Shown here: positions 1 through 64,000 of the stretch, one piece after another
Numbering within the stretch: the first letter of the stretch is position 1
Layout of the letters: every line of letters begins with the position of its first letter
Assembly: GCF_014202755.1 (NCBI RefSeq)
Contig: NZ_JACHHK010000005.1
Span: forward strand, 1-64,000
Length of the DNA: 64,000 nt
DNA from: Catenisphaera adipataccumulans
GTDB lineage: Bacteria > Bacillota_I > Bacilli_A > Erysipelotrichales > Erysipelotrichaceae
Direction: 5' to 3'
Translations under genes and position numbers: made by a program
Notes under the pieces: generated by a model
What the model was told of the DNA's origin: nothing
What the model saw: the letters and a program-made list of their open reading frames with translations, nothing else
Database searches by the model: none

Positions 1-11
1 ACCAAAAGGAT

Positions 12-20
12 TGGTATAAT
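12..20 (+). promoter_or_regulatory. Extended -10 element of rpmE
   Basis: TGG followed by a consensus TATAAT at 15-20, about 56 nt upstream of the rpmE start. The -35 region would lie outside the window. A small imperfect inverted repeat (CTTTAAAC / GTTTAAGG, about 35-58) follows in the leader and could be a regulatory hairpin. It is too short to call an L31 leader. Confidence 0.6.
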
Positions 21-76
21 GTTTGCGCACTTACTTTAAACTCGACTGAAGTTTAAGGCGGAAGGAGGAAAAAGCG

Positions 77-286
77 ATGAAAAAAGGGATTCATCCGAAT
101 TATCACAAGGTGAAATGTGTTTGTACGTCTTGCGGTAATGAATTTGAGACAGGAAGCACGATCAAGGGCGACGTATTGCGTGTCGATACTTGCAGCAACT
201 GCCATCCGTTCTATACCGGCCGTCAGCGTTTCGCAGCGGCACAGGGACGTATTGAGAAATTTAATAAGAAATACGGTTTGAAGTAA
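77..286 (+). CDS. rpmE: 50S ribosomal protein L31 (zinc-binding type)
   Basis: Structural protein of the large ribosomal subunit, 69 residues, the usual length for short L31. It opens with the family start KKGIHPNYH and carries cysteines at C14, C16, C19, C39 and C42; the zinc-binding (C+) L31 form uses four of these, probably C16, C19, C39 and C42. The conserved segment [11 protein letters not shown] follows C42. A strong AGGAGG lies 8 nt before the ATG. The gene is monocistronic: its own promoter is upstream and a hairpin terminator starts 2 nt after the stop. The extra cysteine at C14 is slightly unusual. Identity is secure. Confidence 0.96.
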
Positions 287-287
287 G

Positions 288-314
288 CCGGGCTCTGACG
301 AGTCCGGTTTTCTT
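288..314 (+). terminator. Intrinsic terminator of rpmE
   Basis: Eight-pair stem CCGGGCTC / GAGTCCGG (one G-T pair) with a TGAC loop, followed by TTTTCTT. Confidence 0.85.
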
Positions 315-315
315 A

Positions 316-324
316 TGCTATAAT
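316..324 (+). promoter_or_regulatory. Extended -10 promoter of the aminotransferase gene
   Basis: TGC-TATAAT sits directly behind the rpmE terminator. It overlaps an in-frame ATG at 323, so that ATG lies upstream of the predicted transcription start (about 331) and cannot be the start codon. Confidence 0.65.
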
Positions 325-343
325 GAATGCGGCAGGTGAGAAT

Positions 344-1513
344 ATGAAATTCGCAAAACGGATGGACATGTTTCAGGAGTCCATTTTTACGACATTAAAA
401 GATAAGAAAACAGAATATACAAAAAAGACCGGAAAAGACCCGATCGACTTTTCCATCGGTTCCCCAAATATCTATCCAGAACCTTCTATCATCAAAGTGA
501 TGCAGGAATCCGTAACGGTCGGTGATAATTATCGGTATGCAATCAAAGAACTGCCGGAAATGATCGAAGCCATTCAGGACTGGTATAAAAACCGGTATCA
601 TGTTGAATTAGCGTATGATGAAATCATGTGCCTGCAGGGCAGTCAGGAAGCCTTGAGCACATTGCCGCTGGCTGTCTGTGATCCGGGGGATATCGTGCTG
701 GTCCCGGATCCGCACTATCCGATCTTCAGCGACGGACCAAAAATAGCCGGTGCGGAAGTCGTTTATATGCCGATGAAAGAAGAATACGATTATTTGATCC
801 AATTCGATCAGATTGATGAAGACGTGGCCAAGAAGGCAAAAATGATGATCGTTTCTTACCCGAACAATCCAACCTGTGCAACGGCACCGGATTCATTCTA
901 TGAAAAGCTGATCGCGTTTGCGAAAAAATACGATATCCTTGTTGTACATGACAATGCCTACAGCGAATTGGTCTTTGATGGTAAAATAGGCAAAAGCTTC
1001 CTTTCCTATCCGGGGGCAAAAGAAGTCGGTGTGGAACTGAACTCTTTTTCGAAGACATACGGAATGGCCGGTGCCCGACTGGGCGTGCTGGTCGGCAATG
1101 AAGAAGTGGTCCGCACTTATAATATATTAAAATCCAACATGGATTACGGTATTTTCCTGCCGGTCCAGTATGCGGGCATCGAGGCGCTGCGGCATGGCGG
1201 CTCCAGCATTCCTGAAACGCGGCAGGCTTATCAGGACCGCCGTGATGCGCTGGTCAAAGCGTTCGCAGAAGCTGGCTGGGATATTCCTGTCAGTAAGGCG
1301 ACCATGTTCGCATGGGCAAGGATCCCGGATACGTATAAAGATTCCGCAGCTTTTGTGTTAGATCTTCTGGACAAGGCGGGCGTCGTCGTGACACCGGGGC
1401 AGTCATTCGGCGAAGCGGGCGAGCGTTATGTGCGCCTGGCGCTGGTTCAGGACATCGATCAAATCGAAGAGGCCGCCCGGCGGATCAAAAAATCAGGTAT
1501 TTTCAGACGATGA
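344..1513 (+). CDS. Class I/II PLP-dependent aminotransferase
   Basis: Pyridoxal-phosphate aminotransferase of fold type I, 389 residues, predicted cytosolic. From this start the visible motifs are the N-N-P-T turn at about residue 174 (PLP ring contact), the Asp/Tyr pair near 203-206 (HDNAYSE) and the Schiff-base lysine near 237 in SFSKTYGMAGARLG, a signature of the aspartate/LL-diaminopimelate aminotransferase group. The exact amino acid substrate cannot be read from sequence; aspartate, aromatic or diaminopimelate-type activity are all possible. An in-frame ATG at 323 was rejected because it lies inside the -10 element; the ATG at 344 has AGGTGAG just upstream. A perfect terminator hairpin overlaps the stop codon. 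Confidence 0.88.
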   Translation: MKFAKRMDMFQESIFTTLKDKKTEYTKKTGKDPIDFSIGSPNIYPEPSIIKVMQESVTVGDNYRYAIKELPEMIEAIQDWYKNRYHVELAYDEIMCLQGSQEALSTLPLAVCDPGDIVLVPDPHYPIFSDGPKIAGAEVVYMPMKEEYDYLIQFDQIDEDVAKKAKMMIVSYPNNPTCATAPDSFYEKLIAFAKKYDILVVHDNAYSELVFDGKIGKSFLSYPGAKEVGVELNSFSKTYGMAGARLGVLVGNEEVVRTYNILKSNMDYGIFLPVQYAGIEALRHGGSSIPETRQAYQDRRDALVKAFAEAGWDIPVSKATMFAWARIPDTYKDSAAFVLDLLDKAGVVVTPGQSFGEAGERYVRLALVQDIDQIEEAARRIKKSGIFRR

Positions 1514-1531
1514 ATGGTCATCGTCTTTTTT
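1506..1531 (+). terminator. Intrinsic terminator overlapping the aminotransferase stop
   Basis: Perfect 8-bp stem GACGATGA / TCATCGTC with an ATGG loop and six T. The stem contains the TGA stop of the aminotransferase. Confidence 0.9.
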
Positions 1532-1533
1532 CA

Positions 1534-1543
1534 TGCGTATATC
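1534..1543 (+). promoter_or_regulatory. Possible -10 element of comFA
   Basis: TGCG-TATATC ends 5 nt before the ATG at 1549. There is no Shine-Dalgarno sequence in between, so this is a weak member of the leaderless promoter class seen elsewhere in the window. Confidence 0.3.
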
Positions 1544-1548
1544 TGTTT

Positions 1549-2676
1549 ATGAAATGTCTGCGTTGTCAAAATGAAGATCCGCGGCTGTTTGCGCAGGATC
1601 ACGGGGTGTGGTACTGCCGCCGGTGCATCGGGTTCTCGCGTTTGGATGTGGGGATGCCGGTCCAGCCGGCCAATTTGTCTCGTCGGAAACTGCCGGTCCG
1701 GCCGGTCATGAACTATTCTTTGACGGAACATCAGGCACAGGCCTCTGCGCAGGCGCTGTCGCATCTCAAAGCCGGTTATGATGTCTTCATGTATGCGGCA
1801 ACCGGTGCGGGGAAAACAGAATGCACGTTGGAAAGCATTTGTTACTATTTGAAAGCAGGAAAGAAAGTCTGTTTTGCGATCAGCCGCCGGCAAGTCGTGC
1901 TGGAGATCCGCGCGCGTATGCAAAGCTTCTTTCCAGATCTGAACGTCATTGCGGTCTGCCAAGGGTATACCGATGTGACCGACGGGGATCTGATCGTATG
2001 CACGACGCATCAGCTCTATCGCTATCCATATGCGTTTGATTTACTGATCCTCGATGAGGTCGATGCGTTTCCGTATGCGGGCAATGCCCTGCTGGAATCG
2101 ATCGCTGCCCAATCATGCATCGGACAGATCCTGTATTTGAGCGCCACACCGGATGAGACATTCCGCAAAGCGATGAAAGCCGGCAAGATGAAAGAAGTTT
2201 GTCTGTTTGAACGGCCGCATCATCATCCGATCCCAGTTCCGCAGATCAAACAAATGCCGGCCTGGATGCAGGTGCTGTTTATATTATCGTTCTGTCATCA
2301 TCATACGGAACCCATCTTGGTTTTTGTGCCGACCAAGGCCGACTGTATCTGGATGGCGGGCTTGTTACGGTGTCCGTATATTCATTCCGGAACAGAAAAC
2401 AAGGATGAGCAGATGGAGGCATTCCGTGATCATCAGTTTTCCCGTCTGGTCTGTACGACATTATTGGAACGCGGCATCACGGTCGCCAATGTGCAGGTGC
2501 TGGTTTATCAGGGACAGCACGCGGTTTTTACTTCCGCAAGCTTGATCCAGATTTTCGGACGGGTGGGGCGCAGTTTTGATGCGCCGCAAGGAGAAGCGAT
2601 ATGTCTTTGTCGCTATGCCGACGACTCAGTCAAAGACTGCGTCAGGCAGTTGCAACAGATGAACGACTATGTCTGA
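1549..2676 (+). CDS. comFA: ComFA-like competence DNA helicase
   Basis: DEAD-type ATPase/translocase that in naturally competent Firmicutes helps pull single-stranded DNA into the cell. It has 375 residues from this start. An N-terminal zinc-finger-like segment with two Cys pairs (CLRC and CRRC) precedes Walker A (AATGAGKTE, about residues 83-91), a DEVD Walker B, an SATP motif III and the C-terminal Q-x-x-GRVGRS motif VI. A start at 1510 was rejected because that ATG lies inside the preceding terminator stem; this start puts the first cysteine at residue 3. The 3' end overlaps comFC by 76 bp, the conserved comF arrangement. Only these two late competence genes are in the window, so competence itself is not shown. 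Confidence 0.85.
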   Translation: MKCLRCQNEDPRLFAQDHGVWYCRRCIGFSRLDVGMPVQPANLSRRKLPVRPVMNYSLTEHQAQASAQALSHLKAGYDVFMYAATGAGKTECTLESICYYLKAGKKVCFAISRRQVVLEIRARMQSFFPDLNVIAVCQGYTDVTDGDLIVCTTHQLYRYPYAFDLLILDEVDAFPYAGNALLESIAAQSCIGQILYLSATPDETFRKAMKAGKMKEVCLFERPHHHPIPVPQIKQMPAWMQVLFILSFCHHHTEPILVFVPTKADCIWMAGLLRCPYIHSGTENKDEQMEAFRDHQFSRLVCTTLLERGITVANVQVLVYQGQHAVFTSASLIQIFGRVGRSFDAPQGEAICLCRYADDSVKDCVRQLQQMNDYV

Positions 2677-3260
2677 TTTGTCAGCAGCCGCTGGCGCCGT
2701 GGAATGAAGATGTGATCTGTCCGGACTGCCGGCAGCAGCTGATCGTTCGTAAAGAGATCTATCATGTGCACGGCGCTGACTGGTTCGTACTTTATGAATA
2801 TGATCCGTTTCTGGAACGTCTGTTGTTTCAATGGAAGGAACAAGGAGATGTAGCTTTGGCCCCGTTGTTTTTGGATCGACGCGTGTTTCGAAAATGGAGC
2901 CGGGATCGGATCCTCCTCGGTCCGCCGAGTTCAGCCGAAAAGCGTATGGCACGTGGGTTTGAGACCATTTCGGCTATTTATGAACCATTTGAAATCTATT
3001 TTCCGTTCTATAAAACTAGTGCTGTCAAGCAAAGCAAGCAGTCGGCGGCTGCCCGCCGTCAGATCGATCAAATCATTCAGAAAAAAACGTTATATCCCTT
3101 ACCTAAAGGCCCCTACCTATTGGTTGACGATGTATGCACGACTGGTTCGACATTAACTGCCTGCCTGGATCTGATACCGGCTGACCGTGTCTTTGTGCTG
3201 GCCGGGCACCCTTTATGGCTGGAAACGCATTCACAAAATTTAGTAGTAAAACGGCAATGA
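2601..3260 (+). CDS. comFC: ComFC-like phosphoribosyltransferase-fold competence protein
   Basis: Member of the ComF/GntX family, 219 residues. It begins with a four-Cys zinc-ribbon-like segment (CLICQQPL and CPDC) and ends in a type I phosphoribosyltransferase domain with the PRPP-binding loop LLVDDVCTTGST at about residues 173-184. In competent bacteria ComFC works with ComFA in DNA uptake; its enzymatic activity is not established. The ATG at 2601 is chosen because AAGGAGAA lies 5 nt before it, inside the end of comFA, so the two are translated as a pair from one mRNA. Confidence 0.85.
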   Translation: MSLSLCRRLSQRLRQAVATDERLCLICQQPLAPWNEDVICPDCRQQLIVRKEIYHVHGADWFVLYEYDPFLERLLFQWKEQGDVALAPLFLDRRVFRKWSRDRILLGPPSSAEKRMARGFETISAIYEPFEIYFPFYKTSAVKQSKQSAAARRQIDQIIQKKTLYPLPKGPYLLVDDVCTTGSTLTACLDLIPADRVFVLAGHPLWLETHSQNLVVKRQ

Positions 3261-3263
3261 ATT

Positions 3264-3272
3264 TGGTAAAAT
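3264..3272 (+). promoter_or_regulatory. Extended -10 element before the coiled-coil protein gene
   Basis: TGG-TAAAAT, 22 nt before the ATG at 3295, with AAGGGGAG as ribosome binding site between. No convincing -35 was seen. Confidence 0.5.
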
Positions 3273-3294
3273 ACACTCTAAAGGGGAGATCCAT

Positions 3295-4572
3295 ATGAAA
3301 GACAATGATGAAATTTCTAAATTGATCGACTCGATGGAAAGTGATGATACGTTGGAGCGGAAAATGAATGCGTTCAAGCAGGAAAAAGAGCGCAAGAGCC
3401 GCGTACAGCGTTTGCAGAAAAATAAAAAAGAAGAAACGAAACCGGAAGCAAAACCGGTATTAAGTCAGGCGGATCTGAACGATCCGGAAACAGAAGAACC
3501 AACCGATGATGCGGACGGCCGGACCATGGCCTGGAATCCGCATCAAATCAAAGAGGAAGAAGACTCGAATAAAACCGTCATCATGAGCGATGATAAGATC
3601 CAGAGATTGTGGAAACGGGAAGAATCCGGATCGCAGACATCGGCACAAAAGGATGCTGATGCGCCGAAGTTGGAACGGAAAGTCGTTTCCGGCGGTTCGG
3701 GCGGCAAGAAAAAACACAGTGCGCTGAATCAGGAAGATACGCGCAGGATCATTAAGTATATTGCAGTTGCGGTTTTATCTGTCCTTTTAGTGGTCGGTGT
3801 AGCCAAAGCGGTGACGACATTGATCGACAACAACGAGAATGCAGCCGAAGCGACCAGCGGTTATTCCGATTTAAAGAAGTGGGCAGAAAGCTATGATTCA
3901 TTATCTTCTTCTGAAAAACAGGACATCACTGAATATGAGTCGATCTATAACAAGCTGACCGATGCTGAAAAGGATGAAATTGACGCGATCCTGAAAGAGA
4001 AAAGCGGTTATACGTTCAATCAGCTTTTAGCAAAGGCAAAATCGGCAAAGAAGAAATCAACCAAAAATAACAACACGAAGAACGCGGAGAAAAAGGCAAA
4101 ACTGCTGTCAAGGATCAATGCGTTGAAGACCAAGCTGGCCGCCGCGCAGCAGGATCTGACCGATGCGCAGAACAGTGAGACCACGGCGCAGTCGACCATT
4201 GATTCGATCAATCAGCAGCTGACCGATCTGGATACCAATCTGAGCAACGCAAAGACAGATTATCAGTCCGCGCAGACCGCTTATGAAGCAGCGAAAAAAG
4301 CATATCAGGAAGCGGACAGCGAAGATGACAATTATGATGAATTGGAGCAGGCGTATAATGAGGCGCAGTCCGAATACAACACGGCCAAGAGCACCTATGA
4401 CGGCCTGAATGCATCCTACAGTTCGACGAAAAAATCGCTGGAGACCCAGCTGTCGAGCGCGAAGGAGGACTTAAGCGATGCGCAGAAAGATGAATCCGAT
4501 GCGCAGACATTGGTCAATTCTTATACGGCACAGATCAATAAACTGCAGGCGCAGTATGACAGCTTAGACTAA
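3295..4572 (+). CDS. Single-pass membrane protein with extracytoplasmic coiled coil, unknown function
   Basis: 425 residues, family not recognised. Residues 1-150 are highly charged and lack hydrophobic stretches, consistent with a cytosolic, partly disordered region. Residues 152-176 form one clear membrane helix. Residues 190-240 have a helical pattern, followed by a Lys/Asn-rich linker at about 246-268. From about 270 to the end there are Ala/Gln/Asp-rich heptad-like repeats typical of a long coiled coil. With the positive charge before the helix, N-in/C-out topology is expected, which would place the coiled coil on the outer face. Such proteins often act as envelope scaffolds or hydrolase activators, but nothing here proves that. 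It is monocistronic, with its own promoter and terminator, between comFC and glmU. Confidence 0.7.
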   Translation: MKDNDEISKLIDSMESDDTLERKMNAFKQEKERKSRVQRLQKNKKEETKPEAKPVLSQADLNDPETEEPTDDADGRTMAWNPHQIKEEEDSNKTVIMSDDKIQRLWKREESGSQTSAQKDADAPKLERKVVSGGSGGKKKHSALNQEDTRRIIKYIAVAVLSVLLVVGVAKAVTTLIDNNENAAEATSGYSDLKKWAESYDSLSSSEKQDITEYESIYNKLTDAEKDEIDAILKEKSGYTFNQLLAKAKSAKKKSTKNNNTKNAEKKAKLLSRINALKTKLAAAQQDLTDAQNSETTAQSTIDSINQQLTDLDTNLSNAKTDYQSAQTAYEAAKKAYQEADSEDDNYDELEQAYNEAQSEYNTAKSTYDGLNASYSSTKKSLETQLSSAKEDLSDAQKDESDAQTLVNSYTAQINKLQAQYDSLD

Positions 4573-4574
4573 AG

Positions 4575-4598
4575 AAAACCGGATGATTCCGGTTTTTT
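4575..4598 (+). terminator. Intrinsic terminator
   Basis: Stem AAAACCGGA / TCCGGTTTT with a TGAT loop, then a T run. Confidence 0.88.
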
Positions 4599-4618
4599 AT
4601 TGATTGATTAAAAAATTT

Positions 4619-4627
4619 TGCTAGAAT
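4619..4627 (+). promoter_or_regulatory. Extended -10 element of glmU-prs
   Basis: TGC-TAGAAT, 28 nt before the glmU ATG, directly behind the previous terminator. AGAGGTGG is the ribosome binding site. Confidence 0.5.
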
Positions 4628-4655
4628 AGATATAGCTGAAAGAGGTGGAAGCAAG

Positions 4656-5645
4656 ATGCGCAACGCAATCATTTTAGCAGCCGGCAAAGGAACCCGAATG
4701 AAATCGGAACGTTCTAAAGTCATGCATACGATCATCGACCGACCGATGTTATCTTATATTGTTGATGCCCTGCGGCAAGTTCACGTTGAACGAATTGTTG
4801 TCGTCGTAGGATATCAGGCTGAAAGCATTCAGTCTTATTATCATGATGTAGAATTTGCACTGCAGGAACCGCAGCTGGGGACTGGCCATGCCGTGATGCA
4901 ATGCCAGCAGCTGAAAGATGCGCAGGGCGACACTGTGGTCATCAACGGGGACGGACCGTGCATTCAGCCGGAAACGCTGGAACAGTTGTTTCAGGCCAAT
5001 GAAGGCGCCTCGCTGACATTATTGACCGCGATGCTGGAGGATGCCGGTGCGTACGGACGGATCGTTCACAATGCCGAAGGCAATGTGACGGCGATCGTCG
5101 AAGCCAAAGATTGTACGCCGGAACAGCTGCAGATTCGTGAAATCAATGCCGGTGTGTATTGTTTCAAGAATCGCGACCTGTTTGACAATCTCGATCAATT
5201 GTCGACCGACAATGCCCAGCACGAATATTATCTGACCGATATGGTGAAGATCCTGGCCGGGCAGGGCAAAAAAGTCAACGGCATGGTGATCGAGAACCGC
5301 GAAGAAGTCCTGGGCATCAATGATTGTGCAGAACTGCATCGTGCTTATCGATGGATGTGCAGCCGCATCAATACCCATTGGATGCAGGAGGGCGTGCAGA
5401 TCGTTGATCCGCAGCGGACGGTCATCGGCAAAGATGTAAAGATCGGGCACGATGTCATCATTCATCCGGGAACACAGATCACCGGGGAATCGATCATCGC
5501 AGACGGTGCTGAGATTTTTCCCAACACGGTCATCGATCAGGCGACGATCGGCAGAAATGCCAAGATCGGTCCCATGGCCTATGTCCATGGAACGCAGATT
5601 GACGAGGGCGAAACAGTGAAAGCATTCACAGAACGCAGCCGCTGA
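4656..5645 (+). CDS. glmU: GlmU-type UDP-GlcNAc pyrophosphorylase with truncated acetyltransferase domain
   Basis: The N-terminal part is a clear GlmU uridyltransferase: the nucleotide-binding signature LAAGKGTRMKSERSKVMH spans residues 7-24 and the metal-binding D99 sits in INGDGP. It should make UDP-GlcNAc from GlcNAc-1-phosphate for peptidoglycan and teichoic acid. Canonical GlmU has about 450 residues; this has 329. The left-handed beta-helix starts near residue 245 and stops after about 85 residues, before the region that carries the acetyltransferase catalytic residues in E. coli GlmU. Only 54 bp separate the stop from prs, so the missing part is not nearby in another frame. The gene order glmU-prs is the usual Firmicutes order. 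Uridyltransferase activity is likely; loss of acetyltransferase activity is inferred. Confidence 0.85.
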   Translation: MRNAIILAAGKGTRMKSERSKVMHTIIDRPMLSYIVDALRQVHVERIVVVVGYQAESIQSYYHDVEFALQEPQLGTGHAVMQCQQLKDAQGDTVVINGDGPCIQPETLEQLFQANEGASLTLLTAMLEDAGAYGRIVHNAEGNVTAIVEAKDCTPEQLQIREINAGVYCFKNRDLFDNLDQLSTDNAQHEYYLTDMVKILAGQGKKVNGMVIENREEVLGINDCAELHRAYRWMCSRINTHWMQEGVQIVDPQRTVIGKDVKIGHDVIIHPGTQITGESIIADGAEIFPNTVIDQATIGRNAKIGPMAYVHGTQIDEGETVKAFTERSR

Positions 5646-5699
5646 ATTCAGCGTGAGGGAACATTTGAGCAGAGTTACATCAATGAGAAAGGACAACAC

Positions 5700-6674
5700 A
5701 TGGAAAATACTATTGTATTCGCATTATCATCTAGTAAGGAATTAGCCAAAGAGATTTGTGATGAGTTAGGGATGTCGCTCGGCGATATTGCGATCGAGCA
5801 TTTTGCCGACGGTGAGATCCTGGTAACACCGAAAGACTCGGTGCGCGGTAAACACGTTTACCTGGTCCAAAGCACGAACAAGCCGGTCAACGACAATCTA
5901 ATGGAACTGCTGATTGCGATCGACGCCTGCAAGCGTGCCAGTGCGCAGACCATCAACTGCATCATTCCGTATTTCGGATATGCACGTCAGGACCGCAAGG
6001 CGAAACCGCGTCAGCCGATCACAGCGAAACTGGTGGCGACCTTGCTGGAAAGCGCCGGAGCCAGCCGCGTCGCAACGGTCGACCTGCACGCGACACAGAT
6101 TCAAGGATTCTATGATATTCCGGCCGATGATATTGCGGCCAATTCGTTGATCGCCAATTACTTCCTGCACAAGGAAGCCAGTGATCTGGATAAGATCGTT
6201 GTTGTTTCGCCGGATCATGGCGGTGCCGTACGCGCGCGCCATTTGGCAGAAGCTTTACATGCACCGATCGCGATCATCGATAAACGCCGTCCGAAACCGA
6301 ACGTTGCTGTCGCAATGAATCTGATCGGTGATGTGAACGGTAAAGTTGCCATCATCATTGATGACATGGTAGATACAGCCGGTACGATCTCATCCGGTGT
6401 CAAGATGCTGAAAGAGCACGGTGCGACCAAAGTGTATGCAACCTGCTCACATGGTATCTTGTCCGGACCGGCGATCGATCGTCTGAAAGCAGCCGGATTG
6501 GAAGAATTTGTCTGCACGAATACGATCGATCAAACCGAGAATTTAAAGAAGTTCCCGGAAATGAAAGTTTTATCGGTAGCACCGCTGCTGGCTGGATTGA
6601 TCAGCTCGGTCGAAACCAATTCTTCTTTATCGGCAGCACTGAAGCATGCCGTACATGGCTACATTGCAGATTGA
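5700..6674 (+). CDS. prs: Ribose-phosphate pyrophosphokinase (PRPP synthetase)
   Basis: Makes PRPP from ribose-5-phosphate and ATP, feeding purine, pyrimidine, NAD, His and Trp synthesis. 324 residues, normal for class I enzymes. Visible motifs are the flexible-loop segment YFGYARQDRKAKPRQPIT, the metal/ATP site VVSPDHGGAVRAR and the PRPP-binding loop IIIDDMVDTAGT. AGAAAGGAC precedes the ATG. It is co-transcribed with glmU: no terminator lies between them, though a perfect 12-bp palindrome (GCTGAATTCAGC, 5641-5652) sits at the glmU stop. A strong terminator starts at its own stop codon. Confidence 0.95.
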   Translation: MENTIVFALSSSKELAKEICDELGMSLGDIAIEHFADGEILVTPKDSVRGKHVYLVQSTNKPVNDNLMELLIAIDACKRASAQTINCIIPYFGYARQDRKAKPRQPITAKLVATLLESAGASRVATVDLHATQIQGFYDIPADDIAANSLIANYFLHKEASDLDKIVVVSPDHGGAVRARHLAEALHAPIAIIDKRRPKPNVAVAMNLIGDVNGKVAIIIDDMVDTAGTISSGVKMLKEHGATKVYATCSHGILSGPAIDRLKAAGLEEFVCTNTIDQTENLKKFPEMKVLSVAPLLAGLISSVETNSSLSAALKHAVHGYIAD

Positions 6675-6699
6675 AAGAGCTGAATTCCAGCTCTTTTTT
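6674..6699 (+). terminator. Intrinsic terminator of prs
   Basis: Stem AAAGAGCTG / CAGCTCTTT with a 5-nt loop and a T run; it begins in the prs stop codon. Confidence 0.88.
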
Positions 6700-6718
6700 A
6701 GCGGAAAAGAGGATCATG

Positions 6719-7708
6719 ATGAAAATATTTTTTTATGCACTTCGGGAATTTGATGAACTGCCGTATTGTGAAGAGTTAAAGCAGGAAACGGGAATCGATT
6801 TTGATTGGGCGGCCGCCTATCCGTCGATGGAAAATGCCGATCTGGCGGCTGGGTGTGACGCGGTCAGCTTTACACCTTGTGCAATGCCGGAAAAGCTGAT
6901 GAATAAATTCAAGGATCTAGGTGTCAAGTATCTGACATGCCGGTCCATCGGCTACGATCATGTTGACCTAAATGTTGCAGCTAAACTCGGCCTGCGTGTT
7001 TCCAACATCAGCTATACACCCAACGGTGTTGCCAACTATGCGATCATGCTGATGTTGATGAGCCTGCGCCGCATGAACCATATCATGAAACGCGCGGAGC
7101 TGCAGGATTATTCGCTGAAAGGGAAAATCGGCCGGGACATTTCGGACTGCACGGTCGGTGTGATCGGCACCGGCAGCATTGGCACGACCGTGGTCCGGCA
7201 CTTGTCCGGTTTCGGCTGCCGGATCCTGGCTTACGATCTGTATCCAAATGAAGAAGCCGCAAAATATGCAGAGTATGTCGATCTGGATGACTTGCTGGCG
7301 CAAAGTGATGCCGTCACGCTGCATACCAACGCCACCAAGGATAATTATCATCTGATCAATGAACAAACATTGGCAAAGATGAAAGACGAAGCGGTGATCG
7401 TAAATACGGCCCGCGGCAAGCTGATCGACAGCAAGGCGTTGATCCAGGCACTGAAAAGCGGCAAGATCGGTGCAGCGGCACTGGATGTGGTCGAAAACGA
7501 AAATGGCTTATACTACTACAATCACATGGGAGATGTCATGGATCAGGATCAGCTGGCCATTTTGCGTTCGTTTCCGAATGTGATCGTCAGTCCGCATACT
7601 GCTTTTTACACACGGCGGGATGTCCGTCAGATGGTGGAAGGGATCTTTCAAAGTGTGCAATGTTTTCAGCAGGGAATCGAGAATCCGCACGAAGTCAAAA
7701 TAAAATAG
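6719..7708 (+). CDS. D-2-hydroxyacid dehydrogenase (D-lactate dehydrogenase type)
   Basis: NAD-dependent dehydrogenase of the D-isomer-specific 2-hydroxyacid family, 329 residues. It probably reduces pyruvate or a related 2-keto acid to the D-hydroxyacid during fermentation. The Rossmann motif GVIGTGSIGTTV lies in the middle; the catalytic Arg is in NTARGKLID, the Glu in DVVENENG and the His in VSPHTAFYT. The segment YYYNHMGDVM is typical of D-lactate and hydroxyisocaproate dehydrogenases. ATGs occur at 6716 and 6719; AGAGG ends 6 nt before 6719, the better spacing. The exact substrate (pyruvate or branched-chain keto acid) is open. Confidence 0.85.
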   Translation: MKIFFYALREFDELPYCEELKQETGIDFDWAAAYPSMENADLAAGCDAVSFTPCAMPEKLMNKFKDLGVKYLTCRSIGYDHVDLNVAAKLGLRVSNISYTPNGVANYAIMLMLMSLRRMNHIMKRAELQDYSLKGKIGRDISDCTVGVIGTGSIGTTVVRHLSGFGCRILAYDLYPNEEAAKYAEYVDLDDLLAQSDAVTLHTNATKDNYHLINEQTLAKMKDEAVIVNTARGKLIDSKALIQALKSGKIGAAALDVVENENGLYYYNHMGDVMDQDQLAILRSFPNVIVSPHTAFYTRRDVRQMVEGIFQSVQCFQQGIENPHEVKIK

Positions 7709-7709
7709 G

Positions 7710-7735
7710 GGGAGTGTCCGCTGGGCACTCCCTTT
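7710..7735. terminator. Bidirectional terminator between convergent genes
   Basis: Stem GGGAGTGTCC / GGGCACTCCC (one wobble pair) with a 3-nt loop. Short T-rich tails lie on both sides; it serves the dehydrogenase (+) and tatD (-). Confidence 0.7.
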
Positions 7736-8489
7736 ATGCGAAGACATGCGCAAAGTTTTTTTCGATCTGTGCACACAAAGATGGGACTTCCATGTCTTTC
7801 AGTTCGGCAATTTTTTCTGCCACATACCGCACATACATCGGTTCGTTTTCATGACCACGATGCGGCACCGGTGTTAAATACGGCGAATCGGTCTCACTTA
7901 AGATCCGGTCGGCGGGGCAGGCTTTGACACAAGCCGGCCCTTGCCGGGAATTCTTGAACGTGATCGGTCCGGCAAAGGAGATCACTGAATCCATTTTCAA
8001 GGCTTCCTGCATGGTTTCCGGACTGCCTGAGAAGCAGTGAAAGATGATCCGTGTATGCGCGTGCTGCCGCAGCAGATCCATGCAGTCTTTCGTGGCATCG
8101 CGCATATGGATGGAAACCGGCAGGTGATACGTATTGGCGATTTCCAGCTGTTTGACGAACAATTGTTTCTGTGCGTCTTTGAATGACGTATCCCAATGGT
8201 AATCCAAACCGATCTCTCCCAGACAATCCAGGTGACCGGCCTGGATCTCATTTTCAAGATAGGTCAGATGTGCATCGGTCATTTCTTTGGCATCGCCGGG
8301 AAACCAGCCGAACGCCAGTTTGAAAAACGGATATTGTTCCTTGATGACTTTCGCCCGTTCGAATTCGGTTTGATTCGTGCTCATGATCATGCACGATGTG
8401 ACATGATGCGTTTGTATATTTTGAATGATTTCATCCACTCTTGCGTATAGACGATCGCAGGTGATGTGACAATGGCTGTCTGTGTACAT
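7734..8489 (-). CDS. tatD: TatD-family metal-dependent deoxyribonuclease
   Basis: TIM-barrel hydrolase of the TatD/YcfH family, 251 residues. Metal ligands are visible as HCH near the N terminus, E in CLGEIGLDYHW, H in VSIHMRD, H in IIFHCFSG and D in ETDSPYLTPVPHRG. Family members show 3'-5' DNase activity and are linked to DNA repair or turnover; the in vivo role here is unknown. An upstream TTG start two codons earlier was rejected because the AGGAGG element is 7 nt from this ATG but only 1 nt from the TTG. The gene is divergent from the DUF3284-like gene; their -10 elements overlap. Confidence 0.88.
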   Translation of the reverse strand: MYTDSHCHITCDRLYARVDEIIQNIQTHHVTSCMIMSTNQTEFERAKVIKEQYPFFKLAFGWFPGDAKEMTDAHLTYLENEIQAGHLDCLGEIGLDYHWDTSFKDAQKQLFVKQLEIANTYHLPVSIHMRDATKDCMDLLRQHAHTRIIFHCFSGSPETMQEALKMDSVISFAGPITFKNSRQGPACVKACPADRILSETDSPYLTPVPHRGHENEPMYVRYVAEKIAELKDMEVPSLCAQIEKNFAHVFA

Positions 8490-8509
8490 TTTCAAACCTC
8501 CTAAGATAT

Positions 8510-8517
8510 ATTATAAT
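8510..8517. promoter_or_regulatory. Overlapping divergent -10 elements
   Basis: The sequence reads TATAAT on both strands: 8512-8517 (+) for the DUF3284-like gene and 8515-8510 (-) for tatD. The two promoters would compete for polymerase. Confidence 0.5.
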
Positions 8518-8537
8518 CATAAAGCAGGAGAAAAACG

Positions 8538-8939
8538 ATGCAAGTCAAGATGAGAGTAAATGTCAGTGCCGAAGCGTTCTATCACGTACTGGTGCAGTCG
8601 GCCATGGATGAAATCAAACAAGTCACCGGCCGTACCGTCGATGAAGCAAGGCTGACCAAAGGCATGACCTATCGGAAAAAGAGCGCCGGCCGGTCCATCA
8701 AGGTGAAGATCGGCAAATTAGTGCCGAACCGAAAATACACAGCGATATTCGTCACCGTCTTCAGCCGGCTGACCTTCACATACGCGTTTGAACCAATCGA
8801 TGATCGCTCATGTACGATCACTTATACACAGGACTATCTGGGGCCAGGTTCCATGGATGAAAGGGAAGCGGCAAAACAAGTCAGAAAAACGATCCGGGAT
8901 GCGGAAAAGCGCATCAGAAAAAAACAATCGGGCAAGTAA
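8538..8939 (+). CDS. DUF3284-like small protein
   Basis: 133 residues, soluble, basic at the C terminus. It resembles the DUF3284 group of Firmicutes, small SRPBCC-like domain proteins with no known function; the assignment rests on overall pattern (an N-terminal VNVSAEAFYHVL strand-helix and alternating beta strands ending in TITYTQDY). GCAGGAG precedes the ATG by 8 nt. It stands alone between tatD and galU, bounded by a shared promoter region and a bidirectional terminator. Confidence 0.6.
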   Translation: MQVKMRVNVSAEAFYHVLVQSAMDEIKQVTGRTVDEARLTKGMTYRKKSAGRSIKVKIGKLVPNRKYTAIFVTVFSRLTFTYAFEPIDDRSCTITYTQDYLGPGSMDEREAAKQVRKTIRDAEKRIRKKQSGK

Positions 8940-8956
8940 ATGCCCGATTATTTTTT
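8921..8956. terminator. Bidirectional terminator
   Basis: Stem AATCGGGCA / TGCCCGATT with a 6-nt loop. A T run follows on the plus strand and a T run (plus-strand A run 8917-8924) on the minus strand, so it ends both the DUF3284-like gene and galU. Confidence 0.85.
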
Positions 8957-9832
8957 ATAACCTAAATTTTCGATGATCTCTACCATCGCATCGTGTGTAT
9001 CTTCCCGTGCCAGCGCAAATTCAACCTGTGCCTGCAGGAAGCCTTTCTTATCACCGACATCGTACCGCTTGCCGACGAAATCATATGCATACACTTTTTC
9101 TTTCTGCGCCAGACGATCGATCGCATCGGTCAGCTGGATCTCGTTGCCTTTGCCGGCTTGCTGGGTCTCAAGGAAATCGAAGATTTCCGGCGTCAGCACA
9201 TAGCGGCCTAAAATGGCCATATCGCTTGGTGCTTTGTCAATGTCCGGTTTTTCAACGAACGTCTTGACCTGGATCAGACGGTCGTTGATCTTCTTTTCCG
9301 GATCGATCACACCGTATTTATTGACATTTTCATGTTTGATGGTCTGGACGCCGACAACGGTCGCACCCGTTTCGTTGTAGACGTCGATCAGCTGACGGAT
9401 CGCAGTCGGTCCGCCCGGATTGCGCACGATATCATCGCCCAACAGCACTGCGGTCGGTTCATTGCCGACGAATTGTTTCGCACACAAGATCGCATGACCA
9501 AGTCCTTTTGGGTTTTTCTGCCGTACCGCAAATACGTTGATCATATTGGCGATGTCCTGTACCATTTTTAAATGTTCCGTATCGCCGGATTCTTTCAGCT
9601 TCTGTTCCAGTTCAAAACTGACATCAAAATGGTCGATGACGCAGTTTTTATAACTGTTCGTGATGATACAGATTTCTTCGATGCCGCTCTGTACAGCTTC
9701 TTCGACGATATATTGGATGGTCGGCACGTCGACGATCGGCAGCATTTCCTTCGGAACGGCTTTGGTTGCCGGCAGAAAACGCGTACCAAATCCCGCGGCC
9801 GGGATGATAGCCTTACGGACTGGTTTAAACAT
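8948..9832 (-). CDS. galU: UTP-glucose-1-phosphate uridylyltransferase
   Basis: Makes UDP-glucose from UTP and glucose-1-phosphate, for glycolipids, teichoic acid decoration and capsule. 294 residues, the normal GalU/GtaB length. The nucleotide-binding signature IPAAGFGTRFLPATKAVPKE is at residues 10-29, followed by EEICIITNSYKNCV; further conserved segments are GLGHAILCAK and the VEKP motif. AAGGAGG precedes the ATG. A consensus extended -10 lies upstream on the minus strand, divergent from prfA. Confidence 0.93.
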   Translation of the reverse strand: MFKPVRKAIIPAAGFGTRFLPATKAVPKEMLPIVDVPTIQYIVEEAVQSGIEEICIITNSYKNCVIDHFDVSFELEQKLKESGDTEHLKMVQDIANMINVFAVRQKNPKGLGHAILCAKQFVGNEPTAVLLGDDIVRNPGGPTAIRQLIDVYNETGATVVGVQTIKHENVNKYGVIDPEKKINDRLIQVKTFVEKPDIDKAPSDMAILGRYVLTPEIFDFLETQQAGKGNEIQLTDAIDRLAQKEKVYAYDFVGKRYDVGDKKGFLQAQVEFALAREDTHDAMVEIIENLGYKK

Positions 9833-9862
9833 GACTTTTTCCTCCTTGGTTCAAACAGTATG

Positions 9863-9871
9863 ATTATACCA
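9863..9871 (-). promoter_or_regulatory. Extended -10 promoter of galU
   Basis: TGG-TATAAT on the minus strand, 30 nt before the galU ATG. Confidence 0.65.
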
Positions 9872-9908
9872 TGGAACATGTATAAAGTTCGAAAAGAAAA
9901 TGATAAAA

Positions 9909-9917
9909 TGATATATT
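9909..9917 (+). promoter_or_regulatory. Extended -10 promoter of prfA-prmC-map
   Basis: TGA-TATATT with TTCGAA 18 nt upstream as a weak -35. A second TGA-TAAAAT lies just before it at 9901-9909. Confidence 0.5.
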
Positions 9918-9940
9918 AGAGAATGAAAGGATGCGAAGCT

Positions 9941-11017
9941 ATGTCAAAAATGGAAGACCGTTTGGACGGAATCGTCGAACGATACAATGAAATCAATGAA
10001 TTAATGATGCGCAGCGACATCGTTTCAGATCGTAAGACCATGGCCAAGCTCGGCCGGGAACAAAACGAACTGACTCCGATCGTTGAAACGTATCAAAAAT
10101 ATAAAAAGGCCAAAGAAGAACTGGCCGAGGATCAAGAGCTCCTGAAAGAGGATGATAAAGAGATCCGCGAAATGGCCCAGGCCGAGATCGATGAGCTGGA
10201 ACCCAAGATCCAGGCTGACCTGGATCGCTTGGAAATCTTACTGGTGCCGAAAGATCCGAACGACTCACACAACTGTATTCTGGAGATCCGCGGCGCAGCC
10301 GGCGGCGACGAAGGAAACATCTTTGCGGGAGATCTATATCGCATGTACATCAAATACTGCGAAAGCAAGAACTGGAAAACGGAGATCATTGAAGCAGAAC
10401 CGTCGGAAGCCGGCGGTTATTCATTGATATCCTTTAAAGTCACCGGCGACGGCGCGTACGGTACTTTTAAGTTCGAGTCCGGTTCCCATCGTGTACAGCG
10501 GGTGCCGAAGACTGAAAGTCAGGGCCGTATTCATACTTCGACGGCCACTGTTTTATGTATGCCGGAGATCGAAGAGGAAGACTTTGAACTGGATATGAAC
10601 GATCTGGAAATCGAGACCATGCGTTCAAGCGGTGCCGGCGGTCAGCACATCAATAAAACCGATTCCGCCGTGCGCATCGTACATAAACCGACCGGCATCG
10701 TTGTTAAGTGTCAGGACGGCCGCAGTCAGCACGAGAACCGTGCTACGGCGCTGATGACCATCCGCGCCCGTGTCTATGAAGAGCAGCAGCGGGAGAAAGA
10801 AGCGAAAAATGAGGCAGAGCGGATGTCAAAGATCGGCACCGGCGACCGGGCCGAAAAGATCCGCACCTACAATTATCCGCAGAACCGCGTGACGGATCAC
10901 CGGATCGGCTATACGGTCAATCAGCTGGATCGGATCATGGACGGCCGTCTGGATGATCTGATGAATGCCCTGACGGCAGCGGATCAGAAAGCCAAACTAG
11001 CAGGAGAACGTTCATGA
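9941..11017 (+). CDS. prfA: Peptide chain release factor 1
   Basis: Recognises UAA/UAG stop codons and releases the nascent chain, cytosolic, 358 residues from this start (typical about 360). The decoding P-x-T tripeptide is visible as PKT in RVPKTESQGRIHTS, and the catalytic GGQ in SSGAGGQHINKTDSAVRI. An ATG at 9923 is in frame, but AAAGGA is spaced 9 nt from the ATG at 9941, and MSKMEDRLDGI matches the usual RF1 start. It overlaps prmC by 4 bp (ATGA), so release factor and its methylase are translationally coupled. Confidence 0.95.
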   Translation: MSKMEDRLDGIVERYNEINELMMRSDIVSDRKTMAKLGREQNELTPIVETYQKYKKAKEELAEDQELLKEDDKEIREMAQAEIDELEPKIQADLDRLEILLVPKDPNDSHNCILEIRGAAGGDEGNIFAGDLYRMYIKYCESKNWKTEIIEAEPSEAGGYSLISFKVTGDGAYGTFKFESGSHRVQRVPKTESQGRIHTSTATVLCMPEIEEEDFELDMNDLEIETMRSSGAGGQHINKTDSAVRIVHKPTGIVVKCQDGRSQHENRATALMTIRARVYEEQQREKEAKNEAERMSKIGTGDRAEKIRTYNYPQNRVTDHRIGYTVNQLDRIMDGRLDDLMNALTAADQKAKLAGERS

Positions 11018-11859
11018 CCTATCATGAATTGGTCAAAGAAGGGCAGGAACGGCTGTATCAGGCCGGGCAGGGGGAACAGGCAGCCCAGGTGCTGATGGTG
11101 GAACTCTGCCGGCAGAAGGAGATCAATTTATATTTGGAAATGGACAATGACTGCCCCGAAGCGTTGATGACCGATTATCTGGAAGGCATTCATGAGATGG
11201 AGAAAGGCGAACCGCTTGGTTATGTCTTAGGGTATGAATGGTTTTATGGCTATGATTTTATCGTAAATCCTGATGTGCTCATCCCGCGTCCGGAAACGGA
11301 AGAACTGGTCGGTCTGGTGCTGCAGAAATTTGATGAGAAATTTTCAGACCGTGAGCAGGTGACGGTATTCGATGTGGCAACCGGATCGGGCGCCATCGGG
11401 ATCTCCTTAAATAAAGAAGAACCGCGCATGCATGTCATTGCTTCGGATATTTCTGCGGCAGCCTTGAAGGTAGCCCGTGCGAATCGGGAGAAGTTCGATG
11501 CGGATGTGCAGCTGATCCGCGGGGATATGCTGGAGCCGTTCATCGACCGTGATCTGCATTGTGATATTTGTGTCTGCAACCCGCCGTATATTCCGCAGGC
11601 CGAAAAAATGGAACATAGCGTGGTGGATTATGAGCCGCATGTTGCCTTGTTCGGGGGCGAAGACGGATTGAAATTTTATCGGGATGTCTTTGCGCATGCG
11701 GAACAAGTCTGCCGGCCGGATGCTCTGCTGGCATTTGAGATCGGCTATGACCAAAGGGAACGGCTTACGGCACTGGCGAAGTCGTATTTTCCGCAGGCAG
11801 TCATCGAAGTGCATCAAGATATGAGCGGGAAAGATCGAATGTTGACGATCGAAAAATAG
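11014..11859 (+). CDS. prmC: Release factor glutamine methyltransferase
   Basis: SAM-dependent N5-glutamine methylase that modifies the Gln of the GGQ motif of release factors; 281 residues, normal for PrmC/HemK. The SAM-binding motif is FDVATGSGAIGISL, and the catalytic NPPY is in VCNPPYIPQ. The substrate gene prfA lies immediately upstream with an ATGA overlap, the classic pairing. Confidence 0.95.
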   Translation: MTYHELVKEGQERLYQAGQGEQAAQVLMVELCRQKEINLYLEMDNDCPEALMTDYLEGIHEMEKGEPLGYVLGYEWFYGYDFIVNPDVLIPRPETEELVGLVLQKFDEKFSDREQVTVFDVATGSGAIGISLNKEEPRMHVIASDISAAALKVARANREKFDADVQLIRGDMLEPFIDRDLHCDICVCNPPYIPQAEKMEHSVVDYEPHVALFGGEDGLKFYRDVFAHAEQVCRPDALLAFEIGYDQRERLTALAKSYFPQAVIEVHQDMSGKDRMLTIEK

Positions 11860-11873
11860 AAAGAAGCTGAAAT

Positions 11874-12743
11874 ATGAAAATGAATAAAAATGCACCATGC
11901 TGGTGCGGATCAGGAAAAAAGTACAAGAATTGTCATGAAAAATGGGATGAAACGATCAATGTTCTGCGGCTGCAGGGAAAGATCGTCCCGGGACATAATT
12001 TGATCAAAAATGCAGAGGATATCAAATGGATCAAGAAAGCGGCCGCCATCAACAACGGTGTGCTCGATTTGATCGAAGAGAAGATCTGCCCCGGCATGAC
12101 GACGGAAGAAATCGATCAGATGGTTTATAACTATACGACGGAACATGGCGGTATTCCGGCGGATCTGGGCTTTGAGGGCTATCCGAAAAGCGTCTGCACA
12201 TCCGTCAATAATGAAGTCTGCCACGGCATCCCGAGTCCGGATGTGGTCTTAAAAGAGGGCGATATCGTCAATGTCGACTGTACGACGATTTTCCATAAAC
12301 ATTACGCAGATGCCAGCCGGATGTTCTGTGTCGGCAAAGTCAGTGAAGAGGCTCAGCGTCTGGTGGATGTGACCAAAGAATGTATGGAGAAAGGCATCGA
12401 AGCGGTCCGTCCGTGGGGATATCTGGGCGATATCGGCGCAGCGATCCAGGAACATGCGCATAAGAACGGTTATACCGTCGTACGGGATTTCTGCGGCCAC
12501 GGTGTCGGCAACGGTTTTCATGAAGATCCGTATGTCCGCCATATTGGGGTGCGCAATACCGGAATGATCCTGGCGCCGGGCATGGTTTTCACCATTGAAC
12601 CGATGATCAACCAAGGTGTCTATCAGCTGTACATTGATCAGAAAAATGGCTGGACGGCTTATACCAAAGACGGCAAGCTGAGCGCACAATGGGAAAATAC
12701 CTTGTTGGTGACAGAGCACGGTGTTGAAATTCTGGCGTGGTAA
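11874..12743 (+). CDS. map: Type I methionine aminopeptidase with N-terminal SEC-C zinc motif
   Basis: Removes the initiator methionine from nascent proteins. 289 residues, longer than minimal Map because of an N-terminal SEC-C-type motif (CWCGSGKKYKNCH, residues about 9-21) that binds zinc and is thought to dock near the ribosome. The metallo-protease core shows the ligands D in VNVDCT and YADAS, H in GHGVGNGFHEDP, E in FTIEPM and E in WENTLLV. This extended form is known in Clostridia and relatives. It follows prmC by 14 bp; no clear terminator was seen in the 111 bp after it. Confidence 0.93.
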   Translation: MKMNKNAPCWCGSGKKYKNCHEKWDETINVLRLQGKIVPGHNLIKNAEDIKWIKKAAAINNGVLDLIEEKICPGMTTEEIDQMVYNYTTEHGGIPADLGFEGYPKSVCTSVNNEVCHGIPSPDVVLKEGDIVNVDCTTIFHKHYADASRMFCVGKVSEEAQRLVDVTKECMEKGIEAVRPWGYLGDIGAAIQEHAHKNGYTVVRDFCGHGVGNGFHEDPYVRHIGVRNTGMILAPGMVFTIEPMINQGVYQLYIDQKNGWTAYTKDGKLSAQWENTLLVTEHGVEILAW

Positions 12744-12801
12744 GTTAACCGCTTACAGTTTGCCAAATGGCGCGAAACGGCTTGAAAAAGGCCTTGAAAG
12801 C

Positions 12802-12830
12802 TTGTATTCACGGGTTTCTTGTGCTATTTT
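12802..12830 (+). promoter_or_regulatory. Promoter of the 100-residue protein gene
   Basis: TTGTAT, 17 nt, TATTTT, with an extended TGC before the -10. Confidence 0.5.
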
Positions 12831-12854
12831 ATAACCGTATTAGGAGGAAGTATT

Positions 12855-13157
12855 ATGGAAAAATGGACGCAAGAACAGTACGCATCCCGCCTGCAGGAAA
12901 TGAAGCAGGAAGCGCACGATAAGATGTGGTTATATATCGAAGTCAATGCAAAAGACTTCATGGAAGAAAACGAGCCGGGAGTTAAGAACTTACGGCCGTG
13001 CTGCAAGGCCATGTTGGATGCGATGCTGGAAGGTGACGGATTTATCGTTGAACCGAAGGTCCGCACGAAGATTGCCGGTACGTTAACGATTCGTTACTAC
13101 GTTGACAATCTGGATCCATCACGCCGCAAATACGCTGACGTTGTTGCTGAAAAGTAA
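12855..13157 (+). CDS. Conserved-looking small cytosolic protein, unknown function
   Basis: 100 residues, no membrane segment, family not recognised. The N-terminal half is helical and acidic (EEYASRLQEM-like helix, then KDFMEENEPG); the C-terminal half has beta character with VEPKVRTKIAGTLTIRYYVDN. A CC pair occurs in LRPCCKAM. A perfect TAGGAGGAAG lies 4 nt before the ATG, its own promoter lies upstream and a strong terminator follows, so it is a real, probably well-expressed monocistronic gene. An in-frame TTG at 12819 falls inside the promoter and was rejected. Confidence 0.8.
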   Translation: MEKWTQEQYASRLQEMKQEAHDKMWLYIEVNAKDFMEENEPGVKNLRPCCKAMLDAMLEGDGFIVEPKVRTKIAGTLTIRYYVDNLDPSRRKYADVVAEK

Positions 13158-13161
13158 ACAG

Positions 13162-13200
13162 AAAAAAAATGGGGCTGTCCGTATCGGGCAGCCCCTATTT
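13162..13200. terminator. Bidirectional terminator
   Basis: Stem GGGGCTGTCC / GGGCAGCCCC with a GTATC loop. Eight A on the plus strand at the left give a strong U run for the minus-strand HAD gene; the plus-strand tail is weaker (TATTT). Confidence 0.85.
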
Positions 13201-13945
13201 AAATGATTTCCAACTGCATAAAAGCTTTATATAAGCCCTCTTTTCCAACCGGGTCTGTCACATGGTCAACTTGCTGTTTGACAACAGGATCGGCGTTGCC
13301 CATCGCAACAGAAACATCGGATTTCAGAAACATCGGGAGATCGTTATCCGAATCGCCGCAGGCAATGGATAAATACGCATCTCCGTAGTAACTTTCTACT
13401 GTATCGATGGCCGTTCCTTTATTGAAACGGGCATCGGTGATCTCACCGCCGAAGCGGCCGAAACGAGTCAGTTTCAGATCATCCGGCAGCACGGCCCGGA
13501 TCTCATCATCGAAATGCCGATGGCTGTGGATCGCGATCTTCATGATCTGGCGGTAGTCTTCTGCACGCATCGCTGTGACCGGCGGTTTGGATTCCAGATG
13601 CTGCAGCAGGACGTTCTGCGAATTGGCAAAAGATTGCTGCGAGCCTTCCATCGCATAGCGGTAGCCAAGCGTTTTGATCCGCTGCTCGATCTCTTGTGCA
13701 TCCTTGAGCGGATGATAGAAGATCGGCCGGCCTTCCGCTTCGATGTCGGTGCCTGCTGAAAAACAATAGCCGTTCAGTCCCAACTGCAGGATAGAGCTAT
13801 TGATCTCACTGCGGGCACGCCCGGTATTCAGGAACACTTTGTTTCCGTTTTTTTGTGCCTGTCGGATCGCACGAATTGCTGAGCGCGGGATCTTGCCGCG
13901 GTCCCATAACGTGCCGTCCAGATCCAGGAAGATGATCCTTTTCAT
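13199..13945 (-). CDS. Cof-type HAD-superfamily phosphatase, paralogue 1
   Basis: Haloacid dehalogenase hydrolase of the Cof/IIB subfamily, 248 residues, probably acting on phosphorylated sugars or cofactors. Motif I is FLDLDGTLWD with the nucleophile and acid/base Asp; motif II is LNTGRA; motif IV is CGDSDNDLPMF; the IIB cap domain lies between. It is the last of three tandem paralogues on the minus strand. It has no Shine-Dalgarno sequence; an extended -10 (TGC-TAATAT) ends 6 nt before the ATG, so a leaderless transcript is predicted. Substrate unknown. Confidence 0.87.
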   Translation of the reverse strand: MKRIIFLDLDGTLWDRGKIPRSAIRAIRQAQKNGNKVFLNTGRARSEINSSILQLGLNGYCFSAGTDIEAEGRPIFYHPLKDAQEIEQRIKTLGYRYAMEGSQQSFANSQNVLLQHLESKPPVTAMRAEDYRQIMKIAIHSHRHFDDEIRAVLPDDLKLTRFGRFGGEITDARFNKGTAIDTVESYYGDAYLSIACGDSDNDLPMFLKSDVSVAMGNADPVVKQQVDHVTDPVGKEGLYKAFMQLEII

Positions 13946-13960
13946 ACTCTCATATTAGCA
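13946..13960 (-). promoter_or_regulatory. Leaderless-type promoter of HAD paralogue 1
   Basis: Minus strand reads TGC-TAATAT-GAGAGT-ATG: extended -10, 6-nt gap, start codon. No -35 match was found. Confidence 0.5.
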
Positions 13961-13965
13961 TGTTT

Positions 13966-14763
13966 TCAGTCCAATAAACCAAAATGGGCAAAAGCGTTAT
14001 ATAAACCGGCATTTCTGACATCATCGGTCACATAGGTCACGATTTGTTTCACGCTCTGCGTGGCATTTCCCATGCCGATGGATTCATCGGATGCCTTCAG
14101 CATCGAGATATCGTTATCGGAATCGCCGGCACTGATGGTGCGGTAATTTCCGCCGTAATAGTTTTTCACAAAATCGATCGCCGTGCCCTTGCTGTAGTGG
14201 CTGTCGGTGATCTCACCGCCGGTATTGCTGTAGGTGGTCCAGATCAAATGCTTTGGCAGGGAATCCAGGATCACTTCTGGTTTGAGGATACCGTAATAGT
14301 TGATCTGCACTTTCATGATCTGGCGGAAATCTTCCTCCTGCATGTCGGTCACGCTTGGAAATAAGGAACGCCGATGGAACAAGATCTGCCGGGTATCCTG
14401 CTGATACAGCTTCTTGAACAAACGGCGGTTGATGCTGTCGGTAAAGCTGATGCGCGAACCTTCCATCGTATATCCGAAATGCAGAGAGTAGATGTGTTCC
14501 TGTATTTGTTTGGCAATGGAATCTTTCATCGGGTGATAGAGCAGGCGTCTGCCGCCGATCCATATTTCCGTACCGGCAGAAAGACAGAATCCGTCCAGAT
14601 CCAGGTCCATCATTTCCCGCATTTCGCTGCGGACCCGTCCAGTATTGATGAATACTTTATGACCGTTCTGCCGCGCGATCCGGATGGCTTCCAGGGCAGA
14701 GGGCGGAATCTTTTCGTACAGGCTCAACGTACCGTCAATGTCTAAAAATACGATACTTTTCAT
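13966..14763 (-). CDS. Cof-type HAD-superfamily phosphatase, paralogue 2
   Basis: Middle member of the tandem set, 265 residues. Motif I is FLDIDGTLSL, motif II is INTGRV and motif IV is AGDSDNDISML. It is closest in layout to its neighbours (shared IIB cap and QIMK segment), so local gene duplication is likely. It has no ribosome binding site; TGA-TAAAAT lies 6 nt before the ATG, and the TGA of that extended -10 is the stop codon of paralogue 3. It could also be read by coupling from upstream. Substrate unknown. Confidence 0.87.
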   Translation of the reverse strand: MKSIVFLDIDGTLSLYEKIPPSALEAIRIARQNGHKVFINTGRVRSEMREMMDLDLDGFCLSAGTEIWIGGRRLLYHPMKDSIAKQIQEHIYSLHFGYTMEGSRISFTDSINRRLFKKLYQQDTRQILFHRRSLFPSVTDMQEEDFRQIMKVQINYYGILKPEVILDSLPKHLIWTTYSNTGGEITDSHYSKGTAIDFVKNYYGGNYRTISAGDSDNDISMLKASDESIGMGNATQSVKQIVTYVTDDVRNAGLYNAFAHFGLLD

Positions 14764-14778
14764 ATCGTCATTTTATCA
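14764..14778 (-). promoter_or_regulatory. Leaderless-type promoter of HAD paralogue 2
   Basis: Minus strand reads TGA-TAAAAT-GACGAT-ATG. The TGA is also the stop codon of HAD paralogue 3. Confidence 0.5.
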
Positions 14779-15573
14779 TATCAAGTGAAAATGTTGAAAG
14801 GCGTTGTACAGACCGTCCTGGTGAATGTCAGAAGTGACATAGTCGCCCAGCGGTTTTACGCGCGGACTGCCGTTGCCCATGACGACGGCCAGGTCGGCTT
14901 CTTTCAACATTGGAATATCATTTTCGGAATCTCCCATGGCCATGGTCTCATAAGAATCATCGAACAGTTTGCGTACTGTGCGGATGGCTGTGGCCTTGTT
15001 GTACTTGCGGTTGGTGATTTCACATTTCCAATCGGCAAACTCTGTAAGCTCTGTGGTCTTCGGCAGTTTAGGAATGATTTGTTCGTAAGGAACATGTTCG
15101 ATGTTGTAGAGGTAGATCTTCATGATCTGATCATAGTCTGCTTCGGTAAACTCATCCATGCCCGGACTGTTCAGAAAGCGCAGCAGCGCGAAGGTGTTGG
15201 GCATCGTGTTGAAGGCATGCAGATACATTCCTTTGTTGATAAAGTTACAGAAGCTTTTTGCGGATCCTTCCAGCGAGATCCCAAAGTGCAGATCGTTAAG
15301 CAGATCATAAATGGTCTGAATGTCTTTTTTCTTCAGCGGTTCGTATAAGATCCGTTTTCCTTGATAATAAATTTCACTCCCTGCTCCGAAGCAATAGCCA
15401 TCCAAATGCAGCGGCTCTAATACATCGATGGCTTCGTTCCGCGTCCGTCCGGTGTTGACAAAGATTTTATGACCGTTTGCCTGGGCCCGTTCGATTGCCC
15501 GAACGGCTGAGTGCGGAATGTTTTCATTTTCCCATAAGGTGCCGTCTAAATCCAAAAATACCAATTTATTCAT
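14776..15573 (-). CDS. Cof-type HAD-superfamily phosphatase, paralogue 3
   Basis: First gene of the tandem set, 265 residues from this start. Motif I is FLDLDGTLWENE, motif II is VNTGRT and motif IV is MGDSENDIPML. Unlike its two paralogues it has a good ribosome binding site (GGGGAGGATC) before the ATG. A longer start at 15588 would begin inside that site and was rejected. Three adjacent copies suggest different substrates or dosage; none can be read from sequence. Confidence 0.87.
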   Translation of the reverse strand: MNKLVFLDLDGTLWENENIPHSAVRAIERAQANGHKIFVNTGRTRNEAIDVLEPLHLDGYCFGAGSEIYYQGKRILYEPLKKKDIQTIYDLLNDLHFGISLEGSAKSFCNFINKGMYLHAFNTMPNTFALLRFLNSPGMDEFTEADYDQIMKIYLYNIEHVPYEQIIPKLPKTTELTEFADWKCEITNRKYNKATAIRTVRKLFDDSYETMAMGDSENDIPMLKEADLAVVMGNGSPRVKPLGDYVTSDIHQDGLYNAFQHFHLI

Positions 15574-15630
15574 AATGATCCTCCCCATCTATCTTATCAA
15601 AAAAGCAAGGCGTTATTGTAATGAATATAT

Positions 15631-15659
15631 TTGTAGATGGAAAAAAATAAGTATAAAAT
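15631..15659 (+). promoter_or_regulatory. Leaderless-type promoter of the cytidylate-kinase-like gene
   Basis: TTGTAG, 17 nt, TAAAAT, ending 6 nt before the ATG at 15666. There is no Shine-Dalgarno sequence. Confidence 0.6.
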
Positions 15660-15665
15660 AAAAAT

Positions 15666-16331
15666 ATGGAACCACATGTCATTATTACCATCTCCCGTCA
15701 ATATGGAACTTACGGACGGGAAATCGGCCGGCAGCTGGCGGAATATCTGGATATCGGCTACTACAATAAAGAAATCATGAAGCACATTGCGCAGGATATG
15801 CACATCAATCCGGAATTTTTTTCCAATGAAAATGTCAATGATGCCGGCTTTTTCAGTGTCAGCAATCGTCACGGCAGTCTCATCAACATGACGGAGCTGT
15901 CGATCAATTCCCAAGTGTTTGAGAAATCCTGTGAATTGATCCGAGGCATTGCCGAGAAGGAGTCCGCAGTGATCATCGGCCGCTGTGCGGATTATATTCT
16001 GCGGGATAATCAGCATTGTATCAAGGTATACTTTTACAATGATGTGGAAGAGCGGATCCAGCTGGCGATCAAAGAGTATGAACTGGCACCGAAACAAGCC
16101 CGCAAGTTTGTGATGCGTCAGGATGAACGGCGGTCCGGGTTCTATGAATTTTATACCAACCAAATTTGGGGCGAACCGAAAAACTATGATCTGATGATCA
16201 ACACGTCGCAGATGAGCAAGGACGAGGTCATCGATTTATTGGCGGCGGTCTATGACCGCAAAAAAGGCGTGACCACGCTCAAGGGTGCGTTCAAGGATCA
16301 ATACATCGAGCAACGTTCTATGAAAGAATGA
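15666..16331 (+). CDS. Cytidylate-kinase-like P-loop protein
   Basis: 221 residues, resembling the cytidylate kinase-like family common in Firmicutes (AAA_26 / Cytidylate_kin2), distinct from housekeeping Cmk. The nucleotide-binding start ITISRQYGTYGREIGRQLAE occupies residues 7-26, followed by IGRCADYIL in the middle. The phosphate acceptor is unknown. The start is fixed because the P-loop strand begins right after the ATG. The promoter -10 ends 6 nt upstream and no ribosome binding site exists, so the mRNA is probably leaderless. A terminator follows 26 nt after the stop. Confidence 0.75.
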   Translation: MEPHVIITISRQYGTYGREIGRQLAEYLDIGYYNKEIMKHIAQDMHINPEFFSNENVNDAGFFSVSNRHGSLINMTELSINSQVFEKSCELIRGIAEKESAVIIGRCADYILRDNQHCIKVYFYNDVEERIQLAIKEYELAPKQARKFVMRQDERRSGFYEFYTNQIWGEPKNYDLMINTSQMSKDEVIDLLAAVYDRKKGVTTLKGAFKDQYIEQRSMKE

Positions 16332-16357
16332 TGCAGTAAATGAATTGAACAAATAAC

Positions 16358-16385
16358 AGACAGGTATGGATATACCTGTCTTTTT
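16358..16385 (+). terminator. Intrinsic terminator
   Basis: Stem AGACAGGTAT / ATACCTGTCT with a GGAT loop and a T run. Confidence 0.9.
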
Positions 16386-16403
16386 ATTGATCGTGAAAAA
16401 AGA

Positions 16404-16431
16404 TTGACAAATGGAAGGATCGGGATATAAT
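16404..16431 (+). promoter_or_regulatory. Consensus promoter of the MATE gene
   Basis: Perfect TTGACA (16404-16409), 16 nt, perfect TATAAT (16426-16431). It is the strongest promoter in the window and therefore presumably needs repression. Confidence 0.9.
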
Positions 16432-16464
16432 GTAGCTAGCTACAGAAATATGTAGCAAGCTACA
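16431..16464 (+). promoter_or_regulatory. Pair of palindromic operators downstream of the MATE -10
   Basis: TGTAGCTAGCTACA (16431-16444, perfect palindrome) and TGTAGCAAGCTACA (16451-16464, 6-bp arms). Their centres are exactly 20 bp apart, two helix turns. The first overlaps the -10 and transcription start. The layout suits a dimeric MarR- or TetR-type repressor; no such gene is adjacent. Confidence 0.8.
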
Positions 16465-16514
16465 GTTCAAAGGGAATCAATGTGATTTGAAAGAATGTAA
16501 GGGAGACGATAGCT

Positions 16515-17900
16515 ATGGGACAATCACTTGAAAAATACGATAAAATGACCGTCAGCCAGGCGATCTTCAGAAACGCATTGCCGGCAGTTATCGCGATGTT
16601 GATGACGTTGATTTATAATTTGGCGGATACTTTTTTTATCGGTCAGACCCATGATGCGTACCAGGTGGCCGCAGTTTCGCTGGCGACACCGGTTTTTCTG
16701 GTATTTATGGCGATCGGAACGATTTTCGGTGCCGGCGGAACGAGTGTGATTTCCCGCGCGTATGGTGAAGGAAAGCATGAGTATGCAGGAAAAGTTGGTT
16801 CTTTTTGTATGTGGAGCTGTATCGGAATTGGAATCCTTTTAACGATCTTGATGTTGGTTTTTATGGATCCGCTTCTTTCATGGATCGGTGCCAGTCAGCA
16901 GACATGGACCTATACGAAAACATATTTGACGATTGTCAGTTTCTGCGGGACATTTTCCTTGTTATCGAGTTGTTTTTCCAATATCCAGCGGGCAGAGGGA
17001 CAGGCAACGCGCGCGATGATGGGTCAGATCATCGGTAATCTGACGAATATGTGTCTGGATCCGTTGTTTATTTCTGGTTTTCATTGGGGCGTAGCCGGTT
17101 GTGCGCTGGCGACTTTTTTAGGAGAGACACTGGGTGCTGTTTATTATCTACAGTATTATGTGCGCGGTAAATCCGCTCTGGATGTTCGACTGAAAAATTT
17201 CACGGTACAGGATCATGTGGCGTCTAACGTGCTGGCCATTGGGATTCCGGCTTCGTTGGGATCGTTGCTGATGAGCGTAGCGCAGATTATCATGAACGCG
17301 AAGATGGCAGCCTACGGGGACATGGCTGTTGCCGGTATCGGCGTAGCTATGAAGATCGTCATGATCACTGGTATGATTTCCATGGGGATCGGCCAGGGCG
17401 TACAGCCGCTGCTGGGTTATTGTGCCGGTTCAAAAAACACAAAGCGGTTTCATGCCTATATGCGGGCGGCGATGTTGTTTGCCACCGCGTTAGGAATTGG
17501 ACTGACCTTGCTGTGCTATCTCTTTATGAATCCATTGGTATCGGCATTTTTATCGGAGCCGGCAGCTTTCGACTATGCCGTGGAGTTTGCACGGATCCTT
17601 TTGGTCACAGGTCCATTATTTGGTATTTTCTATGTGATGACCAATGCACTGCAGGCCATGGGCGCTGCGACCGCATCTTTGATCGCGAATGTCAGCCGGC
17701 AAGGATTGGTTTATATTCCGATGTTGTTTGTTCTTGGTTCTCTTTTCCAGGCCGATGGACTGGTGTGGGCCCAGCCGGCAGCAGATATCGTTTCATTTCT
17801 TGTCAGCATCGTGATGTATCGGGTCGTATCCAGGAAAAAGCTGCAGGAAAATACCAATGAAATGGTCCATGAACCATCTTATGCTCACACAAATCGATGA
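16515..17900 (+). CDS. MATE-family multidrug/sodium antiporter
   Basis: Twelve-helix exporter of the multidrug and toxic compound extrusion family, 461 residues, normal length, inner membrane. It starts with a short cytosolic tail and then the family pattern PAVIAMLMTLIYNLADTFFI; a second repeat begins near residue 235. AAGGGAG precedes the ATG. It has its own consensus promoter with two palindromic operators and its own terminator, a typical set-up for a drug- or metabolite-inducible pump. Substrate unknown; DinF/NorM-type antibiotics or dyes are only a family-level guess. Confidence 0.92.
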   Translation: MGQSLEKYDKMTVSQAIFRNALPAVIAMLMTLIYNLADTFFIGQTHDAYQVAAVSLATPVFLVFMAIGTIFGAGGTSVISRAYGEGKHEYAGKVGSFCMWSCIGIGILLTILMLVFMDPLLSWIGASQQTWTYTKTYLTIVSFCGTFSLLSSCFSNIQRAEGQATRAMMGQIIGNLTNMCLDPLFISGFHWGVAGCALATFLGETLGAVYYLQYYVRGKSALDVRLKNFTVQDHVASNVLAIGIPASLGSLLMSVAQIIMNAKMAAYGDMAVAGIGVAMKIVMITGMISMGIGQGVQPLLGYCAGSKNTKRFHAYMRAAMLFATALGIGLTLLCYLFMNPLVSAFLSEPAAFDYAVEFARILLVTGPLFGIFYVMTNALQAMGAATASLIANVSRQGLVYIPMLFVLGSLFQADGLVWAQPAADIVSFLVSIVMYRVVSRKKLQENTNEMVHEPSYAHTNR

Positions 17901-17925
17901 CGGAATCGGAAAATGAAAGTGGCAG

Positions 17926-17960
17926 CCAGCCTGCTGCATGAAGCGGCAGGCTGGTTTTTT
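17926..17960 (+). terminator. Intrinsic terminator of the MATE gene
   Basis: Stem CCAGCCTGC / GCAGGCTGG, 11-nt loop, six T. Confidence 0.9.
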
Positions 17961-18029
17961 GTCTTCAATCACTTTTATATAAAATAAATAGAACAATAAT
18001 TGACGTATAATTATATTACATAACAAAGA

Positions 18030-18058
18030 TTGAAAAACAGGGTGCGTACTTTTATAAT
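18030..18058 (+). promoter_or_regulatory. Promoter of the pilus island
   Basis: TTGAAA (18030-18035), 17 nt, consensus TATAAT (18053-18058). Start predicted near 18065. Confidence 0.75.
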
Positions 18059-18061
18059 GGT

Positions 18062-18075
18062 ATAGAAAATTCTAT
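18062..18075 (+). promoter_or_regulatory. Inverted repeat at the pilus transcription start
   Basis: ATAGAA-AA-TTCTAT, perfect 6-bp arms, centred on the predicted start site. Candidate operator; the cognate regulator is not in the window. Confidence 0.45.
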
Positions 18076-18103
18076 TCAGTGATAGAGAGCGGAGGGAATA
18101 ATT

Positions 18104-20152
18104 ATGAAAAAGAAAATCAGAGGCGTTTTTGCCTTTTTTTTGGCTGTCACGCTTGCCTGCAGCTGCAGGATGCTGATCCAGGCAGATCCTGTTGCAGCCG
18201 ATCCAGAAGCGGATACAGCCATTCTTCCATCGAATACAGATACGCAGACAACCGAGGCGGAAAATGATACAACCACAGCAGCATCTGATTTTACAGGCTC
18301 CCAACAGGAACCGACATCATCAGCGGAAAGAAATGCAGCGGTTTCAGTGCCGGCGGCAGGATCACCGGTTTTGCGCAGAACATCGGCCGGAAGCACAGAC
18401 ATTTCAGCCGCCGCAGTGGATGGCTTGTCAACCAATGTGAATGCGGTCAATGAAGGAGATTCTTTTACTGTTACAGTGAATTTCTCAGAAGATGATGCAA
18501 ACGGCAGTCAAAAAACAGATCTAGATATTGAAAGCGGCGATAAAATTTATATCACGTGGTCCGCGCCGCAGGGGATAACATTTAAAGGAACAACAGGCAG
18601 TAGTTCCAACACAATTGAATTATATGATGAAGGAATTCATCTTGGAACAGCTGTGGTAAGCAACGACCAAGTGGTCATCACCTTTGATGAAAGTGTGAAC
18701 GATCTGCAGCATGTGCATGGATCTGTCACGTTTACCATCCAGACCACAGGGGAGCTTGAATCGGCAAGTGAGAATACAGGAACGATCACAGCCGGCCGCA
18801 TAACGAAGTCGGTCACCATCAATTCAAATGGTTCTTCTCAGGAACAGCCTTTTGGATCAAAAGGCGGCGAATATGCTTCAGATGGACGGATCAAATGGAC
18901 CATCTGGATCAATAATACATTTAAGGAAAATTTGTCCGGAAATATTGTGATAACGGAGCCGCTGCCGGATACGGAAACCTGGAAAGATGACAGTTTTATA
19001 TCATATTCGCGCGGTGAAGATGATACTGTGAACAATTTAGATGATTTTAAACAAGAAGGCCGTAAGATTGAGATCGACGAAACGAACCATACGATCACGT
19101 TCACGATCCCGGCATCGGAACTGAATGGGGAATATGGTGAACTGCAGTTTTATACTTATACTTCCGCTTCAGCCGGTACAACGGTTGCCAACAGTATCAT
19201 AATGAAACATTCAGAAACCACTGATGATACAACTACGAATTATTCGGATAATTATATCGGCCGGGCTACCGTTCCTGACTCCGGCGGTTCGGTAAATGGA
19301 CAGCCGACGGGAAAGATCCAGATCAATAAAGTCGTCCGAGACACGACCGATCCGATCGCCGGCGTACATTTCCGCGTTTATCAAGTACGCAGTGAAGATG
19401 ATCATACACGGGTCGCTGGATGGTACAATGGGGCAGATCATGCAGAAATTGTTACGGATGCCGATGGCACGGCGATGCTGAAAGGGCTGAACGACGGATA
19501 TTATGAGATCGAAGAGGTGGCTGATGCGCTTCCTAACTGGATCGCGCGTTCCAGTTTGCCGAACAGTGTAGTTGTTGCGGTCAGCGGCACAGCCGGAACC
19601 CGTGTGAAAATTGAAAATCAAGTAAAGACCAGATCCATTACGGCCGTTAAGAACTGGGTGATGCCGGATGGAACAACAGCGGATACAGGCGATCATCCGG
19701 TCACATATTTTAAACTGTATCGAACGACGGATGGGGAAACCGATGAAGATGCTGGTCAGTCGATAAAAACAGTAAAGACCGTATCCGGAAAAAGCACGGC
19801 TTCAGTAACGTGGACCGATCTGCCAGCTTACGATAACAGCGGCAATGCCTATACGTACATTGTGAAAGAAGTGAATGCACAGGGCGAGGATGCAGTACCG
19901 GATGGTTACACAAAGGCCGAAGACGGCTTAAGCGTCACCAACCGATCCATTTCAAAAACCAGTACGAATTCCAGTTCATCGGATCATACAACGAGTTCCT
20001 CAGCAGCGACAAAAACGAAGGATCAGAAAAAAGTGAAAAAGGCGCAGACAGGGATGCAGACCCAGACCGGGCTGTATTGGATCCTTTGTCTGGGCGGTGC
20101 TGCTGCAATTGGAATTCTGGTCTATCTGAACAATAAGAAAAAACAGAAATGA
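18104..20152 (+). CDS. Sortase-anchored adhesin / pilin subunit with Cna-B domains
   Basis: 682-residue surface protein. Signal peptide about 1-28; a Thr/Ser-rich linker about 29-100; two tandem Ig-like adhesin domains of Cna/Sdr type about 105-240 and 245-390; a SpaA-like domain about 403-507 and a Cna-B domain about 508-615, each with the Lys ... Glu ... Asn pattern of intramolecular isopeptide bonds (for example KIQINK, YYEIEE, IENQV). A Ser-rich stalk follows. The C terminus is a sorting signal with no LPXTG: AQTG and TQTG motifs at about 647-656, one membrane helix and a Lys-rich tail. First gene of the pilus island; it resembles a Cpa-like tip adhesin in role. GGAGGG precedes the ATG. 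A terminator follows it. Confidence 0.82.
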   Translation: MKKKIRGVFAFFLAVTLACSCRMLIQADPVAADPEADTAILPSNTDTQTTEAENDTTTAASDFTGSQQEPTSSAERNAAVSVPAAGSPVLRRTSAGSTDISAAAVDGLSTNVNAVNEGDSFTVTVNFSEDDANGSQKTDLDIESGDKIYITWSAPQGITFKGTTGSSSNTIELYDEGIHLGTAVVSNDQVVITFDESVNDLQHVHGSVTFTIQTTGELESASENTGTITAGRITKSVTINSNGSSQEQPFGSKGGEYASDGRIKWTIWINNTFKENLSGNIVITEPLPDTETWKDDSFISYSRGEDDTVNNLDDFKQEGRKIEIDETNHTITFTIPASELNGEYGELQFYTYTSASAGTTVANSIIMKHSETTDDTTTNYSDNYIGRATVPDSGGSVNGQPTGKIQINKVVRDTTDPIAGVHFRVYQVRSEDDHTRVAGWYNGADHAEIVTDADGTAMLKGLNDGYYEIEEVADALPNWIARSSLPNSVVVAVSGTAGTRVKIENQVKTRSITAVKNWVMPDGTTADTGDHPVTYFKLYRTTDGETDEDAGQSIKTVKTVSGKSTASVTWTDLPAYDNSGNAYTYIVKEVNAQGEDAVPDGYTKAEDGLSVTNRSISKTSTNSSSSDHTTSSSAATKTKDQKKVKKAQTGMQTQTGLYWILCLGGAAAIGILVYLNNKKKQK

Positions 20153-20182
20153 TCCGATAAAAAAGCAAACAGAAAAACTGAC

Positions 20183-20219
20183 AAAGGCAGGTGTTCTTTA
20201 TGAACATCTGCCTTTTTTT
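20183..20219 (+). terminator. Terminator between the two adhesin genes
   Basis: Fourteen-pair stem AAAGGCAGGTGTTC / GAACATCTGCCTTT (one wobble) with a TTTAT loop and a T run. It could separate, or partly attenuate, transcription into the rest of the island. Confidence 0.88.
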
Positions 20220-20247
20220 GTCAACATTTTCCGATCGTACGTATTTA
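20218..20247 (+). promoter_or_regulatory. Possible second promoter inside the pilus island
   Basis: TTGTCA (20218-20223), 18 nt, TATTTA (20242-20247), immediately after the terminator. It would let the second adhesin, SipA-like protein, pilin and sortase be expressed apart from the first gene. Confidence 0.35.
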
Positions 20248-20268
20248 AGAAAGACTGGAGGGTCTTAT

Positions 20269-23200
20269 ATGAAGTGTATCAGGAAAGTTTTATTATTTTC
20301 ACTATGCATCAGTATGATCGGATTACCGATCCGGGCTGAGGAAACCCGAGACAAACAGCGGCAGACACTGCAGGCAGAAATCTATACCGATGCTTCTTAT
20401 ACGAAACGTATGCAGACAGCTGATTCGATCACCCTTCAGGGAGACTTCGAAAAAGGTACGCAAGTTTATGCCTATCCCACAGATGTTGATCTGCCGGGTG
20501 CGAAAACCAAGGCTGCCTACGATATTACGATCATGGATCCGGACAAGGAACCCGTTGAGCCGGACCAACCGGTCACGGTGCAGATCCATACAGAGAAGAA
20601 ACTGAATACAGATGTAACAAGTGTTTATCATGTGACCGGAAGCATTGATGAAATAACGGCACGATCGGCCGCGCATCAGGTGACGTTTTCGGCTGATTCC
20701 TTTTCTGTTTATGCGATCGGTGAAAAATATGCGAGATCGATGGTATTTCAGATGGACGGGGAATCATGGTATCACGAAATCTTGACTGAAGGGGAAATTC
20801 CGACACGACCTGCAACGCCTACAAAAGCGGATTGTCATTTTAAGGGATGGAAAAATACCAAAACCGGCCAGCTGATCGATGAAACATTTTGGAACACACC
20901 GACGGAAAATTTGACTCAGGATGAAGAAATTCTCTTTGAACCTGTTTTTGAAAAAATATTCCACGTTGCTTATAAAGGCGATGCGCAGGCCTCGGCCGGT
21001 ATTTTTCATACGCAGGAATATGCCGCCGGCGGTCAGTTAAATACAGCTGCCGTGCCGTTTACACCGGCAGAGGGCTTCAGTCTGGTTGGCTGGAGCACAA
21101 AGCCAAATGCACAAACACCGGATGTACAGGATGGTATGACCGTTACGCAGGATCTTGTCTTGTATCCGGTGCTGCAAAGCGGACAGTGGATCACATTTGA
21201 TGTCAACGGCGGGGAATCCATGAATCCTTGTTTTGTGCCAAGCGGGGAAAAACCGTCGCAATGTATGAAAGAAGATCCAAAACGGACCGGATATACGTTT
21301 GCGGGCTGGTATACAGATCCGTCTTTGCAGCATGCCTGGACAGCTGCTGATCAGCCGCTGACCAAGGCTTTGAAGCTGTACGCAAAATGGATACCAGATG
21401 ATGCGACCTATCAAATTATTTACATGAAACAGAATACATCCGGTACAGGGTATGACTACGATCGATCCGTTACGCGTACGGCAAAAACCGGAACCAAACT
21501 GACGGTCGCTGCCGGCGATCCGTATGTGCTGAAGGAAGACGGCAAGACAGTCTGCTCACTGAATCAGACAAAAACGGCGTATTTTCATTATGTACCGATC
21601 TCAGTGGGTTCTCAGTCTGTCAAAGGAGATGGAACGACCGTTGTCTATGTTTATTTAGACCGCAATGTCTATCACATTACGTTTCATCTGGAGTCCATGG
21701 CTATCGTGAAGAACGGGATCACATACACGTCTGCTTCGCCGTATACGTTGACTGCCCGCTACGGTGAAGAGATCAAAGATCGCTGGCCGGCTGGGGATGA
21801 CATTAAAAATTTAGACGGCACCAATACCAAATGGGTCGGCTGGAATAATGTGAACCAAAAATCATATTACAGTTCCGAACGACGCTGCACGCTGGAATCG
21901 GATATGATTCCTAACGATCTGGCCAATCAAAACGATGCCCGTTTTACCGTGGAGGGACGGACGAGCACGACCTCATACGATGTGAATATCACCTATATGG
22001 AGGGGACAAAAGAAGCTCCGATCGGTGTGATCAATCAATTCGTTGGCAAGTCTAGATATAAAGGCGGATATTGGCGCCCAAACGAACTCGCGGGCTTTAC
22101 GATCAACGGCGGAAGTAACTCGCAGAAGACCTATGTGAAGGCCGGCGAATCGGTGACGTTCTATTTTACCCGCAATATCTACACGGTTGATTGTTACAAC
22201 GCCGCCGGGACCAAGGTAGAACGATCGGTTCAAGTGCCATATGACAAATTGGTGAAGAACTATCTTCCGAGCAATCTGAAAGCACCGAACAAAGGGTATC
22301 AATTCGGCGGATGGTATACCACACCGACGTTTGAAGAGGCTTCTCGCTGGAATGACAATAACAAGATGCCGGCTGCGAACATCCGTTTATATCCGAAGTG
22401 GATCGCACCGGTCCATACAGTGCAGTTTGATTTGAACGGCGGACATGCTCCGGATGATCAAGCAGACTATACGGCTCAGTTGGTCGTTGATAAGCAGCAA
22501 GCCGTCCGTCCGGCAGATCCGGTGCGTGAGGACAGCCGCTTTATCGGCTGGTATCAGGAGAATGGTTCACCGTTTCATTTCTCGGCCCCGATCACCGCTT
22601 CGATCACGCTGCAGGCAAAATGGATCCCGCTGCACAGCACCCATGTGCACTACGACAGCAATGGTGGTTCAAAAGCGGGCTGGACATCGGCGAAAGCGTA
22701 TACGGTCGGTGCCCAGGCAGAGGCAGAAGAAATGCGTTCGGACTGTCACCCGCCGGAAGGAAAAAATCGTTTCTTGTATTGGAATACAAAAAAAGATGGA
22801 TCCGGCGCATCCTATTATGCGCATGATTTATTTACCGTTGATCAAGAAGATATGACGTTGTATGCGATTTGGGCGGATCAACGTCATGCGCAGCTGACCT
22901 TTGATGCCAACGGCGGAACCTATCCGGATCAGAAAGCAACACGTACCGTACAGTTCAGCGATGCCGACGGGCATACCGGATCGATCCCGAATGATGAATT
23001 TACCATTACATCGACATATGTACCGACCCGTCCGGGTTATCGATTCATTGGCTGGACCAAGATTCGTTCCGGAGACGGGACGGAGTATCGTGTAGGGGAT
23101 AAAGTACGTGTCTCCGGCGATGCGGTGCTCTATGCACAGTGGCAGAAGCTGCATACATTGACGATCGTGAATCAAGTTGAAGGTACTTATGACGATGATT

Positions 23201-23571
23201 CATTGTTTCATTTTGATGTGACATTGACCGATGCGCAGGGCAAACCTTTATCCGGCACATGGCAGGGCAAAACAGCCGATAAAAATGGAACGGTTTCATT
23301 CTCATTAAAAAAGGATCAGTCTTTCTGCTTCGATGAACTGCCGGATCAGGCAGACTATCGTATCGAAGAAACAGGGCCGCAAGGCTATCAAACAACGGTC
23401 GAAGGAGATCCGGAAGCCGGTACGCTGAAAGAAAAAGATGATTTTAAAGTTATTTATCGTCATCGTTTCCAGGTCGTTGAAACCGGGATCCGAAAGAATA
23501 TACATGGTTTATTGATGTGTGTCGGTCTGCTTTTATGCGGGCTTTGGTACCGTAGGAAGTTCATCCGATGA
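20269..23571 (+). CDS. Large InlB-repeat surface adhesin with pilin-type C-terminal domain
   Basis: 1100 residues from this start. Signal peptide about 1-23; an N-terminal region about 30-155; then about seven repeats of the Listeria-Bacteroides / InlB B type (pattern FDxNGG ... GYxFxGWY ... LYAKW), covering roughly 157-930; then a domain starting VEGTYDDDSLFHFDVTL that is similar to the second domain of the FctA-like pilin downstream. The C terminus has VETG, a membrane helix and WYRRKFIR, a non-LPXTG sorting signal. The start at 20191 was rejected: GGAGGG is 6 nt before this ATG and a signal peptide begins here. It overlaps the SipA-like gene by 4 bp. Likely a pilus-borne or cell-wall adhesin; the ligand is unknown. 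Confidence 0.83.
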   Translation: MKCIRKVLLFSLCISMIGLPIRAEETRDKQRQTLQAEIYTDASYTKRMQTADSITLQGDFEKGTQVYAYPTDVDLPGAKTKAAYDITIMDPDKEPVEPDQPVTVQIHTEKKLNTDVTSVYHVTGSIDEITARSAAHQVTFSADSFSVYAIGEKYARSMVFQMDGESWYHEILTEGEIPTRPATPTKADCHFKGWKNTKTGQLIDETFWNTPTENLTQDEEILFEPVFEKIFHVAYKGDAQASAGIFHTQEYAAGGQLNTAAVPFTPAEGFSLVGWSTKPNAQTPDVQDGMTVTQDLVLYPVLQSGQWITFDVNGGESMNPCFVPSGEKPSQCMKEDPKRTGYTFAGWYTDPSLQHAWTAADQPLTKALKLYAKWIPDDATYQIIYMKQNTSGTGYDYDRSVTRTAKTGTKLTVAAGDPYVLKEDGKTVCSLNQTKTAYFHYVPISVGSQSVKGDGTTVVYVYLDRNVYHITFHLESMAIVKNGITYTSASPYTLTARYGEEIKDRWPAGDDIKNLDGTNTKWVGWNNVNQKSYYSSERRCTLESDMIPNDLANQNDARFTVEGRTSTTSYDVNITYMEGTKEAPIGVINQFVGKSRYKGGYWRPNELAGFTINGGSNSQKTYVKAGESVTFYFTRNIYTVDCYNAAGTKVERSVQVPYDKLVKNYLPSNLKAPNKGYQFGGWYTTPTFEEASRWNDNNKMPAANIRLYPKWIAPVHTVQFDLNGGHAPDDQADYTAQLVVDKQQAVRPADPVREDSRFIGWYQENGSPFHFSAPITASITLQAKWIPLHSTHVHYDSNGGSKAGWTSAKAYTVGAQAEAEEMRSDCHPPEGKNRFLYWNTKKDGSGASYYAHDLFTVDQEDMTLYAIWADQRHAQLTFDANGGTYPDQKATRTVQFSDADGHTGSIPNDEFTITSTYVPTRPGYRFIGWTKIRSGDGTEYRVGDKVRVSGDAVLYAQWQKLHTLTIVNQVEGTYDDDSLFHFDVTLTDAQGKPLSGTWQGKTADKNGTVSFSLKKDQSFCFDELPDQADYRIEETGPQGYQTTVEGDPEAGTLKEKDDFKVIYRHRFQVVETGIRKNIHGLLMCVGLLLCGLWYRRKFIR

Positions 23572-24089
23572 ATGATATGAAATCGACGCCCGGACCGCCT
23601 TCTTTAAAACAGGCGTGGAAAGCGTTCGGTCTAAAATGCTTGTTTACGGCGTTGTTCCTGGTGCTTTTGACTTCAGTCTTTTTCGGGGTCCAGCAGGCGG
23701 ATGACGGGCATATGGCACCCGCTGTAAAAGCTGGTGATCTGATATTTTTTGATCGGCTTGATCATAGCTATGTGAGCGGGGATCTGGTCATGGTCAATCA
23801 GAAACAGGGAATGGAAGCACGCCGAGTCGTCGCGGCCGCAGGAGATACGGTCGATCTGACGGAAGAAGGTCTGGTGATCAACGGCTATCTGCAGCAGGAA
23901 GATGAAATCTATACAGAAACGCTTCCATTCCAGGACGGGATCCGCTTTCCTATCAAGGTCCCGAAAGGAAAGATCTTTGTATTGGCGGATGATCGGACCC
24001 ATGCATCGGACAGCCGTTTGTACGGCTGCGTATCGCTGCGGTCCGTGCAGGGAAAAGTGATCACGATCATTCGCAGAAGAAATTTTTAG
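23568..24089 (+). CDS. SipA-like signal peptidase homologue, catalytic Ser and Lys replaced
   Basis: 173 residues with the signal peptidase I layout: cytosolic tail, one membrane helix (about 24-41), then the extracytoplasmic domain. The usual catalytic box SMxPTL is here GHMAPAV, so Ser becomes His48. The general-base box (KRVxGxPGD) is RRVVAAAGD, so Lys becomes Arg85. The structural box ADDRTHASDSR is kept. Streptococcus pyogenes SipA, encoded in the FCT pilus locus, likewise lacks both catalytic residues and helps pilus assembly. The position here, directly before an FctA-like pilin and a class B sortase, supports the same chaperone-like role. It overlaps the upstream adhesin by 4 bp (ATGA). 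Inactivity is inferred from the motif changes. Confidence 0.85.
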   Translation: MNDMKSTPGPPSLKQAWKAFGLKCLFTALFLVLLTSVFFGVQQADDGHMAPAVKAGDLIFFDRLDHSYVSGDLVMVNQKQGMEARRVVAAAGDTVDLTEEGLVINGYLQQEDEIYTETLPFQDGIRFPIKVPKGKIFVLADDRTHASDSRLYGCVSLRSVQGKVITIIRRRNF

Positions 24090-24104
24090 AAAGAAGGATA
24101 ATAA

Positions 24105-25232
24105 ATGAAAAATAGAATCGTGCATTCGATCATATCGATCTTGACTGCTTTTGTTTTCCTGATCGATCCGGTTTTTGCCGCCGAAGATCCGTCGACATAT
24201 CCTGTGGCATCGGACGGTGAAAAAACGACGGCTCCGTTTGTGACCAAAGAATTGATCGGAAACAAGGGCGTTTCCTTGACGCATACATTTACGTTTACCT
24301 TTACACCGGCCGGTACGACAACGGTAGATGCCGGCGATCATCCAGCAATCGCGGATGTGACCATTGATATCACGAAAAAAGATTCGGAAACTTCCGCTGT
24401 CTCATCGGCCGATGTCACTTTGCCAAGTCAGTTTTCCAAACCGGGTGTCTATGCGTATAAGGTGGCTGAAAAAGAAGATGCTGGTTTCAACAGTCAATAT
24501 GAAACCAACGGAAAGATCGAGTTTGATCAAGAAACTTATACCATGTTGATTTATGTCGACAGTGATCTGCAGATCACTACAGTAACAGCTGTCAAAGATT
24601 CGACAAAACAGAAAACATCCTGGGATACAGGAAAAGGAATGAAGTTTGAAAATAAGATCATCAAAAACGCCAATCCGGATCCAGGCAATCCAGATCCGGA
24701 CAATCCGTCCAGCGACCGTACAGCCGATGTGATCATCAAAAAACAAGTTGAAGGTACTTACGGCGACCGAAACAAAGCGTTTAACTTTACGGTCACGTTC
24801 AGTACAGACGGCACCGTGGCACTGCCGAAGGACTGGAGCTTATCTTCGATCACCGGCAGCACCGGCAGCACAAAACTGACCAATAAGAACGGTACATTCA
24901 CATTTACGCTGAAACATGGCCAGCAGGCTGAATTTTCCAACGTACCGGCCGGGGTCACCTATACGGTCAAGGAAGATGGCGCCAAGGGATATACAGCCGT
25001 CTATAAAGATGCCAAGATCACGGATGCGTTTACCGACACCAAAGGCCAGGGAGTCACTGCTTCCGGCTGTCTGATCCATGAAAACGGCGGCGCCAACGGC
25101 CAGATGACCAACACATATGAAAATATCACACCAACGGGCATCGTCACGAAAAACGCATCGTTCCTGTTTATGATCCTGGCGGCGGCAGCAGCGGCCATCG
25201 TTTCCATTCGTTCGAAACGCGAACAGGATTAA
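24105..25232 (+). CDS. FctA-like major pilin backbone
   Basis: 375 residues. Signal peptide about 1-26; an FctA/T-antigen-type domain about 40-186 with candidate isopeptide residues K48 (in FVTKEL), E122 (in KVAEKE) and N183 (in FENKI); a Pro/Asp-rich hinge at 189-204; a second beta domain about 207-340 with K212 or K213, E290 and N336. The C terminus carries the sorting motif TPTG (about 342-345), a membrane helix and the tail RSKREQD. Self-crosslinked two-domain backbone pilins of this type are polymerised by the pilus sortase. AGAAGGAT precedes the ATG. It lies between the SipA-like gene and the class B sortase gene, the FCT order. Confidence 0.85.
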   Translation: MKNRIVHSIISILTAFVFLIDPVFAAEDPSTYPVASDGEKTTAPFVTKELIGNKGVSLTHTFTFTFTPAGTTTVDAGDHPAIADVTIDITKKDSETSAVSSADVTLPSQFSKPGVYAYKVAEKEDAGFNSQYETNGKIEFDQETYTMLIYVDSDLQITTVTAVKDSTKQKTSWDTGKGMKFENKIIKNANPDPGNPDPDNPSSDRTADVIIKKQVEGTYGDRNKAFNFTVTFSTDGTVALPKDWSLSSITGSTGSTKLTNKNGTFTFTLKHGQQAEFSNVPAGVTYTVKEDGAKGYTAVYKDAKITDAFTDTKGQGVTASGCLIHENGGANGQMTNTYENITPTGIVTKNASFLFMILAAAAAAIVSIRSKREQD

Positions 25233-25235
25233 TGT

Positions 25236-26096
25236 ATGAAACATCCGACACATAGGCCGGTCTCCCTGGCCTGGTCGGTGCTTCGCCTGGGTGAGGTGTG
25301 TTTGGATGGTTTTATTTTTATCTTTTTCTTTTTGGTCGGGCTTTATGGTCTGTACGGATTGATCGACAATCAACGGATCCATGCGCAGGCATCGCCGCAG
25401 ATTTATGCGACCTACAAACCGACGCAGGATCATTCGATGAGTTTTGAAAAGCTGCAGAAAAAGAATCCGGATGTGATTGCCTGGCTGCAGATTTATGGGA
25501 CCGGGATCGATTATCCGCTGGTGCAGGGAAAGGATGATGAAGAATATTTAAATAAGGCACCGGATGGATCGGATTGTCTTTCCGGCAGTCTGTTCGTGCA
25601 TTGTGCCAATGCGCCGGATTTTTCCGATTTTAATACGATCGTATATGGCCACCATATGGAAGACCATAAAATGTTCGGGGATATTGATTTGTTTGTACAG
25701 CCAAAGTTCTTTCAAGCGCATCGTTACGGAAACCTATACTACGGCGGTCAGAATCATGGCGTCGAAATCATCGCCTGTCTTATCACCGATGCCTATGATT
25801 CATCGATTTATCGTGTTGTTTCTGATGATGCCGATGGATACATGAAACGAATCAAGGAATGTGCGGTCTGTCAAAGAAAAATAAAAAGCACGGATCATTT
25901 GATCGTGCTTTCGACTTGTGCAGACGGACAAACAAATCAGCGCAGACTGCTGGTTGCTCGTATTACCGACCAGACCTATAAGAACCATTTCCGATCAAAG
26001 ACGCCAAGTCTGGATATTCCTGCTCGGCTGCCGTATTGGCCGATCATCGGTTTGGCAGCCGTAGGGATGATATGGTACAAAAAAAGCGGGCATTAA
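25236..26096 (+). CDS. Class B sortase (pilus polymerase)
   Basis: Membrane-anchored cysteine transpeptidase, 286 residues. One N-terminal membrane helix (about 24-43), then the catalytic domain with H139 in IVYGHHM, C228 in LSTCAD and R237 in QRRLLVARI. A second hydrophobic stretch ends the protein (about 266-281) followed by KKSGH, a C-terminal anchor not typical of plain SrtB. It starts 3 bp after the pilin stop. As the only sortase of the island it should recognise the shared xTG sorting motifs and link pilin subunits. Iron-acquisition SrtB function is unlikely in this context. Confidence 0.9.
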   Translation: MKHPTHRPVSLAWSVLRLGEVCLDGFIFIFFFLVGLYGLYGLIDNQRIHAQASPQIYATYKPTQDHSMSFEKLQKKNPDVIAWLQIYGTGIDYPLVQGKDDEEYLNKAPDGSDCLSGSLFVHCANAPDFSDFNTIVYGHHMEDHKMFGDIDLFVQPKFFQAHRYGNLYYGGQNHGVEIIACLITDAYDSSIYRVVSDDADGYMKRIKECAVCQRKIKSTDHLIVLSTCADGQTNQRRLLVARITDQTYKNHFRSKTPSLDIPARLPYWPIIGLAAVGMIWYKKSGH

Positions 26097-26102
26097 GCCC
26101 GC
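26079..26102 (-). terminator. Terminator of the purine permease gene
   Basis: Stem GCGGGC / GCCCGC with a 5-nt loop. The minus strand has a run of seven U after it; on the plus strand the tail is AT-rich but has no U run. Confidence 0.8.
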
Positions 26103-26110
26103 AATTATAA

Positions 26111-27445
26111 TTACATCATTGACGGTGTCGCAAAGTAAATAACGAAGATCACCAACAGGACCCAAACGGTCGGGTGGATCTCTTTACTGCGTCCGTCGGC
26201 AATCATCGCAATAGTAAAGGCAATGAAACCGAATGCGATACCATTCGAAATGGAGTAGGACAGGATCATGAAAATGATCGTGATGAAGCCTGCTGTCGCA
26301 TAAACCATGTTGTCCCAGTCAATGCCGCCGAGCTGCTGAGCCATCATGATGCCGACGACGATCAATGCCGGCGCCGTGACCGCGTTTGTAACAGCGTTCA
26401 GGATCAATGGTGAGATAAAGATCGAAAGCAGGAACAGAACACCTGTCGTGCAGGCAGTCAATCCAGTCCGGCCGCCGACACCGACACCGGCTGACGACTC
26501 CACAAAACTAGTGATCGTACTGGTACCTAAAACTGCACCTAAGCAAGTACCGATAGAATCCGCCAACAAGGCTTGCTCCGCACCTTCCAGTTCGCCTTCT
26601 TCATTGACCAAACCAATACGGTTGCCGATCGCAACCAAAGTACCGGCAGTATCAAAGAAATCGACAAACAAGAATGAGAAGACAATGACGAAGCACGCAA
26701 ACGGATTCGCAAACAGTTCGCCGAATCCTTGCGCGAACGCACCGAATGTATCCATTTCAAAATCAACAGTGACCCACTGTTCAATTGGCAGCAGGACCGG
26801 CATATTTTCGACGCCGCATTTACCCAAGACGACACCGATTGCAGCCGTGATGACCATACCGACAAATACGGCAGCCGGCACCTTTTTAATGACCAGCGCG
26901 ATCGTGATTGCTACACCGAATAAAGCCAGTAATACTGTCGGATCAGTGAAATCACCCAACGAAACGATCGTGGCATCCGAAGCAACAATGATCGCGGCGT
27001 TCCGCAGTCCGACAAATGCGATGAAGAAACCGATACCGGCTCCGATCGCCATTTTCAGCTGTTTTGGAATGGCGTCGATGATCTTTTTACGAATGTTGGT
27101 CACCGTAATGAGCACAAAGATGATTCCGGAAACCAATACGGCAGCTAATGCTGCTTTCCACGAATATCCCATGGCACCGCAGATCGTATAAGCAAATAAA
27201 GCATTCACACCCATTCCGGCAGACAGCGCTACCGGATAGTTGGCAATGACACCCATGATGATGCTGGTGATACCGCTGGCAATTGCTGTGGCCATAAAGA
27301 CCGACGGTACGTTCATTCCTGCATCGCCTAAGACGGTCGGATTGACAGCCAGGATGTACGCCATGGACAGGAACGTCGTGATACCGGCAATGATCTCTGT
27401 GCGGGCATCCGTTCCCTTTTCCTTCAGATGAAATAAATTTTCCAT
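26111..27445 (-). CDS. NCS2/AzgA-type purine permease
   Basis: Multi-helix transporter, 444 residues from this start, of the adenine/guanine/hypoxanthine permease group (AzgA/PbuG-like). Typical features are the N-terminal TEIIAGITTFLSMAYILAVNP, the helix with SAGMGVNALFAY, the pair SSAGVGVGGRTGLT in the transport core and the FVDFFDTAGTLVAIG segment. GGGAGAG lies 8 nt before this ATG; a start 12 codons upstream would put the binding site inside the gene and was rejected. It probably imports nucleobases for salvage by Hpt (42.5 kb) alongside DeoD. No purine riboswitch was recognised in its leader. Confidence 0.9.
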   Translation of the reverse strand: MENLFHLKEKGTDARTEIIAGITTFLSMAYILAVNPTVLGDAGMNVPSVFMATAIASGITSIIMGVIANYPVALSAGMGVNALFAYTICGAMGYSWKAALAAVLVSGIIFVLITVTNIRKKIIDAIPKQLKMAIGAGIGFFIAFVGLRNAAIIVASDATIVSLGDFTDPTVLLALFGVAITIALVIKKVPAAVFVGMVITAAIGVVLGKCGVENMPVLLPIEQWVTVDFEMDTFGAFAQGFGELFANPFACFVIVFSFLFVDFFDTAGTLVAIGNRIGLVNEEGELEGAEQALLADSIGTCLGAVLGTSTITSFVESSAGVGVGGRTGLTACTTGVLFLLSIFISPLILNAVTNAVTAPALIVVGIMMAQQLGGIDWDNMVYATAGFITIIFMILSYSISNGIAFGFIAFTIAMIADGRSKEIHPTVWVLLVIFVIYFATPSMM

Positions 27446-27483
27446 GTTTTTCTCTCCCTGTCGCATTGAACAACGACGCAATT

Positions 27484-27512
27484 ATTGTAGTACATTCACG
27501 GCTTGAATTCAA
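27484..27512 (-). promoter_or_regulatory. Promoter of the purine permease gene
   Basis: Minus strand: TTGAAT, 17 nt, TACAAT. A perfect palindrome TTGAATTCAA (27503-27512) covers the -35 and could be an operator. Confidence 0.55.
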
Positions 27513-27543
27513 ATGACCCTATACGACAATACGCTCATTCTGT

Positions 27544-30500
27544 CTATGATAAAGGGATCAGCGCATCCAAATGGAAAGAATACAAATAGGTCCGGACCGG
27601 TTTATCCTGAAGCGACTGCATCGCTTTCCGATATGTATCCAGCTGGGCACGGTAGCGGCTGATCAATTCCTGCGCGTTTTCTACATGATCGGTTTTATAG
27701 TCGAGGATGATGATCTCATCGGTATCAAAAACCACCAGATCCATGAAACCGTGCACCAAACGTTCGCCGTCTTTGCAGGCATACGGGCATTCAAATCGGT
27801 GGGGCTTGGTCATCCATTCTTGGTACATGGGCTGTTCATTCAGCTGCAGCAGCTGACGCAGATCCGTCTGTGAAAGCTCGAAATGATAACGGGATGCCGT
27901 TTTCATCAAATCGGCCTTTTGATATGGATATGGATCGGCCATCGCTTCATGAAACAGATCGCCGCGGATCGTAGCCTGGTTTTTTTCCAGCTGCAGCGGC
28001 TGCCATTCACGCTTCACTTTGGTGCCGCTGGCGGTCGCATTTCCAAAACGATGGATCACATGATCATAAGTCTTGGCAGAAATAGGAGCTGCCGTTTCCG
28101 GCTCCAAGGCCGGCCGCGTACCGTCGCAGACAACACGTTGAAACTGGACCGGGCTGTTTGGATCATTGAAATAAGTATGAAACAGCCAGCCGGTATAACC
28201 GGAGTTTTCCAGCAAAGCCGCCGTTCCGAACGGCAGTGCATATTGATCCGGATCCCGGATCGCATCAACAAAGACCAGTTCCTTCTGGGCCCGGGTCGTG
28301 GCGACATAGAAGGCCCGCATTTCTTCCTGCAGCTGATCGTGCAGCGCTTTGGTTTTCAGCGCTTCTTCTGAAAAGGAAGTTCGTTTGACGGTGCCAGCCG
28401 CGTTCAGACCATGTAAAGAAATACCTAAGTCTGCATCCATGCGGATCGGTGAACTGCCGGCACTGCTCATTTTTGACTGTGACAAGATATAAACGACCGG
28501 GAACTGCAGACCTTTGGAGTGGTGCATTGTCTTGATCTGAACGACATCATCATTTTTTCCGTACGCGTACGCATCGGCAGCCGCATCCTGTCCGGCATCC
28601 TGACGCAGCTGCTCGGTAAATAAGGCGGCATCGTCCTGATCCGCTGCCTTTTCCAATAAAGCATCGAGATTGGTCCGTTCCTGACGGGTGATCTTGGTCT
28701 GATAAAAATCACCGGCAGTATAAATGGCCTTGAGAACATCGACCGTCGGTTCATAACGACAGGCCCGCAGCGCGTTCCAGTTCTCCATAAAATCAAAATT
28801 TTTGATATGGTTGTAAAGTGAACTGCCTTTTGGTTTATCGATGCAGGCTTTGGCCAATGTTTCATTGTCGACACCGCCGATCGGTGAAAGCAAGGCGGCC
28901 GTTAAAGCAATGTCATGGTGCGGATAATATAGCGACTCCAAGACTGCCAGCACAATTTGTACCGCGCTGTTGGAATAAAAGCCTTGATTTAAATCGGCCA
29001 CCGCCGGGATCTGGAATGCGGCCATCGTCTTCAGTAAATCCTGCTGCGGAGAATGGCTGCGGGTCAGGATGCAGATATCACGGTAGGGAATACCTTGTTC
29101 CCGATGCTTCCGGGCAATGTCGGCGGCAATAACGTCCATACGCATTTGACGCGGTGACATAGGGTTTTTTTCTTTGGCGTCCGAATCGGTTTGATCGAGA
29201 TAAAGGAACCGGATCGGGATCTGCGGTGTTTCGCTTTGGGCCGACAGACCTGGGCGGGCTTCATCGATTGATTCAAACTGCGAACCAAGCAGTTCGGTAT
29301 TCATGATTTTTCGGTAGAAGTTATTGTTGAAGGCGACAATATTCGCATTCGAACGGAAATTCTGATCCATGACCAAGGTCTTGTTTGCGGACGAGCGCAT
29401 GTGCTGACGCATGATATCCGGTCTGGCCTGACGGAAACCGTAGATCGACTGTTTGATATCGCCGACGCGGAAAACATTGTCCGGATGTGCGATCAAACGG
29501 ATGATGCTTTCCTGCAGATCGTTGGTATCCTGGAATTCATCGATCAGGATGGCTTGGTACTTCTCACTGACTTCCTGCCGGATAGCCGGCTGCTTGAGCA
29601 GTTCATACGCAAAGCTTTCCATATCGCCGAAGTCGATGATCTCCATTTCTTTTTTGATCGCGTTGTACTGTCGTTTTGTTTCCAGACAGAGATCGCAGAA
29701 TTCACGGATGATTTCCTGTTCTTGTTGGTGATCGGATTGATAAATTTCTTCGGGAAGCAGACGTTTTGTGATTTCTTTTTCCAGCTCACGCGAGCTGTCT
29801 TTGATCGGCTCCAGTTCGTTTTTATATTCCTTTGGGACCCGATAGTACCCGGTCGTTTCCATATAGACACGGAATGCCTGATAAAAAGCCGGGTAGTCCT
29901 GCTGTCTGCAGGCATCCAGACAAGGAGCCAATGCCTGGATTTTCTGCATGAAAATGTCCGCATAGGCTTCCCCTTGCCGGCAGTAATCAAGCAAAGCGTT
30001 GATACGGTCTTTAAATCCCCTAAAAAACCATGTTTCCATCGCTTGATGAAAAGCATCGTTCTTAATTTGTTCAAACCAGTCTTTTGGATCCGCTTTTGCC
30101 CAGGCGGCATCAATGGTCTTGGCTACGATATCCTGCATGGCAGTGCTGTCCATTTTGAAACGGTGGGCATACCACAGTAAATGATCAGGCTGTACATGAC
30201 TTAACGCTGCCTGATAGCCGCGGTCAAACGCCTCTTTTCGTTGAGCGTCGCTTGCGGTCTGCTGCGCCATGGTATAGCTGATGGGGATCTGGTAATAATA
30301 GTTCGTAACGATCTGCCGGCAGAAACTGTCGATCGTACAGATGCTTGCGGTTTCCAGTGCGGCCACCTGCCGGCGGATGTAGTCCGTCTGCGGTTCGGCA
30401 TTCAGACGGCCGCGCAGGCGTGATTTCATTTCGGCGGCGGCATCATTGGTAAAAGTCATTGCCAAGACGGCGTCGATCGGAATTTTATCATCAATGACCA

Positions 30501-30615
30501 GCCGGCACAGCCGTTCGACCAGGACCCGGGTTTTTCCGCTGCCGGCGCTGGCACTGACAACGACATTCGTATGGCGGATCTCAATGGCTTCTTTTTGTTC
30601 CGGAGTAAAATCCAT
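27544..30615 (-). CDS. addA: ATP-dependent helicase/nuclease subunit A (AddA)
   Basis: Large subunit of AddAB, which resects double-strand breaks and loads recombinase. 1023 residues, clearly shorter than the ~1230 of B. subtilis AddA. UvrD-type Walker A is ASAGSGKT (22-29); DEFQDTN is motif II; helicase motif V/VI segments such as KTMHHSKGLQFPVVY and YVATTRA follow. The C-terminal RecB-like nuclease shows GFMDLVVF and ILDYKTD. AGGAGG in the end of addB drives translation; the two genes are 2 bp apart. Minus-strand two-gene operon addB-addA. Confidence 0.93.
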   Translation of the reverse strand: MDFTPEQKEAIEIRHTNVVVSASAGSGKTRVLVERLCRLVIDDKIPIDAVLAMTFTNDAAAEMKSRLRGRLNAEPQTDYIRRQVAALETASICTIDSFCRQIVTNYYYQIPISYTMAQQTASDAQRKEAFDRGYQAALSHVQPDHLLWYAHRFKMDSTAMQDIVAKTIDAAWAKADPKDWFEQIKNDAFHQAMETWFFRGFKDRINALLDYCRQGEAYADIFMQKIQALAPCLDACRQQDYPAFYQAFRVYMETTGYYRVPKEYKNELEPIKDSSRELEKEITKRLLPEEIYQSDHQQEQEIIREFCDLCLETKRQYNAIKKEMEIIDFGDMESFAYELLKQPAIRQEVSEKYQAILIDEFQDTNDLQESIIRLIAHPDNVFRVGDIKQSIYGFRQARPDIMRQHMRSSANKTLVMDQNFRSNANIVAFNNNFYRKIMNTELLGSQFESIDEARPGLSAQSETPQIPIRFLYLDQTDSDAKEKNPMSPRQMRMDVIAADIARKHREQGIPYRDICILTRSHSPQQDLLKTMAAFQIPAVADLNQGFYSNSAVQIVLAVLESLYYPHHDIALTAALLSPIGGVDNETLAKACIDKPKGSSLYNHIKNFDFMENWNALRACRYEPTVDVLKAIYTAGDFYQTKITRQERTNLDALLEKAADQDDAALFTEQLRQDAGQDAAADAYAYGKNDDVVQIKTMHHSKGLQFPVVYILSQSKMSSAGSSPIRMDADLGISLHGLNAAGTVKRTSFSEEALKTKALHDQLQEEMRAFYVATTRAQKELVFVDAIRDPDQYALPFGTAALLENSGYTGWLFHTYFNDPNSPVQFQRVVCDGTRPALEPETAAPISAKTYDHVIHRFGNATASGTKVKREWQPLQLEKNQATIRGDLFHEAMADPYPYQKADLMKTASRYHFELSQTDLRQLLQLNEQPMYQEWMTKPHRFECPYACKDGERLVHGFMDLVVFDTDEIIILDYKTDHVENAQELISRYRAQLDTYRKAMQSLQDKPVRTYLYSFHLDALIPLS

Positions 30616-30617
30616 AG

Positions 30618-33143
30618 TTATTCCTCCTTCAGCCTTGAAGGCTTGCTGACTTCCTGTTCAGCGTTCCGGCAAATGGGTCGATACGGGCAAAAGGTGCAGG
30701 CGCCGGCGGCATGATCCGGCTTGATATTGCCGGTGCGGATCTCATCGCCGATCGATGAAAGAATTTCTTCCTGCTGGCTGCGCATGGTCTCAAAAGACGG
30801 CAGTCCTTTTGATGATTTAAACCGATTAACATTATCCGCATACGTAGAAAGATCCTGAAACGTCCAGCCGTTGGCCGTGAAGGACATGCGGAATTTTTCC
30901 TGCAGGCTGGCTTCCTCGACCGGCTGCCAAATATTTTTCTTACTATTATAGGAAGATTTGACGCCGATCTCTTCTTCCGGGGAAGTCGATAACGTGATAT
31001 AAAATGCACCGACCGGCAGTTTGCCGCATTCTTGTTGGTAAGCAACTGTATAAACAGCCAGCTGCAAGGATCGCCCGGATTCAAAATCAGCTTTCCGCAA
31101 AGTGCGGCTGCCCGTTTTATAATCAAAGACACAGAATGAGGTCTCGGATGCATCGATGCGGTCGATATAACCGGTAAAAGAAATGGTATAGCCGTCCTTG
31201 ACGATGGTCTGGCGGATCTTATGTTCTTGTGCATCGATCCGCATATGCCATTCGGATTCGAACGCGGCCAGTTGTGTGAAGATGGCGGTCAAATCGGACA
31301 TGACTTCATTTTTCTGCGCCGTCAGCCAATAAGCAGACGAAGGAAATGTCTGCAGCACCCATTCGAATTCATGATCGACAAAGGTCTGCAGTTCTTTCTC
31401 CGTGATCTCCGCATAATGGCTGCCGTATACTTTGGCAGTTTGTTCCAAAATACGGTGCAGCAGGCTGCCGCGTATTCGCAGGTCGGTTTGATCCCGTTCT
31501 TCCCGCAGACGCAGTCCGTACTGCAGGTAATGTTTCAGCGGACAGTTCGCAAAGGTCTCAAAACGACTGACCGACCCGTGCAGAGAATGATCGGGGAAAA
31601 AGAGTTCTTCAGCTGTTTTCTGCGATAACGTGAATGCCGGCGGGGAATATGTGTCGTATTCATGAAGCGAAACGAAATGCGCAGTTTGTCCCATCCAATG
31701 TTCCAACTCGCTGGAAGGCTGCAGTTCGGCGGATTGGTAGTCGTATTCCGGGACGATGGCGATGAACTGTTCCGGCTGTGATAACACATGAAACAGCTGC
31801 TGCCGCTGCTCTTCAAGACGGTCAGCCAAAGCAGGCAGAGATGTTTTGGCATAATAGGCTTCGTTGAAAATACCGGTATATTGTTGGTAAGCCGGAAAAC
31901 GGGCAGCTGTGGCACCGAGCAGGAACGTGATCGGGCGCAAGGATGAAATCTGTGAACGGGTACCGATCAGAACGCCGCTGATCGTGCTGGGCATGCCGGC
32001 ATCGGAAATGTTTTCAACGGCATCGATCAATGGATCCAGATCCTCGGGCTCGTGCAGATAGGGCATCGCCTCTTGGATCAGTGTTTCGATGCGCGCAAAG
32101 CATCGCCGGTTGTCATCCGTCGCCGGCAGAATGGCCTGGATATCTGCCGCGGCCTGATCCAAATGATGGATATCCCAATTCAGAGGATGGGTTTTTCGCC
32201 AGTCCCGTGCTCTTGCGGTCAAATCTTGCAGGCGGGCATAGCTGAATTCATCGATAAAGACATTTTCTTCATACGGCGGCAGCGTTTTTTCAAAGTCCGG
32301 GAATGTTTCCGGGAACTGATCAAGCACTTCTTCCAGAAACAAATCACTCGGGTACAGCGCATGCAGCAGCTGCCGAAACTGCTTTTCGTCCGGCTGACGG
32401 ATCCAGCGGAGCAAGGCGGCCCATTGTTTTGCGGCCTGTACATCTTTATGAGCGGATAAAGCGGTATATGGAATGCCGCGGTTTTCAAGCATTTGGGTCA
32501 GAACGGCCAGATCTTTCGGATCCGACAAGGCGATGAAGATATCTTCTGCCTCCCAATCGTTTTGAATGATCAAATCCGCTGCCAGCTGCGCCTGCCGGCG
32601 GGCATTGGCCGCACTGTAATAGGCCTTGATCGGTGCGGTGTTGTTCCCCAGCCAGTGCGCACCAGCATCGATCAGCCGGCGAATCCGGCGCCGGTCGGCC
32701 GTCCCGTATTCTTGGGGCAGAATGTAGACGGAATCCAAATTTGGATAAATCAGTTCGGACTCGGTTTTTTCCGGCAGATCGATCGTATTCAGAATATCAA
32801 GGATCGATTTCAGATCCTGCTCTTTTTTTGTATCATCCGGAAAGGTGTCGATGCCTTCGTACTGTGCGTCTTTCAGGAAATTCAGACAGGCACGCAAAAA
32901 GGCCGGATCTTTCCGGCTGGTGCTGAATACATTTTCAGGATCGATCGCTTGCAATGCTTCACGAAAGCGATAGATTTGTTCAAAATCGCTGTATTCCGGC
33001 TGTTGGGCATAGCGCTGCAGAAAGGCAGACAGCGTGATGACTTCAATGTTGAAGGTGCCGCCGTATTGTGCCAAAATTTTTTGATACAGCGCCAGGTGCA
33101 GCGAGGCCGGCGCGATGATCGTTGAATGTTCAGGAATTTTCAT
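30618..33143 (-). CDS. addB: AddB subunit of the AddAB helicase-nuclease
   Basis: Partner of AddA, 841 residues (B. subtilis AddB about 1166). The C-terminal part has the iron-sulphur cysteines, one in FANCPLKHYLQYG and three at C816, C819 and C825, surrounding the nuclease motif GYIDRID ... FDYKTGSRT. The N terminus (TIIAPASLHLALYQ) lacks the GxxGxGK Walker A seen in B. subtilis AddB, so ATP binding by this subunit is doubtful. The start has no ribosome binding site: an extended -10 (TGA-TATAAT) ends 6 nt before the ATG, giving a predicted leaderless transcript. Confidence 0.9.
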   Translation of the reverse strand: MKIPEHSTIIAPASLHLALYQKILAQYGGTFNIEVITLSAFLQRYAQQPEYSDFEQIYRFREALQAIDPENVFSTSRKDPAFLRACLNFLKDAQYEGIDTFPDDTKKEQDLKSILDILNTIDLPEKTESELIYPNLDSVYILPQEYGTADRRRIRRLIDAGAHWLGNNTAPIKAYYSAANARRQAQLAADLIIQNDWEAEDIFIALSDPKDLAVLTQMLENRGIPYTALSAHKDVQAAKQWAALLRWIRQPDEKQFRQLLHALYPSDLFLEEVLDQFPETFPDFEKTLPPYEENVFIDEFSYARLQDLTARARDWRKTHPLNWDIHHLDQAAADIQAILPATDDNRRCFARIETLIQEAMPYLHEPEDLDPLIDAVENISDAGMPSTISGVLIGTRSQISSLRPITFLLGATAARFPAYQQYTGIFNEAYYAKTSLPALADRLEEQRQQLFHVLSQPEQFIAIVPEYDYQSAELQPSSELEHWMGQTAHFVSLHEYDTYSPPAFTLSQKTAEELFFPDHSLHGSVSRFETFANCPLKHYLQYGLRLREERDQTDLRIRGSLLHRILEQTAKVYGSHYAEITEKELQTFVDHEFEWVLQTFPSSAYWLTAQKNEVMSDLTAIFTQLAAFESEWHMRIDAQEHKIRQTIVKDGYTISFTGYIDRIDASETSFCVFDYKTGSRTLRKADFESGRSLQLAVYTVAYQQECGKLPVGAFYITLSTSPEEEIGVKSSYNSKKNIWQPVEEASLQEKFRMSFTANGWTFQDLSTYADNVNRFKSSKGLPSFETMRSQQEEILSSIGDEIRTGNIKPDHAAGACTFCPYRPICRNAEQEVSKPSRLKEE

Positions 33144-33149
33144 ATTCTT

Positions 33150-33158
33150 ATTATATCA
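33150..33158 (-). promoter_or_regulatory. Leaderless-type promoter of addB-addA
   Basis: Minus strand TGA-TATAAT, then 6 nt (AAGAAT), then the addB ATG. It lies 26 nt past the terminator of the upstream gene. Confidence 0.6.
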
Positions 33159-33184
33159 GTTTATATGACAGTATGAGTGTCGGA

Positions 33185-33210
33185 AATAAAAAAGAACCCG
33201 AAGGTTCTTT
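33185..33210 (-). terminator. Intrinsic terminator of the deoD-oxidoreductase operon
   Basis: Minus strand AAAGAACC-TTCG-GGTTCTTT with a stable UUCG tetraloop and a U run. It overlaps the stop codon. Confidence 0.9.
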
Positions 33211-34573
33211 ATTCAGCCAAAATTTTACGGGCAACATAAACGCCGGATGCACTGGCATGCGAAAGCGAGTGGGTGACGCCGCTGCAGTCACCGATGACAT
33301 ACAGACCTTTATGAACAGTTTCCAAATTATTGTCCACTTCCACCTGCATGTTATAGAATTTCACTTCTACGCCGTACAATAAGGTATCGTCACTGGCCGT
33401 CGAAGGGCAGACACGATCCAAGGCATAGATCATTTCGATGATATCATCCATCTGACGTTTCGGGATCACCAGCGAGAGATCGCCAGGTGTGGCTTTCAAA
33501 GTTGGACGGACAAAACCATTGTTGATGCGGTTGATCGTGGAACGCTGACCGCGGATCAAATCGCCGAATCGCTGTACGATGACCCCGCCCCCTAACATAT
33601 TCGAAAGCCGGGCAATGCTTTCACCATATTGATTGCTTTGATGGAATGGTTCGGTAAAGCGGTTCGAAACCAAGAGCGCAAAATTCGTGTTCTCGGTGTA
33701 TTTTTCCGGATCGTCATAACTATGACCGTTCACAGTGACGATCCCGTTGGTATTTTCATTGACCACAACACCGTGCGGGTTCATACAGAACGTACGCACG
33801 CGGTCCTGATATTTCTTCGATTGGTAAACGATCTTCGATTCATAAAGAGAATCAGTCAGTTCACTGAACGTATCCGCATTCAGTTCCACGCGGACACCGA
33901 TGTCGACACGGTTGCTGCGGGTACGGATCCCCAGCCCCGCACAGACACTTTCCATCCACTTGCTGCCGGATCGGCCGGTCGATATGATGCATCGTTTGGC
34001 GCGGAAGGTTTCCTGGCCGGAACGAAGCACATAGTCCTCTTTGTCGATCGTGACTTGATCGATGTGGGTGCGGAAGAAGAAATGTACATCATTTTTCAGT
34101 TCTTCAAAGAGATTCTTTAAAACGATATAATTCACATCCGTACCCAGATGTCGGACATTCGCTTTCAATAAATGCAGATTGTTCTGCAGACATTTCTTCG
34201 CGATCTTTCGATCGTTGTTCACATACAATTTGGTCTTGCTGCCGCCGTGGGCGCAGTTGATCTGGTCAACATATTCCATCAGTTCGATGGCCTTTTCCGG
34301 ACCGATGTATTCATATAAATTGCCGCCGAATTCATTGGTGATATTGTATTTTCCGTCACTGAACGCACCCGCACCGCCGAATCCGTTCATAATGGAACAA
34401 GGATCGCAGTGGATGCATGTCTTGATCTTGTCCCCGTCGATCGGGGACTTTCTTTTTTCCAGCGGATTTCCCGTCTCAAATATCGCGATCGACAGACTGG
34501 GATCGTGTTTGATCATTTCGTAAGCCGAGTAAATACCGCCCGGTCCGGCGCCGATGATTGCTACATCATACAT
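33209..34573 (-). CDS. FAD-dependent oxidoreductase (COG2509-like)
   Basis: 454 residues, Rossmann-type FAD-binding start DVAIIGAGPGGIYSAYE at 3-19, ending with the second FAD contact GDCSGVTHSLSHASASG. A CIHCDPC cysteine cluster at about 52-58 and FGGAGAFSDGKYN are characteristic of the uncharacterised FAD dehydrogenase group COG2509. Electron donor and acceptor are unknown. AGAAAGGC lies upstream of the ATG; the gene begins 1 bp after deoD, so the two are co-transcribed, although a functional link with purine salvage is not known. Confidence 0.82.
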   Translation of the reverse strand: MYDVAIIGAGPGGIYSAYEMIKHDPSLSIAIFETGNPLEKRKSPIDGDKIKTCIHCDPCSIMNGFGGAGAFSDGKYNITNEFGGNLYEYIGPEKAIELMEYVDQINCAHGGSKTKLYVNNDRKIAKKCLQNNLHLLKANVRHLGTDVNYIVLKNLFEELKNDVHFFFRTHIDQVTIDKEDYVLRSGQETFRAKRCIISTGRSGSKWMESVCAGLGIRTRSNRVDIGVRVELNADTFSELTDSLYESKIVYQSKKYQDRVRTFCMNPHGVVVNENTNGIVTVNGHSYDDPEKYTENTNFALLVSNRFTEPFHQSNQYGESIARLSNMLGGGVIVQRFGDLIRGQRSTINRINNGFVRPTLKATPGDLSLVIPKRQMDDIIEMIYALDRVCPSTASDDTLLYGVEVKFYNMQVEVDNNLETVHKGLYVIGDCSGVTHSLSHASASGVYVARKILAE

Positions 34574-34574
34574 A

Positions 34575-35282
34575 TTATATTGCCTTTCTTGCTGCTTCCA
34601 AAGCCAGCTTCATCATATCCTGAAAGGATGTCTCGCGCTGCTGCGGCGTCGTGTCTTCATCGTATACGAAAGAATCCGATACCGTACACAGACAGGCGGC
34701 TTTTTTGTGTGTGATGTCCGCATTGTGGAACAGCGCAAAGCTTTCCATTTCCACTGCCATGCAGTTGTGTTCGGCAGCACCGTTGTTGATGCCTTCTTCA
34801 TAATAGAACACATCAGAAGAATGCAGACGGCCGATGTGCAGCGGGATGTTCAGCTGCTGGGCGGTCATCTCGATCGTGTGCAGCAGATTTTGGTCCGGAT
34901 ATTGAATGTCACGCGTATCGCCGGACTGTGCCTGCGCATAGGTCGAAGGAGACCAGCACGAATCGGCTGCCAGGATATCGAAAGTATGCAGATCCGGTGA
35001 ATAGGCACCGCAGGAACCGATCCGGATGATGGCTTCGACATGATAAGTCGTATAGAGTTCATAGGAATAAATGCCGATGCTCGGCATGCCCATGCCGGAA
35101 CCCATCACGGAAATGCGGGTTCCTTTGTATGTGCCTGTATAACCGAACATATTGCGCACCGTATTGAAACAAACCGCATCATCCAGATAGTGCTCGGCAA
35201 TGTATTTCGCGCGCAGCGGATCACCGGGCATCAAAACGATCGGGGCGATCTCACCAGGCTGCGCCTGATTGTGTGGAGTCAT
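34575..35282 (-). CDS. deoD: DeoD-type purine nucleoside phosphorylase
   Basis: Splits purine (deoxy)ribonucleosides with phosphate to base and pentose-1-phosphate. 235 residues from this start, the usual length of the hexameric DeoD type. Visible are the N-terminal GDPLRAKYIAE, the phosphate/ribose segment GSGMGMPSIGIYSYEL, RIGSCGAY and the acidic catalytic segment SDSFVYDED-like near the end. AGAAAGGATG is 5 nt before this ATG; an ORF start 35 codons upstream lies beyond the promoter and was rejected. The product base can feed Hpt and the purine permease system elsewhere in the window. Confidence 0.93.
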   Translation of the reverse strand: MTPHNQAQPGEIAPIVLMPGDPLRAKYIAEHYLDDAVCFNTVRNMFGYTGTYKGTRISVMGSGMGMPSIGIYSYELYTTYHVEAIIRIGSCGAYSPDLHTFDILAADSCWSPSTYAQAQSGDTRDIQYPDQNLLHTIEMTAQQLNIPLHIGRLHSSDVFYYEEGINNGAAEHNCMAVEMESFALFHNADITHKKAACLCTVSDSFVYDEDTTPQQRETSFQDMMKLALEAARKAI

Positions 35283-35306
35283 ACTATCATCCTTTCTGAC
35301 AAAATC

Positions 35307-35357
35307 AGAATAACATATGTTCCTTGTCTTGTCATGTTCGTGAGAAACCGATACAAT
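35307..35357. promoter_or_regulatory. Divergent promoters with overlapping -35 elements (deoD / yitT)
   Basis: Plus strand: TTGTCA (35329-35334), 17 nt, TACAAT (35352-35357). Minus strand: ATGACA (35335-35330), 17 nt, TATTCT (35312-35307) with an extended TGT. The two -35 boxes overlap by 5 bp on opposite strands. Confidence 0.65.
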
Positions 35358-35387
35358 AAAATCGTTTGCGAAAGAAGGAGGACTCAA

Positions 35388-36224
35388 ATGAAACCACGTG
35401 ATGTGATAAGAATCGTGTTCGGGAATTTTCTGGTCGCGGTCGCGACATGGTATTTTGTGATCCCCAACGATATTTTAAACGGCGGCACCGCCGGTCTGGC
35501 CATTGCACTGAAGCCAGTGCTCCATACCGATACGGTGCTGATGAATAATTTGTTTACGATTGTTTTCTTTGCGATCGGTGCGTTAACTTTGGGCAGGCGT
35601 TTTGCGGCCCGCTCCCTGCTGTCTTCGATCAGCTACCCGGTGATGCTGACGGTGCTGAGCGCGGTCATGCAGCCGGCGGAAGAAATGCCGATGTATATCG
35701 CTGCCATTTATTCCGGAGTCCTGTCCGGCATCGGGCTGGGATTGGTCTTCCGCACGGATGCAAGCACCGGCGGCATGGATGTGCCGGCCTTGATCTTGGC
35801 AAAATACACCAATATGAAATCCGGCGATGCGATCTTTTTGGTGGATGCTTTGGTCGTGCTGCTGGGTGTTTTTACCTATGGCATTGTTCCGGCACTGATC
35901 GGTATCATAGCGGTCTATGTGACCGGAGCTGCGGTCAACCGTACGGTCTTATTGGGCGCTCAGCCGGCAAAAAATGTCATGATCGTCAGCGACGATTGGC
36001 AGGAAATCGAAACGACATTGATGAAGAAAGTCAACCGCGGCGTGACCCGCTTGTCCGCTCAGGGCGGTTATACGAAAAAAGAACGGCCGGTCTTGATGTG
36101 CGTGATCCGTCAGAAACAGTATCCGCAGCTGGAAGAACAAGTTCGGGCGATCGATCCGCATGCGTTCATCATTGTCAATGATGTCCATCGAGTCGAAGGC
36201 GAAGGCTTCAGTGAGAATATTTAA
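35388..36224 (+). CDS. YitT-family membrane protein
   Basis: 278 residues from this start. About five membrane helices in the first 180 residues (YitT_membrane domain, with the conserved NGGTAGLAI and STGGMDVPALILAKY), then a cytosolic C-terminal DUF2179 domain of about 85 residues beginning near VMIVSDDWQEIE. YitT proteins are widespread in Firmicutes; the function is unknown, with suggestions of transport or ligand sensing. AAGGAGG is 6 nt before the ATG; an upstream in-frame extension crosses the divergent promoter and was rejected. Confidence 0.88.
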   Translation: MKPRDVIRIVFGNFLVAVATWYFVIPNDILNGGTAGLAIALKPVLHTDTVLMNNLFTIVFFAIGALTLGRRFAARSLLSSISYPVMLTVLSAVMQPAEEMPMYIAAIYSGVLSGIGLGLVFRTDASTGGMDVPALILAKYTNMKSGDAIFLVDALVVLLGVFTYGIVPALIGIIAVYVTGAAVNRTVLLGAQPAKNVMIVSDDWQEIETTLMKKVNRGVTRLSAQGGYTKKERPVLMCVIRQKQYPQLEEQVRAIDPHAFIIVNDVHRVEGEGFSENI

Positions 36225-36229
36225 TAGAG

Positions 36230-36258
36230 TTGAAAACATTTCGCTGACTTTATAAAAT
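36230..36258 (+). promoter_or_regulatory. Promoter of the rnmV operon
   Basis: TTGAAA (36230-36235), 17 nt, TAAAAT (36253-36258). The predicted leader is only about 13 nt and has no Shine-Dalgarno sequence. Confidence 0.6.
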
Positions 36259-36277
36259 AGGAATATATCAATAGTAT

Positions 36278-36844
36278 ATGAGAACCATCAAAGAAATCAT
36301 CGTCGTTGAAGGCCGGAACGATACGAATACGCTGCAGCGCTGGTTCGACTGTGATACGATCGAGACCGGCGGCGACCGGATCGATCCGGAAACCATCACC
36401 CGTATCCGGCAGGCGCAGAAGACCCGCGGCGTGATCATCTTCACCGATCCGGACAGTCCCGGGGAACATATCCGCCGCTGGATCAATGACCAGGTTCCGG
36501 GATGCAAGCAGGCGTTTATTGAAAAGGCCAAGGCGCGGACCGAAAAGAAAGTCGGCGTGGAACATGCCGGAAAAGAAGATCTGGAAGAAGCTTTATCTCA
36601 TTGTGTGACTTTTACCGACCGCGGGGAAACAATTACTTATGCACAATTTTTGGATTCCGGGTGCATCGGCCGAAAAGCTTTGCGCTTTGCGGTATGTGAA
36701 ACGTTTCATATCGGTCCATGCAATGCGAAGACATGTTTTAAGCGACTGAATCAGATGGGCATCACTCCGGATCAATTGGAAAAGGCGGTCAGTCAATATG
36801 CAGGCAATTGCGACAGTCAAAAAAACAAAAGAAATTCAAAATAA
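36278..36844 (+). CDS. rnmV: Ribonuclease M5
   Basis: Toprim-domain nuclease that matures the ends of 5S rRNA in low-GC Firmicutes. 188 residues, normal length. Catalytic Toprim motifs are the Glu in IIVVEGRNDT and the DxD in IIFTDPDSPGEHIRR; KKVGVEHAGKEDLEEAL is also family-typical. It overlaps rsmA by 47 bp, the usual Firmicutes pair rnmV-rsmA. No ribosome binding site precedes this ATG, so initiation may be on a very short leader. Confidence 0.92.
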   Translation: MRTIKEIIVVEGRNDTNTLQRWFDCDTIETGGDRIDPETITRIRQAQKTRGVIIFTDPDSPGEHIRRWINDQVPGCKQAFIEKAKARTEKKVGVEHAGKEDLEEALSHCVTFTDRGETITYAQFLDSGCIGRKALRFAVCETFHIGPCNAKTCFKRLNQMGITPDQLEKAVSQYAGNCDSQKNKRNSK

Positions 36845-37658
36845 ATACCATATTTATACAAAAAAGAGCTACGGGCAGAATTTTATCATCGAACCGAAAG
36901 TCGTGGAAAAGATCGCCGATGCGGCCGTGCACGATGCCGGCGAATTGGTTTTTGAGATCGGACCGGGCATCGGTGCCTTGACACAGTTTTTGTGTGCCAA
37001 GGCCGATCGGGTCATTGCTTATGAAATCGATCAGCGGCTGCCGGAGATCTTATATAACGAAATCGGCCGTGACCATCTGCAGGTGATCCTGCAGGATTTC
37101 ATGGATGTGGATGTCAATGAAGCCATCCGCACCTATCGCCAGAACAACCAGCCGGTGGTCTTTGCGAGCAATCTTCCCTATTATGTAACGACACCGATCT
37201 TATTTAAATTATTTGAAGCAGAAGAACCGATCGAGCGCATCACGGTCATGATGCAGAAAGAAGTCGGTCAGCGCTTTCTGGCACGGGAAAATGATAAAGA
37301 GTACAATGCATTGAGCGTGATCACGCAGTTTCGCTGCGAAATGAAAAAGGTCATGGATGTATCGCGGCATGTTTTCTGGCCTAGTCCGCGCGTCGATAGT
37401 ATGGTGGTGCAGTTCGTATTTCATCATCGTTACGATGATGTGGATGCCGCATTTTTTATTGCGATGGTCAAAAGTTGTTTTACACAAAGGCGGAAAACCA
37501 TATATAATAATTTTCAAAGCTATGCGGGCGATAAAGCGTCCGCCAAAGAATTATTGGAAAGAGCGGGAATCAATCCGGGGCTGCGCGCCCAACAATGCAC
37601 GTTGGCGGATTTTTTACGCTTGTATGAGGTGAGTTATGAGAGTCTATGCACCCGGTAA
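36798..37658 (+). CDS. rsmA: 16S rRNA dimethyladenosine transferase (KsgA)
   Basis: Dimethylates the two adjacent adenines in helix 45 of 16S rRNA late in 30S assembly. 286 residues. SAM motif VFEIGPGIGALTQFL, acidic post-motif YEIDQRLPEI and the catalytic ASNLPYYVTTP are all present. The ATG lies within the end of rnmV, preceded by AAAGGCGG. Its 3' end overlaps ispE by 23 bp. Confidence 0.95.
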   Translation: MQAIATVKKTKEIQNKYHIYTKKSYGQNFIIEPKVVEKIADAAVHDAGELVFEIGPGIGALTQFLCAKADRVIAYEIDQRLPEILYNEIGRDHLQVILQDFMDVDVNEAIRTYRQNNQPVVFASNLPYYVTTPILFKLFEAEEPIERITVMMQKEVGQRFLARENDKEYNALSVITQFRCEMKKVMDVSRHVFWPSPRVDSMVVQFVFHHRYDDVDAAFFIAMVKSCFTQRRKTIYNNFQSYAGDKASAKELLERAGINPGLRAQQCTLADFLRLYEVSYESLCTR

Positions 37659-38487
37659 AGTAAATCTGGCATTGGATGTCATCGGCCGCCGGCCGGACGG
37701 TTATCACGAATTGGATATGGTCATGGCACCCATTTCATTATATAACGTGTTGGATATTGTTCCGGCCCGCCATACCGTCATCAGCTGCACCAACGGCGAT
37801 ATTCCGGCCGAAAATACGATGAAAAAAATGTTGTGCATCTTAAAAGAACGATTTCCCGCTCTGCCGGGATTTACCGTGATCATTGATGAATATATACCGA
37901 TGAAAGCCGGCCTGGCCGGCGCAAGCGCCAATGCGGCTGCTGTTCTGCGCGGCATCAATCAATTGGAACACTTAAACTTGAGCGAGGCGCAGATGATCGA
38001 GATCGGCAAACATGTCGGGGCAGATGTACCGTTCTGTATTGTCAATCGACTGGCGCGGGTCAAAGGCATCGGCGAAAAGATCAGCGTCTTCTGTCCGCAG
38101 TGGACGACCAACGCCTTGTTGGTAAAACCGGATGTCGGAGTTTCGACACCGGAAGCGTTCCGCCTCTGGCATGAACAAGCGCCGCTGCATCCCTCTGTCG
38201 ATGATGTGCAGAAGGCCATTGCCGAGAATGATGCCGATTTGTTCCACCGGGCGATGGGCAATGCACTGGAACCGGTCGCTGAACGACAGCTGCCGGTGAT
38301 CACGGAAATCAAAAATGGCATGATGAAAGCCGGTCTGCATCGGGCGATGATGACGGGTTCCGGCAGTACGATCATGGGCTTTGGGAATGTGGAGATCATG
38401 AAGAAACTGAAAGAAGAATGGAAACAGAAGTATTCTTTTGTGGATATCGTCAAGATAGGAGGAGACGCATGGCCTATACAATTATAA
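37636..38487 (+). CDS. ispE: 4-diphosphocytidyl-2-C-methyl-D-erythritol kinase
   Basis: GHMP kinase of the MEP isoprenoid pathway, 283 residues. It starts with YAPGKVNLALDVIGRRPDGYHELDMVM; the ATP-binding glycine-rich loop is MKAGLAGASANAAAVLRG; MTGSGSTIMGF is the C-terminal GHMP motif. Its presence implies isoprenoids for undecaprenyl phosphate are made by the MEP route. It overlaps rsmA at the 5' end and the DUF1146-like gene at the 3' end (19 bp), so rnmV to the tagO-like gene are probably one operon. Confidence 0.95.
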   Translation: MRVYAPGKVNLALDVIGRRPDGYHELDMVMAPISLYNVLDIVPARHTVISCTNGDIPAENTMKKMLCILKERFPALPGFTVIIDEYIPMKAGLAGASANAAAVLRGINQLEHLNLSEAQMIEIGKHVGADVPFCIVNRLARVKGIGEKISVFCPQWTTNALLVKPDVGVSTPEAFRLWHEQAPLHPSVDDVQKAIAENDADLFHRAMGNALEPVAERQLPVITEIKNGMMKAGLHRAMMTGSGSTIMGFGNVEIMKKLKEEWKQKYSFVDIVKIGGDAWPIQL

Positions 38488-38681
38488 AATATGTTATTTT
38501 TGCCGGCTGTTTCGGCCTGGCGTTTCAGGCGCTGAGCTGCATCCAATTTGAAAAGTTTGTCGATGTCCGTCAGCCGCGCAAGGCCATGCTTCTGCTGTTC
38601 ATCCTGTCGTTCGTGGTTGCTTATCTGATGACGCAGGGAATCTTATCCTTGACGATGTACAGCGACTGGGGAGCGTATTGA
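38469..38681 (+). CDS. DUF1146-like small membrane protein
   Basis: 70 residues with two membrane helices (about 4-22 and 34-60), similar in size and layout to the DUF1146/YwzB family of Firmicutes. Function unknown. AGGAGGAG lies 6 nt before the ATG inside ispE. The next gene, 1 bp downstream, is an MreB-like protein and the following one makes the first lipid-linked wall precursor; an envelope role is plausible by context. Confidence 0.7.
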   Translation: MAYTIIKYVIFAGCFGLAFQALSCIQFEKFVDVRQPRKAMLLLFILSFVVAYLMTQGILSLTMYSDWGAY

Positions 38682-38682
38682 T

Positions 38683-39603
38683 ATGTTTAACCACCGTTAT
38701 GCGCTGGATCCAGGCAGCTTCATGTGCCGGTTTTATGATTATGAGACCGAAGCAGAAACTGCCGTACGCACATGCACGGCATCTGAGAACGGCAAAGTGA
38801 TCGCCGTCGGGCAGGAGGCCCTGAATTATTTATATCGTCCGGATGATCAGATCCAGGTGCATTATCCGATCGATCATGTGCAGATCCTTTCTTCGATCGT
38901 TCCGGTGATTCATGCCGGACTGGACGAATTAGGCGCCTTTGATACCTTGTTTACAGCGGACCTGGTCGTGACGGTTCCGGATGATATGCAGGAATCGTTT
39001 CAGGAAGAGTGGCAGCGGGAACTGCTGGATGTCGGCATTCATTCTGTTCGTTTCATGCCTCTGCACACCGGGTGGCATGATGAACGGCCGACGCTGCACG
39101 TACACAGCGGTCATTCTTTTACGCAGATTGGTATCTATGCGGAAGACCGCATTTATGCGGAGAAAACGATTTTCTTTGCCGGCCGGCAGATCGATGAAAA
39201 CATCATTGCCGCTGTACGAAAAAACGGCTATTCGATCCTGCCGGAAGATGCAAGGGCCTTGCGGGAAGCCGCATCCGATGCGTTCTGGAGGCATCGGAAT
39301 CCGACCTTGATCTGCAATGCCTATGCACAGACAGGCTGGATCCGGCTGCGCATCAAAGCCGAAACGCTGTGGCCGTGCCTGAAAAATGTTTTTGATCAGA
39401 TCACGCTCTGGACCAAACAAGCTCTGGAACAGGTGGATGTCGAAGTGAAAGAAAGCGTGCACCAAAATCAGATCCAGTTAAGCGGCGGTCTTGGTAATTG
39501 TTTTGGATTGAAACAATCTTTAGCCTTTGCACTGAATATTCCGGTTGTCTGTGCAGATAAACCGGAAAAGGTCGTGATCGATCAAATGAAAGGATGGAGA
39601 TAA
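38683..39603 (+). CDS. Divergent MreB/Mbl-like actin-fold protein with degraded nucleotide site
   Basis: 306 residues. Pattern and length follow MreB: GKVIAVGQEALNYL (about 37-50), a strand-turn DLVVTVPDDMQE (93-104), FFAGRQIDENII (164-175, matching the R-V-G-G-D-E-x-D-E region) and the C-terminal IQLSGGLGN followed by IPVVCADKP. The two phosphate loops are changed: the first (about 6-14) reads ALDPGSFMC where actins have an Asp-Gly-Thr type loop; the second (about 138-146) reads LHVHSGHSF where MreB has DIGGGTT. ATP binding or hydrolysis is therefore doubtful. It may be a non-polymerising scaffold or a regulator of wall synthesis. It lies between the DUF1146-like gene and the tagO-like gene, with 1-bp gaps. 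Confidence 0.72.
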   Translation: MFNHRYALDPGSFMCRFYDYETEAETAVRTCTASENGKVIAVGQEALNYLYRPDDQIQVHYPIDHVQILSSIVPVIHAGLDELGAFDTLFTADLVVTVPDDMQESFQEEWQRELLDVGIHSVRFMPLHTGWHDERPTLHVHSGHSFTQIGIYAEDRIYAEKTIFFAGRQIDENIIAAVRKNGYSILPEDARALREAASDAFWRHRNPTLICNAYAQTGWIRLRIKAETLWPCLKNVFDQITLWTKQALEQVDVEVKESVHQNQIQLSGGLGNCFGLKQSLAFALNIPVVCADKPEKVVIDQMKGWR

Positions 39604-39604
39604 C

Positions 39605-40654
39605 GTGCTCGATTATCGAATCATCATCGTTCCGTTTTTACTGTCCGTGTGTCTGACACCGTTGATCAAAAAGTATTCTTATTATGCCAAGGCATATGCG
39701 AAAGAAAACAAACGTACGGTCCATCATGGGATCATATCCCGGATCGGCGGCGTGGCCATCTTTCTTAGCTTTCTGATCAGCGTCACGATGTTTTTGAATG
39801 CGGACCGGGCAATCATCGGGATCCTATTGGGCGGCAGTTTGATGTTCTTCACAGGGTTGATCGACGATCTGATCGATATCAAGCCGATGACCAAACTGGC
39901 GTTTGAATTGCTTTCGGCGTTGATCCTGGTCTATTTTGGTGTTCGTATCGATACGATCCATGTGTTCAACTTTGTGATCGACAATGACATCATTTGTCTG
40001 CTGGTGACGATTTTCTGGGTAGCTGGGATCACCAATGCGATCAACCTGATCGATGGTCTGGACGGATTGGCCGGCGGGATGAGCGTGATCATTCTGGTGG
40101 TCATCGCCTCGGTTTCTTTGATGGAACGGCGCCTGGATATTGCTTATATCACGTTGATCCTGGCTTCCGCAACGGGCGGGTTCCTTGTGTTCAATGCCCA
40201 TCCGGCCAGTATCTTTATGGGAGACTGCGGATCGCTGTTTCTCGGTTTCATGATCTCGGCCATCTCACTGCTTGGATTCAAAGGCTCGACGATCATTACG
40301 CTGGCACTGCCGCTGATCTTATTGGCGCTGCCGATCATCGACACCCTTTCGGCGATCTTACGGCGGACGTTAAAAGGGATGAAATTCTCACAGGCGGATA
40401 AAAGCCATATCCATCATCTATTGATGAAACAATTCGGCCACCGCAATACCGTCATCATCATGTGTGCGATCACGGCTTTATTCGGACTAAGTGCCTATGC
40501 TTATTTGATCAATACACGCATTGGTGTGACGGTCATGGTGATCATTTTGTTTGGTGTGGAGCTGTTTATCGAAAAGTCGGCAATGATCTCGGAAAAGTTC
40601 CATCCGATCTTAAGTCTGGCCGCAAAATTTAAAAGAAAGTCAGCCGAAAGCTGA
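39605..40654 (+). CDS. tagO: MraY/WecA/TagO-type polyprenyl-phosphate GlcNAc-1-phosphate transferase
   Basis: Transfers GlcNAc-1-phosphate from UDP-GlcNAc to undecaprenyl phosphate, starting wall teichoic acid or related polymers. 349 residues, about 10-11 membrane helices. Family motifs: GLIDDLIDI (metal-binding DDxxD), NAINLIDGLDGLAGG, FMGDCGSLFLG and the HIHH motif in DKSHIHHLL. These match the WecA/TagO branch more than MraY. Start codon is GTG, with GGATGGAG 5 nt upstream; no in-frame ATG fits better. Its substrate is the product of GlmU at 4.7 kb. Confidence 0.88.
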   Translation: MLDYRIIIVPFLLSVCLTPLIKKYSYYAKAYAKENKRTVHHGIISRIGGVAIFLSFLISVTMFLNADRAIIGILLGGSLMFFTGLIDDLIDIKPMTKLAFELLSALILVYFGVRIDTIHVFNFVIDNDIICLLVTIFWVAGITNAINLIDGLDGLAGGMSVIILVVIASVSLMERRLDIAYITLILASATGGFLVFNAHPASIFMGDCGSLFLGFMISAISLLGFKGSTIITLALPLILLALPIIDTLSAILRRTLKGMKFSQADKSHIHHLLMKQFGHRNTVIIMCAITALFGLSAYAYLINTRIGVTVMVIILFGVELFIEKSAMISEKFHPILSLAAKFKRKSAES

Positions 40655-40661
40655 CTTTTTT
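40636..40661 (+). terminator. Intrinsic terminator of the tagO-like gene
   Basis: Stem AAAGTCAGC / GCTGACTTT with a CGAAA loop and a T run; it contains the stop codon. Confidence 0.9.
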
Positions 40662-40687
40662 CCTGTCATGTATTTGTCATCTTTTTT

Positions 40688-40696
40688 TGATTTAAT
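40688..40696 (+). promoter_or_regulatory. Leaderless-type promoter of the PemK/MazF-like gene
   Basis: TGA-TTTAAT ends exactly 6 nt before the ATG at 40703. Confidence 0.5.
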
Positions 40697-40702
40697 GAAG
40701 GC

Positions 40703-41254
40703 ATGGAACCAAAAGAATGGATGAAACACAAACAGCAGGGCATGAAGTATCAAATGGATGAACTGATGAAAGAATCGCAGACCTTGGAAACACATATGCT
40801 TCAAAGCCTGTCTGCATCCGAAGAATATGATTATCTGGTTTCCAAGATGAATTTCTGCCAGCGAAAAGAGCTGAATTCCAGTCTGGATCTAGGGGTGCGG
40901 GTCCATATCGGTGATATTTGTTTCGTCGATTACGGACTGGCATATATATTGGAAATCGGTTATCTGCACTTTGGGCTGATCTTGGCGATGCAGCACGGGA
41001 AAGCTTTCATCGTGCCGGTCAGCGGCAATTATAGAGCATACTTGCAGGCGTATGCACCGGATCATAAACAAGGCAAGCGTCATTTAATGCGCTTAGGCTG
41101 TATCCCAGGTATGAACAAAGTTTCCGTGCTCTACATGAATGATGCCAAATGGATCAATACGGCCCGGATCATTGATGTAAAAGCCCATTTGGATCCGCAG
41201 GAAAAACTGTTTCAGGAAATCAAAGGCCGGATCGTTGAATTAATTGTTAGCTGA
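40703..41254 (+). CDS. Protein with possible PemK/MazF-like beta-barrel domain
   Basis: 183 residues. The first ~65 residues are helical (Met/Gln/Glu-rich). The rest starts with VRVHIGDICFVDYG, which resembles the opening of PemK/MazF barrels, and continues with LILAMQHGKAFIVPVSGN and a final helix. Resemblance is by pattern only. There is no antitoxin gene next to it, so a classic toxin-antitoxin module is unlikely; an RNA-binding or housekeeping derivative is more likely. It is monocistronic, without a clear ribosome binding site but with an extended -10 six bases upstream, and is followed by a terminator. Confidence 0.5.
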   Translation: MEPKEWMKHKQQGMKYQMDELMKESQTLETHMLQSLSASEEYDYLVSKMNFCQRKELNSSLDLGVRVHIGDICFVDYGLAYILEIGYLHFGLILAMQHGKAFIVPVSGNYRAYLQAYAPDHKQGKRHLMRLGCIPGMNKVSVLYMNDAKWINTARIIDVKAHLDPQEKLFQEIKGRIVELIVS

Positions 41255-41271
41255 GCATACGTTTTCGACAG

Positions 41272-41300
41272 AGCGATTCACAAGAATCGCGCTTTTTTTT
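41272..41300 (+). terminator. Intrinsic terminator upstream of tilS
   Basis: Stem GCGATTC / GAATCGC with an ACAA loop, then GC and eight T. Confidence 0.85.
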
Positions 41301-41304
41301 GGGG

Positions 41305-41310
41305 TATAAT
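41305..41310 (+). promoter_or_regulatory. Leaderless-type -10 of the tilS operon
   Basis: Consensus TATAAT, 6 nt (GAGCGT), then the tilS ATG. It is placed only 4 nt after the T run of the preceding terminator. Confidence 0.6.
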
Positions 41311-41316
41311 GAGCGT

Positions 41317-42492
41317 ATGAAAACGATTGTATTAGCTTGCTCCGGCGGACCGGACAGTATGGCGCTGCTGGATCAATGCCGCGGACGGTATGAGATCCAT
41401 GCGGCACACGTGAATTATAAGAAACGGGAAAGCGCCGATCGTGATGAGCACATCGTGAAAACGTATTGTGACCGATATGGCATCGCTTTTCATGTGCTGT
41501 ATCCGAAATGGGATCATACCGGCAACTTCCAGGCATGGGCCCGCGACGTTCGGTATCAATTCTTTGAACAGCTGGCCGATACGTACGGCACGGACTTGAT
41601 TTTTGTCGCGCATCAGCTGGATGACCGCATTGAGACCTATATTTTCCAAAAACGCCGGCAGATGCTTTGTGATACATACGGACTGGCGCCGACGGCGCGT
41701 CGGCACGGCTACACGATCGTGCGTCCGCTTTTGGAACAGGAAAAACAAGAACTGGAAGATTATTGTCTGGAACATGGTGTCCCTTATGGGATCGATGAAT
41801 CCAATCTGACGGATACATATACCCGTAACCGCATCCGCCATCATATCACGGCAGAGATGAGCCGATTTGAAAAAGAACAGCTTTGTAAAAAAATTGACGA
41901 AGAAAATGTGCAGCTGACTAAGCGTCGGCAGGCGGCCGAAAGCTGGATGGAAAAATGCAGTGCCGAAGAACTGCTGCAGCATCCGGATGCCCCGTTTGTG
42001 CTGGACCATTTTTTGTCCCGCATCAGTCACCGGCATTATGCCTATGATCATTTGGCATCGCTGCTGAAACAGATGCAGAGCGACTGCCTGATCGATCTGG
42101 GACAAATTGAACTGGAACGGTTTCACGATCGAATCTATTGTCTGCCGAAAGCCGATCGAATCGATCGGGCATTCGACGCAATCCAAATGGCCGATCATGA
42201 AACATTTGTATTTCAAAAAGAAGGCCGAACGATCGAAGGGGTCACCCTGACGGAAAAAGATTTCCCGATCCATGTGCGTACCGTGCAGGATCGTGACCGG
42301 ATCATGCTTCGTTACGGAACAAAAAAGGTGCATCGGTTCTTTGTCGACCGCAAAATACCGCGGATCTTCCGTAAACGTTGGCTGGTGATGACGGATCGAA
42401 ACGGCCAGGTGATCTTTGTGCCGGGCATCGGCTGCGATGTCGAACATTTTAGTGGGAAACCTACGGTGTTTATGATACAATTAATTCCGTAA
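41317..42492 (+). CDS. tilS: tRNA(Ile)-lysidine synthase
   Basis: Converts the wobble cytidine of the minor tRNA-Ile to lysidine, so it reads AUA; essential in most bacteria. 391 residues. The PP-loop is ACSGGPDSMALLD at residues 7-19; DRIETYIFQKRR and RNRIRHHITAEM are typical TilS segments, followed by the C-terminal substrate-binding domain. An in-frame TTG upstream lies before the -10 element and was rejected; the PP-loop position fixes this ATG. No ribosome binding site is present. It is the first gene of tilS-hpt-ftsH, the standard Firmicutes cluster. Confidence 0.93.
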   Translation: MKTIVLACSGGPDSMALLDQCRGRYEIHAAHVNYKKRESADRDEHIVKTYCDRYGIAFHVLYPKWDHTGNFQAWARDVRYQFFEQLADTYGTDLIFVAHQLDDRIETYIFQKRRQMLCDTYGLAPTARRHGYTIVRPLLEQEKQELEDYCLEHGVPYGIDESNLTDTYTRNRIRHHITAEMSRFEKEQLCKKIDEENVQLTKRRQAAESWMEKCSAEELLQHPDAPFVLDHFLSRISHRHYAYDHLASLLKQMQSDCLIDLGQIELERFHDRIYCLPKADRIDRAFDAIQMADHETFVFQKEGRTIEGVTLTEKDFPIHVRTVQDRDRIMLRYGTKKVHRFFVDRKIPRIFRKRWLVMTDRNGQVIFVPGIGCDVEHFSGKPTVFMIQLIP

Positions 42493-42512
42493 CTTAAGGA
42501 GAAAACAATATT

Positions 42513-43055
42513 ATGGTGCAGGATGATATTCTGAAAGTATTAGTGACAGAAGAGGAAATAGAACAGCGCTGCGTTGAATTAGCAGAACAAATTGAAGCGG
42601 ATTACCAAAAAGAGGGAACCGTTCCGGTCGTTGTTGGATTATTAAAGGGAAGCGTGCCGTTCATGGCCGAATTGATCAAACGATTCAAATTCCCTTGTGA
42701 AATTGATTTTATGAAAGTCAGTTCTTATGACGGCACGGAGTCGATCGGCGACGTGCGCATTGATCTGGATATGCAGATTTCAGCCAAAGAGCGTCCCATT
42801 TTACTGGTCGAGGATATCGTGGATACCGGCCGTACGCTGGTCGAAGTGAAAAAGATGTTCAAAAACAAGGGCGCGACGGATGTGAAGATCGTATCGCTGC
42901 TGGATAAACCGGACCGCCGGGAATTCGAGATCGAAGCGGACTATGTCGGCTTTACGGTTCCGAATGAGTTTGTGGTCGGATATGGTCTGGACTATAATCA
43001 GAAATATCGGAATTTACCATTTATAGGAGTTTTAAAACCTGAAATCTATGAATAA
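42513..43055 (+). CDS. hpt: Hypoxanthine-guanine phosphoribosyltransferase
   Basis: Purine salvage enzyme making IMP and GMP from bases and PRPP; 180 residues. The PRPP loop is LLVEDIVDTGRTL, and GLLKGSVPFMAEL holds the pyrophosphate-contact loop. AAGGAG precedes the ATG. It works with Prs (PRPP), DeoD and the purine permease also encoded in this window. It lies 20 bp after tilS. Confidence 0.95.
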   Translation: MVQDDILKVLVTEEEIEQRCVELAEQIEADYQKEGTVPVVVGLLKGSVPFMAELIKRFKFPCEIDFMKVSSYDGTESIGDVRIDLDMQISAKERPILLVEDIVDTGRTLVEVKKMFKNKGATDVKIVSLLDKPDRREFEIEADYVGFTVPNEFVVGYGLDYNQKYRNLPFIGVLKPEIYE

Positions 43056-43067
43056 GGAGGCTTTTGA

Positions 43068-45086
43068 ATGAAAAGAAACTGGCTGAATTATTTGCCAACG
43101 CTTTTCGTCATCAGTATTATCATCTCTTTGATTGCGTATACGTCGCAGGGAACAAGTGACCGGATGAATTATTCGGAGTTCCGTAAAGTCGCGAAAACGG
43201 CAGAATTTGGTGATACGACGATGGAAATTGACAGTACGATCATCAAAGTTAACGGAACGTACACAAAAAACGCTGATTCGAAAAATAAAAGCGAACAGTC
43301 CAAGAAACAGTTCTCAGTGATCGTACCAAATACGGAAGCAAACCAGGAATGGCTGGAAAAAACACTGACGGATGACGGCGGAGAAATCTCGGTCAGTGAT
43401 CCGAGCAGCGGGAATACCTGGATCACGATCCTGGCCAATATCATTCCGCTGGTGATCCTGGCGATCTTCTTCTATTACATGTTCATGCATATGGGCGGCA
43501 GCTCAAACAATAAAGCGTTTGATTTTGCGAAATCAAGGGCCCAGATGGAACAGAACGTCAAGACCCGTTTCAAAGACGTGGCCGGCTGTGAAGAAGAAAA
43601 AGAAGAAGTCAAAGAAATTATCGACTATCTGCGTTCACCGAAACGCTTTACGGATATGGGTGCCCATATTCCAAAGGGCATCTTGATGGTCGGCCCGCCG
43701 GGCACCGGTAAGACCTTACTGGCCAAAGCCGTTGCCGGTGAAGCCAATGTGCCGTTTTTCTCCATTTCCGGCAGTGATTTTGTCGAAATGTTTGTCGGAA
43801 CTGGTGCCGGACGTGTGCGCGATATGTTCAAGAATGCCAAAAAAGCAGCCCCTTGTATCATCTTTATCGATGAGATCGATGCGGTCGGACGCCAGCGTGG
43901 TGCCGGCATGGGCGGCGGCAATGATGAACGGGAGCAGACCCTGAACCAGTTGTTGGTGGAAATGGATGGTATGACGGATAATGTCGGCATTGTCGTAATT
44001 GCCGCGACCAACCGTCCGGATATCCTGGACCCGGCCTTACTGCGAAGCGGCCGTTTTGACCGTCGGATCACCGTCTCGCTGCCGGATGTCAAAGGCCGTG
44101 AAGCCATTTTGAAAGTGCATGCCCGTAATAAAAAACTGGCAGACAACGTGGAGCTGCATAACCTGGCAGCCCGTACCCCGGGATTCTCCGGTGCAGATCT
44201 GGCCAATGTCCTGAACGAAGGAGCGATCCTTGCAGTCCGGAATCATGAAAAACAAATCACGATGGAAGACCTGGATGAGGCCATCGACCGTGTCATGATG
44301 GGACCGGCGAAAAAATCCAAGACCTACAATGAAAATGATAAACGCCTGGTTTCTTACCATGAGGCCGGCCATGCGGTCATTGGTCTGAAACTGGAAGATG
44401 CCGAGAAGGTGCAGAAAGTAACGATCATTCCGCGCGGGGAAGCCGGCGGATACAACTTGATGACGCCGAAGGAAGAAAAATACTTCCACCGCAAAAGCGA
44501 ACTGCTCGCGCAGATCACTGGCTTACTTGGCGGACGTACGGCAGAACAGCTGGTCTTCGGCGAAGTCAGTGCCGGTGCGGTCAATGATATCGAACAGCTG
44601 ACGAAGATCGCCAAGAACATGGTCCGTGTCTACGGTATGTCCAGTCTGGGACCGATCCAATATGCGGATCCGCAGGGCAATGTGTTCTTAGGCCGCGATT
44701 ATACGCAGGGAAACAGTTATTCGGACGGCATCGCCGGAGAGATCGACCGGGAAGTCCGCAAGATCGTCGACGAATGCCAGAAGAAATGTACGAAGATCCT
44801 GACCGAAAACCGCAGTCTGCTGGATTTGATCGCAGGTTCGCTTTATGAACATGAAACGTTGACCAATGAAGAGATCATGAATCTGATGAACTACGGCACG
44901 ATCGAAAATCCGAATGCGCCGCAGGAGGATGATGCAAAACCGGCACCGATCATCGATGAACCTGCTGAGCCGGAAGAAAAAGAACCGGAAGAAGAAGAAA
45001 ATGATAAAGAGCCGGAGAAACCTGCCGGGGTCAACCAGCAAGATCTGGATGATGCATTCAATGAATTGACGAAACGAAAAGATTAA
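43068..45086 (+). CDS. ftsH: ATP-dependent zinc metalloprotease FtsH
   Basis: Membrane-bound AAA+ protease for quality control of membrane and regulatory proteins. 672 residues. Two membrane helices (about 8-25 and 121-142) frame an extracytoplasmic domain of about 95 residues. Walker A GPPGTGKT is at 209-216, Walker [10 protein letters not shown] follows, SRH GRFDRR is present, and the zinc site HEAGH is at 431-435. The C-terminal tail is rich in Glu and Pro. It ends in a GC-rich terminator. Confidence 0.97.
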
Positions 45087-45120
45087 GACGCCCGCGCGAA
45101 GCGCGGCTGCGTCTTTTTTT
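45085..45120 (+). terminator. Intrinsic terminator of ftsH
   Basis: Outer stem AAGACGC / GCGTCTT and inner stem CGCGC / GCGCG with a GAA loop, then seven T. Confidence 0.92.
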
Positions 45121-45134
45121 GAAAGGATGAAAAT

Positions 45135-46028
45135 ATGAAAGATCAATTAACCAAGGCCCTGGTCTGTGAAGGACGGGTCCGTTTATATCTGGCACGCACG
45201 ACCGATTTGGTACAGGAAGCCCGCGATCGTTTTGACTGCTACCCATGTGCGGTCGCGGCCCTGGGACGTACGCTTTCGGTCGGCACGATCATGGGCAGCA
45301 TGCTGAAGAGCGCCGATGAAATGCTGACGATTGCCATCAACGGCGGCGGTCCGATCGGCTCGATCATTGTCGATGCGTATTCAAACGGCAATGTCCGCGG
45401 CTTTTGTTCGAATCCGCATGTCGGCACCGTGCAGTATAAAAGCGGCAAACTGAATGTGGGCGCCGTTGTCGGTAAAGACGGTACGCTGACGGTCACAAAA
45501 GATCTGCATATGGCAGAGAACTTTACCGGTACGGTCGCTTTGCAGAGCGGCGAGATCGGTGAAGATTTTGCTTATTATTTTACATTGTCGGAACAGATCC
45601 CTACGGCCGTTGCGGTCGGGGTCAAGATCGATACGGACGGCAGTGTATGCAGTGCCGGCGCTTTGGTGCTGCAGATGATGCCGGACGCCGTTGAGGCCGA
45701 TATTCAATATTGTGAGCATGTGATCGGCGGACTGAAACCGATCTCACAGATCATGGAAGAGTATGATGATACGACATTGGAACAGCTGGCAAAAGATATG
45801 TTTGATGATGCACAGATCCTGGAAACATGTCCGGTCATGTTCTCGTGTCCATGTTCTAAGGAACGCATGGCAGAGGCGTTGAGCACGATTGCCTGCGAGG
45901 ATCTGGAAGCGATGATCCATGAAGATCATGGGGCAGAGGTGACCTGCAACTTCTGCAATGAGCGGTATACGTTTACGGAAGCAGAGCTACAAGAGATCCT
46001 GCAGAAGAAAAATGAACAATTCTCTTAA
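45135..46028 (+). CDS. hslO: Redox-regulated chaperone Hsp33
   Basis: Cytosolic holdase activated by oxidation. 297 residues. The C-terminal zinc switch is seen as CPC (in [11 protein letters not shown]) and CNFC (in [10 protein letters not shown]), i.e. CxC ... CxxC as in the family. AAAGGATG lies before the ATG. It overlaps the dus gene by 17 bp; the pair hslO-dus downstream of ftsH is common in Bacilli. Confidence 0.95.
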
Positions 46029-46980
46029 GATCGGATCCGTTACGCTGGACAACCCGGTCGTGGTAGCGCCGCTGGCCGGCGTCAGTAATGCGGCTTTTCG
46101 TTCCATTGCCAAAGAGTTTCATGCCGGTCTGGTCTGCAATGAGATGGTCAGCGATAAAGCCTTGTATTATGATTCCAAACGTACGGAGAAGATGTGTGTC
46201 TGTCTGCCGGATGAACATCCGGTCAGCTTCCAGTTGTTCGGGCATGATCTGGATACGGTCTTGTATGGGGCCCGTTATCTGGATGAACAGACTGACTGTG
46301 ATCTGATTGATTTTAATATGGGCTGTCCGGTCCACAAAGTTATAAAAGCCAAAGCCGGCAGTTATTTGATGCAGGATGTTGATTATGCAGCCGAATTAAT
46401 GAAAAATGTCGTGCAGACGGTGCATAAGCCGGTGACGGTGAAGATGCGGATCGGCTTTGATCAGGATCATATCAACTGCGTAGAATTGGCCAAAGCTTTG
46501 GAACAAGTCGGTGTCAGTGCGGTCACGGTACATGGCCGGACGCGTTCTCAGATGTACAACGGCAAGGCGGACTGGACGTGGATCCGGAAAGTGAAAGAAG
46601 CGGTTTCGATCCCGGTCATCGGCAACGGTGATGTGCGCAGTCCGGCGGATTTTCTGCGGATGCAGAAGGAAACCGGCTGTGATGCGGTCATGATCGGCCG
46701 CGGTATCATCGGCAATCCGTTTTTGATCCAAGAATGTGTGGATGCCTTGACTGGTGAAACGCATACGTATTCAGTTGAAGACCGGATGCGGATCTGTCTG
46801 GAGCATGCGAGACGGCTGACAGAACTGAAAGGTGAGACCATTGCGATCCGGGAGATGCGCGGATTGGCGTCCTGGTATTTCAAGGGACTGCCGCATTCGC
46901 ACCGGATCAAAGATTCGCTTAGTCATATTCGTACATTGGATGAACTGACGGCGATCCTGGAGAGCTATTTGACGGCTTGA
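46012..46980 (+). CDS. dus: tRNA-dihydrouridine synthase
   Basis: FMN enzyme that reduces specific uridines in the tRNA D-loop. 322 residues from this start. TIM-barrel start [15 protein letters not shown], the catalytic Cys in [13 protein letters not shown], and the phosphate site [12 protein letters not shown] and [11 protein letters not shown] are visible. The ORF is open further upstream inside hslO, but [15 protein letters not shown] is the family start. The upstream binding site is weak (GCAGAAG), so translation is probably coupled to hslO. It precedes a tRNA gene. Confidence 0.93.
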
Positions 46981-46988
46981 AAAAAGGT

Positions 46989-47018
46989 TTGCATTCTTTA
47001 AACGGTTTGTGCTATACT
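46989..47018 (+). promoter_or_regulatory. Promoter of tRNA-Pro
   Basis: TTGCAT (46989-46994), 18 nt, TATACT (47013-47018) with extended TGC. Confidence 0.7.
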
Positions 47019-47033
47019 ATCTGAGCAAGTCAT

Positions 47034-47110
47034 CGGATTGTAGCACAGCTTGGTAGTGCGTTCCGTTCGGGACGGAGAGGTCGCAGGTTCAAATCCTGTC
47101 AATCCGACCA
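47034..47110 (+). tRNA. tRNA-Pro (anticodon CGG)
   Basis: 77 nt with encoded CCA. Acceptor stem CGGATTG / CAATCCG, D-stem GCAC / GTGC, anticodon loop TTCGGGA (anticodon CGG), T-arm GCAGG-TTCAAAT-CCTGT. The first base C is typical for tRNA-Pro. Confidence 0.96.
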
Positions 47111-47118
47111 TGAAATCA

Positions 47119-47143
47119 ACACGGGAAAGCCCGTGTTTTTTTT
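47119..47143 (+). terminator. Terminator of tRNA-Pro
   Basis: Stem ACACGGG / CCCGTGT with an AAAG loop and a T run. Confidence 0.9.
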
Positions 47144-47197
47144 GTACGGAAAACATCTGAAAGCGATTTCATCATTTAAAATTCTGACAGTTTCATA

Positions 47198-47203
47198 TAT
47201 AAT
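47198..47203 (+). promoter_or_regulatory. -10 element of glgB
   Basis: Consensus TATAAT 31 nt before the ATG; no matching -35 was seen. Confidence 0.45.
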
Positions 47204-47234
47204 TATTTTTGAGAGAGTAAGGAGGCCTGGAAGT

Positions 47235-49067
47235 ATGGACCATAATAAAACAAAAGCTTTTTTTGAAGGCCGAGAGCTTCATGCATACAATTTATTCGGT
47301 GCGCATGTAAATCATAATAGTGTAGATTTTTCTGTCTATGCACCGAATGCGCAGTGGGTTTCTGTGATCGGTACATGCAACGACTGGGATGAAGATGCCG
47401 GTAAAATGCAGAAAGACGATCAGGGGATCTGGACATTGAATGTGCAGGGAGCGAAAGCCGGCGACCACTACAAGTATCGTGTCTGCCAAAAGGACGGAAC
47501 CATCGTCGATAAGATGGATCCTTATGCATTTTACAGTGAACTGCGGCCGAATACGGCGAGCATCGTGTCGGATCTGACCAAGAAAAAATGGACAGATAAA
47601 AAATGGTTGGCACAGCGGAACAAAGGCTTTGACCGCCCGGTGAACATCTATGAAATGCATATTGGTTCCTGGAAGATCAAAGAAGGTTTGGATGAAGACG
47701 AATTTATGCACTACGGGGACATTGTCGATGATTTGATCGCACATTGTAAAAAACATAATTTCACGCATGTGGAAGTCATGCCGCTGTGCGAATATCCGTT
47801 CGACGGTTCCTGGGGGTATCAGTGCACGGGATATTTCTCGAGCACATCCCGCTTTGGTACGAACCAAGAACTGATGGATTTTGTCGATAAGATGCATGCC
47901 AACAACATCGGCGTGATCATGGACTTTGTACCGGTCCACTTTGTCAAAGATAATTATGCGCTGGCAAATTTTGACGGCACGCACCTGTATGAATATGAAA
48001 AAGACAGTGATGCGAACTCTGAATGGGGCACATGCTATTTTGATTTATGGAAAGAAAGTGTTCGTTCGTTCTTGATGAGCGCCGCAAACTTCTGGATCGA
48101 TGTTTATCATTTCGACGGTCTGCGCATGGATGCCATCAGTAATGCGATCTACTGGCACGGCAATAAAAACAACGGCCGCAATGACGGCGCCTGCGATTTC
48201 ATGAAACGTATGAACTTCATGCTGAATGATGAATGGCAGGGCAAGATCATGTTGATCGCCGAAGATTCCACCGATTTCCCGAATGTTACGAAATCGACGT
48301 TTGATGATGGTTTGGATTTCGACTACAAGTGGGATATGGGCTGGATGAATGATACGCTGAATTATTTAAAGAAAGACCCGATCTACCGTCAGTGGCATCA
48401 TTATGATGTGACGTTCTCGATGGCATATTTCTATTCTGAAAAATTCATGCTTACGTTCAGTCATGATGAAGTTGTTCATGGCAAGGCGACGATCGTCGAC
48501 AAGATGTGGGGCAGCTATGAAGATAAGTTTGCTCAGGCCCGCGCCTTGTACACATATATGTATACCCATCCGGGCAAAAAGCTGAATTTCATGGGCAATG
48601 AGATCGGTCAGCTGCGTGAATGGGATGAAAAAAAGAGCTGTGACTGGTTCCTGTTGGAGTATCCGATGCATGATGCATTCGAGCACTTTATCATCGACTT
48701 GGGTCAGATGTATGTGGACAATGATGCATTCTGGAAGCACGATTACGACGGCGAGTCCTTCCAGTGGATCGATGCGGACAACACCGGTCAGAACATGTTC
48801 TCGTATATCCGCCGCGGTGAAAAGAAAGACTTTGTGATCGTTCTGAACTTCAGTACGAATGGATACACGCACCAACAATTCGGTGTGCCGGAAAAAGGCT
48901 TATACAAAGAAATCATCAACACGCAATGGGCAAAATACAACGGCAACCGCAAAGACAACGATGCGCAGCACTGCCGTGCCGTGCGCCTGCCGCGCAACAA
49001 TCAGCCGTTTATGATCGAAATCAATGTACCGCCGCTGGGTGCCGTGGTCTTTGAAGTCGAAAAATAA
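47235..49067 (+). CDS. glgB: 1,4-alpha-glucan branching enzyme
   Basis: GH13 enzyme that introduces alpha-1,6 branches in glycogen. 610 residues. An N-terminal CBM48-like domain (SVDFSVYAPNAQWVSVIG) precedes the catalytic barrel with MDFVPVHF, the nucleophile Asp in LRMDAISNAIYW, the acid Glu in IAEDST and FSHDEVVHG. AAGGAGG is 9 nt before this ATG; the ORF extends upstream through the tRNA terminator, which was rejected. No other glycogen genes are nearby, so it is an orphan glgB with its own terminator. Confidence 0.93.
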   Translation: MDHNKTKAFFEGRELHAYNLFGAHVNHNSVDFSVYAPNAQWVSVIGTCNDWDEDAGKMQKDDQGIWTLNVQGAKAGDHYKYRVCQKDGTIVDKMDPYAFYSELRPNTASIVSDLTKKKWTDKKWLAQRNKGFDRPVNIYEMHIGSWKIKEGLDEDEFMHYGDIVDDLIAHCKKHNFTHVEVMPLCEYPFDGSWGYQCTGYFSSTSRFGTNQELMDFVDKMHANNIGVIMDFVPVHFVKDNYALANFDGTHLYEYEKDSDANSEWGTCYFDLWKESVRSFLMSAANFWIDVYHFDGLRMDAISNAIYWHGNKNNGRNDGACDFMKRMNFMLNDEWQGKIMLIAEDSTDFPNVTKSTFDDGLDFDYKWDMGWMNDTLNYLKKDPIYRQWHHYDVTFSMAYFYSEKFMLTFSHDEVVHGKATIVDKMWGSYEDKFAQARALYTYMYTHPGKKLNFMGNEIGQLREWDEKKSCDWFLLEYPMHDAFEHFIIDLGQMYVDNDAFWKHDYDGESFQWIDADNTGQNMFSYIRRGEKKDFVIVLNFSTNGYTHQQFGVPEKGLYKEIINTQWAKYNGNRKDNDAQHCRAVRLPRNNQPFMIEINVPPLGAVVFEVEK

Positions 49068-49072
49068 ACAAT

Positions 49073-49101
49073 AAGTGTTCAGTAACCTGAACACTTTTTT
49101 T
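49073..49101 (+). terminator. Intrinsic terminator of glgB
   Basis: Perfect 10-bp stem AAGTGTTCAG / CTGAACACTT with a TAAC loop and a T run. Confidence 0.93.
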
Positions 49102-49109
49102 GGTATAAT
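49101..49109 (+). promoter_or_regulatory. Leaderless-type promoter of the methyltransferase gene
   Basis: TGG-TATAAT begins at the last T of the glgB terminator and ends 6 nt before the ATG at 49116. Confidence 0.65.
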
Positions 49110-49115
49110 CAGGAT

Positions 49116-49694
49116 ATGAGCCAATATTTTGAGAATGATCCGAAGCTTGCCAGCAAGATTACTGAAATGACCTTTGATTTTGACGGCCGGACCTATCATT
49201 TACGAACCGATGCCGGCGTCTTCAGTAAAGATCGACTGGATACCGGCACCCGGATCCTTTTGGAAACCGTCATTGCCCATCAAAGCGAACCGTGTTCCGT
49301 GCTGGATATGGGCTGCGGCATCGGATCGGTCAGTGTGATCTTATCGCACTATTGGAACAGTGCGTTTACAATGATCGATATCAACCAGCGGGCGGCCGAT
49401 CGTGCAGCGGAAAATATACAGCGCTATCATCTTCAAGCGAACCTTCTTTGTCAGGACGGCATCACGGACGGACAGTTTGACTGTATCGTCTTCAATCCGC
49501 CGATCCGAACCGGCAAACAAACCATTTACCGTCTGTTTGATGAATGTTTGGAGCATTTAAACGGCACGTTGTGGATCGTCATGCGCAAGCAGCACGGTGC
49601 GGCCAGCGCTTTGAAATTTTTCGAAGAAAAAGGACTCGAAGTACATCGAGTCCGTCGGGATAAAGGGTACTGGGTCTTACAGATCCTCAAATAG
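49116..49694 (+). CDS. RsmC/YbxB-like class I SAM-dependent methyltransferase
   Basis: 192 residues. SAM motif I is VLDMGCGIGSVSVIL; the catalytic NPP motif in VFNPPIRTGK is typical of amino-methylating RNA methyltransferases such as the RsmC half-size form YbxB. The target is probably a guanine in rRNA, by family only. No Shine-Dalgarno sequence fits; the AGGA 1 nt before the ATG is too close and would not be transcribed. Its 3' end overlaps the convergent Gfo/Idh gene by 18 bp, and that gene's terminator lies inside this coding region. Confidence 0.85.
   Translation: MSQYFENDPKLASKITEMTFDFDGRTYHLRTDAGVFSKDRLDTGTRILLETVIAHQSEPCSVLDMGCGIGSVSVILSHYWNSAFTMIDINQRAADRAAENIQRYHLQANLLCQDGITDGQFDCIVFNPPIRTGKQTIYRLFDECLEHLNGTLWIVMRKQHGAASALKFFEEKGLEVHRVRRDKGYWVLQILK
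49627..49653 (-). terminator. Terminator of the Gfo/Idh gene, inside the convergent methyltransferase gene
   Basis: Perfect 8-bp stem GGACTCGA / TCGAGTCC (49632-49653) with a 6-nt loop; on the minus strand it is followed by TTTTTCTT. It lies 24 nt past the oxidoreductase stop. Confidence 0.75.
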
Positions 49695-50663
49695 GTGCGC
49701 ATCGGCAGCCGCTGCATCGACCACTTCCATCACCTCGATGGAAGTCTGCAGCCAGTGTCTCATCGTGTCATAGTCTTTGTTTCGGAAGACTTCTTCAAAC
49801 TCCAGGAATTCATGGACCATACGGTGTTCATACTGATTGTATGCATGCCGTGTGGCTTTTTTCGTTTCATTGTAATAGAGATCATAGTAAGAGAAGGCGT
49901 TGGTCGGAGACTTCATATCGATATAGCCCAGATCGCCCTGGATCGTGACATGGCCGGGGCTTTCGGAATCTTTGGCACCGGTTGCCAGCGCATAGAAATC
50001 TGGATAACGCATGATCACAGTGCCGGATGTATCGACACCGTTAAAACCGATGTTGGCCAGATAGCGGACCGACTGCGGTTTCCCAAACAAGCTGACGATC
50101 ACGTTGAGGTTGTAGATGTTGATATCCATCAGTGCGCCGCCGTAACATTTCGGATCCAGTGCCGGTTTGACGATATGTTCTTTATAAGCATTGTAGCGGG
50201 AAGAGTACTGTGAATAGTTGCACTGCACGACTTTGATCTGGCCGATGGTCTTCATATCTTCTTGAATATGATGGAAATTTGGGTTGTGCAGCGATGTGAC
50301 GGCTTCAAAGATGTACAGATGCTTCGCTTCTGCGAGCTCGGCCAATGTTTTGATCTGTGCGGCTTGAACACAGCTTGGCTTTTCGAGAACAACATTTTTG
50401 CCGGCTTCCAGTGCCTGCTTTGCGTATTCAAAATGAACCTTATTGATGTTGGCGATGTACACAAAATCGCAGTCATCCTCAGCCAGCAGCTGAGCATAGT
50501 CGGTATATACCGTTGGGATGGCGTGATCTGCTGCGATCTTTCTGCCCTTTTCTATACTATGCGGGCGGGCAAAGATGCTGGTGACTGTGATACTGTTGAT
50601 TTGTGCCAGAGCCTGTAATGTGACCGGAACGATGAATCCGGTGCCGATCATCGCAATTTTCAT
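49677..50663 (-). CDS. Gfo/Idh/MocA-family oxidoreductase
   Basis: NAD(P)-dependent sugar or polyol dehydrogenase, 328 residues. Rossmann start MKIAMIGTGFIV; the family motif VLEKPSCVQ holds the catalytic-region Lys-Pro. Variants of this family act on myo-inositol, glucose or other sugars; the substrate cannot be told. AGGAGGTCC lies before the ATG. It is 18 bp downstream of the C39-like gene on the same strand, so probably co-transcribed with it, although the two have no obvious functional link. Confidence 0.88.
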   Translation of the reverse strand: MKIAMIGTGFIVPVTLQALAQINSITVTSIFARPHSIEKGRKIAADHAIPTVYTDYAQLLAEDDCDFVYIANINKVHFEYAKQALEAGKNVVLEKPSCVQAAQIKTLAELAEAKHLYIFEAVTSLHNPNFHHIQEDMKTIGQIKVVQCNYSQYSSRYNAYKEHIVKPALDPKCYGGALMDINIYNLNVIVSLFGKPQSVRYLANIGFNGVDTSGTVIMRYPDFYALATGAKDSESPGHVTIQGDLGYIDMKSPTNAFSYYDLYYNETKKATRHAYNQYEHRMVHEFLEFEEVFRNKDYDTMRHWLQTSIEVMEVVDAAAADAHLFEDL

Positions 50664-50681
50664 AAATGGACCTCCTGTTTT

Positions 50682-51581
50682 TTATTGATTGGAAAAGGAA
50701 TAAGCCATTACGCCTTGTGACAATAATGTATCCATCTTCCATGATTTTTTGGTATTCTTTTTACTGTTTGGATCACAGATCTTGACCGTACCGTCCTTAT
50801 TGATGCCGGATAATACGATAAAGTGACCGACGCTGGTAAAAATGCCTGCTTTTACGCTCATGATGATCGGATGGCCGGCCTCCAGTTCGCTTCGGATCGA
50901 ATCAGCGTCCAGTGAAACAGACGTGCAATTGACACCGTAATATTCGGCAGCCTTCGGGAAGAGATCCCACGAAGTACCGGCGCCGTCTACGTATTCATTG
51001 TTGGCTTCCGAAAACCGGTCCAGTTCTGCCGGCGTCAGAGAACGGTCCTGTTTGAGATAGGAAAGGACCATGGACAGTGAGGTCGGCGCACAGCCGGTGC
51101 GGGCCATGGCGGCTTCGCCGTAAGTTTGATAGCCCCAGCGTGTATCCCATTGGATCAGGCTGACGACATGATCTGAATTGACTTCGGATTTTTTCAGCGG
51201 TTTTGTGTAGCTTTTACCTTTCCGTTTTGGATATTGATAGAGGTATTCAAAACGGTCGGTATCCTTTGAGGCATATTTGATGATATCGGTTGGATAATCC
51301 TTGTAATGTTTGATGATCGAAATGACCTTATCCGGATCCTGGGTATAGAGGAAAGGTTTCAGATATTTCTTTTTAGCAGCGCTCATTTTCGATTCACGGT
51401 AAAGCTTTTTGATTTCCTGCTTTTTTTGTGCGCGCTGCTGTGCGATTTTTTCAGCGTTTTCCTGCTGCTGATTTTGATAAGCGGCATAGCCTAGGCCAAG
51501 CGCTAAGGCCAGAATGACAAGGACCGCAAGCAGCCGGCGGATGAAACGCTGACGTCTTTTTTTGGTTTCTACTTTTATCAT
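50682..51581 (-). CDS. Membrane-anchored C39-like cysteine peptidase family protein
   Basis: 299 residues. A basic N terminus and one membrane helix (16-36) act as uncleaved signal anchor; a charged helical stalk follows (about 38-75). The catalytic-type domain of the Peptidase_C39_2 family is at about 135-295, with Q144 in LIQWDTRWG, C164 in TGCAPTSLSMVL, H253 in VGHFIVL and D270 in ICDPNSK, a complete Cys-His-Asp set. The domain would lie outside the cell; substrate unknown. The start has no ribosome binding site; TATAAT ends 7 nt before the ATG, again a leaderless arrangement, just after the tRNA-Ser terminator. Confidence 0.85.
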   Translation of the reverse strand: MIKVETKKRRQRFIRRLLAVLVILALALGLGYAAYQNQQQENAEKIAQQRAQKKQEIKKLYRESKMSAAKKKYLKPFLYTQDPDKVISIIKHYKDYPTDIIKYASKDTDRFEYLYQYPKRKGKSYTKPLKKSEVNSDHVVSLIQWDTRWGYQTYGEAAMARTGCAPTSLSMVLSYLKQDRSLTPAELDRFSEANNEYVDGAGTSWDLFPKAAEYYGVNCTSVSLDADSIRSELEAGHPIIMSVKAGIFTSVGHFIVLSGINKDGTVKICDPNSKKNTKKSWKMDTLLSQGVMAYSFSNQ

Positions 51582-51588
51582 ATAGAAG

Positions 51589-51594
51589 ATTATA
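51589..51594 (-). promoter_or_regulatory. Leaderless-type -10 of the C39-like gene
   Basis: Minus-strand TATAAT, then 7 nt (CTTCTAT), then the ATG. Confidence 0.55.
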
Positions 51595-51605
51595 CACCGA
51601 TTTTA

Positions 51606-51630
51606 ATAAAAAAAGCGCCGTTTCGGCGCT
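51606..51630 (-). terminator. Terminator of tRNA-Ser
   Basis: Stem AGCGCCG / CGGCGCT with a 3-nt loop; U run on the minus strand. Confidence 0.88.
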
Positions 51631-51640
51631 GTATATGCGA

Positions 51641-51729
51641 TGGCGGAGACGGTGGGATTCGAACCCACGTGCCCGTTAAGACAACTCGATTTCGAGTCGA
51701 GCTCGTTATGACCACTTCGATACGTCTCC
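51641..51729 (-). tRNA. tRNA-Ser (anticodon CGA)
   Basis: 89 nt with encoded CCA, minus strand. Acceptor GGAGACG / CGTCTCC, discriminator G, anticodon stem CTCGA / TCGAG with loop CTCGAAA (anticodon CGA), a long variable arm (about 15 nt) typical of class II tRNAs, and T-arm GTGGG-TTCGAAT-CCCAC. Confidence 0.96.
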
Positions 51730-51740
51730 AGTCGACGTTC

Positions 51741-51749
51741 ATTATATCA
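51741..51749 (-). promoter_or_regulatory. Extended -10 promoter of tRNA-Ser
   Basis: Minus strand TGA-TATAAT, 11 nt before the tRNA 5' end. Confidence 0.6.
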
Positions 51750-51776
51750 TGATTTTAATAGACGTGCCACAAGATA

Positions 51777-51805
51777 TTGAGAATTCTCCGGGACCGTGCT
51801 ACACT
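51777..51805 (+). promoter_or_regulatory. Leaderless-type promoter of the cation efflux gene
   Basis: TTGAGA (51777-51782), 17 nt, TACACT (51800-51805) with extended TGC; the -10 ends 6 nt before the ATG. It is the best-supported leaderless promoter in the window because both boxes are present. Confidence 0.7.
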
Positions 51806-51811
51806 GCTGTC

Positions 51812-52975
51812 ATGGTAAATTTTTTGATTCGTAAATATGTTTCCGACTACGAGAAAACCGAAGATCCGACGGTCCGAAGCAAGATCGGCCGATTAAGCGG
51901 GATCGTCGGGATCTTTTTCAATATATTGCTTTTTGCGCTGAAGTTTGCGATCGGCACCGTTGTGCATTCGGTCTCCATTCAGGCCGATGCCATCAATAAC
52001 CTGACGGATTCCGGTTCCAGCTTCCTGGAGATCATTTCGTTTCATTTTGCGCAGAAACCAGCCGATGAGGAGCATCCGTTCGGTCATCAGCGTACGGAAA
52101 CGATCGCTTCGTTTTTAGTAGCGATCATGCTTGGGTATCTGGGCTTAAAGATGATGGAAGAAAGTGCGGTCAAGATCCTGCATCCGGGAACGATCGATTT
52201 CCGGATGACGTCGGTGGTCATCCTGCTTTTTTCTGTCGCGGTCAAGCTTTATATGTATTTTTACAATCGGTCATTGGCCCGCCGTTATTCGTCCTCTTTG
52301 CTGCAGGCGACTGCGGCCGATTCAATCTCTGATGTGATCGGCACGAGCGCAGTATTGATTTCTACTGTCATTTCGCCGCTGATCCATTTTAATTTGGATG
52401 GTTATATGGGTGCGGTCAGTTCGATCATCATTTTATACGGCGCATACCAGCTGCTCAAGGAAGTCGTGGATTCACTGTTGGGCAAGGCGCCGGATCCGGA
52501 AATGGTCAAAGAGCTGAAACAGCGGATCATCGATCATAAAATGATCCTGGGTGTTCATGACTTGATCATTCATGATTACGGTCCGGGGCAGATCTTTGCG
52601 AGCGCGCATGTTGAAGTGGACGCGGATGCGAATATTCTGAAGATCCATGATGAGATCGACAACATCGAACGGCAGATCCACAATGCGATGAACATTGAAT
52701 TGGTCCTGCATATGGATCCCATCAAGGTCAATGACCCGGAAACCGATTTATACAAAGACAGGCTGGCTGCCGCGATCAAGGAAATCGGTGCTCCGTGGTC
52801 CTTCCATGATTTTCGCATCATCAACGGTCCGACCCATACGAACCTGGTATTCGATCTGGTGATTCCGTTTGATGAACCGCGGACCAAAAAGGAAATCATC
52901 CATACACTGCGTCAGCACATTGATGCCGATCATCCAATCTATCTGGTCATTACTTTAGATCATCCGATGAGTTAA
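51812..52975 (+). CDS. Cation diffusion facilitator (CDF) family transporter
   Basis: Divalent metal/proton antiporter (zinc, manganese, iron or cobalt), 387 residues from this start. Six helices with the metal-site motifs HSVSIQADAINNLTD (helix 2) and AADSISDVIG (helix 5), then a cytosolic ACT-like C-terminal domain (about 215 onwards) longer than the minimal family. An upstream ATG at 51749 lies before the promoter and was rejected. No Shine-Dalgarno sequence. The stop codon overlaps the stop of the convergent DeoR gene. The metal cannot be assigned. Confidence 0.9.
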   Translation: MVNFLIRKYVSDYEKTEDPTVRSKIGRLSGIVGIFFNILLFALKFAIGTVVHSVSIQADAINNLTDSGSSFLEIISFHFAQKPADEEHPFGHQRTETIASFLVAIMLGYLGLKMMEESAVKILHPGTIDFRMTSVVILLFSVAVKLYMYFYNRSLARRYSSSLLQATAADSISDVIGTSAVLISTVISPLIHFNLDGYMGAVSSIIILYGAYQLLKEVVDSLLGKAPDPEMVKELKQRIIDHKMILGVHDLIIHDYGPGQIFASAHVEVDADANILKIHDEIDNIERQIHNAMNIELVLHMDPIKVNDPETDLYKDRLAAAIKEIGAPWSFHDFRIINGPTHTNLVFDLVIPFDEPRTKKEIIHTLRQHIDADHPIYLVITLDHPMS

Positions 52976-53727
52976 ACTTCGATAATTTGTTTGACGTCAC
53001 GGACGATTTCCTTTTGTGCCGGTGTCAGCTTATTGGTGATCAGCAGATCAAATTCACCGAATTTACAGAAAGAATAAGAAGTTTTCTTGAGAAATTTGGA
53101 CTTATCCGCGATCGCGACCAGCTTTTTTGCCCGGGTGATCAAATGACGCTTGATCGGAATTTCGTCATATCCCAGCGTCGTAAAACCGGAATTTTCGGCA
53201 ATGCCGGCAGTGCCGACGATCGCGATATCAAACATGAACCGTTCCAACATATCAATGACATCCGGTCCAATGGTGCGCAGACCGATGTTCAGAACGCTGC
53301 CGCCGCATAAAATCACATTTAAATTCATTGAACTAGCCTGATATGCCAGCGGGATACTGCTCGTGACAATTGTCAGGTCTTTTTTGTGGGCCAAAGCCGG
53401 CAGACCGGATATAACTGTGCTGCCTGCATCAAGATAAACGACTTGACCATCGTGGATTTCCTGCATGGCGCGATACGCGACCCGGCGTTTGTCTTCAACG
53501 TTTTCTTTACCGCGCATCATGATCGGCAGTTCTGTAATGGCAGTAACCGCCCGGGCATAACCATGTTCACGGCGGACCAGGTTCTGCTGTTCGAGTTCGT
53601 TTAGATCCGTGCGGATCGTTTCCGGTGTGACTTGCAGGCGGTCGGCCAGCTCAGCGATCCGAATACGATCGCACGAATCGAGGATCCGGCGGATCTCAAG
53701 CATCCGTGTATCTTTTTTTTTGGACAT
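52972..53727 (-). CDS. DeoR/GlpR-family transcriptional regulator
   Basis: 251 residues from this start. An N-terminal winged helix-turn-helix (RIAELADRLQVTPETIRTDLNELEQQ, about 20-45) and the sugar-isomerase-like effector domain with VYLDAGSTVISG and TLGYDEIPIKRHLI. It normally represses sugar-catabolism genes in response to a sugar phosphate. It is divergent from the three small-protein genes, which are its only close candidate targets. The ORF extends 53 codons upstream over AT-rich sequence and was shortened to the ATG before KKKDTRMLEIRRIL; the binding site (AAAGAAGC) is weak. Confidence 0.88.
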   Translation of the reverse strand: MSKKKDTRMLEIRRILDSCDRIRIAELADRLQVTPETIRTDLNELEQQNLVRREHGYARAVTAITELPIMMRGKENVEDKRRVAYRAMQEIHDGQVVYLDAGSTVISGLPALAHKKDLTIVTSSIPLAYQASSMNLNVILCGGSVLNIGLRTIGPDVIDMLERFMFDIAIVGTAGIAENSGFTTLGYDEIPIKRHLITRAKKLVAIADKSKFLKKTSYSFCKFGEFDLLITNKLTPAQKEIVRDVKQIIEV

Positions 53728-53845
53728 AAAATTCGCTTCTTTCTTTTTTAAACCGAAAAATAATAGATCTAATTTTATTAAAACAGAATATTTTTCTTTT
53801 GAATAGGGATTTTTTCGCGAATTGGCAGTTTTTTGTGTTTCTTTC

Positions 53846-53854
53846 TGGCATACT
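53846..53854 (+). promoter_or_regulatory. Extended -10 of small-protein gene 1
   Basis: TGG-CATACT followed by AAGGAG before the ATG. The same TGGCATACTG block precedes small-protein gene 3 (54561-54570). Confidence 0.5.
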
Positions 53855-53875
53855 GAAAGTACAAGGAGAACAACT

Positions 53876-54136
53876 ATGACGATCATCCATCTGGAACCGC
53901 AGGAATTTACCGAAAAATTATTTGTTTATCGCGCGATCGTGTATGCGAGACCGTTTGTTTTAGAAAACCATATTGCCGGTATGGTTTATCTGTTCGATGG
54001 TTCTGATGGGGATGTGTACTATTTGGATCGTATTTATAATGCATATCGTCAGGAGGAAATAGATCGAATGGATCCGCAGCGGCGGCATGCAGATTTATAT
54101 CGGAAAGTCGCTCTTGATGCCTGCCTGACGCATTGA
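53876..54136 (+). CDS. Small protein of unknown family, tandem paralogue 1
   Basis: 86 residues, soluble, about 85% of the length shared with two downstream paralogues. Common pattern: IHLEPQEF near the N terminus, YARPFVLENHIAGMVYLFDG in the middle, VYYLDR, a PRxxE-like turn and ending LYRKVALDACLTH. The strand pattern suggests a compact alpha/beta fold; no known domain was recognised. AAGGAGAA lies 6 nt before the ATG. It is divergent from the DeoR regulator and may form a unit with paralogue 2, which starts 27 bp after it. Confidence 0.75.
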   Translation: MTIIHLEPQEFTEKLFVYRAIVYARPFVLENHIAGMVYLFDGSDGDVYYLDRIYNAYRQEEIDRMDPQRRHADLYRKVALDACLTH

Positions 54137-54163
54137 TCATGCAGAAAAGAAGGAGGGCCGATC

Positions 54164-54418
54164 ATGCAAGTGATTCATTTGGATGCGCGGGAATTCATCA
54201 CGGCGTCGCATCATCGTTACGATATCACGGCCCGCCCGTATGTCCTAGATAATGGTATTGCGGGAATGGTCTATATGTTTGAAGGCGAAGGCAGCCGGGT
54301 CTATTATCTGGATCATATGTTTACGCCGCGGAAAGAGGATCTGAAAAGGATGGATCCGGAAGATCTCCATGCCGAGCTGTATCGCAAAGTGGCGCTGGAT
54401 GTGCGCTTGAAAAATTAG
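54164..54418 (+). CDS. Small protein of unknown family, tandem paralogue 2
   Basis: 84 residues. Same pattern as its neighbours: VIHLDAREF, ARPYVLDNGIAGMVYMFEG, VYYLDHMF, LHAELYRKVALDVRLKN. The block ARPYVLDNGIAG is nearly identical in paralogue 3. GGAGGGC precedes the ATG. A strong terminator with a GAAA tetraloop follows, so paralogues 1 and 2 form one transcript. Function unknown. Confidence 0.75.
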   Translation: MQVIHLDAREFITASHHRYDITARPYVLDNGIAGMVYMFEGEGSRVYYLDHMFTPRKEDLKRMDPEDLHAELYRKVALDVRLKN

Positions 54419-54426
54419 CTTCCTCG

Positions 54427-54451
54427 TCTCCCCGAAAGGGGAGATTTTTTT
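54427..54451 (+). terminator. Intrinsic terminator after small-protein gene 2
   Basis: Stem TCTCCCC / GGGGAGA with a GAAA tetraloop and seven T. Confidence 0.92.
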
Positions 54452-54540
54452 GAAAAAATAATGAAACGAAAAATAATTCATTAAATATTTATTAAACAAA
54501 GAAAATAATCATTTGAATAATCTAAAATCAAAAATTTTTA

Positions 54541-54569
54541 TTGATATGTTGAATTTCTCATGGCATACT
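54541..54569 (+). promoter_or_regulatory. Promoter of small-protein gene 3
   Basis: TTGATA, 17 nt, CATACT with extended TGG, preceded by about 80 bp of very AT-rich sequence (54455-54540) that could act as an UP element. Confidence 0.65.
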
Positions 54570-54595
54570 GTGACCGTAAACAGGAGGTACATCAT

Positions 54596-54856
54596 ATGAC
54601 GAATGTAGTACATTTAGAACCAAAAGAATTTGTTGAAAAACTCAGCGCACAGCACAAACAAATTTATGCACGCCCGTATGTGCTGGACAACGGTATTGCC
54701 GGCTTGGTTTACATGTTTGACGGCAAAGATTCAAATGTCTACTATCTGGACCGGATGTATGCTCCGCGCCAGCAGGAAGTCGATCAGATCGATTTCTATA
54801 CGCTGCATGCCGAACTGTATCGCAAAGTGGCATTGGATGCCCGTCTGACACATTGA
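54596..54856 (+). CDS. Small protein of unknown family, tandem paralogue 3
   Basis: 86 residues. VVHLEPKEFVEKL, then YARPYVLDNGIAGLVYMFDG, VYYLDRMYAPRQQE and LHAELYRKVALDARLTH. It has its own promoter and AGGAGG binding site, so the family is expressed from at least two transcripts. The in-frame start at 54560 lies in the promoter and was rejected. A weak hairpin follows at 54884-54903. Three diverged copies side by side argue for selection on the family, but no function can be assigned. Confidence 0.75.
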   Translation: MTNVVHLEPKEFVEKLSAQHKQIYARPYVLDNGIAGLVYMFDGKDSNVYYLDRMYAPRQQEVDQIDFYTLHAELYRKVALDARLTH

Positions 54857-54883
54857 TCACGATCGTTAACATATAGAATGCAG

Positions 54884-54910
54884 CCCATGAAAATACTCAT
54901 GGGGGTTCTT
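54884..54910 (+). terminator. Possible weak terminator
   Basis: Stem CCCATGA / TCATGGG with a 6-nt loop, followed by GGTTCTTT rather than a clean T run. Confidence 0.4.
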
Positions 54911-54959
54911 TATGCGAAGTTTTTATCGGATATGAATTTCGTTTTCCTATAAATGAAAA

Positions 54960-54968
54960 TGCTATACT
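54960..54968 (+). promoter_or_regulatory. Extended -10 of the LysR gene
   Basis: TGC-TATACT, 52 nt before the ATG. Confidence 0.45.
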
Positions 54969-55020
54969 GTATGAAGAAAGACCGAATCGATCGCCTATTG
55001 CGGCAGAAAGAGGGTGCGTC

Positions 55021-55929
55021 ATGTATAATCAACAATTAGAAACTTTTATTGCGGTTGCCGAAGCGGGCAGCTTTTCAAAAGCGGGTGAAAAATTATATAT
55101 TACATCCACGGCTGTGATCAAACAAATCAACATTCTGGAAGAACGGCTGCAGGTAAAGCTGTTTTCCCGTTCCAATAAAGGCGTAGCTCTGACCAAAGCT
55201 GGGGAGTCCTTTTATAAAGATACAAAGTATATTTTACAATATATGGATGATTCAGTTCGACGGGCGAGACAGACCATGCATAGGGAGGAAACTGTGATTC
55301 GTATCGGAACTTCACCGATGACGCCCGCGCAAGTTCTGCTTGATTTGTGGCCTTCACTTCATAAAGAATGCCCAAGTCTGCAATTTCAGTTGGTTCCTTT
55401 TGAGAATACGCCAGAAAACGCAAAAGAAATTCTGGAACATCTTGGTGATCATATTGATATGGTGGCTGGCATTTTTGATGAGGATCTTCTGAAACAACGA
55501 AAATGTCAAGGATTGATCCTGCGGCGAGAACCCATTTGCCTGGCTGTATCACTGAATCATCCATTGTCGGCGAACAATCGATTGACAATGCAGGACCTTT
55601 ACGGGCAGAGTATGATGCTGATTCGCCCCGGTGCATTTCATGAGGTGGATCTGCTCCGTGAAGAACTGAGGAAACAGTATCCTAAGATCGATCTTAAAGA
55701 GTTTTCTTTCTATAATACCGAGATCTTTAATCAATGTGAAAAAGGTGAGAGCCTGCTGATGGCGGTTAAAAATTGGGAAAACGTCCATCCGCTTCTAAAG
55801 ATCATTCCAGTCGAGTGGGATCATTCCATTCCATTTGGTCTGTTGTACTCTGCTCATCCATCAGACACTGTCCAAAAATGTATAAATTCGATCAAGAAGA
55901 TCTATAACCTTAAGGTTCATGCAAGGTAA
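55021..55929 (+). CDS. LysR-family transcriptional regulator
   Basis: 302 residues. N-terminal helix-turn-helix (LETFIAVAEAGSFSKAGEKL, with the recognition helix around TSTAVIKQINILEERL), then the two-lobe co-inducer domain from about residue 90. AGAGGG lies 7 nt before the ATG. It is followed in the same direction, after 63 bp, by an aldo/keto reductase gene, the likely target or partner. The LysR and reductase genes look more AT-rich and less regular in codon choice than the flanking housekeeping genes, which hints at acquisition by transfer; this was judged by eye. Confidence 0.88.
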   Translation: MYNQQLETFIAVAEAGSFSKAGEKLYITSTAVIKQINILEERLQVKLFSRSNKGVALTKAGESFYKDTKYILQYMDDSVRRARQTMHREETVIRIGTSPMTPAQVLLDLWPSLHKECPSLQFQLVPFENTPENAKEILEHLGDHIDMVAGIFDEDLLKQRKCQGLILRREPICLAVSLNHPLSANNRLTMQDLYGQSMMLIRPGAFHEVDLLREELRKQYPKIDLKEFSFYNTEIFNQCEKGESLLMAVKNWENVHPLLKIIPVEWDHSIPFGLLYSAHPSDTVQKCINSIKKIYNLKVHAR

Positions 55930-55992
55930 ATTATCGGAACTTCCTTTCTCTTTTCTTCGATTCTAAAATGAATTTAAATAAAGGAGGAGAAC

Positions 55993-56868
55993 ATGGAATA
56001 TAAAACATTAAATGATGGTCATAAAATGCCTATGGAAGGATTCGGCGTTTATCGTGTAACGGATCGAACAGAATGTGAAAATGCGGTCTATCAGGCAATC
56101 CGTGCTGGTTATCGTCTTCTCGACACGGCGGCAATTTATGGCAATGAAGATGCTTTGGGCAATGCAGTCCGAAAAGCGATCCAGAATGGTCTGGTCAAAA
56201 GAGAGGAGCTTTTCATCACATCAAAAATCTTCCCGTCGGATATGATGTCTTATGACACGGCCAGAGCTGCAGTGAATACTTCTCTTCAAAAAAGCGGACT
56301 TGACTATTTTGATCTTTATTTGATCCATCAACCTTATGGTGATTATTTTTCTGCATGGCGTGCGATGGAAGATGCGAAGAAGGAAGGAAAACTGAGAAGC
56401 ATCGGAGTTTCCAACTTTTTCCCGAACTTGTTGGTTAACTTTTGCGAAACAGTTGATACAATTCCTGCTGTCAATCAAATTGAAACACATCCTTGGTACG
56501 TCCGTAATCAGGATCTTGGTACAGCGCATCACTATGGTGTCGCTGTAGAAGCCTGGGGTCCTTTGGGAGGAACGAGATATCACGCGGATGAATCAGATAT
56601 CTTAAAAAGTATCGCAAAGAAATATCATAAAACACCTTCACAAATCGTTCTTCGCTGGAATATTGAACGCGGCGTCATGATCATTCCGAAATCGGTTCAT
56701 GAAGAGCGGATCCGCCAGAATATTGATATTTGGGATTTTAGTCTGACGAAGGAAGAAATCCAAATGATCAATACGCTGGACACCAATGGCATCGCTACCA
56801 GTTCACGCAGAAATGATCCCGATCAAGTTCGGCTTATCTTTGAAATGGGACGAAATATGAAAAAGTAA
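55993..56868 (+). CDS. Aldo/keto reductase
   Basis: NADPH-dependent carbonyl reductase with a TIM-barrel fold, 291 residues (2,5-diketogluconate-reductase-like group). The catalytic tetrad is visible: Asp in YRLLDTAAIYG, Tyr in the same segment, Lys in LFITSKI and His in YLIHQPYG. The C-terminal NADP segment IIPKSVHEERIRQN is present. AAGGAGGAG precedes the ATG; a possible TTCCTT-17-TAAAAT promoter lies upstream. Substrate unknown; regulation by the LysR gene next to it is plausible. Confidence 0.92.
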   Translation: MEYKTLNDGHKMPMEGFGVYRVTDRTECENAVYQAIRAGYRLLDTAAIYGNEDALGNAVRKAIQNGLVKREELFITSKIFPSDMMSYDTARAAVNTSLQKSGLDYFDLYLIHQPYGDYFSAWRAMEDAKKEGKLRSIGVSNFFPNLLVNFCETVDTIPAVNQIETHPWYVRNQDLGTAHHYGVAVEAWGPLGGTRYHADESDILKSIAKKYHKTPSQIVLRWNIERGVMIIPKSVHEERIRQNIDIWDFSLTKEEIQMINTLDTNGIATSSRRNDPDQVRLIFEMGRNMKK

Positions 56869-56887
56869 CCATAAAATCCGGCGCAAT

Positions 56888-57160
56888 TCAACATTGTTTT
56901 TGAAGTAGATATCCATTGTATTTACATAAAAAATCATCGATGAATTTCAGGGAGCCTTTGAACGGTTGCTTATATTTTCTCTCTATTATCTCATCATGAA
57001 TCAGCGAAATCCCATTATCAAAATGGAAAACGCTGATTTTTTTTATGGACAGCGATCGAATGAACTCGTCATAAGGATAAATGCTTCGTGTAAGGGAATA
57101 GAATTCCTCTTTAAAAAAACCAGTAATGATGATATTTCGTATTGGAGGAATTTTTTTCAT
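56888..57160 (-). CDS. Doubtful small ORF or gene remnant
   Basis: 90 codons, rich in Ile, Phe, Lys and Tyr, no recognised domain, no Shine-Dalgarno sequence before the ATG and no promoter found. The composition is unlike the neighbours. It could be the relic of a gene brought in with the LysR-reductase pair, or chance. Kept because it fills most of an otherwise empty gap. Confidence 0.2.
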   Translation of the reverse strand: MKKIPPIRNIIITGFFKEEFYSLTRSIYPYDEFIRSLSIKKISVFHFDNGISLIHDEIIERKYKQPFKGSLKFIDDFLCKYNGYLLQKQC

Positions 57161-57162
57161 GC

Positions 57163-57191
57163 TTGAATGAAATAATTAAAGAGTCTATACT
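57163..57191 (+). promoter_or_regulatory. Promoter of the hydrolase-nhaC operon
   Basis: TTGAAT, 17 nt, TATACT; leader about 54 nt with AAGGAGG before the ATG. Confidence 0.65.
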
Positions 57192-57251
57192 AAATCTGTG
57201 CCTGTATGGAAGACAACTGTCGATTATTAACAGACACATGAAGGAGGAAAC

Positions 57252-58025
57252 ATGGAACAATATGTAGAATGTACCCATGACGGAAGGACCCTGCGCGGCA
57301 TGATGCACGTTCCGTCTCATACCGGGAAGGTCCCAATGGTCATCCTTCTGCACGGATTTCAGGACGACCGCAATGAAATCAATTTTGTGCATACCGAGCT
57401 TTCCCGCCGCTTGTGCGATGCCGGCATTGCCAGTGTGCGCTTTGATTTATACGGCAGCGGTGAAAGTGACGGATGCTTTTCCGACATCACTGTTTCCGGT
57501 GAAATTGCGGATGCGGAAGCCATTCTGGCGTATGTGCGCAGCCTGGATCTTGTCGATCCGGACCGTATTGCCTTTCACGGCACCAGCCTGGGCGGCTGTG
57601 TTGCGGCAATGACTGCGGGACGCCATCATCAAGAAATCCGCGCTTTGTCCACGTGGTGCGCAGCCACTGATCTGATCACTAATCTGCAGGAACATCAGAC
57701 CTTATGCGGATTGGATGTATCGGATATTGAAACGAAGGGCTATGCCGATGTGGAAGGTCTGCGTTTCAGTGTTGATTTCTATCATGATGCGCTGCAGCTG
57801 GATCCATATGGCGATGCAGCCAAGTTTGATAAACATGTGAATTTGGTGCATGGCGATCAGGATGCCACGGCTTCATGCGAAAATTCAAAAAAGCTGAAGG
57901 AAATCTATGGAACGCGGGCAAATTTGCTTATTGTCAAAGGAGCGGGCCATCGCTTTTTATCGATGCCGTTCCGGGAAGCGCGCGAGCGCAGTGCGCTGGA
58001 ATTTTTAAAATCTGAATTGTGTTAG
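57252..58025 (+). CDS. Alpha/beta hydrolase (esterase-type)
   Basis: 257 residues, soluble. The HGFQDDRNE oxyanion segment, the nucleophile Ser in FHGTSLGGCVA, an Asp in NLVHGDQDATAS and the His in GAGHRFLSMP form a complete triad layout, resembling bacterial feruloyl/cinnamoyl-type esterases and related S9-like hydrolases. Substrate unknown. AAGGAGG precedes the ATG. It lies 14 bp before nhaC, so both are probably on one mRNA. Confidence 0.85.
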   Translation: MEQYVECTHDGRTLRGMMHVPSHTGKVPMVILLHGFQDDRNEINFVHTELSRRLCDAGIASVRFDLYGSGESDGCFSDITVSGEIADAEAILAYVRSLDLVDPDRIAFHGTSLGGCVAAMTAGRHHQEIRALSTWCAATDLITNLQEHQTLCGLDVSDIETKGYADVEGLRFSVDFYHDALQLDPYGDAAKFDKHVNLVHGDQDATASCENSKKLKEIYGTRANLLIVKGAGHRFLSMPFREARERSALEFLKSELC

Positions 58026-58039
58026 GGAGAGAAAAGATT

Positions 58040-59449
58040 ATGGAGAACACAAAATCAAGAAAACAGCCGTCAACGGTTTTTGCGGTTGTTTCCTTTATCG
58101 CAATCGTAGCCGTGCTGATCATCATGATCAACTTAGGCGTGAATACGACACTGTCCGTTTTTGCCGGTGTGATCATGGCCGTGATCGTCACTGCTTTATT
58201 GGGAATTCCTTGGAAAGAAACCGAAAAGAATATTATTTCGGTCGCAGCTGACTGTATGCCGACGTTTTTGATCGTCATCATGGTCGGTATGTTGGTGGGC
58301 ATCTGGATGGCCAGCGGTACAGTGCCGTCCTTGATGTATTACGGCATGCAGATCATCTCACCGAAGATCCTGGTACCGCTGGCTTTCGTCCTGTGCGGAC
58401 TGACTTCAGAATTTACCGGTACGTCGTTTGGATCGGTGGCAACGATGGGTCTGGCGATGGTCGGCATCGCTTCGACGACCTCGATCCCAATTCCGCTGGT
58501 GGTCGGCGCTATCGTATCCGGAGCCTGGTTAGGGGATAAAATGTCACCATTGTCGGATACTACGAACCTGGCCAGCGGCGTTTCAAAAGTCGGCTTATAT
58601 GACCACATTCATTCGATGATGTATACGACGCTGCCGGCCGGTATCGTAGCGCTGATCCTGTTTACGATTGCCGGACTGCATTACGGCGGCAACATGGATA
58701 CAGCGCAGCAGCAGCTGATCATGAATACATTGGCGGATAATTTCCACATCAGTTTGATTTTGATCCTGCCGTGCATCCTGGTCATTTTGATTTCCGTATT
58801 CCGTCTGCCTTCTTTACTGGGCATGGGACTGGCTGTTGTCATCAGTACCATTTTCGGATTGGTCTTCCAGGGAGTCGGCTTCGTGCAGCTGATGGATTAT
58901 GCGTTCAACGGATTCTCGATCAAGACCGGAGTGGCGATCGTCGATCCGATGCTCAACCGCGGCGGTGTGCTGTCGATGAGCGAACTGCTTGTGACCTTTA
59001 TGATCGCCAGTGTCATGGGTGCGATCATCACGACCAGCGGCATTCTGGATGTACTGGCAAAGAATGTCCTGCTGAAGTTCATCAAAAACAAGTCCATCCT
59101 TGTGTTGGTCACATTGATCTACTGCTACATCGTCAATTTCCTGACGGCCGGCGGACAGACGGTTGCCATCATTGTTACGGAACAGACATTTGAGACCACT
59201 TATAAAGATATGAATATTTCGCGGCGGGTCCTGTCACGAACCTTGGAAGATGCCGGTACGTTGTCCGCGCCAATCGTTCCTTGGGGAGTTGCGACCATCT
59301 ATGTCATGGGCGTGTTGGGCTGCTCCAATGCGTATATTCCATATGCGTGGTTCATCTTCATCGTACCGATCTTCTCGATGGTCTGCGCGATCACCGGCAT
59401 CGGTATGTGGGACGCAGACGAAAAGCCGCTGCGTACGAAAAAGGCATAA
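58040..59449 (+). CDS. nhaC: NhaC-family Na+/H+ antiporter
   Basis: Membrane antiporter, 469 residues from this start, about 11-12 helices. The family core DKMSPLSDTTNLASG is present, as are the flanking EFTGTSFGSVATMG and the C-terminal GTLSAPIVPWGVATIYV. It would export sodium or act in pH control. GGGAGAG lies 9 nt before this ATG; an in-frame ATG at 58019 lies in the end of the hydrolase gene without a binding site. It ends in a bidirectional terminator. Confidence 0.9.
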   Translation: MENTKSRKQPSTVFAVVSFIAIVAVLIIMINLGVNTTLSVFAGVIMAVIVTALLGIPWKETEKNIISVAADCMPTFLIVIMVGMLVGIWMASGTVPSLMYYGMQIISPKILVPLAFVLCGLTSEFTGTSFGSVATMGLAMVGIASTTSIPIPLVVGAIVSGAWLGDKMSPLSDTTNLASGVSKVGLYDHIHSMMYTTLPAGIVALILFTIAGLHYGGNMDTAQQQLIMNTLADNFHISLILILPCILVILISVFRLPSLLGMGLAVVISTIFGLVFQGVGFVQLMDYAFNGFSIKTGVAIVDPMLNRGGVLSMSELLVTFMIASVMGAIITTSGILDVLAKNVLLKFIKNKSILVLVTLIYCYIVNFLTAGGQTVAIIVTEQTFETTYKDMNISRRVLSRTLEDAGTLSAPIVPWGVATIYVMGVLGCSNAYIPYAWFIFIVPIFSMVCAITGIGMWDADEKPLRTKKA

Positions 59450-59453
59450 AAAT

Positions 59454-59477
59454 AAGCAGCCGTATGGCTGCTTTTTT
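59454..59477. terminator. Bidirectional terminator between nhaC and the convergent operon
   Basis: Stem AAGCAGCC / GGCTGCTT with a GTAT loop; T run on the plus strand, TTATTTTT on the minus strand. Confidence 0.85.
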
Positions 59478-60360
59478 ATTGTGCGTCTTTTGGCGGCCAG
59501 CCCCAATAGGCCCATGAAGGCAAATAATCTGCCAGATCTTCGAATAAATCACCAAATATCATAAAACGGTAATCCGATAAATGCGCTCCGATTTCATCCA
59601 ATTCATTCAGGATATGATCGGCAATTTCTTCCCGCGTCTCCAATCCGGTACGAAGCATATGTACGGTGCGGCGTGTCAGCTTTTCCGATTCTGAACGGCC
59701 GATGGACTGTTGATAGGCATCGGCTTCCTGCGGGGAATAAAAATCGGTATAGAGCTGCAGTTCTTTTTGTTCATCGGCGTTTAGATATAAAAAGTTGTTC
59801 AGGCGCCGGCCGCCGATTTGTTTGATTTGTTCCGGATCGATGCCGTTTGCCTGCAGGATTTCCGGGCTCGTGCGCAGCCGGTCCAGAAAGGTGTGGAATT
59901 CCAGTTCAGCCGGAATGCGGTGCAAAACCGAGCACTGCAGAAATTCTGTCGGTACATAAATGGAATAAGGACGACGCTGATCCGGCAGGGCAGATATATC
60001 CAGCGAATACCCATTGATGCCGATCAGTTCATGGTGCACGATGATCTGTGCTTCAGGACCTGTCGGCGCTTCCCGATAAAGTTCACTGGCCTGATAAATA
60101 CGATATGGCATGTCTGCCATCCGGCGTGCTAAGCCGGCATAGGCACAAAGCTTGGCTTTAGATATCACAGGGAATCCCGGCTCATTGTGGTTGCGCAGGA
60201 CTTTGTAGACTTCCCATAACTCATCCATATCGATCATGCCGTAGGTGTTGGCAGCGGCAGCCAGAAAAGCTGGGAAAAATTGCTTTTCGGTCTCACTGAA
60301 ACCGGCTTTTTCGATGCGTCTGGCAATGGTCTGCGGCTGCAGCGGAGCAGGATAAGTCAT
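59476..60360 (-). CDS. Hypothetical protein, unknown family
   Basis: 294 residues, soluble, no signal peptide or membrane helix. The N-terminal ~90 residues are helical (IARRIEKAGFSETEKQFF, then ELWEVYKVLRNHNEPG). The middle has beta-type segments YSIYVPTEFLQC and LEFHTFLDRL. The C terminus is helical and ends in Trp-rich YLPSWAYWGWPPKDAQ. No catalytic motif was recognised. AAGGAGG lies 6 nt before the ATG within the end of the YfiH-like gene (4-bp overlap), so the two are translated together. Function unknown. Confidence 0.65.
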   Translation of the reverse strand: MTYPAPLQPQTIARRIEKAGFSETEKQFFPAFLAAAANTYGMIDMDELWEVYKVLRNHNEPGFPVISKAKLCAYAGLARRMADMPYRIYQASELYREAPTGPEAQIIVHHELIGINGYSLDISALPDQRRPYSIYVPTEFLQCSVLHRIPAELEFHTFLDRLRTSPEILQANGIDPEQIKQIGGRRLNNFLYLNADEQKELQLYTDFYSPQEADAYQQSIGRSESEKLTRRTVHMLRTGLETREEIADHILNELDEIGAHLSDYRFMIFGDLFEDLADYLPSWAYWGWPPKDAQ

Positions 60361-61124
60361 AGTGCCTCCTTGATGTACGCAAAGGTAAAATGTTCACCGC
60401 CGCCGATGCCGTCCCGGCGATAACTGAAACACGTTTCATCGGTCTTGGTATCGAGCGAGCTTGGATGGATATCCGTGATGCCGTATTTTTTCAGCATCTT
60501 GATATTGATCCCCTGATTGTCGATATAAGCCTTGCCTTTTCCGGTGTATCGGATACAGCCTTCGGTATCGAGATGCTTCATCTGTTCCGGCACTTCCAAT
60601 CCGACCTCAAGCGAATCATACTGCAGACTTGGGCTGAAATAGGCGGCGGTGTGCTGCGGGTGCAGCAGATGCAGTGCGGTCAGCTCTTTCAGACAGGCAT
60701 CGGTGATGGCTTGTGCGGTGCCGCGCCAGCCGGAATGGATCACCGCAATACACGGGGTGGTCTCATCGATCAGGATCAATCCGATACAATCAGCGGTAAA
60801 CACGCCGATCAGGATACCGGGTTCTGTCGTGTACAGGGCATCTGTATTCATGATGCTTGTATTGACATCGACGGTGCCCCGGCCGCGGTCATCTGCGGTC
60901 ACACGGGCAATATTAGCAGTATGTTTCTGCCACGGCAAGGCCCAGCGGGCCATCGGAATGCCAAGCTCCTCGGCCAGGGCGCGCCGGTTGGCCAGAACAG
61001 CCTGCGGGTCCTTGCAGATGTGCAGGGCCGTGTTGTTGGATTCCGGGCGAAGCGGATCACGCATCGTGGTACCGGCCAGGATCCGGTCGTTTTTATACGT
61101 TACAATGTTTCTGCATCCATTCAT
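60357..61124 (-). CDS. pgeF: YfiH/PgeF-like laccase-domain protein
   Basis: 255 residues from this start. YfiH-family proteins are linked to editing of peptidoglycan precursors (PgeF in E. coli) or purine nucleoside hydrolysis. The metal/catalytic residues are visible as His in LPWQKHTANI, Cys in FTADCIGLIL and His in AVIHSGWRG, followed by IGGGEHF near the end. The ORF is open to 61160, but there is no binding site for that start; at 61124 a TATAAT ends 7 nt upstream with an ATGAAA -35, giving a leaderless promoter inside the end of the upstream gene. Confidence 0.85.
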   Translation of the reverse strand: MNGCRNIVTYKNDRILAGTTMRDPLRPESNNTALHICKDPQAVLANRRALAEELGIPMARWALPWQKHTANIARVTADDRGRGTVDVNTSIMNTDALYTTEPGILIGVFTADCIGLILIDETTPCIAVIHSGWRGTAQAITDACLKELTALHLLHPQHTAAYFSPSLQYDSLEVGLEVPEQMKHLDTEGCIRYTGKGKAYIDNQGINIKMLKKYGITDIHPSSLDTKTDETCFSYRRDGIGGGEHFTFAYIKEAL

Positions 61125-62013
61125 ATAAATCATTATACACTTGTATACGATTGGTTTCATTCAGCACTTCATGACGGTCGTTTTCATATAGGCGTAACTG
61201 TACGTCGCTGATGCCGGCGTCGATGAATTTATCGTAGACCGCTTTGACGCCGACACCGTTTTTGCCCACCGAATCATCGGCGCCGGAGATAAACAGGATC
61301 GGCAGACTTTTGCGGATGGAATAGATATGTTTATCCGCATATTCCAGACCTTCTGCCATATTGTAAAAGGCGTTGACCGTAAACATAAAGTTGTTCAGCG
61401 GATTGGCATTGTATGCATCGACGATGGCTTCATCTTTGGTCAGCCAGTCATTGCGGGTGCGGGCCGGTTCAAATTGTTTATTGTTGGAGCCCAGTGCGAT
61501 CTTGGTCAGTGCCGGACTGCGGTACATCCAGCCGTATTTCTTGGCCAGCAGCGCACTGGCTGTCTTTAAAAATTCCAAAGCTGCCCGCGGCTGATCGGCG
61601 GTGCCCATGATGATCGCACCTTCCAGAGAGTCGCTGTACATGGAGATGAACTGACGCGCCAGAAAGGATCCCATACTGTGGCCTAAGAATATATAAGGCA
61701 GGCCGGGATATTTTTCGCGGGTCGAATATTGCAGCTTGCGCAGATCCTGGATCACGCAGTCATTGCCGTTTTCGGCAAAATAGCCCAGGTGTTCGTTGTC
61801 GATGACGGATCGGCCGTGGCCTAAATGATCGTTGCCGACGACCAGGATCCCGCGCTCAGCCAGCCAGCGGGCAAAATTATCATATCGGTCGATGAATTCG
61901 ACCATGCCGTGGGCAATCTGTACGATGGCGCGCGGCTTTTCCGGGATCCACTCGACGGCATGGATTTGAGTGATGCCGTCCGCGGATAAATAGGTAAATT
62001 CTTGTTTTTTCAT
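61093..62013 (-). CDS. Lysophospholipase / monoacylglycerol-lipase-like alpha/beta hydrolase
   Basis: 306 residues, Hydrolase_4 (serine aminopeptidase S33) family. HGMVEFIDRYDNFARWL, the segment GNDHLGHGRS, the nucleophile Ser in FLGHSMGSFLARQ, Asp in ISGADDSVG and His in ENDRHEVLNE complete the triad. It probably cleaves monoacylglycerols or lysophospholipids; no signal peptide, so cytosolic. AAAGAGGACC precedes the ATG. It overlaps the start of the YfiH-like gene on the same strand. Confidence 0.87.
   Translation of the reverse strand: MKKQEFTYLSADGITQIHAVEWIPEKPRAIVQIAHGMVEFIDRYDNFARWLAERGILVVGNDHLGHGRSVIDNEHLGYFAENGNDCVIQDLRKLQYSTREKYPGLPYIFLGHSMGSFLARQFISMYSDSLEGAIIMGTADQPRAALEFLKTASALLAKKYGWMYRSPALTKIALGSNNKQFEPARTRNDWLTKDEAIVDAYNANPLNNFMFTVNAFYNMAEGLEYADKHIYSIRKSLPILFISGADDSVGKNGVGVKAVYDKFIDAGISDVQLRLYENDRHEVLNETNRIQVYNDLYEWMQKHCNV
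61132..61160 (-). promoter_or_regulatory. Leaderless-type promoter of the YfiH-like gene
   Basis: Minus strand ATGAAA (61160-61155), 17 nt, TATAAT (61137-61132), then 7 nt to the ATG. It lies inside the 3' end of the lipase gene. Confidence 0.55.
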
Positions 62014-62034
62014 AAGGTCCTCTTTTCTGCTTCC

Positions 62035-62063
62035 ATCATAGCATTATCCAGGAGATGAAACAA
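62035..62063 (-). promoter_or_regulatory. Promoter of the lipase gene
   Basis: Minus strand TTGTTT, 17 nt, TATGAT with extended TGC. Confidence 0.5.
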
Positions 62064-62076
62064 AGGCTATGATAGG

Positions 62077-62105
62077 TTGACAGACGATCCTATTTAGAAT
62101 ACTCT
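62077..62105 (+). promoter_or_regulatory. Promoter of the sdpR-sdpI operon
   Basis: Consensus TTGACA, 17 nt, TACTCT. Confidence 0.8.
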
Positions 62106-62125
62106 CTAATTAGAAAGATATCTAA
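62094..62125 (+). promoter_or_regulatory. Two abutting ArsR-type operators
   Basis: Two copies of TTAGA-N6-TCTAA (62094-62109 and 62110-62125) placed end to end, covering the -10 and transcription start. The outer arms extend to CCTATTTAGA / TCTAAATAGG. They are the likely sites of autorepression by the SdpR-like protein. Confidence 0.8.
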
Positions 62126-62137
62126 ATAGGAGGCGTC

Positions 62138-62398
62138 ATGTCCTTTCAAAAAACGTTTAAAGCATTGTCGGATCCGGTGCGCCGGCAGATCCTGGATCTG
62201 CTGAAGAACGGACGGATGTCCGCGGGTGAAATTGCCGGTTCTTTTCAAATGACAGGAGCAACGATCTCTTATCATTTAAAGATCTTAAAACAAGCGGATC
62301 TGGTCACAGAAACACGGGAAAAGAATTTTATTTATTATGAACTGAATGCCAGCGTGCTGGAGGAAACGATTTTATGGCTGAAAGATCTGACGGCCTAG
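62138..62398 (+). CDS. sdpR: ArsR-family repressor, SdpR-like
   Basis: 86-residue winged helix-turn-helix protein. FKALSDPVRRQILDLLKNGRMSAGEIA is typical, the recognition helix is MTGATISYHLKILKQADLV, and there are no metal-binding Cys, as in SdpR. In Bacillus, SdpR is held at the membrane by SdpI when toxin peptide is present, relieving repression. The sdpI-like gene follows after 10 bp and tandem operators cover the promoter, so the same autoregulated circuit is likely. AGGAGG lies 5 nt before the ATG. Confidence 0.88.
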   Translation: MSFQKTFKALSDPVRRQILDLLKNGRMSAGEIAGSFQMTGATISYHLKILKQADLVTETREKNFIYYELNASVLEETILWLKDLTA

Positions 62399-62408
62399 GG
62401 AGAACAAG

Positions 62409-63065
62409 ATGAATAATTGGATCAAAGAAAACAAATGTATGGTCATTTTAAGTTATGTGGTGATCCTGGTCTGCATCGGTGTCGGGTTGATTTTATGGCC
62501 GCAGCTGCCGGAACAGATCCCTACGCATTTTGATGCATCCGGAACGCCGAATGGCTGGAGCGGACGCTTTATGGCAGTGATCGGTCTGCCGCTGATCCTG
62601 CTGGCGGTCCAGGCGCTGATGCTGTTTGTGACCAAGAAAGATCCGAAAAGCGAAAACCAACCCGCAAAAATGAACCGGATCCTGGTCATGATCATCCCGA
62701 TCTTATGTGTGATCATTCAAAGCATCATGCTCAGTTATGGGTTAGGTCATACAGTCAAGGTGAATGTATTATTGACCCGGGCGATGGGGGTCCTGTTTCT
62801 GCTGATCGGCAATTATCTGCCGAAGGTCCGCAGCAACTATACAGTGGGGATCCGGCTGCCGTGGACACTGGCGGATGAAGGAAACTGGCATGCCACACAT
62901 CGGGTCGGCGGATTTGCATTTGCGGCAGCCGGCATCCTGATGCTTCTGGCTTCGTTTCTGAAGCATGCAGATCGGATGAGCATTGTGATGCTTGCGGCCG
63001 TTCTGATCGCCGTTCTGGTGCCGTCCATTTATAGTTACTGGTATTCAACAAAACATCTATCTTAA
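62409..63065 (+). CDS. sdpI: SdpI-like immunity / DUF1648 membrane protein
   Basis: 218 residues, six predicted membrane helices. The DUF1648 segment LPEQIPTHFDASGTPNGWSGR at about 32-52 and the SdpI signature VGIRLPWTLADEGNWHATHR near 145 are clear. In Bacillus SdpI gives immunity to the SdpC toxin and traps SdpR. No sdpABC toxin genes are present here, so it may protect against toxins of other cells or act as an envelope stress sensor. Operon with sdpR, terminated by a hairpin. Confidence 0.88.
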   Translation: MNNWIKENKCMVILSYVVILVCIGVGLILWPQLPEQIPTHFDASGTPNGWSGRFMAVIGLPLILLAVQALMLFVTKKDPKSENQPAKMNRILVMIIPILCVIIQSIMLSYGLGHTVKVNVLLTRAMGVLFLLIGNYLPKVRSNYTVGIRLPWTLADEGNWHATHRVGGFAFAAAGILMLLASFLKHADRMSIVMLAAVLIAVLVPSIYSYWYSTKHLS

Positions 63066-63075
63066 AAAGAATCAC

Positions 63076-63105
63076 TCGTGCAGTCAGCGGCTGCACGATT
63101 TTTTT
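63076..63105 (+). terminator. Intrinsic terminator of sdpR-sdpI
   Basis: Perfect 8-bp stem TCGTGCAG / CTGCACGA with a 7-nt loop and a T run. Confidence 0.9.
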
Positions 63106-63125
63106 CCTTGATATCACTAAAATAT

Positions 63126-63152
63126 CTAGCACTTTATGCTTGACGGTGCTAA
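63126..63152 (+). promoter_or_regulatory. CIRCE element 1
   Basis: CTAGCACTT-N9-CGGTGCTAA, matching the CIRCE consensus (TTAGCACTC-N9-GAGTGCTAA) with four changes. It overlaps the -35 of hrcA. Confidence 0.75.
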
Positions 63153-63167
63153 TTATTATGGTATACT
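63140..63167 (+). promoter_or_regulatory. Promoter of hrcA
   Basis: TTGACG (63140-63145), 16 nt, TATACT (63162-63167) with extended TGG. Confidence 0.8.
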
Positions 63168-63168
63168 G

Positions 63169-63195
63169 TTAGCAGACATGGAATAAGAGTGCTAG
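63169..63195 (+). promoter_or_regulatory. CIRCE element 2
   Basis: TTAGCAGAC-N9-GAGTGCTAG, three changes from consensus, lying at the transcription start just after the -10. Confidence 0.85.
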
Positions 63196-63209
63196 AAAGG
63201 AGCCGAAAA

Positions 63210-64000
63210 TGGAACTAACACAGCGACAAAAAGCAATCTTCCAAGCTATTGTTGAAGAATTTATCCGTTGTGCAGAACCGATCGGCTCGAAGACGTTGAT
63301 GAAGCTCCTTGATTTCAACGTATCCAGTGCGACGATTCGCAATGAAATGGCGACGTTGGAAAAATATGGACTGATCGAAAAGACGCATACATCTAGCGGA
63401 CGGGTTCCTAGTCGAAAGGGTTATCGGTATTATGCCGAACACATGATGATATCCGAACTGGATGAGTCGACGAAAGCTGCTTTGGGCACGATCTTCAATG
63501 AACGGCATATGTCGTTGGATGAAGCAGTGCGCAAGACCAGCGAGATCTTGAGCGATTTGACCAATTTGACCTCGATCGTACTGGGGCCGGATGAATCGAC
63601 ACAGACGCTGCAGAATGTTCAGTTGATTCCGATTAGCTCACAGAGTGCCGTGGCAATTATTGTCACGAACACGGGACATATTGAAAACAAAGTTTTTCAA
63701 TTCGGAACCGATGTATCGTCAAAGGATCTGAAAACGTGCTGCGAGCTGATGAATAAAGAACTGACTGGCACACCGATCAATAAAGTCGTCGACCGAATGG
63801 AGGAAATCAAACCATTGATGTCCGCCAATTTGGTGCGTTCGGAAGTGCTGTTTGAATCATTCGTGACCGCGTTCATGCGGTTTGCGGAAGAAAAGGTCGC
63901 GGTTTCCGGCCGCAGCAACATGTTGGCACAACCCGATTTCAACAGTATTGAAAAATTGCGTCAGTTGATGAAAGTCCTTGAGGACGGCAAACTTTTCCAA
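63210..64000 (+). CDS. hrcA: Heat-inducible transcription repressor HrcA (partial, runs off the window)
   Basis: 263 codons are visible and the frame is open to the edge; full HrcA is about 340 residues. The N-terminal winged helix shows LTQRQKAIFQAIVEEFI and VSSATIRNEMATLEKYGLI, followed by THTSSGRVPSRKGYRYYAE, the family signature. It represses the chaperone operons by binding CIRCE and is itself under two CIRCE sites here. AAAGGAG precedes the ATG. grpE, dnaK and dnaJ would be expected just beyond the window. Confidence 0.95.

What the first reader, a model, noticed from the sequence alone, without database searches (positions are those of the whole stretch)
23568..24089. Pilus-linked signal peptidase homologue has lost both catalytic residues (Ser to His48, Lys to Arg85)
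Box with the nucleophile reads GHMAPAV in place of SMxPTL, and the general-base box reads RRVVAAAGD in place of KRVxGxPGD, while the structural ADDR...SDSR box is intact. S. pyogenes SipA also lacks the Ser-Lys dyad, but with different substitutions as far as I recall. This suggests a dead-protease pilus chaperone is a general part of FctA-type systems and may have been inactivated more than once.
Basis: partly seen in the sequence, partly recalled or inferred. Interest (0 to 1): 0.75.

Follow-up and report, generated by a model that had tools for sequence, protein, structure and literature searches.

The report
Dead signal peptidase (SipA) in pilus operon
This bacterium makes a signal peptidase look-alike that has lost both catalytic residues and sits in a pilus-building gene cluster; it belongs to the known SipA family, which turns out to be widespread, uniformly inactive and probably inactivated once, while a second, separate pilus type lost its own peptidase residues independently.

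Summary
Confirmed: window 23568-24089 encodes a 173-aa signal peptidase I homologue with His48 and Arg85 where active enzymes have Ser and Lys. It is SipA, not a new kind: the closest solved structure is S. pyogenes SipA (4n31; model Z 21.5, rmsd 1.6 over 134 residues, same numbering), where the positions are Asp48/Gly85. The operon order is adhesin, ancillary pilin, sipA, fctA, class B sortase. Of 95 SipA-clade members extracted from many Bacillota none has Ser-Lys, and the two positions drift freely (H/R, M/K, T/R, S/R, D/G, Y/G and others). With the trait columns removed they form one clade with S. pyogenes SipA (support 99/98), nested among Ser-Lys enzymes. So the simplest history is one ancient loss followed by drift, not repeated loss in FctA-type systems. 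Pilus operons with class C sortases carry a different SPase clade, mostly Ser-Lys (17 of 23); within it one lineage was inactivated separately (A/R, D/R, S/R). Function (non-enzymatic assembly scaffold) is inferred from published SipA work.

The parts
23568..24089 (+). sipA-like gene: 173-aa signal peptidase I homologue without the Ser-Lys dyad; start ATG overlaps the stop of the upstream pilin gene (ATGA)
   Evidence: SipA 4n31 best in sequence (2.5e-23) and structure (Z 21.5)
23604..23681 (+). N-terminal membrane helix, residues 13-38
   Evidence: AlphaFold model secondary structure
23709..23711 (+). His48 codon at the position of the catalytic Ser
23820..23822 (+). Arg85 codon at the position of the catalytic Lys
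23985..24005 (+). Ala140...Ala146: Gly and Ser that support the catalytic Lys in active enzymes are both replaced
   Evidence: role of these positions from PMC4049620
18104..20152 (+). 682-aa surface protein with SpaA and Cna_B domains, similar to collagen-binding adhesins; probable adhesin or ancillary pilin
20266..23571 (+). about 1100-aa ancillary pilin/adhesin with InlB-type repeats and a DUF7601 pilin domain (start codon not settled: 20191 GTG or 20266 ATG)
24105..25232 (+). 375-aa FctA-like backbone pilin (DUF7601), C-terminal ITPTG sorting motif
25236..26096 (+). class B sortase, 286 aa, presumed pilin polymerase
   Evidence: TIGR03064 164.8 bits, cut-off 153.75

Best explanation
The gene is a member of the SipA family: a membrane-anchored signal peptidase fold that no longer cuts peptides and is instead needed for a class B sortase to polymerise FctA-type pilins. 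Shown here: fold (predicted), loss of the dyad and of its supporting residues, operon, clade membership, one origin of the clade. Inferred from published work on S. pyogenes SipA: it is essential for polymerisation and has no peptidase activity. Inferred further: it works as a scaffold at the outer face of the membrane, holding the pilin (through the retained peptide cleft or another surface) in a pose that the class B sortase can use. The dyad was lost once at the base of the SipA lineage (Lys is missing in 94 of 95 members, Ser in two thirds), after which both positions drifted because they no longer matter.
For: Best PDB match SipA. Same gene order pilin-sipA-fctA-class B sortase, repeated at a second locus of the same genome with a 44-48% identical paralogue that is Met/Lys. 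95 SipA-clade sequences, none Ser-Lys, 81 with a class B sortase at a median of 1.2 kb; the other 14 are mostly on loci too short to show one. One clade with S. pyogenes SipA, 99/98, dyad columns excluded. The dyad positions rank only 96th and 56th of 137 in conservation in the clade, while D141, R143, D148, S149, R150 are 100% kept and R169, P128, D57 are conserved more than in active enzymes. PMC4049620: deletion abolishes polymerisation; D61A, D61S and D61A/K98A have no effect; no cleavage of pre-FctA.
Against: I found no functional test of this protein or of any member outside streptococci. Published SipA showed no binding to FctA, sortase or pilin peptides in vitro, and a cleft-blocking mutant (V99R) still worked, so the cleft may not be the working surface. 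One member (the window's paralogue) has Lys and a third have Ser, so the order of losses and some parallel losses inside the clade are not settled. One Ser-Lys protein (L096:2311-2862) falls at the base of the clade on a long branch; holding it outside is not rejected (AU p 0.43).
Confidence: 0.83

Rival explanations
1. The dyad was lost several times independently within FctA/class B systems, which is why the substitutions differ.
For: Residues at the two positions vary widely (28 observed pairs); the window's paralogue keeps Lys and both supporting residues; a Ser-Lys homologue sits at the base of the clade and shares an operon with an S/R copy in Lacrimispora.
Against: The whole clade is inactive and one branch suffices for the loss; on the 101-row tree Ser-Lys versus not needs 6 changes in all, of which the SipA clade takes one (two if the Ser-Lys row L096:2311-2862 lies inside it) and the rest fall elsewhere. 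The branch order inside the clade is poorly resolved, so parallel loss of Lys cannot be excluded.
Confidence: 0.12
2. A decoy or modulator: it binds pilin signal peptides like a peptidase but cannot cut, delaying release of pilins from the membrane by the housekeeping enzyme until the sortase has acted.
For: SPase fold retained with the peptide cleft kept in SipA (PMC4049620); the genome keeps Ser-Lys SPase-like genes and the operon's pilin signal peptides end in ordinary A-X-A-like sites (my reading).
Against: Published SipA did not bind pilin signal peptides, and blocking the cleft (V99R) had no effect (PMC4049620).
Confidence: 0.12
3. A cryptic enzyme using His48 or other residues.
For: [quoted passage not shown]
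Against: Position 48 is not conserved in the clade (S, D, N, G, A, T, Y, M, R, E, H); SipA mutants at this position work (PMC4049620); SipW-type enzymes with a Ser-His dyad have His at the Lys position, not at the Ser position.
Confidence: 0.03
4. A decaying relic of a signal peptidase.
For: Catalytic residues and their supports are gone.
Against: Intact frame coupled to its neighbours, confident fold (pLDDT 89.5), strong conservation of non-catalytic residues across Bacillota, two copies in one genome.
Confidence: 0.02

Closest known systems
Streptococcus pyogenes SipA/LepA (FCT-2, -3, -4 pili; PDB 4n31, 4k8w)
   Same: Fold (Z 21.5, rmsd 1.6), residue numbering, missing dyad, operon order with FctA-type pilin and class B sortase, same clade
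   Different: His48/Arg85 instead of Asp48/Gly85; Ala140/Ala146 instead of Asn/Arg; 37% identity; host in the family of Floccifex and Breznakia (Erysipelotrichaceae); no FctB-like basal pilin gene directly downstream of the sortase in the window
S. suis SipF (srtF pilus cluster)
   Same: SPase homologue encoded with pilins and a pilus sortase
   Different: Keeps Ser and Lys, goes with a class C sortase, and its deletion does not stop polymerisation (PMC2797073); in my trees the class C-linked SPases are a separate clade
Housekeeping type I signal peptidase (LepB/SpsB type)
   Same: Peptidase S26 fold, TIGR02227 over cut-off
   Different: Ser-Lys dyad absent here, so the automatic name 'signal peptidase I' would mislead for this protein

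Membership tests
SipA pilus assembly factor | Signal peptidase I fold with one N-terminal membrane helix | tested here: met
SipA pilus assembly factor | Ser and Lys of the dyad both replaced | tested here: met
   His48, Arg85
SipA pilus assembly factor | Gene lies between ancillary pilin and FctA-type pilin in an operon with a class B sortase | tested here: met
SipA pilus assembly factor | Groups with S. pyogenes SipA in a tree, apart from Ser-Lys enzymes | tested here: met
   99/98 support, dyad columns removed
SipA pilus assembly factor | Required for pilin polymerisation; no peptidase activity | not testable with these tools
   known only for streptococcal SipA (PMC4049620, PMC7900414)
Active type I signal peptidase (S26A) | Ser-Lys catalytic dyad | tested here: not met
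Active type I signal peptidase (S26A) | Gly and Ser supporting the catalytic Lys in box E | tested here: not met
   Ala140, Ala146
SipW/ER-type signal peptidase (Ser-His dyad) | Ser nucleophile kept, His at the Lys position | tested here: not met
   His is at the Ser position, Arg at the Lys position

The most novel reading that the evidence does not exclude
Loss of catalysis by an operon-borne signal peptidase is a recurrent step in the evolution of sortase-built pili: once at the root of the SipA/class B sortase lineage and again, independently, within the class C sortase lineage (a second family of the same order; A/R, D/R, S/R variants that still carry the Lys-supporting Gly and mostly Ser), so that pilus assembly repeatedly recruits the peptidase fold as a non-cutting partner of the sortase.
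Probability: 0.6. Interest if true: 0.62.

Novelty: new member of a known kind. Interest (0 to 1): 0.48.

Why it matters
A review states that it is not clear why some pili use a class B sortase together with SipA (PMC7900414). The survey gives a rule that can be tested: class B pilus operons go with a dyad-less SPase homologue of one clade, class C operons with a different, mostly intact clade. It shows that the dyad positions drift over the whole SipA family, which agrees with the published point mutants, and points to other conserved residues (D57, P128, R169) as better places to look for the working surface. The separate loss in class C operons offers a second, independent example of a pilus pseudo-peptidase. 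It also flags that such genes pass the automatic model for 'signal peptidase I' although they lack the known catalytic residues.

Tried and rejected
Misalignment of the dyad: rejected by structure superposition in register and by the absence of a nearby Ser or Lys. Long-branch artefact: careful mixture-model tree with the longest rows removed. A profile of 15 diverse members had no stretch conserved enough for the genome-contig scan; a closer set of six worked. The class B-linked 'Ser-His' row (L267:15194-15691) proved to be a SipW-type enzyme beside other surface genes, not a SipA; L016/L267:17256 (D/R) lies beside an MscS-like gene and is not part of a pilus operon. A third loss in class C operons (L261, S/A) could not be shown to be separate (AU p 0.29). 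Forcing the class C inactive lineage together with SipA is rejected only narrowly by the AU test (p 0.049, lnL difference 37), though bootstrap support for the separate clades is 99-100 (bootstrap not fully settled) and identities agree (34-39% mean to class C Ser-Lys enzymes, 23-26% to SipA).

Full report
OBSERVATION. Window 23568-24089 (+) is an intact 173-codon gene. Its product matches Peptidase_S26 (1.6e-18) and the 'signal peptidase I' model TIGR02227 (89.9 bits against a cut-off of 47). His48 stands at the Ser position and Arg85 at the Lys position. The AlphaFold model (45 sequences, mean pLDDT 89.5) superposes on S. pyogenes SipA 4n31 with Z 21.5 and rmsd 1.6 over 134 residues, 37..173 on 37..173, and SipA's own dyad positions are Asp48 and Gly85 (PMC4049620). 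One part of the claim needs correction: the acidic/Arg box is not fully intact, because the Gly and Ser that support the catalytic Lys in active enzymes are Ala140 and Ala146.

SURROUNDINGS. The gene starts inside the stop of a large ancillary pilin gene (ATGA) and is followed by an FctA-like backbone pilin with a DUF7601 domain and an ITPTG sorting motif, and then by a class B sortase (164.8 bits, cut-off 153.75). An upstream 682-aa SpaA/Cna_B protein resembles collagen-binding adhesins. The same genome has a second locus of the same kind (contig C4) whose SPase homologue is 44-48% identical, with Met at the Ser position but Lys, Gly and Ser kept. The genome has two more SPase-like genes, both with Ser-Lys.

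RELATIVES. Relatives came from whole-genome searches of the family, order and class and of the order of Enterococcus raffinosus, and from one scan of named genome contigs, which found them in Erysipelotrichaceae, Lachnospiraceae, Oscillospiraceae, Enterococcus and others. In the first set of 184 homologues, 90 of the 91 that lie beside an FctA-like pilin or class B sortase lack the dyad, and 79 of 93 others have it (two of the 90, L016 and L188, later fell outside the SipA clade). In the final set, 95 SipA-clade proteins contain no Ser-Lys pair. Position 85 is Gly 39, Arg 33, Ser 7, Ala 7, Lys 1 and others; position 48 is Ser 31, Asp 26, Asn 9, Gly 8 and others. 81 have a class B sortase on the same strand within 2.2 kb (median 1.2 kb), and most of the rest lie on short loci. 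From the sortase side, comparing the lists, the 35 best matches of the window's sortase in the order all lie within 3 kb of a SipA-like gene; the next best match does not.

ONE LOSS OR SEVERAL. Trees were built with positions 48, 85, 140 and 146 removed. In a careful 101-row tree all SipA-like proteins, including S. pyogenes SipA, form one clade (99/98) nested among Ser-Lys enzymes (the quick tree of 166 rows agrees). One Ser-Lys protein, the second SPase of a Lacrimispora celerecrescens pilus locus (L096:2311-2862), falls at its base on a long branch; a tree with it outside is not rejected (AU p 0.43). On this tree the Ser-Lys state needs only 6 changes in all, one for the SipA clade (two if L096:2311-2862 lies inside). 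Hence the varied substitutions are best read as drift after one loss rather than as evidence of repeated inactivation. Parallel loss of Lys inside the clade cannot be excluded, because the inner order is weakly resolved and the window's paralogue has Lys. Position 48 ranks 96th and position 85 56th of 137 in conservation within the clade, while D141, R143, D148, S149 and R150 are invariant. This fits the published finding that SipA works with Ala or Ser at the Ser position (PMC4049620).

A SECOND, SEPARATE LOSS. SPase genes in pilus operons with class C sortases form another clade (37 rows, 100/100). Of 23 with a class C sortase in reach, 17 are Ser-Lys, like S. suis SipF (PMC2797073). Within this clade one lineage from a second family of the order (five genomes of three genera) is A/R, D/R or S/R (100/97). 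Four of its five members sit directly before a class C sortase (281 bits, cut-off 160), in three of them visibly behind a small pilin and a SpaH-type backbone pilin. Their sequences read AFYYNNKILVRR where the intact relatives read AFYYNNKILVKR, and they are 34-39% identical on average to class C Ser-Lys enzymes against 23-26% to SipA. Joining them to SipA costs 37 log-likelihood units (AU p 0.049). So dyad loss in pilus operons happened at least twice, but the second case is not an FctA/class B system. Whether those proteins work in assembly is unknown.

MECHANISM. What is shown here is sequence, structure prediction, operon and history. That SipA is essential for polymerisation, cleaves nothing, and probably acts as a scaffold or chaperone with the class B sortase is published for S. 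pyogenes (PMC4049620; PMC7900414; also PMC3019223); I transfer it to this protein by clade, fold and operon. The exact contact is open: published pull-downs failed and a cleft-blocking mutant worked. Residues conserved in the SipA clade but less so in active enzymes (G40, D57, L58, P128, R169, R170) are the candidates I would test.

VERDICT.

Noticed in passing
L189 (own genome, contig C4:72000-90000), 7978-7980: In the paralogous pilus locus the large InlB-repeat adhesin/pilin gene is interrupted by one in-frame stop; the same frame goes on after it (889 aa plus 296 aa). Either a broken adhesin or a sequencing error.
   Followed up: partly
L096, 2311-2862 and 5887-6435: Lacrimispora celerecrescens pilus locus carries two SPase homologues, one with Ser-Lys (first gene) and one S/R (SipA), on either side of a 995-aa pilin.
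   Followed up: partly
L268 7766-8320, L269 7623-8117, L270 7954-8496, L181 2485-3075, L271 8488-9030: Dyad-less SPase homologues (A/R, D/R, S/R) in class C sortase pilus operons, a lineage separate from SipA.
   Followed up: yes
L261, 7898-8548: Another class C pilus operon in the window's family with an S/A SPase homologue placed just before the sortase; its relation to the other inactive class C lineage is unresolved.
   Followed up: partly
L178 937-1662, L179 2955-3656: SipA-clade proteins (R/S) with a long Pro/Glu-rich N-terminal extension, no sortase or pilin seen beside them, next to a DegV-like gene in both genomes: possibly a SipA with a new job.
   Followed up: no
L115, L116, L118, L120, L121, L124, L134, L136: In ruminococcal-type loci SipA is followed directly by a class B sortase that is unusually long (345-834 aa).
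   Followed up: no
L112, 4799-5410: A SipA locus in a metagenome bin labelled Propionibacteriaceae (Actinomycetota); mis-binning or transfer.
   Followed up: no
L267, 15194-16419: SipW-type Ser-His signal peptidase directly followed by a sortase-like gene and preceded by several secreted proteins.
   Followed up: partly
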